Position numbers and translations under genes: made by a program
Source: a virus
Virus record (IMG/VR): IMGVR_UViG_3300032605_000106
Span: 1-27,584 of that record
Reading direction: 5' to 3' (one strand)
DNA: 27,584 nt
Shown: positions 1-27,584 of the stretch, piece by piece
How the letters are laid out: each line of letters opens with the position of its first letter
How positions within the stretch are numbered: position 1 is the stretch's first letter
Notes under the pieces: generated by a model
What the model was told of the DNA's origin: nothing
The model's input: the letters and a program-made list of their open reading frames with translations, nothing else
Database searches by the model: none

Positions 1-5
1 CTGAA

Positions 6-458
6 ATGGTTCCAGTTGAGGACTTAAAAGATCCTCCTGCTCGTGATCCTAGCTTGCCGGGCGAAAAAGAAATTCAAAATCAATTTTACACTCCATTCAT
101 TCCACATCCGGATCAAGAGTATCGTGCCCGTAACAAAAAGGTTCATACTATATTCCGCAAGTATAAGAACGGTATGATTTCATATGAAGTTATTGGTCCT
201 ATTGAACCTAAACCAGTTGGTGAAAAGCTAGACAAATGGGGCAAGGTTCGTCCAGAATTAATGAGCTGGGTTGATCCACGCACTGGAGAACAAATTGTTC
301 AAAGAGCGGATGGCAGTATGACTCCACAAGGCCGTAACTTAAAAGCCATTATGCAAAAGATGCGTGTTAACAACAGTAGTCATTGGGCTATGTGGATTGA
401 CCGTGACTTTGTCAATGTGGAAGGTGGCGAACTTAACAACCCATGGGAAGTTCAGTGA
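6..458 (+). CDS. Hypothetical protein, probably 5'-truncated by the window edge
   Basis: I do not recognise this family. The reading frame is open to the left edge (a Glu codon precedes the first ATG at base 6), and no ribosome binding site can be seen in the five bases available. The gene may therefore begin upstream, leaving only its C-terminal ~150 residues here. The visible protein is hydrophilic and Pro-, Lys- and Arg-rich. It has a predicted beta-rich middle (residues ~45-70) and ends in a Trp-containing segment (SHWAMWIDRDF). No signal peptide, membrane segment or enzyme motif is seen. It overlaps the next gene by 3-16 bases, depending on that gene's start. It lies two genes upstream of the large terminase, so a packaging or DNA-metabolism role is possible, but this is only context. 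Confidence 0.7.
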   Translation: MVPVEDLKDPPARDPSLPGEKEIQNQFYTPFIPHPDQEYRARNKKVHTIFRKYKNGMISYEVIGPIEPKPVGEKLDKWGKVRPELMSWVDPRTGEQIVQRADGSMTPQGRNLKAIMQKMRVNNSSHWAMWIDRDFVNVEGGELNNPWEVQ

Positions 459-715
459 TAGACTTTAACAGTTCGGATCAAGATGCCGAGCGGCTCAAGG
501 CTCAGGAAACTAAAATACAACAAAAGGTTATGGCGGCACATCGCGAAGCCTTTGTTCAAAAGTTTCCTGGCCAGTGCGAACATATCATGCGTTTAATAGC
601 CGAACGATTACAGTTGGGCTTGCGTAAGGATAGCGCGGGTATATCAAACAGTGAAGTTGAGTCATTGGCCACTGCGTTGCTAGCCATTTACAATATCCAT
701 TCAGACCTTAACTAA
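443..715 (+). CDS. Small hypothetical protein upstream of the large terminase
   Basis: This is a protein of 90 residues from ATG 443, or 86 residues from GTG 455. The GTG start overlaps the previous stop (GTGA) and has GGAAG at 446-450 just upstream. ATG 443 has no convincing Shine-Dalgarno sequence, so GTG 455 may be the true start. The product is almost entirely helical by eye, with charged residues in the first half and a hydrophobic helix near the C-terminus (SLATALLAIYNI). Its place directly before terL is where many phages encode the small terminase (DNA-recognition) subunit. It is shorter than usual for that subunit and I see no clear helix-turn-helix, so I leave the function open. Confidence 0.7.
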   Translation: MGSSVIDFNSSDQDAERLKAQETKIQQKVMAAHREAFVQKFPGQCEHIMRLIAERLQLGLRKDSAGISNSEVESLATALLAIYNIHSDLN

Positions 716-718
716 CTT

Positions 719-2326
719 ATGCTAGATTCAAACTTACTAATGCGTAGGGCTATACGCTGGGTAACGGAACAGCATAACTTAACTCCAGAAGCTATTAAGT
801 TATTGGACAATGATTCACAAGTTAAGTTTCAGGATTTGGCTATAGCTGTATGCGATGACATGCAATACAATCAGCTAAAATACTTTAGACCCTTTGAACA
901 TCAAAAGCGTTTCTTTCAAACTAGTGGTTCGGCACGCCGTGGAATACTAGCGGCTAACCGAATTGGTAAAACCGTTTCCACTTGCTATGAAACTGCTATG
1001 CACCTAACTGGACTGTATCCTGATTGGTGGGAAGGTAAAAGGTTTGATGGTCCTATTACAGCTATGGTAGCAGGAGAAGGTTGGAGTCAGGTTGCCATGG
1101 TTCTCCAAAATGAATTACTGGGCACACAGGATGTTAAAATCAAAGAACAAGTTGGAACTGGAGCCATTCCTCGTTATTGTATAATACAGGATACTATGCG
1201 TAACGATGGCGCTAACTGTTTGGGAGTAGAAGTCAGACATATCACCGGTGCCAAAAGTTATCTGTTGTTTGCCAACTATACACAAGAAGTTAGACAAATG
1301 CAGGGTTTCAAATTAAACTTAGCTGTGTTTGATGAACAACCGCCCGATGACTTCTTTAGTGAAATTGTTACTCGAACTGCTACAACACAAGGACAAGTGT
1401 TATGTTCGTTTACGCCACTAAAAGGATTAAACGGATTAGTATCTAAGTTTTGGAATAAAGAAGATGGATATAACTTTATTCGTGTAGCTTGGACTGATGT
1501 TCCCGAATACGATCCTTGGCATGAACCATTTTTATTAAATGAAACTAGACGCCAACTAGAACGAGATTATTTGCCACATGAGCGTGAAGCTCGTATTGCT
1601 GGTAAGCCTGTTATGGGTAAAGGCGCTGTGTTTCAAATACGCGATTGGCCTACATACAAAGCTAGTGAATATAACTTTAGAGAAATGCCGCAAATACATC
1701 GTGTTATATCATTGGACTTGGGATTGGTTAACGATAAAACAGTTATATCATTATTATATTGGGATCCATATGAACAAGTTATATACCTACATAAACAAAT
1801 TGTTGTCCAAGGTGTGGAAGAAGCTGTGCCAACACAGTATATCAATCATCTCCTTAGACCAGAAGTATTCGGGACGCCTATCGTTCTCCCTGCTGATGCT
1901 AATACTGCTGGTCGTTACACTATGTCATCTAGTTCGATACGCGAGTTGTTTGAGCAGTATGAATTAAATGTATATCAAAAAGCTATTATGAATCCGCCGG
2001 ACAGCCAAGGGCGTGTAACTAATCATAAAAGCTATGGTATAAATCAAATGCGTCAAATGTTAGAGTTTGGCACTATGATGGTTAATGAAAATTGCGTGGA
2101 CTTTTTGCGTGAAGCACAAAACTATTATGTAGATGAGCATGGCCGTTTCTCCGATCCCGACGACTGTATCGACTCCGCTCGTTATGGTGTAATGGCTTGT
2201 TTGCAGGGCATAGCTGAGCCTTGGGACAATCGCACACCACGCGAGCGTATGCGTGCACAAAGAGATCGTATTATACCTAAACAACCACCTCATTCCGAAT
2301 GGAAACGCACCTTTGATCCATCGTGA
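719..2326 (+). CDS. terL: Terminase large subunit (DNA-packaging ATPase/nuclease)
   Basis: This is the packaging motor subunit that docks on the portal, drives DNA into the prohead by ATP hydrolysis and cuts the concatemer. The 535-residue length is typical. The N-terminal ATPase domain shows a Walker A-type loop AANRIGKT (78-85), a Walker B strand LNLAVFDE (199-206, D205 and E206) and a coupling-type CSFTPLKG (229-236). The RNase H-like nuclease domain begins near residue 327. Its likely metal-binding acids are D333 (SLDLG), D392 (PADAN) and the D481/D482/D485 cluster (DDCIDSARYG). All the key residues are present, so it looks functional. ATG 719 follows the previous stop by three bases. A second ATG at 740 would remove seven residues, and neither has a strong ribosome binding site. 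It is followed by a promoter-like gap and the portal gene. Confidence 0.95.
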   Translation: MLDSNLLMRRAIRWVTEQHNLTPEAIKLLDNDSQVKFQDLAIAVCDDMQYNQLKYFRPFEHQKRFFQTSGSARRGILAANRIGKTVSTCYETAMHLTGLYPDWWEGKRFDGPITAMVAGEGWSQVAMVLQNELLGTQDVKIKEQVGTGAIPRYCIIQDTMRNDGANCLGVEVRHITGAKSYLLFANYTQEVRQMQGFKLNLAVFDEQPPDDFFSEIVTRTATTQGQVLCSFTPLKGLNGLVSKFWNKEDGYNFIRVAWTDVPEYDPWHEPFLLNETRRQLERDYLPHEREARIAGKPVMGKGAVFQIRDWPTYKASEYNFREMPQIHRVISLDLGLVNDKTVISLLYWDPYEQVIYLHKQIVVQGVEEAVPTQYINHLLRPEVFGTPIVLPADANTAGRYTMSSSSIRELFEQYELNVYQKAIMNPPDSQGRVTNHKSYGINQMRQMLEFGTMMVNENCVDFLREAQNYYVDEHGRFSDPDDCIDSARYGVMACLQGIAEPWDNRTPRERMRAQRDRIIPKQPPHSEWKRTFDPS

Positions 2327-2338
2327 TTTTGACTTGAC

Positions 2339-2346
2339 ACTAAATA
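2339..2346 (+). promoter_or_regulatory. Putative late promoter, ACTAAATA motif (copy 1)
   Basis: The octamer ACTAAATA lies in the 46-base gap between terL and portal, 26 bases before the portal ATG. The same octamer recurs in three other gaps of this window. TTGACA at 2334-2339 abuts or overlaps it and is too close to act as a sigma-70 -35 box. A late-type promoter made of a single extended -10 element, as in T4-like phages (TATAAATA), would fit. This is inference from position and recurrence. Confidence 0.45.
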
Positions 2347-2372
2347 AACTATCACACTAAAGGCTTTCACTA

Positions 2373-4646
2373 ATGCTGGAAATTAAAAACAAAGTTCTAA
2401 TGCAACTTAACACTAACAATACTACACTAGCTAGATTTGTTAGATTAAAAGGTCAGTTGGACACCAAATGCGCTTCTTATTTGCGCTACTTAGGAACCAA
2501 AAACGCTGTTAATCGTGCGTCGGATTATCATTATTTGTGTTTGGCTGTTAGCGAATCAACTGCTCCTGTAAATGGCATTGACTATATCCATCCTGTAGTT
2601 AAACCATGCGTTGATTATGTTACTGCTGTTATTGCCAAAGGACTTTGCCCACAAGGCGAAATTAACTTTGAATTTGTTCCAGAAACAGATGAAGATGATG
2701 AAGCAGCACGCCAAGCTACCAATATGGTTAGCCGTGTATTAAATCAAGAAAATGATCCACACTTTATATTACAGCGTTGGATTATGGATGCTTGTATGCA
2801 CAAAAATGGTATGCTTATGGTATTACCACGCCGTGAACAAACTGTGCGCTATGTTGAAACACAAGGCACATTGGATCAATTAAAAGCATTTGAACGCCAA
2901 GCTGAAGATCAGGCCCTAACTGTATTGCGCCAAAGTCGCCGCAAACAAGGTGTTAATATGCAAGCTGTTATGACAGAGATTCATCAGACTATTGGTGCCG
3001 ATGCCCAAGAGCGTATTGGTGGCAAGTTGGATGATATCATTAATGGAATGAAATTGGGCGAAGAGCCTGATATGGATAGTATGGCTAGTGAAGAACAAAT
3101 GGATAGTCGCGAAAGCGAACAGTCCGCACTAGATGATGCTATTAATCGTAATACAATTTACTCAGCCAAATATAAGTTAACTGGCTGGAACTTACAAATT
3201 AAATTTAGAAACATTGCTCAACATTATTGGATTTGTGATCCTACAATCCAAGAAATGAAGGATCAAGTATTCTGCGGATTCTATGATCCAATGACAATCC
3301 AAGAAGCAGTTCAACTCTACCCAGAGTTAAATGACCATATGGACGAGTTCCGTATGCATGCGGAGTATAATCAAAATGGTGCGTATCAAGCGGGTTCGGT
3401 CCTTAATAACCTCGCCATTCATGCTCGCGATAGTGTGCCTGTCATGGGGATTCCTGTTGAGTCTGGTGTGGGTGCTGACCCAGATAGCCGTTTGGTTACC
3501 ATCTTAACAGTATGGGACAAGTATGATATCGATGGTGATGGCGAATTAGAGTTAATTGAAATTATATTCTCTGGTAGTTATATTATATCCGCTAAGGAAG
3601 TTGAGTTTATTCCTGTTGCCAATATGTGTCCAAAGCCATTACCAGGCAATTTCTATGGCATGAGTATTGCTGAGTCAGTAGTTCCTATGCAGGAATATGC
3701 TACAGCTGGACATCGCGCTGAAATACTATTGGGCTTGTTAACAGCTACTCCACGCTTAGGTGTTAAACCAGATAAGGTTGACTTTGAAATGTTACAAGAT
3801 GGCGAAGCCGCTATCTTCATCTTAGATTCTAAGTTTGATCCATCAACTGACATTTATCCTATGCCTGCTCCAGCCGGTAACTTGGGCTTTATGGAAAACG
3901 CCATGAATCGTATCCAACAAGATACTATGGCTATTATTGGTATGACACAACCACAAGATGTGTTTAATCCACAAGTAATGGCTGCTGGTAATTCAGGCGA
4001 AAAGTTAAGTATGGCATTAGGACCAAATCAACTTATTCAAGACAACGCTGTGCGTAATGCCGCTGATGGATTGAAAGAAATGATTTGGATTGTATGGCGC
4101 ACATTAATCCAGTATGGTGATGATTACGGAGTTAAGAAGTTAGCTCAACAATATAATCCTGACAAAGAACCTGTGTTCTTAGATTATAAGTCTTGGGATG
4201 AAATGAACTTCTGTGAGCGTAAGCAGATTCATATGGAATTGGCATTGGGCATGATGTCCGAAGAGAACCAATTACAACGCCAGCAAATCATTATGCAAAC
4301 ACAGCAAGGTTTACAAGCTCAACTAACACAATTGGTTGCTACAGGAACATTAACTCCAGAAGTTTACAAAAAAGTTAAAAAGCCTTATGCTGATACGCTT
4401 TATGTATTGGGTGTTAAAGAATCCGATACATACTTGCCAACCGATGATGAAGTTATGAATATGATTAAACAAGGTCAAGCTATGCAACAACAAAAAGGAC
4501 CAAGTCCAGAAGATCAATACAAGACTTCACAAGCGGATCTCAACAAAGCCAAAGTGGATCAGATTAAAGCACAAGTTACAGGTCAAACTGCTACAGCGCA
4601 ATTGGACTACATGGCACAAGCACAAGGTAATCCTAAGGTATATTAA
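2373..4646 (+). CDS. Portal protein (P22-like, podovirus type)
   Basis: The portal is the dodecameric ring at one capsid vertex. It nucleates head assembly, docks the terminase and later carries the tail. At 757 residues it is close to P22-class portals. Recognisable features are an early 'VNGIDYIHPVVKPCVDYVTAVI' type region near residues 69-90 and an Asp-rich DIDGDGELE segment (~386-394) typical of portal clip/stem regions. There is also the late 'TQPQDVFNP...MAAGNSGEKLS' stretch (~528-550), followed by a long helical C-terminus rich in Gln, compatible with a barrel or crown. It sits between terL and the scaffold, the standard order. Its TAA overlaps the next ATG (TAATG at 4644-4648), which suggests translational coupling. 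The ATG at 2373 has no clear Shine-Dalgarno sequence. Confidence 0.9.
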   Translation: MLEIKNKVLMQLNTNNTTLARFVRLKGQLDTKCASYLRYLGTKNAVNRASDYHYLCLAVSESTAPVNGIDYIHPVVKPCVDYVTAVIAKGLCPQGEINFEFVPETDEDDEAARQATNMVSRVLNQENDPHFILQRWIMDACMHKNGMLMVLPRREQTVRYVETQGTLDQLKAFERQAEDQALTVLRQSRRKQGVNMQAVMTEIHQTIGADAQERIGGKLDDIINGMKLGEEPDMDSMASEEQMDSRESEQSALDDAINRNTIYSAKYKLTGWNLQIKFRNIAQHYWICDPTIQEMKDQVFCGFYDPMTIQEAVQLYPELNDHMDEFRMHAEYNQNGAYQAGSVLNNLAIHARDSVPVMGIPVESGVGADPDSRLVTILTVWDKYDIDGDGELELIEIIFSGSYIISAKEVEFIPVANMCPKPLPGNFYGMSIAESVVPMQEYATAGHRAEILLGLLTATPRLGVKPDKVDFEMLQDGEAAIFILDSKFDPSTDIYPMPAPAGNLGFMENAMNRIQQDTMAIIGMTQPQDVFNPQVMAAGNSGEKLSMALGPNQLIQDNAVRNAADGLKEMIWIVWRTLIQYGDDYGVKKLAQQYNPDKEPVFLDYKSWDEMNFCERKQIHMELALGMMSEENQLQRQQIIMQTQQGLQAQLTQLVATGTLTPEVYKKVKKPYADTLYVLGVKESDTYLPTDDEVMNMIKQGQAMQQQKGPSPEDQYKTSQADLNKAKVDQIKAQVTGQTATAQLDYMAQAQGNPKVY

Positions 4647-5014
4647 TGATAGAACAATCAGCATTAGACGCATTTAATTCGAGAGTCAAAGTCAATCTTA
4701 ATAACATTAAGACTATGACTCCCTCTCAATTGGATCGTATTAAAGCACAAGGTTCTGAAGCCGAAGCATTACTATTGAATAAGCAATTAGCTATGTTTAT
4801 TCATGTTACCAAATTTGATTTAACTGACAGTTTGTCAGCTCTAACAGGCCACAGCGAGGAAGATAACAATCGACGCATTGCGATAAGTAATCAACTAGCA
4901 GGCTTACAAAGTTTTATTGATACGCTGACTCGCGCGGCGTATTATAAAAAGCGTGTGGTAAATCACCAGAATGGTTCTGTTGATCCCACCGAACAATATA
5001 AGGAAGTCTTATGA
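4646..5014 (+). CDS. Hypothetical head-operon protein (122 aa)
   Basis: I do not recognise this protein. It is predominantly helical with several amphipathic segments, a central SLSALTGHSEEDNNRR region and a polar C-terminus, and has no membrane segment or signal peptide. It is coupled on both sides: its ATG overlaps the portal stop by one base and its TGA overlaps the scaffold ATG (ATGA at 5011-5014). This tight placement between portal and scaffold implies a virion-assembly role such as a head accessory or chaperone, but nothing in the sequence proves it. Confidence 0.8.
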   Translation: MIEQSALDAFNSRVKVNLNNIKTMTPSQLDRIKAQGSEAEALLLNKQLAMFIHVTKFDLTDSLSALTGHSEEDNNRRIAISNQLAGLQSFIDTLTRAAYYKKRVVNHQNGSVDPTEQYKEVL

Positions 5015-6180
5015 CAGAAAATATCATGCCTAACGACCAAGTCGCGGCCACTGAAAACAACGCAGTTCCCAGTATGGACTCAATAGCAGCGAAAATGGAC
5101 GCTATGAAAGCAATGACATTGCGTAACCAGATGCGCTCTACCGACGGGACTGAGACAGGTAAATCAGCTGAGGCAAATGCTAAAACCCCTGTGGCACCAG
5201 AAGGCCAAGAAGCCGAGCCAGAAGTTGCCGATTCAAGTTATGATGATTTAGATAGTGGCACTGAAGAGCAGGACACCCAGGAAACTGTAAGTGAACCTAC
5301 AGACGCAGACTCTACAGCAGATGAATTAATTGACTTTATTGATTTCGCAGAAACTAATCCGAACGCCAAGTTCAAGTTTATGCGTAATGGTAAAGAGATT
5401 GTTATTGATGCTAAGAAAGCCGCAGCTATTCTCGGACAAGGATCAGCGATACACGAAGATGCAAGACAGTTAAAAATCCAAAAAGCAGAATTTGATGAAT
5501 ATTTGCGTGAGCAAAGAAGTCAGCAAGAGGGATTAACACTAGCAATGGAGTTTACCATAGCACCGCAGCTACAAAAAGCCTATGATGAGATCCTAAAGAC
5601 TCAAAACTATAATGTGACCTTTCAACAACAACTTAGCAATAGTAGAAATCCAGCTGAACAAGCTAGAATACAAGCCAGCATGGAGCAAAACAATCGCTAT
5701 ATGCAACAGCAAAGTGAAGTGATAGGTCGCTTAAAGCCAAACTTAGATCAATTCAGAGATATGCGTAGACAGCAAGTTCAACAATTACTCGAACAAAACC
5801 GCAAATCATTTACTGACAAAGAGTTGAAAAACGAATATGTCTATAATGAAATTCGCGAGAAAATTGGTAAAGCGTGGACTAATGCTAATGGCGAAACATT
5901 ACCTGGTGTTAAGAATATCGATTTGATTTCATCCGACGAGTTCCTATTAGGACTAGTTAGAGATGGACTCAAGTTTAGAGATCGTCCTCAAGCAAAATCT
6001 GCTGGAAGTTCATTAGCACAATTGACAGGCCGTAAAGGTGTGTCAACTAATAATGGCAAGGGAGAACAAGACTCTATTAACAAACTTCGTGAACAAGCCA
6101 AGGGCGGCGATAAAAAAGCCGCAGACAACTTACTCATGGCCCAACTAAGTAAACTTAGAGCGGCTAGAGGTAGTCGTTGA
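5011..6180 (+). CDS. Probable capsid scaffolding protein
   Basis: Scaffolding proteins direct capsid protein into a prohead of the right size and then leave. This 389-residue protein shows the usual profile. It has a disordered acidic N-terminal ~105 residues (many Asp, Glu, Ser and Thr), then a short ordered unit around 106-155 (LIDFIDFAETN through the KAAAILGQGSAIHEDA helix). A long Gln/Glu/Lys-rich coiled-coil region follows at ~155-275, and the C-terminus is basic (LSKLRAARGSR) and could bind capsid protein. The position immediately before the major capsid gene supports the call. ATG 5011 overlaps the upstream TGA and has AAGGAAG at 5001-5007. No protease motif was seen, so a fused maturation protease is unlikely. 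Confidence 0.8.
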   Translation: MTENIMPNDQVAATENNAVPSMDSIAAKMDAMKAMTLRNQMRSTDGTETGKSAEANAKTPVAPEGQEAEPEVADSSYDDLDSGTEEQDTQETVSEPTDADSTADELIDFIDFAETNPNAKFKFMRNGKEIVIDAKKAAAILGQGSAIHEDARQLKIQKAEFDEYLREQRSQQEGLTLAMEFTIAPQLQKAYDEILKTQNYNVTFQQQLSNSRNPAEQARIQASMEQNNRYMQQQSEVIGRLKPNLDQFRDMRRQQVQQLLEQNRKSFTDKELKNEYVYNEIREKIGKAWTNANGETLPGVKNIDLISSDEFLLGLVRDGLKFRDRPQAKSAGSSLAQLTGRKGVSTNNGKGEQDSINKLREQAKGGDKKAADNLLMAQLSKLRAARGSR

Positions 6181-6199
6181 TTTAGCCTAATTACTATTC

Positions 6200-6205
6200 A
6201 AGGAG
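6200..6205 (+). promoter_or_regulatory. Strong Shine-Dalgarno site of the capsid gene
   Basis: AAGGAG lies six bases before ATG 6212. It is one of the best ribosome binding sites in the window, where most starts rely on overlap or a weaker AAGGAA. That suits the gene with the greatest product demand and fixes its start. Confidence 0.8.
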
Positions 6206-6211
6206 AATAAC

Positions 6212-7366
6212 ATGGCAGAAATTACAACAAGTCAAATTGGTAACGGAACAACAGCTTATGGCGCTGATATCGTTGTCAAGGACTTAGATTTAGATGTATC
6301 CAATCGTGTAAAAGACGATACCCCAGTTTTAAATATGTGTATGACTAAAAAGCGTAAAGTAAACTCTACTTTACCTTTATGGACAGATGACATCTACCGC
6401 TTGCCACAAACACAAGCATGGGTAGAAGGTGCTCCTGTTTCAACAAGTCAAGCTGAAAGTAACAGTCGTTACAACTTAGCTAACTACACACAGATTTTTG
6501 CTACAACAGTTGCTGCTTCTGGCACAGCTCGCGCAGTAATGCAGTCTGGTGGAGATCCACAAGCATACCAAGAAGTTAAACAGTTAATCGAATTAATGTT
6601 CGACGTAGAACAACAATTAGTTCGTAACGACCAAGTTGGAACACAATACGGTGGTCAAACTGGAACTGCTGGTGGTGCTACTGGTAATACACAAACTGGT
6701 CGTCGTATGGGTTCATTGTCCGCTTTTGCTGGCACACAATCCTTTTACACAACTAGTGGTAACTTAACAGGTATCACAACCAATGTAAACAACGCAACAA
6801 CTGACACTCCTGTAGCAACTGCTAACAGCTTTACAGTTAATGCTGACGGAACAACATTCTACACAGGAACATTTACTAACCAATTGTTCTCTCCAATTAA
6901 CTATCGTCAATTGGTAACTGTAGCTGAAGAGCGTTACAATGCGAAGATTCGCACAGTAGTTGCTCCTACAAGTCTCCGCACAATGTTGTCTGATACTTTC
7001 CCAACAAGTCGTTCTATCAACCGTGTAAATTCTGAGCGTGGTGACACAATCCAGACTTTCGAAGGCGACTTCTCTTACACATACGAGATTTTTGATTCTT
7101 GGATCATGGATCAAGCTGGTGTAAGTAATAGTATCTACTTCTTGAACGAAGAAGTGTTACAATGGGGTTCATTGCGTGACCTAGGTCCTAACAACGAAGT
7201 ATTCAGTAATGCTGACGCTTCATTAGACCAGTTCATCATGGAAGGCACATTAATCGTGCGTAACCCAGCTGGCGTAGGTATGTTGAATAACATCTCTACA
7301 ACTGGCGCGAATGTAACTACAGCTCGTCCAAGCACATTAGTATTGCGTGCAACAAATACATACTAA
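6212..7366 (+). CDS. Major capsid protein (SU10 / DUF5309-like HK97 fold)
   Basis: This is the shell protein of the head, 384 residues. The N-terminal region resembles the SU10-type capsid family. It has an early 'DVSNRVKDDTPVLNMC' segment, then a KKRKVNSTLPLWTDD motif and EGAPVSTSQA, where related proteins read 'P-tdTPf...W.tD.l......EGa'. The middle (~145-235) is Gly/Thr/Asn-rich and probably an inserted surface or loop region. The C-terminal half has the expected RTVVAPTSLRTML and GDFSYTYEIFDSWIMD stretches and a late IMEGTLIVRNPAGVG segment (the 'E-tL-v-n' signature). No cleavable propeptide is obvious. It has a strong ribosome binding site (6200-6205) and is followed by a terminator (7388-7413), so it is the last gene of the head operon. 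Confidence 0.9.
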   Translation: MAEITTSQIGNGTTAYGADIVVKDLDLDVSNRVKDDTPVLNMCMTKKRKVNSTLPLWTDDIYRLPQTQAWVEGAPVSTSQAESNSRYNLANYTQIFATTVAASGTARAVMQSGGDPQAYQEVKQLIELMFDVEQQLVRNDQVGTQYGGQTGTAGGATGNTQTGRRMGSLSAFAGTQSFYTTSGNLTGITTNVNNATTDTPVATANSFTVNADGTTFYTGTFTNQLFSPINYRQLVTVAEERYNAKIRTVVAPTSLRTMLSDTFPTSRSINRVNSERGDTIQTFEGDFSYTYEIFDSWIMDQAGVSNSIYFLNEEVLQWGSLRDLGPNNEVFSNADASLDQFIMEGTLIVRNPAGVGMLNNISTTGANVTTARPSTLVLRATNTY

Positions 7367-7387
7367 GCAATAGTTTAGTGTATTGGA

Positions 7388-7413
7388 AAGCACCCTTAGG
7401 GGTGCTTTTTTTT
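7388..7413 (+). terminator. Factor-independent terminator after the capsid gene
   Basis: A perfect 8-bp stem (AAGCACCC at 7388-7395 with GGGTGCTT at 7400-7407) closes a 4-base TTAG loop and runs into eight T residues (7406-7413). It lies 21 bases past the capsid stop. It is the only clear intrinsic terminator in the window and separates the head operon from the connector and tail genes. Confidence 0.93.
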
Positions 7414-7455
7414 GACCAGCAATCCATTTGTATAAACCCCTAATATTCATCCGCC

Positions 7456-7463
7456 ACTAAATA
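7456..7463 (+). promoter_or_regulatory. Putative late promoter, ACTAAATA motif (copy 2, leaderless start)
   Basis: ACTAAATA ends five bases before ATG 7469, in the gap after the capsid terminator where a new promoter is expected. No -35 box and no Shine-Dalgarno sequence is visible. If the octamer works like a T4-type late -10 element, transcription would begin at or next to the A of the ATG. The context (ACTAAATACA then ATG) matches the copy before the cupin gene. Confidence 0.55.
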
Positions 7464-7468
7464 CATCT

Positions 7469-8056
7469 ATGAACAACGACATTAATAAACCCGAATATCT
7501 CTCCGACCAGGATCCCGAAAAAGATTATGATTATATGCGCCAAGATGCCGGCGGCATTATAACAGCACACAATGGCGTAGCAGATAAGCTATTACAAAAT
7601 AATGATTTATATCGTTCTATGAAGGGCGATTGGAAACGCACAGATTGGAACAAAAGTAAAAATATCAAAGTAACTACTGGCCGCGAAGATGGTAAATTTT
7701 ATATCCAACGCGAACAAATGAATACTGATTATGTAGCATTGCGTTGTAAAGAGTATCGTGCGGCTGCCGAAGCAGGTTGGTTGGATCCATTAGCTCCACT
7801 AATGCCAGATGGTAAAATTGGCTATAAATGGATGGATTTACCCGATGTTATTGCTATTCGTATTTCTGATACATATTTTGGTGGTATGCCTTGGAGTGTT
7901 ATCAAACATGACAAAACATTAAAGGCGCAATTCTATCGTGTAGTTCAACAAGAATATCCACAGTATGTTTGCTTTCCCGGCGGCAAACTACCTATTCCAA
8001 TTGAAGTTCCATATCCAGTCAAGTCGGGCGAAACAAAATTCTTTAAAGGATTCTAA
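7469..8056 (+). CDS. Hypothetical virion-region protein (195 aa)
   Basis: I do not recognise this family. The 195-residue protein has a very acidic N-terminus (EYLSDQDPEKDYDYM), a charged middle with many Lys and Tyr, a KEYRAAAEAGWLDPLAPLMPDG helix-turn region (~100-120), and a Pro-rich end that finishes ETKFFKGF. No membrane segment is seen. It lies between the capsid terminator and the putative head-tail adaptor, with only three bases before the next gene, so a role in head completion or decoration is plausible but unproven. The ATG has no Shine-Dalgarno sequence and sits five bases after ACTAAATA, so it may be translated from a leaderless message. Confidence 0.82.
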   Translation: MNNDINKPEYLSDQDPEKDYDYMRQDAGGIITAHNGVADKLLQNNDLYRSMKGDWKRTDWNKSKNIKVTTGREDGKFYIQREQMNTDYVALRCKEYRAAAEAGWLDPLAPLMPDGKIGYKWMDLPDVIAIRISDTYFGGMPWSVIKHDKTLKAQFYRVVQQEYPQYVCFPGGKLPIPIEVPYPVKSGETKFFKGF

Positions 8057-8059
8057 ACC

Positions 8060-8803
8060 ATGTTTGTAATACCAAATGCTGATACGCTAGTAACATTTTT
8101 AAAAGATTTTACTGGCAGTTCGGATGACAATGAAATAAAAGAATGTATTTTTATGGCTGAGTTAGCCATGCGTAATATTGAATTACCAGCACTAAGAACT
8201 AATCCGTATGAAACATTTGGTGTAGTTGGCGATAATCAGTTAATGCCAATTCCAGCTGACATGAACAAACCTATTTTGTTCTTCCAACAAGGACAATATA
8301 CACAAAATGGTGGCAACTCAACTAGCACTGGACCATGGATCGTTTATGACCGTGTTGGTGATAGAGATATTATTACTATGGGCATGGTTGCTCAATTTTA
8401 TCTAAGCCCAGTTAATGTGCCAGCAGTTATTCGCGGTAAGTTTTCTGAAGTTGGACAATACTATCAATTCCTGCCATACATTGCGGCAGGACAAGTTTTA
8501 AACTTGTATTACTATCGTGCTTGGGATTTATTGTTTACTCCAGTAGCAGGTGGAGATCCTGGTGAAACAGTTCAAACTAACGAAGTATTACAAACTTGGC
8601 CAGAAGGTTATGTTTATAATTCTTTAGCTGAATACTATACAAAGCGACACAGCCCAGACGATGCCGCTATCTACAAACAAAAAGCAATTGATGCTTGGAA
8701 AACTGTTGAAGATCAAAACAATTTGGGCAAATGGTCAGGCGGTAATACTAGATTAACTAGTATATTCCAACCAAGACGCGACCAGCAATACCAAGTAAAA
8801 TAA
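8060..8803 (+). CDS. Probable head-tail adaptor protein
   Basis: Adaptors of short-tailed phages form the ring between the portal and the tail nozzle. This 247-residue protein has the expected plan. A helical N-terminus (ADTLVTFLKDFTGSSDDNEIKECIFMAELAMRNIE) is followed by a beta-rich central domain with IPADMNKPILF and PAVIRGKFSEVGQYYQF. A YYYRAWDLL strand comes next, and the last helix pair begins TWPEGYVYNSLAEYYTKR and ends KQKAIDAWKTVEDQN. The pattern of a Pro-Glu/Asp plus 'yNsLaeyy' stretch followed by a KAI/W helix is familiar in SU10-type adaptors. AAAGGA (8045-8050) precedes the ATG by nine bases. The assignment rests on shape and gene order, not on a catalytic motif. Confidence 0.65.
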   Translation: MFVIPNADTLVTFLKDFTGSSDDNEIKECIFMAELAMRNIELPALRTNPYETFGVVGDNQLMPIPADMNKPILFFQQGQYTQNGGNSTSTGPWIVYDRVGDRDIITMGMVAQFYLSPVNVPAVIRGKFSEVGQYYQFLPYIAAGQVLNLYYYRAWDLLFTPVAGGDPGETVQTNEVLQTWPEGYVYNSLAEYYTKRHSPDDAAIYKQKAIDAWKTVEDQNNLGKWSGGNTRLTSIFQPRRDQQYQVK

Positions 8804-8816
8804 TTAAGGAACAATA

Positions 8817-11800
8817 ATGGCAGGCAACTCAACCGGGTTATACGGCACAACTACAAGCAATCCAACAATATTACCAAATAACAATACTGGTTTATATAAT
8901 ACTGGAATTGCTCCAATACCTATCAATGGTAATATTACAGCTAACAACATTACTGCTACAGGAAATGTTAGTGTTGGCGGTTATGTCAGTGCGGTTGGTA
9001 ATGTCACTGGTAATTATGTATTAGGTAATGGTTATTACTTAACTGATGTTCAAGTTTCATATAGCAATGCCAATGTGGCCAATTACTTGCCTATCTATTC
9101 AGGCGCTATTTCAGCTAGCACTATTTCAACAACAGGTAGCATTACTTCGGCCGCTACTATCTATGGTAACACACTTACTATAACTGGTAACATTACAGCT
9201 AATGGAAACATTTCAGCTGCTTATTATCAAGGTAATGGTAGTCAATTAACAGGCATTATTAGTTCATATAGTAATGCCAATGTGGCAAACTTGTTGCCAG
9301 TTTATACAGGTAATATTTCAGCTCAAAATATTAGCGCAACTGGAAATATTACTGCTAGTATTTTAAGAACTCCTGGCAACCTTGGCAATATTATTGGCGT
9401 TAATTATACTGTATCTAATTTCTTTGTTGGAGATGGTAGTTTATTAACTAATTTGCCAGTTCAGCCTGGCACATATGGTAATGCCAATGTAGCCGCATAT
9501 TTGCCTACATATACAGGTAACATTACTGCTGGTAATGTGTCAGCTACAGGTAATATTGCTGGCAATTATTTTATTGGTAATGGTAGTCAATTAACAGGTA
9601 TTACTACAAATTATAGCAATGCCAATGTGGCAGCTTATTTGCCAGTTTATTCCGGTAACATTACAGCAGGTAATATTAGTGTAAGTGGTAACATTACAGA
9701 TGGTAACTTATCTACTAGTGGTAACATTACTACTGGCAATTTAATATCTACTAACTTAGTATCTGCTACTTGGATGTCAGCTACAGCTAATATTCAAGCT
9801 GGCATATTATTAAACACAGGTAACATTGTTCGACTAGGCACAGCGGCTGGTAATGCTACATCCAGTGCGGCTAATACTATTGCTATTGGTCGCAGCGCAG
9901 GTGCTAATACTCAAGGCGATGGTTCAATAGCTATTGGCCAAAATGCTGGTAACACAACACAAGCAGGTAATAGTATTGCTATTGGTCGTGCGGCTGGACA
10001 AACTACTCAAAATGCTAATGCTATTGCTATTGGCCGTTCGGCAGGTAATAATTCACAAGGTATTGAAACTATTGCTATTGGACACTTGGCTGCCAATAAC
10101 GCACAAGGTAATTATGCCGTAGCGATTGGCTATAGTGCTGGATCCAATAATCAACCAGCTAACAGCATTATGATTAATGCTAGCGCCAATGCGTTAAATG
10201 GTAACAATGCTGGTTTTTATGTTAATCCTGTTCGTTATGACACAGGCAATACCGCCAATGTGGTTTATTTTAATGCCGCTACAAATGAATTAACTTATGC
10301 CGCCGCATTAAGCAGCAGTTATGGCAATTCAAATGTGGCAGCTTACTTGCCAACTGATCCAACTATTATTAGTATTCAAGCTAATGCGGCTAATACAAAT
10401 AGTAATGTTGCTAACAATACTAGTAACATTACTACATTACAAAGTCAAGTAACAAGTTTAACAGGAAATGTTTATGGCAATGCCAATGTGGCAGCTTATT
10501 TGCCAACTTATACAGGCAATATTTCTGCTGGTAATGTTTCTGTAACAGGAAATGTGTATGCTCCAGAAATTGTTAGTTCAAATGTTACTGTATATGGTAA
10601 TAGTATTATTACTGGCAACTTAACTGTTCAAGGCACAACAACAACTATTAATTCCAATGTTGTTACTGTAAATGATTTGTCAGTATTGTTAGCTAATAAT
10701 ATTTCAAATATTGCTCAATTACAAGGCGCTGGTATTACAGCAGGTAATAGTGCTGGTAATAGTTTAATTAATTTTACTTACAATGTAGGATCAAATGCTT
10801 GGTCAAGTAATATTGGTATTGGTGTAACAGGCAATCTCAGTGCTACTGGTAATATACAAGGTTCATATATTTTAGGTAACGGCAGTCAACTAACTGGTTT
10901 ACCTATTCAACCTGGAACATATAGTAACACCAATGTTACTAGTTTATTAAGTAGTGGCACATATACTGGTGATATACAAGCATTAACTGGTGTTATGTTA
11001 GCGGCAGCAATAAGTTCATCTGGAACTGTTACAGCTAATGCCAATGTTACTGGTAATAATATTATTTCACTTGGTTATGTAACGGCAGCTAATGGTTTAG
11101 AATCAACTAGCACATATCCTGGCCCATATTCAGATGGCGTTGTAGTTGATTATTTGACTGGCACAGCTCGTATTAGTGTTGGCACAAATGATAATATTAG
11201 ATTTTATAACGGCGGCATCGCAAATACTGTATTAGGTGGATTTAATAGCACTGGCGCATTTAGTGCTATTGGTAATATTACTGGCAATTATTTTATTGGT
11301 AATGGTAGCCAATTGACAGGCATAACTAGCACTTATAGTAATGCTAATGTTGTTTCATTATTGTCTGCTTTTGGTAGCAATAGTATTTCTACTAGCGGCC
11401 AAGTTGAATCTGGCACCGTTGTTGCTGATACAAGTTTAACTTCAAATGGTTCATTATTAGTAACAGGTAACGCACAAGTTAATAGTAACTTAAAAGTTAT
11501 TGGCAATATGAGTGCTACTGGTAATGTTAGCGTAACTGGTAATATTAGCACACCAGCTAATATTAGTGCATACAAATTAAGTAGTCCATTTTTAAATGTA
11601 GTTACTGTTGCTAATATTTCAGGACAAACTTTCTTAGGATTATATGATCCAGGCAATAGTATTATTAATGATACATCTGTTCAAGCTAATTTAAATGTTG
11701 GATTAGCCCTTGCGGTAACTGGAGCAATTACTTCTGCTTCTACAATTTCTGCTACAGGAAATATTACTGGTAATGTATTAAAAGGAACACAAGTTTCAGT

Positions 11801-12773
11801 AAGTGGTAATATTACTGGTAATAACATTACAGCAACAGGCAATATTTCAAGTGGAAACATTAGTGCTAGCGGCAATATTGTTGGTAGATTTATTAATATC
11901 GGAAATGATATTAGTGCTGTGGGCAATGCTACAGCTAGTTACTTTATTGGTAACGGTAGCCAATTAACTGGCATTGTTGCCACAGCAAACTATAGTAATG
12001 CCAATGTGGCCAATTACCTGCCAACTTATTCTGGCGCATTTACTGCCGCAACTGTAACAGCTACAGGTAACATTAGTGGCAATTACATTTTAGGTAATGG
12101 TAGTCAATTAACCGGCTTGCCAGCTACATACGGAAACTCCAATGTGGCAGCTTATTTGCCAACATACTCAGGCAATTTAACAGCAGGCAATGTTAGTGTA
12201 ACTGGTAATATTACTACAGGTAATATCATTAACTTAGGAACTGAATCTGTAACTGGTAACATTACAGGCGGCAACATATTAACTATTGGCTTAATATCAG
12301 CAACAGGAAATGTGTCAGGCAATTACTTTATTGGTAATGGATCATTGTTAACTGGTATTTCCGGCGGCAGTTATGGCAACTCAAATGTGGCCGCATATTT
12401 GCCAACTTACACTGGTAACATTGGTAACACAGGTAATTCAGTATCAGTTCAATTTGTTAACTACAAAGATGTGTCATTGGCCAGTGCTAATGCTAACGGA
12501 ACAATTACACCAAATGTGTCATTAGGTTCAATCCAAACTTTGACATTAACTGGTAATATAACTTATAATGCTTTTGGTGGAACACCACAAGCTGGTCAAA
12601 GTTTAACATTGATTCTTACACAAGACACAACTGGTAATAGATTATTAACAAGTAACATGAAGTTTGCTGGTGGTGCTAAAACATTATCATCAGCTGCCAA
12701 TGCTACAGATATTATCTATACATTCTTTGATGGCACAACTTACTGGGCTACATTGTCAAGGGCATATCAGTAA
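8817..12773 (+). CDS. Long repetitive tail fiber with YadA-like head repeats
   Basis: This 1318-residue structural protein is dominated by Gly, Asn, Ser, Thr and Ala. It contains about nine copies of a GNGSQLTGI/L-type unit and eleven of an NANVAAYLPTYTGNI-type unit, separated by TGNITAGNISATGN-like beta-strand repeats. At residues ~355-450 there are six tandem 16-residue IAIG-x-x-AG-x-x-x-Q-x-x-x-x units, typical of YadA/Hep_Hag head domains of trimeric adhesins. The last ~108 residues (1211-1318) are non-repetitive and form a likely C-terminal knob (LTLILTQDTTGNRLL ... FFDGTTYWATLS). The short fiber at 13730 shares this knob. The whole looks like a trimeric beta-structured fiber for host recognition. 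AAGGAA lies just before ATG 8817, and the stop overlaps the next ATG (TAATG). Confidence 0.85.
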   Translation: MAGNSTGLYGTTTSNPTILPNNNTGLYNTGIAPIPINGNITANNITATGNVSVGGYVSAVGNVTGNYVLGNGYYLTDVQVSYSNANVANYLPIYSGAISASTISTTGSITSAATIYGNTLTITGNITANGNISAAYYQGNGSQLTGIISSYSNANVANLLPVYTGNISAQNISATGNITASILRTPGNLGNIIGVNYTVSNFFVGDGSLLTNLPVQPGTYGNANVAAYLPTYTGNITAGNVSATGNIAGNYFIGNGSQLTGITTNYSNANVAAYLPVYSGNITAGNISVSGNITDGNLSTSGNITTGNLISTNLVSATWMSATANIQAGILLNTGNIVRLGTAAGNATSSAANTIAIGRSAGANTQGDGSIAIGQNAGNTTQAGNSIAIGRAAGQTTQNANAIAIGRSAGNNSQGIETIAIGHLAANNAQGNYAVAIGYSAGSNNQPANSIMINASANALNGNNAGFYVNPVRYDTGNTANVVYFNAATNELTYAAALSSSYGNSNVAAYLPTDPTIISIQANAANTNSNVANNTSNITTLQSQVTSLTGNVYGNANVAAYLPTYTGNISAGNVSVTGNVYAPEIVSSNVTVYGNSIITGNLTVQGTTTTINSNVVTVNDLSVLLANNISNIAQLQGAGITAGNSAGNSLINFTYNVGSNAWSSNIGIGVTGNLSATGNIQGSYILGNGSQLTGLPIQPGTYSNTNVTSLLSSGTYTGDIQALTGVMLAAAISSSGTVTANANVTGNNIISLGYVTAANGLESTSTYPGPYSDGVVVDYLTGTARISVGTNDNIRFYNGGIANTVLGGFNSTGAFSAIGNITGNYFIGNGSQLTGITSTYSNANVVSLLSAFGSNSISTSGQVESGTVVADTSLTSNGSLLVTGNAQVNSNLKVIGNMSATGNVSVTGNISTPANISAYKLSSPFLNVVTVANISGQTFLGLYDPGNSIINDTSVQANLNVGLALAVTGAITSASTISATGNITGNVLKGTQVSVSGNITGNNITATGNISSGNISASGNIVGRFINIGNDISAVGNATASYFIGNGSQLTGIVATANYSNANVANYLPTYSGAFTAATVTATGNISGNYILGNGSQLTGLPATYGNSNVAAYLPTYSGNLTAGNVSVTGNITTGNIINLGTESVTGNITGGNILTIGLISATGNVSGNYFIGNGSLLTGISGGSYGNSNVAAYLPTYTGNIGNTGNSVSVQFVNYKDVSLASANANGTITPNVSLGSIQTLTLTGNITYNAFGGTPQAGQSLTLILTQDTTGNRLLTSNMKFAGGAKTLSSAANATDIIYTFFDGTTYWATLSRAYQ
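8930..12420 (+). repeat. Degenerate fiber repeats (GNGSQLTG and NANVAAYLPTYTGN units)
   Basis: In-frame degenerate repeats cover most of the long fiber gene. DNA such as GGTAATGGTAGTCAATTAAC and GGTAATATTACT recurs many times with small changes. Clear copies of the GNGSQLTG unit are near 9230, 9580, 10880, 11300, 11950, 12095 and 12335, with two degenerate ones near 9020 and 9430. The 13730 fiber carries the same vocabulary, so the copies can recombine with each other. Confidence 0.85.
9879..10166 (+). repeat. Six 48-bp repeats encoding YadA-head-like units
   Basis: Six consecutive 48-base units each encode 16 residues starting I/V-A-I-G and containing A-G/A at positions 7-8 and Q at position 12 (for example IAIGRSAGANTQGDGS). 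A seventh, decayed unit beginning IMIN follows at 10167. The unit matches the left-handed parallel beta-roll repeat of YadA-type adhesin heads. Confidence 0.88.
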
Positions 12774-13573
12774 TGTTTTCAACTAGACAAGGGCAAGGTA
12801 ATGCCAACGAATCTACTACTAGAGCTGCCAAATATCTTTCAATAGGCACTGGTAGTAGCACGATTCAATTACCTAGCATTGCTACGCCACCCACAGCACA
12901 CTTTAACCAAACAGCTATGAGCTTTAATGGTAGTAATACAGCTATTACTATTAAACAAAGTTCATCTACAAACTGTGCTGCCAGCTGGAGTGCTACAAGT
13001 AGTAATAGTCAAAACGGTGGCACCAATGGCAACTTATGGATTCAAAATACTGGACAAGTTACTTACGAATTTTGGGTTTATTTTAATAGTGTGTCAGGAC
13101 AAATTGGATTTCTTGAATATGGACAAAATGGTGTAGCATTAGGAATTAAATCGGATCATACTACCGTATTCTTTTCACAAAGTCAAGTTAGTTATGGATC
13201 AACATTTACAGTTCCAACATTAACTACCGGCACTTGGTATCATATGGTTTGGCAAAGAAGTCAAAATGGATTAGCTAGTCCACAAATTGGTTTTTGGTTA
13301 AATGGAACTAGTTATACGGCTGTAACTAATTCAACAACATTTACTGGAACAAATCCTAGTGGTAGCACTGGCACTACTATAACAACGCCATGGATTGGTG
13401 GCGGCCAAGGATCTGTTTTTATAAATGGTTATATGCAGGAATTCCGCATTAGTAATATTGCTCGTTATGCGCCTGGCGTAAACTTTACACCACCAAATGC
13501 TCCATTTGTTAATGACCCAAATACTTTGTTATTAATACATGGAACAAGTCCATTACAGGATGATAACAGTTAA
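12773..13573 (+). CDS. LamG / concanavalin-like lectin domain protein (first copy)
   Basis: This 266-residue protein has a variable, Ser/Thr/Asn-rich N-terminal ~90 residues and a LamG-like jelly-roll domain from about 95 to 260. Signature pieces are TYEFWVYF (first strand), TGTWYHMVWQRS (the typical 'W-h' strand), GFWLNGT, then INGYMQEFRISNIARY followed by NFTPPNAPFVNDPNTLLLIHG. The 'efRiSniaRY....f.pP...f..D.nTllLlH' ending is common in phage-borne lectin domains. It probably forms a receptor-binding or decorating tip for the upstream fiber, to which it is coupled by a TAATG overlap. It is paralogous to the 14656 gene. No signal peptide or catalytic residues are seen. Confidence 0.85.
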   Translation: MFSTRQGQGNANESTTRAAKYLSIGTGSSTIQLPSIATPPTAHFNQTAMSFNGSNTAITIKQSSSTNCAASWSATSSNSQNGGTNGNLWIQNTGQVTYEFWVYFNSVSGQIGFLEYGQNGVALGIKSDHTTVFFSQSQVSYGSTFTVPTLTTGTWYHMVWQRSQNGLASPQIGFWLNGTSYTAVTNSTTFTGTNPSGSTGTTITTPWIGGGQGSVFINGYMQEFRISNIARYAPGVNFTPPNAPFVNDPNTLLLIHGTSPLQDDNS

Positions 13574-13582
13574 GGAAATAAT

Positions 13583-13720
13583 ATGATTGAAATTGGTCAA
13601 GGAATATTAATTGGAACTGGTATTTCTATCGGCAATATAATAGCGGAATTATTTTACTTTGTAACAGAAGATAATAACAATTTAATCAGCGAAGTTGGAC
13701 AAGACTTCATTGAAGAATAA
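13583..13720 (+). CDS. Small hydrophobic protein (45 aa) between the fiber modules
   Basis: A short gene fills the 156-base space between the first lectin and the second fiber. AAGGAA (13572-13577) lies six bases before ATG 13583. The frame runs 45 codons to TAA 13718-13720, and the next gene's ribosome binding site overlaps that stop. The product begins MIEIGQG, has a Gly/Ile-rich hydrophobic stretch at residues 8-27 (ILIGTGISIGNIIAELFYFV) and an acidic C-terminus ending DFIEE. The hydrophobic part could be a single membrane-spanning helix, or a small beta element given its alternating G-I pattern. I do not know its function. The good ribosome binding site and perfect spacing argue that it is real. 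Confidence 0.72.
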   Translation: MIEIGQGILIGTGISIGNIIAELFYFVTEDNNNLISEVGQDFIEE

Positions 13721-13729
13721 GGAAAAAGT

Positions 13730-14656
13730 ATGTCAAATATAAAATTTAGTCAATTACCAAACTTAGCACAAGGTAATATTACAGCAAATACTATTATCCC
13801 AGTAGTTCAAAGTGCTACCAACTATACTGTTACAACTGCTGAATTACAAACTTATGTAAATTCAACAACTGGTAATATTACTGCTAGTTACTTTTTAGGT
13901 AATGGTAGCCAACTGTCTGGCATTAATAACAATTATGGTAATGCCAATGTGGCAACTTATTTGCCTACTTACACAGGCAACTTATCTGCTGGTAATATAA
14001 GTGTTACTGGTAATTTAGCTGTTGGTGGCATTACTACTGATACAGGTAATATTACTGGCGGCAATATTATAACTGCTGGTCAAGTAAGTGCTACAGCTAA
14101 TATTTCTACTAGCAATTATTTTATTGGCAATGGTGCCTTTTTAACTGGTGTCACAAGTGCTAATGGAAATTATGGAAATTCAAATGTTGTATCATTATTA
14201 AGTAATTTTGGTAGTAATGTTATTTCAACAACTGGAACTATTACTGGTAATGGTAGTCAATTATCTGGCGTAGTATTATTAACTGGAGATCAATCTATAT
14301 CCGGTAATAAGAGCTTTGGTGGATTAACAACATTAAATTCTTATGTTGAAACTACAGCTAATTCAGTTAATACTGGTAGTTCATTTACACCTGCGTTGGC
14401 CAACGGTCCAGTTCAAAAAGTAACAGCAAGTGCTGCTTTTACATTAGCAGCTCCGTCGGGTATGACACAAGGTAGTAGTATTACATTGATAATAAATCAA
14501 GACGCTGTAGGTAATCGTGTGATGACTCCAAATAGTGTTTATAAATTTAGTTACGGAATTAATACTTTAAGTGTAGCACCATTGGCTATTGATACTTTAA
14601 CTATTTTTTATGATGGCACTAATTACTTGTGTAATATAGCAAACGGATATATTTAA
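13730..14656 (+). CDS. Short tail fiber, paralogue of the long fiber
   Basis: This 308-residue fiber protein opens with a distinct attachment-type N-terminus (MSNIKFSQLPNLAQGNI ... IIPVVQSATNYTVTTAELQ, residues 1-45). Three GNGSQLSG-type units follow (near 57, 140 and 183), along with NANVATYLPTYTGN and TGNITGGN repeats like those of the 8817 fiber. The final ~92 residues (217-308) repeat the same C-terminal knob plan (SSITLIINQDAVGNRVM, then LTIFYDGTNYLCNI). It looks like a compact version of the long fiber, made by duplication or module exchange. AAGGAA at 13719-13724 overlaps the previous stop. Its own TAA overlaps the next ATG by one base. Confidence 0.83.
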   Translation: MSNIKFSQLPNLAQGNITANTIIPVVQSATNYTVTTAELQTYVNSTTGNITASYFLGNGSQLSGINNNYGNANVATYLPTYTGNLSAGNISVTGNLAVGGITTDTGNITGGNIITAGQVSATANISTSNYFIGNGAFLTGVTSANGNYGNSNVVSLLSNFGSNVISTTGTITGNGSQLSGVVLLTGDQSISGNKSFGGLTTLNSYVETTANSVNTGSSFTPALANGPVQKVTASAAFTLAAPSGMTQGSSITLIINQDAVGNRVMTPNSVYKFSYGINTLSVAPLAIDTLTIFYDGTNYLCNIANGYI

Positions 14657-15345
14657 TGTTTTTACATAAACAGGCCGGAAGTGGTCGACCAAATTTTTGG
14701 ACTTATGAAAGTCCAGCAGCTGGCAGTATAGTTGCTAGCGCACCAGCTACGACCGGCGGAACCATTTATCCATTATCGCCACCTTACATGGCATATAATC
14801 CTAATGTTACATATAATAGTTCTAAAGCTATGAACTGGAGCGGTGATTGGACTATTGAGTTAGCTTTAATAAATCCTACTACAACTAGTGGATCATCTAA
14901 TTGGAATGGCGTTTTTCAAGTTGGATCAGGCACTTCAAGTTTAGTATTACAATTATTCAGTTCTACTAGTTTAACTTTAACATTTAGAAATGCTACACAA
15001 TCAATGGCAACTTCTTTGGCAGGATATCCGCTTACTTGGTTAAAAATTGTTATTATGCAATCTGGATCAACCACATATATGTATGTAAACGGTTCTCAAG
15101 TTGCTAGTTCGGCATTTTCTGCCGATCCAGATACTTTAACTGGATCAGCATTTATTTTAGGAGCGGCTCCGCAATATTGGACTGGTAAAGTATTAGGATG
15201 TTATGATAATATTCGCATTAGCAATATTGCTAGGTATACTCCTGGAGGCCGTATTACGGTTCCAGATACATTAACATTGGATAGTAATTGCTGGTTTTAT
15301 ACTAGTTTTACAAATACTTGGTTACCAGATACAGGAATGATTTAA
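14656..15345 (+). CDS. LamG-like lectin domain protein (second copy)
   Basis: The 229-residue product has a jelly-roll lectin domain covering most of its length. Diagnostic pieces are MNWSGDWTIELALI (first strand), FRNATQSMATSLAGYPLTWLKIVIM, YMYVNGSQVASS and YDNIRISNIARYTPGGRITVP near the end. The last motif aligns with EFRISNIARYAPGVNFTPP of the 12773 gene. The rest is more diverged, and it lacks the 'nTllLlH' ending, having CWFYTSFTNTW instead. It is coupled to the short fiber by TAATG, just as the first lectin is to the long fiber, so the two probably act as a receptor-binding pair. No signal peptide is seen. Confidence 0.78.
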   Translation: MFLHKQAGSGRPNFWTYESPAAGSIVASAPATTGGTIYPLSPPYMAYNPNVTYNSSKAMNWSGDWTIELALINPTTTSGSSNWNGVFQVGSGTSSLVLQLFSSTSLTLTFRNATQSMATSLAGYPLTWLKIVIMQSGSTTYMYVNGSQVASSAFSADPDTLTGSAFILGAAPQYWTGKVLGCYDNIRISNIARYTPGGRITVPDTLTLDSNCWFYTSFTNTWLPDTGMI

Positions 15346-15349
15346 GGAA
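15344..15349 (+). promoter_or_regulatory. Ribosome binding site fixing the nozzle start
   Basis: AAGGAA overlaps the stop of the lectin gene and lies four bases before ATG 15354. It selects 15354 over the upstream in-frame TTG at 15318, which has no such site and lies inside the previous gene. Confidence 0.75.
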
Positions 15350-15353
15350 TAAT

Positions 15354-17222
15354 ATGGCACAAACTTTTACAGAATTTAAAACACCACTTACTAAAATGAG
15401 TTTCACTCCGGATATTCCAAGTTCGGCATTACAACCTAATGAATATAATATTGGATTTAATGTTGAAACAGATACCAGAGGTATTCGTTCAGTATTTGGT
15501 GATACACAAATATTAAGCTCTATTCCAGGAACTCCTATATTTGTAAGTTCAGGTTACAGAGCCAATGATGAATATTGGTTTATTGTAGCCGCAATTTCAA
15601 ACGGAACAGAAGGACGCTGGTATGCTATCGATAAAAATGGAATTACTAACATTACTCCTGGGTATGGAAATGATCCCAACGCTTATCTTCCTGGTTACAG
15701 TTATGGCATCCCTATTACTGACAGTTGGAATGGCACTGTTCTTTTTATCAATGACTCGGTCTCGGCTCCACTCTATCTATTGCCGGATGCGGAAGAGTTT
15801 CGCGAATATAGTCAATACGGTGTTACCTTAACAACTACTGCGGCTAGCGGAACAGGCACAATAGCTACATTAACATTTGCTAATCAAGGCACAGCTCCTT
15901 ATTCAGTAGGTAATCAAATTATTGTTAGTGGCGTTGTGCCATTAGGATATAATGGAACTTATGTTGTAACTGGTTGCACAGCAACTACTGTTAGCTATGT
16001 AAATTCAACAACAGGATCACAAACAGCTCCTGGACAAATTGTTCCTAATTATCAGTGGAACTACAATCCAGATTGGTCTGCTGTAACTGCTAAGTTTATG
16101 CACATCTATTCTACACCTAATGTAGGATCAATTTTAATTGCTGGCAACTTAACTGCTGATGTTATTAGTTCAGGCACTACACAAAACTATCCAACAACGG
16201 TTCAATGGAGTCAAGCATTTGGTTTAAATTCAGGTCCAACAACTTGGGCACCTACTATAACCAATGTGGCAAACCAATTAGAAGTGCCAGTGCGTGGTCC
16301 AGTTATTGATGGATTCCCAATGGGCGGTAACTTTTATATTTGTTCTTATTGGGACACAGTTATTTTTAGTCCAATCAATTACCAATCTACAAGTGCTCCA
16401 ATTCTTGGCGTAAGATTATTAACACAAGGTCGCGGACTATTAAATGAAAACTGCTGGGCCAATGCTGATACATTAGTATATGGATTAGATGCTCGTGATT
16501 TGTGGAGCTTTGATGGTAGTAACTTTAAGAGTCTTGGCAATCAACGCATTAAAGATTATTTTTATGCTAATTTAAATCCAGCATTTGTGGATCGTGTGTT
16601 TGTTATTAATAACACACAAAAGAATCAAATTGAATATTACTATCCAGATTTAACATCTACTGGATGGTGTAACAAAATGATTAGTTATCGTTATGACTTA
16701 GATATTTTCAATCCACCACGCGATGTAAGTAATGCTAGTCATGCCACTGAAGCTCCATTGTTTATGAATGGTGATTTTAACACAGCTAGTCGTAGTGTTG
16801 TTTACTTACAAGGTGTTGCTAATAGTCAATTGGTTGAAAAAGATCAAGGCACATCATTTTTAAATGATACTCCAATTACTAGTATATTTCGCAGAGATAA
16901 TATTAGTTTAGGATTAAATTATAGTCAACAAGCATTGTTACATCGCATATTACCTGAAGTAGTTAATATTAATACTAATGGATTACAAATTAATGGTGTA
17001 GGTGAACTTACTGTAACTGTAGGTGGAACTAATAGTGTTGGAACTGATCCAGATTTTAAACCGCCAGTTACAATGTTAATTAACACACAAAATCCTTGGA
17101 CACAAATCAATCAAAACGCATATCGTGTAAATACTTTGATATTAGGCGACTCAAGTGATTCAACAACTTGGCAATGTGCTGCCATTAATTGGCAGTTTAC
17201 TCCTACACAGGATGCGAGATAA
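15354..17222 (+). CDS. Probable tail nozzle / tail tubular protein
   Basis: From ATG 15354 this is 622 residues. It has the look of the short-tail nozzle of P22/SU10-type phages, the tube closing the tail below the adaptor. The N-terminus sets out a structural 'EFKTPLTKMSF ... ALQPNEYNIGFNVETDTRGIRSVFGD' plan. Propeller-like stretches follow, such as YWFIVAAISNG and NGTVLFINDSVSAPLYLL. Further on come QRIKDYFYANLNPAFVDRVF and a TQKNQIEYYYPDL strand, both typical of this family. Residues ~157-232 are an apparent inserted Ig-like domain (IIVSGVVPLGYNGTYVVTGC). The stop overlaps the next ATG by one base. The main alternative is another tail-hub protein. Confidence 0.65.
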   Translation: MAQTFTEFKTPLTKMSFTPDIPSSALQPNEYNIGFNVETDTRGIRSVFGDTQILSSIPGTPIFVSSGYRANDEYWFIVAAISNGTEGRWYAIDKNGITNITPGYGNDPNAYLPGYSYGIPITDSWNGTVLFINDSVSAPLYLLPDAEEFREYSQYGVTLTTTAASGTGTIATLTFANQGTAPYSVGNQIIVSGVVPLGYNGTYVVTGCTATTVSYVNSTTGSQTAPGQIVPNYQWNYNPDWSAVTAKFMHIYSTPNVGSILIAGNLTADVISSGTTQNYPTTVQWSQAFGLNSGPTTWAPTITNVANQLEVPVRGPVIDGFPMGGNFYICSYWDTVIFSPINYQSTSAPILGVRLLTQGRGLLNENCWANADTLVYGLDARDLWSFDGSNFKSLGNQRIKDYFYANLNPAFVDRVFVINNTQKNQIEYYYPDLTSTGWCNKMISYRYDLDIFNPPRDVSNASHATEAPLFMNGDFNTASRSVVYLQGVANSQLVEKDQGTSFLNDTPITSIFRRDNISLGLNYSQQALLHRILPEVVNINTNGLQINGVGELTVTVGGTNSVGTDPDFKPPVTMLINTQNPWTQINQNAYRVNTLILGDSSDSTTWQCAAINWQFTPTQDAR

Positions 17223-19675
17223 TGACTACATTTGCTGTTACAGATCCAGCACATACTATTGCGGCACTTAACTATGCTTTAAGTAATTTAGGGCAAGGGG
17301 GAGGTAGTGGCAATAGTGGTGCTACTGGAAATGTATTAACAGTTAATACCACAAGTGGCATTATTAGTTTAAATGGTTCAACAACAGTTCAAGCATATTA
17401 CTATCAATATGTTAATATTCGTTATGCGGATTCAGCAAGCGGCGCTGGATTTACTACAAGTCCAACAAATAAACTATATTATGGTATTTTAAATTCAAGT
17501 AGTTCAACTCCAGTTAATCTTAATAATCCTACAAGTTATCAATGGGAATTAGTAACAGGTGGTTTTGGCACAACTAAAACTTTATTTTATAGCACATTAG
17601 GTGGACGCCAAGTTCAGTTTACTGCGGCAACAACTATTCCTAGTGTGTTCTTTAATTCAGTAGTTAACGCTACTCCGATTAATTTAGACTATGTAACTAG
17701 CACACAAGCATTACCACAAGTAGTTCTTACTGCTTATTTGAGATCCAATACTGCGCCATCTACACCAACAGGTGGAACATATGATTTTGGTAATTTGGTA
17801 TTTACGCCGCCCAGTAGTTGGTCGAATAGTGTGCCGACTGGCAACACCGCATATTATAGTTCACAAAATACTTTTATTGCTCCTGTAAACGGAACAACTG
17901 CTAATCCAAGTTTAACTTGGACTACTCCAGTATTAACTGGATCTAATGGCACAAGTGTTTATCAATATACTGTATATCAACAAGCTAATATACAACCTAA
18001 TGTGCCGTCAGGTGGTAGTTATAACTTTGGTAATGCTGTAGGAACTCCTCCAAGTGGATGGTCAAATACTCCATCGGGCACAGGCAATATTGTTATTTGG
18101 AGTTCAACAGCACAAGCAAATACAAATACACCAGGTGGCACTTGGTATGCTAATGGTTCATCTAGTTGGAGTTCTCCAATTCAGTTTAGTGGTTCAAGTG
18201 GTGCTACGGGTGAGCGTGGATTTATTCCAATGGGTTATGTGGTTACTACACAAAATCCAACTACTGCTCCTGGTAATACTAACGCTAACTTAACAGCAGC
18301 ATTTAGCGCATCAAGAACTAACTTTAGTGCTCCTATTGGAACTGGTTATGCTCCAGAAGCAGGAGATACTGCTAGTTTCACATGGGGTAGTAATACATCA
18401 GTTAATACTGTTTACACATATTCTGGAACTGATTGGTCATTAGCTGATGGACAAATTATTAACGGTAATGTATTCGTAACTGGATCTGTTAATGCTAGTG
18501 CTTTAAACGCTAATGATGTTTACGCATTAAATTTACGCGGTGGTAATGTTAATGTAGGAACCTATGCTGGAACTGGTTATTGGTTTCAAGCTAGCACAGG
18601 TAATGCTTATGTTGGCGGCAATTTAACTATTGGTAATAATGCTACTATTGGTAACAATTTAACTATTGGTAACAGCGTTACTATTGGTGGTTTAACTTAT
18701 AATGGTAACTTGCTTAATAATGTAGTTACTCCAGGAGTTATTGCTAGTAATGCTGTTACTGTTGGAACTATTGCTAATGGCGCAGTTACATATGGCGCAT
18801 TATCAGCTAATTCAATTCAAGCTAATGCTGTAGCAGCAAATACATTAAGTGGTAATATTATTGTTGCTAATACATTATTGGGCAATACAATTATTGCTAA
18901 TACATTAAGTGGCAACGCTATTATTGCTAACACCATTTCTGGTAATACAATTATTGCTAACACCATTTCTGGTAATTCATTGGTAGCAAATAGTATTACT
19001 GCCACACAAATTAGTTCTGCTTATGTTTACGCTGGCAATATTACTAGCTTTGGTGCTACACAAGGAAATGTAAACAGTCCTGGATATTGGTTAGCTTACA
19101 ATTCTGGTGATGCTCACTTTGGTGGTAATGTTACCATTGGTGCTAATTTAAATGTTTCTGGTTTAGTTACTACCGGCGCATTGAATAGTAATACTGTTAT
19201 TACTACAACTATGCAACCATCTACAGTTAGTAATTTCCAAGCTGCGGCTGGAGGTGTTGGAACCGGTTATGTTGTTGTAACTAATCCAGTATCAGGCACA
19301 GCATATCCTACTGATATGAGTGTTAATATTACTACAACTCAAAATAATCAACCTGTTTATATCTATGCCGGAATGCAAACTTATTGGAATAGTTTTACTT
19401 TAGCAGCTAATAGTGAAATTGTTTTAGCTGTTAGTTTATTTAGAGGCAATGTAGGAATTACTACTGACAATTATACTTTTGATTCGGGCCCAGGTGGTGG
19501 ATCAGTTAATTTTGAATCTACTACAAATTTTACTGGATTTACTGATGCTCCTCCAACACCAGGAACTTATAACTATTACCTTTCAGTAGGTGTTATTACA
19601 ACTGCTGGTAGTTATAGCGGTGGCAATGTTTCAGTGGGATTTAGAAATATTACAACACAAACACTTAAACGATGA
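17222..19675 (+). CDS. Long fiber / host-specificity-type protein
   Basis: From ATG 17222 (TAATG overlap with the nozzle stop) the protein has 817 residues. An N-terminal unit (1-60) leads into a beta domain (~60-165). Two similar ~75-residue modules follow at ~169-245 and ~249-325, each with 'T/SGGtYdFGN...PPs.WS...P.G', the kind seen in the C-terminal half of tail-tip and fiber proteins. Next come a short GATGERG element, hexapeptide-like TIGNNATIGNNLTIGN strands (~465-490) and six copies of a 10-residue I-V/I-A-N-T-x-S-G-N repeat (~537-596). The C-terminal ~160 residues are a non-repetitive globular domain. It likely forms a fiber attached to the tail tip. A chaperone-like gene follows at once. 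Confidence 0.75.
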   Translation: MTTFAVTDPAHTIAALNYALSNLGQGGGSGNSGATGNVLTVNTTSGIISLNGSTTVQAYYYQYVNIRYADSASGAGFTTSPTNKLYYGILNSSSSTPVNLNNPTSYQWELVTGGFGTTKTLFYSTLGGRQVQFTAATTIPSVFFNSVVNATPINLDYVTSTQALPQVVLTAYLRSNTAPSTPTGGTYDFGNLVFTPPSSWSNSVPTGNTAYYSSQNTFIAPVNGTTANPSLTWTTPVLTGSNGTSVYQYTVYQQANIQPNVPSGGSYNFGNAVGTPPSGWSNTPSGTGNIVIWSSTAQANTNTPGGTWYANGSSSWSSPIQFSGSSGATGERGFIPMGYVVTTQNPTTAPGNTNANLTAAFSASRTNFSAPIGTGYAPEAGDTASFTWGSNTSVNTVYTYSGTDWSLADGQIINGNVFVTGSVNASALNANDVYALNLRGGNVNVGTYAGTGYWFQASTGNAYVGGNLTIGNNATIGNNLTIGNSVTIGGLTYNGNLLNNVVTPGVIASNAVTVGTIANGAVTYGALSANSIQANAVAANTLSGNIIVANTLLGNTIIANTLSGNAIIANTISGNTIIANTISGNSLVANSITATQISSAYVYAGNITSFGATQGNVNSPGYWLAYNSGDAHFGGNVTIGANLNVSGLVTTGALNSNTVITTTMQPSTVSNFQAAAGGVGTGYVVVTNPVSGTAYPTDMSVNITTTQNNQPVYIYAGMQTYWNSFTLAANSEIVLAVSLFRGNVGITTDNYTFDSGPGGGSVNFESTTNFTGFTDAPPTPGTYNYYLSVGVITTAGSYSGGNVSVGFRNITTQTLKR
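18830..19009 (+). repeat. Ten-residue (30-bp) tandem repeats in the fiber
   Basis: Six tandem 30-base units encode V/I-A/V/I-A-N-T-x-x-G-N-x, the last one diverged. Units four and five share a nearly identical stretch (ATTGCTAACACCATTTCTGG). The regular spacing of Asn, Gly and aliphatic residues fits a beta-helical or trimeric shaft. Confidence 0.85.
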
Positions 19676-20106
19676 TTTATACAATATACAATCCTACAAC
19701 TGGTCAAATACTTCAAACTATTCACGGCGATAACGCGGATTGGATTCAATCCAATCTTGACGGTAAAAACTATGTTGAAGGCGATTATAATGCCAAAGAT
19801 TATTATATCGATAACAATCAAGCTGTTGCCAAACCTACAAATCCTAGCATAGGTGGACAAAAATATAATTTTGATTATACAACAAAATCATGGATTTATG
19901 ATACTGTAGCTAGTGCTACCGCATTAAGAAAATACAGAAATGATGAATTAACTAATGTTGATAAAATTAATCCTACTTGGTATAGTAGTTTAACTACTGA
20001 TCAACAAACAGAATTACAGCAATATAGACAAGATTTATTGAATATTCCACAGCAGTCTGGATTCCCTACTACTGTCACTTGGCCCACAAAACCAAGTTGG
20101 TTATAA
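19672..20106 (+). CDS. Probable tail fiber assembly chaperone
   Basis: The protein has 144 residues. The C-terminal half carries the familiar pattern of phage fiber assembly proteins. A helix with LRKYRNDELTNVDKINPTWY is followed by LTTDQQTELQQYRQDLLNIPQQSGFP and then VTWPTKPSWL, the 'W..L...q...w..YRqaL.diP.Q.gfp..v.WP..P' arrangement. The N-terminal part (MIYTIYNPTTGQILQTIHG) resembles the opening of such proteins. They help fold or trimerise fibers without entering the virion. Its ATG overlaps the stop of the fiber gene (ATGA at 19672-19675), so that fiber is its most likely client. Confidence 0.85.
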   Translation: MIYTIYNPTTGQILQTIHGDNADWIQSNLDGKNYVEGDYNAKDYYIDNNQAVAKPTNPSIGGQKYNFDYTTKSWIYDTVASATALRKYRNDELTNVDKINPTWYSSLTTDQQTELQQYRQDLLNIPQQSGFPTTVTWPTKPSWL

Positions 20107-20124
20107 CCGGTTTAACTAAGATCT

Positions 20125-20132
20125 ACTAAATA
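20125..20132 (+). promoter_or_regulatory. Putative late promoter, ACTAAATA motif (copy 3, leaderless start)
   Basis: ACTAAATA lies in the 30-base gap before the cupin gene and ends four bases before ATG 20137. As at 7456, no -35 box and no Shine-Dalgarno sequence is present, and the context reads ACTAAATACAC then GATG. A transcript starting five or six bases downstream would begin at or next to the start codon. Confidence 0.55.
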
Positions 20133-20136
20133 CACG

Positions 20137-20469
20137 ATGACACCTGAATCAGAAGAAAAACTAAAAGTAGTTCATCATTTTGCCGGCGGAGTTTATGCCA
20201 AGGAAATGACATTAGAAACGCTCGAAGATTGTATGCATCAACATAAGCATCATTTCGATCATATGAGTATATTAACATCTGGCAAAGTTATGTTAGATGT
20301 TGATGGAGAAAAAACAATTCATACAGCTCCTGCTGTTTTGAATATTGCTGCCGGTAAGCGTCACTGGATTCTTCCTTTGGAAGCTCCAGTTAAATGGTTT
20401 TGTATTCACAGAACTGATTTTACTGATCCAGCTAAAGTAGATGATGATATAGTATCAGAGAGAGAATAA
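20137..20469 (+). CDS. Cupin-domain protein
   Basis: This 110-residue single-domain cupin has both metal-binding motifs. Motif 1 is H36-x-H38-x3-H42-x6-G49, with His where classical cupins have Glu. Motif 2 holds H76 in AAGKRHWI. These four His residues could coordinate one Fe, Mn or Ni ion. Cupins of this size range from enzymes (dioxygenases, isomerases) to sugar-binding proteins, and nothing seen here picks between them. It stands alone between the fiber chaperone and the ejection cluster, with its own promoter-like motif and one base before the next gene. It could modify a carbohydrate or fiber, or be a small structural part. No signal peptide is seen. Confidence 0.85.
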   Translation: MTPESEEKLKVVHHFAGGVYAKEMTLETLEDCMHQHKHHFDHMSILTSGKVMLDVDGEKTIHTAPAVLNIAAGKRHWILPLEAPVKWFCIHRTDFTDPAKVDDDIVSERE

Positions 20470-20470
20470 G

Positions 20471-22072
20471 ATGAGTGCAGATTGGGGTAGTTGGAGCGAT
20501 TATTTCGGTGGTAGTGATAACAGTGGTGGCGGTGACCTAAGTAGCGGTGCGTATGATTATACTGCTCCTACTGATAACTCTGGTTCAAATCCTACTGATT
20601 ACACAGGTGGTCAAGATACCGGCAATTGGTATGATACTACTCCACAAGGTCCAGTAGAACCTACCAACGGAGGATATGATACTTCGGGTAATTGGACTGG
20701 CACAGAACCTGCTCCAGAGACTACATATACTGCTCCAACTTCATATACTCCAAACGAATCAGGTGGATATACTGCTCCAACTGGCGCACAATATTTTGGT
20801 AGTCCTCCGGAAACTCCAACTATTTGGTCTGATATACAAGGCCAAGAACAAGATTTACAAGGTATAGGAACACAAACTGGATACAATACTGGCGGAACAA
20901 ATCCATCGGTTACTATTGAACCTGCTCCAGAAACATTTAATCAACCAAATCCAACTACTCAAGCTACGCAAGCATTGCCTCCAGGTTATACTATGAATTC
21001 GGATGGCACAATTAGTATGGCTCCAGTGACTGGAAATGAACCTGCTCCTGTATTGGATATGAGTCAACCATGGACACCTCCAGCAGATAATACTGCCGCT
21101 GGTCCTGTTACTCCATCTACAGATACAACAGGAACTACTTCTACTGATACAAGTGGTTCTACAAGTGGCACAAGTTCAACAGGTGGTAATACAACTGCTA
21201 ATGGTAACACATCAAATTCAGGTGGTGGCATTATGGATTGGCTTAAAGCCAATCCAGGAACAGCAGCTTTATTAGGAGCAGGTGGTGTTGGAACTATTGC
21301 CGCACTAAGTCATTTATTTGGTAGTAGTGCTGCCGCAGGTTCAGCTGCAAGTGGTAGTGCTGGTGGCTCCGCCGCTGGTGGTTCAGCAGCTGGTGGCACT
21401 GGTGGCACGGGTGTTTCACAATCAGGTGGTGCCGGTGGTTCATTGAGCAAAACTCCAATTAACAATCCAGCTATGCCGCAACCTGGGCAAACACAAACTC
21501 CAATTACTAATACATCTACTAATCCAACACAGCCAGGCGCAAACACAACTCCAAATGGTAACACAGCTCCAAATGGAAATACTACAGCAACTGATTCATC
21601 TGGATTACCAAGTTGGTTAGCACCATTATTAGGTGGCGCGGCCGCATTATACTTTGGTCCAAGTTTATTAAACAAAGGTGCTAGCAATGGAAATATTTCT
21701 AGTCCAAATTATTTAGATCAGTTTGGTAAAACACCTACAACACCAGGTGCTGGTGGAAATGGTCTCGGCGGATATGCTGGCTTTAGTAATGCTGGATTAA
21801 ATCCAGGTTGGATACAAGCTGGAGTTCCAAATTACAATCCTAGTATTACACAACAAAATCCTACTCAAAATCAATACAACTGGGGAACACATCCTTTCAT
21901 GTATCAAATGAGTGACTTAGCAAATTATCAACAACCAGGCGGTCCTGCCAATACTCAAGTAGCTGGACCTGTTGCTCCACCACAAGGCGGACAACCACCC
22001 AGCTTAGGAGGACTGCCGCCTAGTCCAACCGGACCTATTTCATTCGGTCCAATTGTTAATCAACCACAGTAA
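20471..22072 (+). CDS. Low-complexity Gly/Thr/Pro-rich protein, putative ejection protein
   Basis: I do not recognise a family for this 533-residue protein. Residues 1-250 are disordered and rich in Thr, Gly, Asn, Pro and Ser (many TAPT, PAPET and TGGN phrases). Residues ~258-283 form a hydrophobic stretch after MDWLKANPG (TAALLGAGGVGTIAALSHLF), followed by Gly/Ser/Ala repeats. A second hydrophobic stretch lies at ~380-400 (WLAPLLGGAAALYFGPSLL). Pro/Asn/Gly-rich sequence runs to the end. Two helices in a flexible chain, and its place at the head of the ejection cluster, suggest a virion protein that enters the host envelope during DNA delivery. Start: ATG 20471, one base after the cupin stop. 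Confidence 0.75.
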   Translation: MSADWGSWSDYFGGSDNSGGGDLSSGAYDYTAPTDNSGSNPTDYTGGQDTGNWYDTTPQGPVEPTNGGYDTSGNWTGTEPAPETTYTAPTSYTPNESGGYTAPTGAQYFGSPPETPTIWSDIQGQEQDLQGIGTQTGYNTGGTNPSVTIEPAPETFNQPNPTTQATQALPPGYTMNSDGTISMAPVTGNEPAPVLDMSQPWTPPADNTAAGPVTPSTDTTGTTSTDTSGSTSGTSSTGGNTTANGNTSNSGGGIMDWLKANPGTAALLGAGGVGTIAALSHLFGSSAAAGSAASGSAGGSAAGGSAAGGTGGTGVSQSGGAGGSLSKTPINNPAMPQPGQTQTPITNTSTNPTQPGANTTPNGNTAPNGNTTATDSSGLPSWLAPLLGGAAALYFGPSLLNKGASNGNISSPNYLDQFGKTPTTPGAGGNGLGGYAGFSNAGLNPGWIQAGVPNYNPSITQQNPTQNQYNWGTHPFMYQMSDLANYQQPGGPANTQVAGPVAPPQGGQPPSLGGLPPSPTGPISFGPIVNQPQ

Positions 22073-22092
22073 AGCTAGGTAAAATGAAACAA

Positions 22093-22100
22093 ACTAAATA
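22093..22100 (+). promoter_or_regulatory. Putative late promoter, ACTAAATA motif (copy 4)
   Basis: ACTAAATA lies in the 51-base gap between 22072 and 22124, 23 bases before the next ATG. Unlike copies 2 and 3, the downstream gene has a good Shine-Dalgarno sequence (AGGAG, 22110-22114), so the message would have a short leader. Confidence 0.45.
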
Positions 22101-22109
22101 TAGAAAATC

Positions 22110-22114
22110 AGGAG
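22110..22114 (+). promoter_or_regulatory. Ribosome binding site, AGGAG
   Basis: AGGAG lies nine bases before ATG 22124. With the capsid gene's site, it is one of the two closest matches to the consensus in the window. Confidence 0.75.
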
Positions 22115-22123
22115 AATTATAAA

Positions 22124-23086
22124 ATGGCCAATGCCTCACAAGGTTCATCAAGCGGACAAACAACTTATGTTCCACAAGTTAATCCATACCAAATAGCACA
22201 AAATGCTAATAGTGGCGCTGGCTACAATGCTTATACTCAAGGCGCTGGCAATGCTATTGCTGGCGGTCAAGATTTGTTTAATAGCAGTTTACCTGGTGTA
22301 AACTATGCGGCACAAAATGTAGCTGGCTATGGAGCTCAAGCACAAAATGTTTTAGGCACTGGCGGAGAACAAAACTTCAACGCAGGTAGTCAAGGCTTAC
22401 AAAGTTTGTTCAGTCCTGATTATGAACAACAACAATTGGCAGCTAGTCAAATTCCTGCTCAACAACAATATCAACAAAACTTAGCTAATCAACAAGCTGG
22501 CTTTGGTGGTGCTGGCCAATTAGGTTCAGCTCGTGCGGCATTAGCTGGTTCACAAATGGCTACTACTAATCAACAAAATCAACAAGTTGCGGCAGCTAAT
22601 GTGGCTAATCAAATTGCTCAACAAAGAGCTAGCGCAGCTAATCAGTTAATGACTGGCGGACAAAGCGCATTACAAGGTGGCTTGGCAGCTGGACAAGCTG
22701 GTATGGCCGCAAGTCAAGTTCCATTACAATATGCTAATCAATATGCTAATTACTTGAATTCATTTGCGCCAAACTTACAAGGCAACTTCTCCGGCACTAA
22801 TGGTTACACAACTACACAAAATGGCGGAAACAGTTCAGGTGGCGTTAACATTCTTCCAAGTTTATCAGATATTATGGCTAAAGAAAATATTGTGTTTGTT
22901 GACAATCAAGGCCGTCATAAGATTTATGACTTTAGTTATAAAGGCGACACTAAACGCTATCGTGGTGTTATGGCTCAAGATGTTCAGAAATATCAACCAG
23001 ATGCTGTTATTATGGGCTCTGATGGTTACTTGCGTGTTGACTATAGTAAACTTGGTTTACAAATGATTGAATTAGGAAAAGAATAA
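22124..23086 (+). CDS. Ejection-cluster protein with C-terminal S74-like chaperone domain
   Basis: The product has 320 residues. Residues 1-230 are Gln/Ala/Asn/Gly-rich and mostly helical (for example QQQYQQNLANQQAGFGGAG and AANVANQIAQQRAS), with no enzyme motif. From about residue 245 the sequence changes to a peptidase S74 / intramolecular chaperone-like domain: SDIMAKENIVFVDNQG, then IYDFSYKG, YRGVMAQDV, PDAV and LRVDYSKLG. The self-cleaving Ser-Lys pair of the family (S-D-x-x-x-K) is kept as S248 and K253. In fibers this domain promotes trimerisation and then cuts itself off. Here it ends what looks like an internal or ejection protein next to the transglycosylase gene. The stop overlaps the next ATG (TAATG). 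Confidence 0.8.
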   Translation: MANASQGSSSGQTTYVPQVNPYQIAQNANSGAGYNAYTQGAGNAIAGGQDLFNSSLPGVNYAAQNVAGYGAQAQNVLGTGGEQNFNAGSQGLQSLFSPDYEQQQLAASQIPAQQQYQQNLANQQAGFGGAGQLGSARAALAGSQMATTNQQNQQVAAANVANQIAQQRASAANQLMTGGQSALQGGLAAGQAGMAASQVPLQYANQYANYLNSFAPNLQGNFSGTNGYTTTQNGGNSSGGVNILPSLSDIMAKENIVFVDNQGRHKIYDFSYKGDTKRYRGVMAQDVQKYQPDAVIMGSDGYLRVDYSKLGLQMIELGKE

Positions 23087-25596
23087 TGGGTGCAGATCTT
23101 TCAATGTATCTGGATACGCCAGATGCTTTGCTACAACAACAAATGCCTGGTGTTGATATCGAAGCATTTAAAGCGGCTGTTCGTAAAAGTCAAAGCGAAG
23201 GCACAGATGCTAATGCTAAACCAGTTACACAAACTGTAAAAACTGATCCAACTACTGGTGAACAAACAATGACTATTAGTGGAAGTCCACAAGACTTATC
23301 ACCTAGTAATCCATTAACACCAACTGTTAGTGCTCCTGTTGTTCCACAACAAACAGCTCCACAAGCAGCTCCAGCTCCAGTTCAACCTGTTGCTCCGGAT
23401 CAAACATTTAATCGTATGGTTCAAGCCGAGTCAAATGGACAACAATTTAATCCACAAGGTGGCGTATTAACAAGTCCAAAAGGCGCACAAGGTATGGCAC
23501 AAATTATGCCAGCTACTGCTGCCAATCCCGGTTATGGTGTAGCTCCTGCTACTCCAGAAGAAATAGCTACACCAGAAGGTAATAAAGCATTTGGTCAAAG
23601 ATACTATCAAGGTTTGTTAAATCACTTTGGTGGCGATGAACAAAAAGCTATTGCGGCATATAATGCTGGTCCTGGTCGTGTTCAACAAAACTTACAAGCT
23701 AACAATGGTCAATTAAATGTTAGCCAATTGCCACAAGAAACACAAGGTTACTTAAACCAAGTTCAAGGTCAAGGTCCTGTTGCTCCTAATCAAGTAAGTC
23801 CTATGATTGCTGGTAGTGCTAGTTCTGATGTTGGCTTAACTCCAACTGAACAAGCTATTGCTCAAATGAATGGCGGTAAAAAGCCAAATGAAGCAGAAAT
23901 TAACACTTATTATGGAAAACAAATTGTTGACAATTTAGGTAATCCAGTTAAGATGGCACAGATCTATCAGGATCCTAATGCTCCTGCTTTTGCTAAACAA
24001 GCATCTATGCGCCAAATGGCAGACATTATGGGATTCCAAAAAGGCACAGCTGATGCTCAACGCGATGTAAGCCAAATGACTCCTGATGCTATTGCTAACG
24101 CATTAAAGAGTAAAAGCGAAGAAGGTAGTTATGTTAAAGCTGTGTTGTATGCTCAGTTAGGTTTAAAAGACTTAGCGGCTGAAGAACAACAAAAGCTAGG
24201 TGCTGGTCGTTATTTTGAAATGCAAACAATAGGTTCTGGCCCTAATGCTGAACCTGTATTGATTCAAAAAGATAAAAATGGAATGCCAATCTATGGTATT
24301 ACTAATAGCGGACAACAATTAACTACTAAAGAATTAGCTGTTTATGCGGCACCAAAAGGTGTTGAACAAAGTAGTGAAATTTATAAAAATCCTTATGACA
24401 AGAATGGCCCTGCGTTCTACTATGAGCGTCGTCCTGGACAAACTGCTGTGTTCAAAGAAGTTGGAACTGGTCGCGTAGCTACTCCAGAAGAAGCTAAGTT
24501 ATTGAATAAGATTGGTGTTGCTGGAACTCTTGAACAGCAAGGCACAGCGGCTTATAACAAAGGCGCATATGGTGCTGCTGGTCGTGGCGCTGGTGAAGGA
24601 CTTACTCCTACAACTATTGCTGCTCAACCTGGCATACAAGGTCAAGGCGCTCCAACTGTTTCTGGTCCTGCTATTCCTGGACAACCTGGCACACAGCCTG
24701 TTGTTAGACAGCCTGCTCCAACAACTGCTCCAACAACAACTGCGCCTGTAGTTAATAATCCTAGTATTCCAAATCCATTTAACCAAACAGCTACTACAAC
24801 AGCTCCAGGTGGTGGCATTGCTCAACAAAAAGAAAATATTAAAACACAAGGTCAACGCACTGAATCCTTTAATAAGATTATTGATACAGAATATCGCGAA
24901 GGCGCACAAAAAGGCGAAGTTATTAGCAATAACCGTAAACAACAATTTGATATTTTAAATCGTGTTGATCCAGCTACTGGTAAAGGAATGGCTGAAACTA
25001 TTAGTGGACTATACAATGCTGCCAATGAACATCCAGGCGAGCAAAAATGGTCCATTGTGCGTGACATTATGGCAGGTAAAGCATTGCCAGATAATGACGC
25101 TAGTAATCGCATAGCACAATTAAATTTAAGTCCAGATGCTAAATCAGCGTTACAACAATTTAATTCGTTAAATGCTCAAATAGCTAGTCAAACATTGCGT
25201 GAAACAGCAGGTCCTGGTTCAGTATCCGATGCTGAACAAGCCGCTAACCGCGCACGAAATGTTGACCTAACTAAAGCTCCAATGCTTGGTGCTTATAACA
25301 TGATGGGTCAAAGTCAATTCACAGGTGATTTACACCGCTATAAAGCTGACTTAGCCGCTGGAACTAATGCTCCAAACGCTACTGCTTTTGATAGAGATTT
25401 CCGTAAAACACAAGCTGAATTAATTAAATCATATCGTGAAGTTACCGAAGCTCGTTTAAGTTATATTGATAAAAACGGCGGCGCAAGTAATCCAAATGCT
25501 ATTCGTCAAGCATATAAATTATATCCTGTTCCAGAATATGATCCAGGAACTGGCGAATGGAAATATACAAAACCTTTAAGTAAGATACTAAAATGA
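23086..25596 (+). CDS. Large virion protein with lytic transglycosylase domain
   Basis: This is an 836-residue protein. After ~105 Pro/Gln/Thr-rich residues, a soluble lytic transglycosylase (SLT, lysozyme-like) domain spans ~106-226. The likely catalytic E115 lies in MVQAESNGQ, with GAQGMAQIMPATA at 133-145, AIAAYNAGPGRV at 188-199 and LPQETQGYL at 215-223, the usual order. The remaining ~600 residues are helical or disordered, with a Pro/Thr/Gln-rich linker around 500-585 and a helical C-terminus. It probably travels in the virion and opens peptidoglycan locally during DNA entry, like T7 gp16 or P22-type ejection proteins. A tape measure with an SLT domain is the alternative, but no other long-tail genes are seen. 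It overlaps its neighbours on both sides. Confidence 0.85.
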   Translation: MGADLSMYLDTPDALLQQQMPGVDIEAFKAAVRKSQSEGTDANAKPVTQTVKTDPTTGEQTMTISGSPQDLSPSNPLTPTVSAPVVPQQTAPQAAPAPVQPVAPDQTFNRMVQAESNGQQFNPQGGVLTSPKGAQGMAQIMPATAANPGYGVAPATPEEIATPEGNKAFGQRYYQGLLNHFGGDEQKAIAAYNAGPGRVQQNLQANNGQLNVSQLPQETQGYLNQVQGQGPVAPNQVSPMIAGSASSDVGLTPTEQAIAQMNGGKKPNEAEINTYYGKQIVDNLGNPVKMAQIYQDPNAPAFAKQASMRQMADIMGFQKGTADAQRDVSQMTPDAIANALKSKSEEGSYVKAVLYAQLGLKDLAAEEQQKLGAGRYFEMQTIGSGPNAEPVLIQKDKNGMPIYGITNSGQQLTTKELAVYAAPKGVEQSSEIYKNPYDKNGPAFYYERRPGQTAVFKEVGTGRVATPEEAKLLNKIGVAGTLEQQGTAAYNKGAYGAAGRGAGEGLTPTTIAAQPGIQGQGAPTVSGPAIPGQPGTQPVVRQPAPTTAPTTTAPVVNNPSIPNPFNQTATTTAPGGGIAQQKENIKTQGQRTESFNKIIDTEYREGAQKGEVISNNRKQQFDILNRVDPATGKGMAETISGLYNAANEHPGEQKWSIVRDIMAGKALPDNDASNRIAQLNLSPDAKSALQQFNSLNAQIASQTLRETAGPGSVSDAEQAANRARNVDLTKAPMLGAYNMMGQSQFTGDLHRYKADLAAGTNAPNATAFDRDFRKTQAELIKSYREVTEARLSYIDKNGGASNPNAIRQAYKLYPVPEYDPGTGEWKYTKPLSKILK

Positions 25597-26390
25597 CAGA
25601 TCAAGAACGCGAAGAAAAAATAGCAGAAGCTCGTGCTAATGGTTATACCGAAGAGCAAATTAAAGAGTTTGTTAATCAACACGCTCCTGCTCCAGCTGGT
25701 AAAGAACCATTTGTAAATCGTAATGAAGAAAAATGGGGCACTGGTGAAATAGCTGGTGCTGGACTTGCTGGTTTGGCAGCCAAATATGGAATAGAATATT
25801 TGGCAGGTAAAAAATTATTAAGTGCCGCTGGTAATGCTTTCCGCGGTAATCCTAGTGCTGGTGCCGGTGGCGCAAGTGGTGGTGCTGGTGCTGGTGGCGC
25901 AAGTGGTGGTGCTGGTGCTGGTGGCGCAAGTGGTATTAAACCAGGAGGCGTTCCTTATAATGCTGGAATGATGCCTGAAGGCGGACCTATTGCTCCTGAA
26001 GTTGCTCCAACTACATTATCAGGTGGTGCTAATCCAGCATTTGATGCTGCGCTAGCAAAACCATATGGCGCTGGTCCTGTATTAAGTTCAGTTGCTCCAG
26101 CCGCAGCATTTAGTGCGCCGTATGCTATGGCCGCATATGAACAAAGTAAGATTCGTCAAAATCCAAATGCTCCTGAATATGCTACTAATCCATACGCACA
26201 ACAAGTTCGCGGTGAAGCTCCAACACAAGGAGCTGCTGGTGCTATGAATACACGCAACGCAATTGCCGGCCAACAATATGGTGGACTAAGTAAAGCTGAA
26301 CAAGATATGCTACAGCAAGATGCTATCGATCGTCAAATTCGTTTGAAGGCCGCACAAAAGGCATTACAACCAGTAGTCCCAGGACAATAA
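25593..26390 (+). CDS. Gly/Ala-rich ejection-cluster protein (265 aa)
   Basis: I do not recognise a family. The N-terminus (MTDQEREEKIAEARANGYTEEQIKEFV) is a helical pair of a kind often seen at the start of internal virion proteins. A hydrophobic, Ala/Gly-rich segment at ~52-80 (GEIAGAGLAGLAAKYGIEYLAG) follows. Residues 92-114 are a perfect Gly/Ala/Ser tandem repeat, then come Pro/Ala-rich stretches and a charged C-terminal helix. ATG 25593 overlaps the transglycosylase stop (ATGA), so the two are coupled. The context suggests a virion or ejection protein. Confidence 0.78.
   Translation: MTDQEREEKIAEARANGYTEEQIKEFVNQHAPAPAGKEPFVNRNEEKWGTGEIAGAGLAGLAAKYGIEYLAGKKLLSAAGNAFRGNPSAGAGGASGGAGAGGASGGAGAGGASGIKPGGVPYNAGMMPEGGPIAPEVAPTTLSGGANPAFDAALAKPYGAGPVLSSVAPAAAFSAPYAMAAYEQSKIRQNPNAPEYATNPYAQQVRGEAPTQGAAGAMNTRNAIAGQQYGGLSKAEQDMLQQDAIDRQIRLKAAQKALQPVVPGQ
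25866..25934 (+). repeat. 27-bp perfect tandem repeat (Gly-Ala-Ser coding)
   Basis: GGTGGCGCAAGTGGTGGTGC plus TGGTGCT makes a 27-base unit present twice without a mismatch (25866-25892 and 25893-25919), followed by its first 15 bases. It encodes GGASGGAGA. The perfect identity, including third positions, shows recent duplication and makes copy number likely to vary. Confidence 0.92.
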
Positions 26391-26391
26391 T

Positions 26392-26823
26392 ATGACAACA
26401 CTAGATCAATTAACCGAAACATTTTGTGATAACTTTGTAAACAGTTACAGAGCTCACAGTTCACATTTCAACATTGAAGGTGAAAACTTTTATGGCTGGC
26501 ATAAATTGTTACAAAAGATTTATGAAGACAGCGAAAGTATTCAAGATGATTTGGGCGAATTGATTCGTGCTCTTGGCGCATTTGCTCCAGAAACTATTAG
26601 TGAAATATTAAGTTATGCTGATTTAGAAGACCGTAAAACAGGCGCTAGCGCATTTGATATTCTTGAACTAGTATTAGAAGGTCAAGAGCATATGGTTAAC
26701 AGCTATCGCAAATTAGAAGAAGTTGCGGATGCTGAAGAAAACGATGACATTGCTAATTTTGCGCAGGATCGAATTCGTCAGCATAAAAAGTTCGCTTGGC
26801 AGTTAAGAGCTAGTTTAGGTTAA
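26392..26823 (+). CDS. dps: Dps / ferritin-like protein
   Basis: The protein has 143 residues and a four-helix ferritin-like fold of the Dps family, whose members form 12-subunit shells that oxidise and store iron with peroxide and may bind DNA. Its first helices carry HFNIEGENFYGWH (H25 and H37), matching the HWN-x-x-G...H motif. The intersubunit ferroxidase pattern continues with D52 and E56 (equivalent to D78 and E82 of E. coli Dps). The position equal to E. coli D67 is Gln (Q41). There is no long Lys-rich N-terminal tail (the first 24 residues hold one Arg), so DNA binding as in E. coli Dps is not evident. It follows the ejection cluster by one base, with AGGA at 26381-26384. Confidence 0.88.
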   Translation: MTTLDQLTETFCDNFVNSYRAHSSHFNIEGENFYGWHKLLQKIYEDSESIQDDLGELIRALGAFAPETISEILSYADLEDRKTGASAFDILELVLEGQEHMVNSYRKLEEVADAEENDDIANFAQDRIRQHKKFAWQLRASLG

Positions 26824-26865
26824 GCCGCCCCGAGCACTATCAAGAACTAGGAGATTTTGCGGCTT
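26822..26865. other. Inverted repeat in the convergent gap
   Basis: AAGCCGC (26822-26828) and GCGGCTT (26859-26865) are perfect inverted repeats seven bases long, 30 bases apart. They lie in the 87-base gap between the convergent Dps and GroES-like genes, which is richer in G+C at its start than the neighbouring genes. No strong T-run follows, so an intrinsic terminator is not clear. Confidence 0.3.
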
Positions 26866-26910
26866 TCTATCTTAGGCATCAACGAATTGGCAGGCGAGTT
26901 TGTGTCGTGC

Positions 26911-27171
26911 TCAATCCCCAAAAACACCCACAATATTGCTTTGCCCAGTTACATAGTAAGTTTGATCTTCATATGATATCTTAGCTGTGCGACCCCAGTC
27001 AACAATAACTCTGTCGCCTTCTTTAATACCACAGTTAACTTCTGGACCACAACTCATAACAATAGCTTCAGTTGGCGTGTCACTCATGCCTTTAATAATT
27101 AATCCTGAATCTGAAGTTTCTTCTTTTAATATTGCTTTAACGATTACATTTGCTTTAATTGCTTTTAACAT
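26911..27171 (-). CDS. GroES-like co-chaperonin (Cpn10)
   Basis: This 86-residue Cpn10-like protein would be the lid of a chaperonin chamber. The pattern is the N-terminal strand ANVIVKAI (7-14), then a mobile-loop region ~16-32 with SGLIIK holding the LII tripeptide (24-26) where GroES has IVL. IKEGDRVIVDWG (49-60) and a YYVTGQSNIVGVF ending (72-84) follow. The loop before GDRVIV (SCGPEVNCGIKEGD) is about eight residues shorter than in E. coli GroES, so the roof hairpin appears to be missing, as is also known for T4 gp31. No GroEL is seen in the window, so it would pair with the host GroEL, perhaps for capsid folding. AAGGAA on the minus strand precedes the ATG. Confidence 0.88.
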   Translation of the reverse strand: MLKAIKANVIVKAILKEETSDSGLIIKGMSDTPTEAIVMSCGPEVNCGIKEGDRVIVDWGRTAKISYEDQTYYVTGQSNIVGVFGD

Positions 27172-27181
27172 TTCTTTTCCT

Positions 27182-27562
27182 TTATTGGTATCTAAATTCT
27201 TTGCTATCTACACTATGTTCCTTGTTTACATCTGTATACTTGTTAGGATCATAAGTTCCTGTTCTACTGGTGATTGTGTCCAAACTAAAAATTGGATCAT
27301 CTAGTTTAATCGTTTTGATTGACAATCGTTTCCAAGCTAATGTTCCACGCACATGATATCCAGCCGCATCATGTAAGAACATTAATGGTTCCCAATCCAA
27401 TCTAATACAACTACTGGCAATCATTTTAATTTCACAAATGTCTGCCCACTTCTCCCACAGTCTAAACATTTGAAATATCAATGCCACACGCTGGCGCACT
27501 GGTAAATTCAAATCTACACTAGCAAATCTGGCAGTAGCCATTTCTTCTCTACTAAACACCAT
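27182..27562 (-). CDS. Hypothetical protein, probably extends past the window
   Basis: I do not recognise this protein. The frame stays open from ATG 27562 to the right edge (it adds WVVREQR), so the gene may start outside the window. Possible starts inside are ATG 27562 and ATG 27541, the latter with AGAAGAA just before it, giving 119 residues. The product has a helical region with Trp/Phe (VALIFQMFRLWEKWADIC), a central LDWEPLMFLHDAAGYHVRGTLAW segment, and a polar C-terminus. Its stop lies ten bases before the start of the GroES-like gene, so the two likely share a minus-strand transcript. No membrane helix or enzyme motif is seen. Confidence 0.72.
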   Translation of the reverse strand: MVFSREEMATARFASVDLNLPVRQRVALIFQMFRLWEKWADICEIKMIASSCIRLDWEPLMFLHDAAGYHVRGTLAWKRLSIKTIKLDDPIFSLDTITSRTGTYDPNKYTDVNKEHSVDSKEFRYQ

Positions 27563-27584
27563 ACGCTGTTCGCGAACAACCCAA

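Follow-up and report, generated by a model that had tools for sequence, protein, structure and literature searches.

A predicted Dps mini-ferritin with a conserved iron site is a core gene of a podovirus-like phage clade

The DNA analysed here, a 27,584-base IMG/VR virus record that is classed as linear and may be a fragment (the window), ends its run of virion genes with a gene for a mini-ferritin. Most safely stated, our result is that this core gene of a phage clade encodes, as judged from sequence and structural model, a mini-ferritin whose iron site is intact. The window holds terminase, portal, major head protein and tail-type genes in a plus-strand run that closes with the Dps ORF, and the next genes lie on the minus strand (Table 1); the placement of Dps at the end of the virion gene run, made in a preliminary description of this DNA, is thus borne out. 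The phage is podovirus-like. Its nearest named record is MW202484.1, a 'Podoviridae sp.' from Manatee Spring, with 51% identity in the terminase and 58% in the major capsid protein.

Several other genes of the window deserve mention. A cupin-like protein of 110 aa is encoded amid the tail-region genes (20137-20469, plus strand; Pfam Cupin_2, below cut-off), and two repetitive long fibre-like proteins (1,318 and 308 aa; 8817-12773 and 13730-14656) have recurring 'GNGSQLTGI...YSNANVAAYLPTYTGN' motifs in common. The protein of the incomplete minus-strand ORF at the end of the window gave no match in Pfam, PHROG or NCBIfam; by eye only, it has an acetyltransferase-like appearance.

Table 1. Predicted features of the Dps region of the window
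Position	Strand	Feature	Remark
22124..23086	+	320-aa protein, C-terminal Peptidase_S74 chaperone match	Opens the conserved series of genes, with Dps as the last
23086..25596	+	836-aa protein, SLT transglycosylase domain (PF01464); putative internal/ejection virion protein	From domain and position
25593..26390	+	265-aa protein directly upstream of Dps (1-base gap); putative internal/ejection virion protein	SLT-fused in some relatives; role suggested by position
26392..26823	+	Predicted Dps mini-ferritin, 143 aa	H25, H37, D52, E56; Q41; F26 replacing the usual Trp; H22, Y44, W136 retained
26911..27171	-	GroES-like Cpn10, 86 aa, convergent with Dps	Homologue near Dps in 14/48 loci; context only
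27182..27583	-	Incomplete ORF	Its protein (~160-230 aa) lies downstream of Dps in 43/48 loci; context only

Fold and iron site

The Dps ORF, which starts with ATG, matches Pfam Ferritin PF00210 (5e-19; 69 bits against a cut-off of 24.5) and phrog_3636 (4e-22), and its best sequence matches in the PDB are H. pylori HP-NAP (8e-17) and H. cinaedi CAIP. The AlphaFold2 monomer prediction, made from an alignment of 26 relatives, has a mean pLDDT of 97 and a pTM of 0.91. Its helices (3-27, 33-60, 69-75, 87-114 and 118-142) comprise the four-helix bundle and the short BC-loop helix (69-75) of the Dps family, and Foldseek aligns the model to HP-NAP and CAIP at a TM of about 0.90-0.92 (0.91-0.92 for HP-NAP) and to MrgA at 0.94. 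Pairwise dN/dS is approximately 0.1-0.2 where dS is unsaturated, which points to purifying selection; together with the invariance of the four iron ligands in Dps retrieved through the terminase, this argues against a chance ORF. The earlier reading as a phage-encoded Dps is well supported by these values, and neither of the findings named in advance as fatal to it, homologues with broken iron sites or a fold unlike ferritin, was encountered.

The ligands H25, H37, D52 and E56, correctly reported beforehand, carry the same numbers as the HP-NAP ligands with which they align, and the BC helix of HP-NAP likewise spans residues 69-75 (PMC4192664). By its residues, the protein has the intersubunit His, His, Asp, Glu ferroxidase set of Dps instead of a DPSL/thioferritin-type site; two conserved cysteines and an in-bundle, bacterioferritin-like site mark the latter group, and the single cysteine here (C12) is not conserved. 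All four ligands are kept in 188 of 188 aligned Dps from the clade, other environmental phages, named phages, plasmids and the PDB, although some of the patterns used to retrieve that set span parts of the ligand region, so that the set fetched through the terminase is the clean test. In Dps from those relatives the four ligands and H22, Y44 and W136 are invariant wherever covered, and these residues persist in sequences that have diverged to approximately 35-40% identity.

The preliminary description had singled out a Gln at the equivalent of E. coli D67 (position 41). The Gln is indeed present; as a notable substitution it did not hold, because the position varies in phages and bacteria alike. 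The terminase-retrieved set, window included, has 13 Gln, eight Gly, three Glu and one Ala, and an acid is absent in most clade members. Among cellular and plasmid Dps, Gln occurs in CAIP and two Rhodobacterales plasmid proteins, and Met in two others. We dropped Gln41 as a clade signature: its occurrence in 48 of 48 members of a first, Dps-based set was an ascertainment artefact, one search pattern having contained Gln41 itself (LLQKIYE). Since E. coli D67 is part of a low-affinity site only (PMC9140674), and the second metal of Zn-loaded HP-NAP is held by H37 and E56 (PMC4192664), Gln41 probably does no more than tune the weak site.

What truly sets the clade apart is not Gln41 but the loss of Trp26, a residue that flanks the iron site and is otherwise conserved. 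Conservation of a Trp adjacent to the first ligand His is good in Dps, though not strictly a defining trait; position 26 is Phe in the window, Val, Phe, Ile, Leu or Ala across the clade, and Trp in no member. In HP-NAP this Trp swings aside upon iron binding (PMC4192664), and its Listeria equivalent has been implicated, together with Tyr50, in radical trapping (PMC10002758). The Tyr of that network, counted from the second His, is retained here as Y44. With Trp26 missing, the iron chemistry may differ from that of the Dps proteins studied so far. The Dps of Synechococcus phage S-EIVl (L057, 4827-5381), whose gene adjoins a sulfate adenylyltransferase gene, has likewise lost Trp26 (Leu) and has Gly41.

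Gene order, origin and relatives in head modules

Relatives sought through the terminase alone numbered more than 580. Of 20 larger records taken from these, 13 contain the SLT gene and all 13 carry Dps; three of the 13 were also found through Dps and some are closely related, which makes the effective sample smaller, and the remaining seven records may be fragments that end before the SLT gene. Dps belongs to the core genes of this podovirus-like clade. Its position is fixed as well: in 48 Dps loci the order is near-constant, with an S74-type or related protein, the SLT protein, a protein of about 265 aa, Dps, and then often minus-strand genes. In 31 of these loci the gene immediately before Dps is the 265-aa gene, in 10 it is a 265-aa/SLT fusion, and the gap to the preceding gene is mostly -4 to +9 bases. 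Domain and position suggest a role in ejection for the SLT and 265-aa proteins. A hairpin after Dps scored no better than shuffled sequences, and a terminator scan found none there.

A scan for host relatives with Dps and terminase alignments, covering 84,980 species of bacteria and archaea with one genome per species, returned none. In the phylogeny proposed beforehand as a check on host origin, the Dps proteins of the clade group together, with the long-branched S-EIVl protein inside, and are weakly nearest to HP-NAP and CAIP, in a deep tree that is poorly resolved and names no donor. On this tree we rejected a recent transfer from a host.

Dps genes also recur in the head modules of other phages. 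A structure search of viral proteins recovered Dps-fold domains within proteins named prohead protease (BFVD entries). In IMG/VR loci, Dps of the phrog_3636 type lies directly 3' of the portal gene phrog_776 (L231, L265-L277, L310 and L311, the L231 protein having an extension of approximately 225 aa), between portal and major capsid as proteins of about 270 aa (L287 and L289-type loci), or fused behind a head-maturation-protease region in ORFs of 1,709-1,735 aa immediately ahead of the major capsid gene (L307, L308 and L312); some other copies are near the terminase. The iron ligands are kept in all head-module and protease-fused copies. When homologues of seven head genes were sought in the fetched flanks, a recognised head or packaging gene was present in 39 of 51 loci of the head-module search set and in eight of 80 loci of a broader viral Dps set. 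The association with head genes is therefore recurrent across phages and not general; a general link was rejected on the broad set (L185-L264), which has very few fusions and few recognised head genes. The portal and head-protease associations, the loss of Trp26 and the core-gene status of Dps were all absent from the preliminary description.

The fused head polyproteins (L312 4200-9407; L307 and L308 4272-9401) combine a protease region with a Dps domain, and a Cys-rich linker is seen in L312. One broad protein cluster was counted 39 times within three genes of Dps over 79 loci (L188 6594-7109, L204 5803-6213 and similar), and two of its Cys-rich members have sub-threshold HiPIP (iron-sulfur) matches only. 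Finally, a 118-aa DUF5856 protein of MW202484.1 (L056, 38492-38848) has residues in the pattern H..HW / H / D..E, which align with the iron-site region of Dps. DUF5856, whose function is unknown, may on this alignment be a shortened Dps relative, and the pattern suggests that the family has a motif resembling an iron site.

Proposed role and its alternatives

We give an even chance to the reading that this is a mini-ferritin which is catalytic, does not bind DNA, is produced alongside virion proteins and most likely travels with virions. The protein would form a 12-subunit cage in which intersubunit sites, H25/H37 with D52/E56, would oxidise Fe(II), probably using peroxide, and store Fe(III). 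It would be made late, together with the putative internal (ejection) proteins, act at virion assembly, and then travel as capsid-interior or ejected cargo, where it could keep Fenton chemistry from packaged or incoming phage DNA. The computed basis consists of the fold, the site residues, purifying selection, acidity, the fixed position, and the head-module and protease-fused relatives. We prefer virion association because products that are fused to a protease or co-made with internal proteins are expected to enter the procapsid, and because a gene kept at the same site by all relatives examined looks more like that of a particle component than like a mobile stress gene. The virion-associated option raised in the preliminary description has thus become a serious one, strengthened by position and by these relatives, with packaging still putative. 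Against it, the head-module relatives belong to other phage lineages than the window clade, and in named phages Dps lies in the midst of nucleotide-metabolism genes, with anaerobic ribonucleotide reductase often its neighbour. That placement favours a catalytic Dps confined to the infected cell and absent from the virion, an auxiliary stress protein that would bring down free iron and peroxide in late infection; adjacency to virion genes would then reflect shared late expression only. Published phage Dps have been interpreted in this way (PMC8008677, PMC6669764), and host dps was strongly induced in one studied phage infection (PMC7354516). Cell-only action is a substantial possibility that ranks close behind virion association, although retention at one site in all relatives examined and recurrent placement beside or fusion to head genes exceed what a mobile stress gene would need.

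Two further explanations are much less probable. A non-catalytic Dps fold serving as cage or spacer in virion assembly, with no iron chemistry, would suit the company of virion genes, the clade-wide loss of Trp26 and the loss of the position-41 acid in most members, but the retention of the four ligands, H22, Y44 and W136 despite such deep divergence makes it improbable. Still less likely, and rejected on charge, is a DNA-binding, nucleoid-type protein that would cover the DNA of phage or host in the manner of Dps in starved E. coli, a reading favoured only by the name of the family and by PHROG's label 'DNA binding protein'. The window protein has a pI of 4.54, a net charge of -15 and no Lys or Arg in its first 14 residues, and it lacks the basic, Lys-rich terminal tail of DNA-binding Dps of the E. 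coli type. Across 72 relatives the pI is 4.1-5.3, the median net charge is -15, basic N- or C-terminal tails are absent, and the terminal extensions of some clade members are acidic. The earlier argument from the missing Lys-rich tail, that iron and peroxide handling is likelier than DNA binding, agrees with this acidity.

A wider proposal, which we hold tentatively, is that a catalytic mini-ferritin is carried within the virions of several tailed-phage lineages unrelated to one another. In some it would enter the procapsid by protease fusion or portal association; in the window clade it would be made alongside the ejection proteins and might be injected together with the DNA. Such phages would offer a viral counterpart of ferritin-loaded encapsulins.

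Relation to known systems

Phage Dps as such is already known, and has so far been read as a borrowed stress gene. In the open-licence literature we found no account of Dps as a head- or virion-module gene, fused to a prohead (maturation) protease or present in virions. If Dps is a standing part of the head module, it may be the phage's own iron and peroxide scavenger, guarding packaged or incoming DNA, or virions may contain mineralised iron; such a gene also bears on the possible origin of encapsulin-ferritin pairs.

HP-NAP and CAIP, both Dps-family dodecamers, have the fold, length, BC helix, ligand numbers, H22 and Y44 of the window protein, and CAIP has the same Gln41. They differ in sequence (26-30% identity) and in their Trp26, which is Phe in the phage, whose gene stands in a putative virion operon. 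The Dps of phiEco32-like, Grimontviridae, Lactobacillus and gut phages (PMC8008677, PMC6669764) have the H/H/D/E ligands in common with the window protein; unlike the window clade, most retain Asp41 and Trp26, and where inspected their genes lie in nucleotide-metabolism or unassigned regions. The head-module phrog_3636 proteins (L231, L289 and L312 types, and the BFVD prohead protease-Dps) have the same PHROG, iron ligands and virion-gene company, but belong to different lineages, keep Trp26, and sit beside portal or capsid genes or are fused to a protease, whereas the window gene follows those of putative ejection proteins. Encapsulins with ferritin-like cargo (PMC6668986, PMC9321382) offer an analogy only, in that they pair a phage-type shell with a ferritin-like iron oxidase; they are cellular compartments without a packaged genome, whereas the shell in the window clade would be a working phage head with Dps as its putative cargo.
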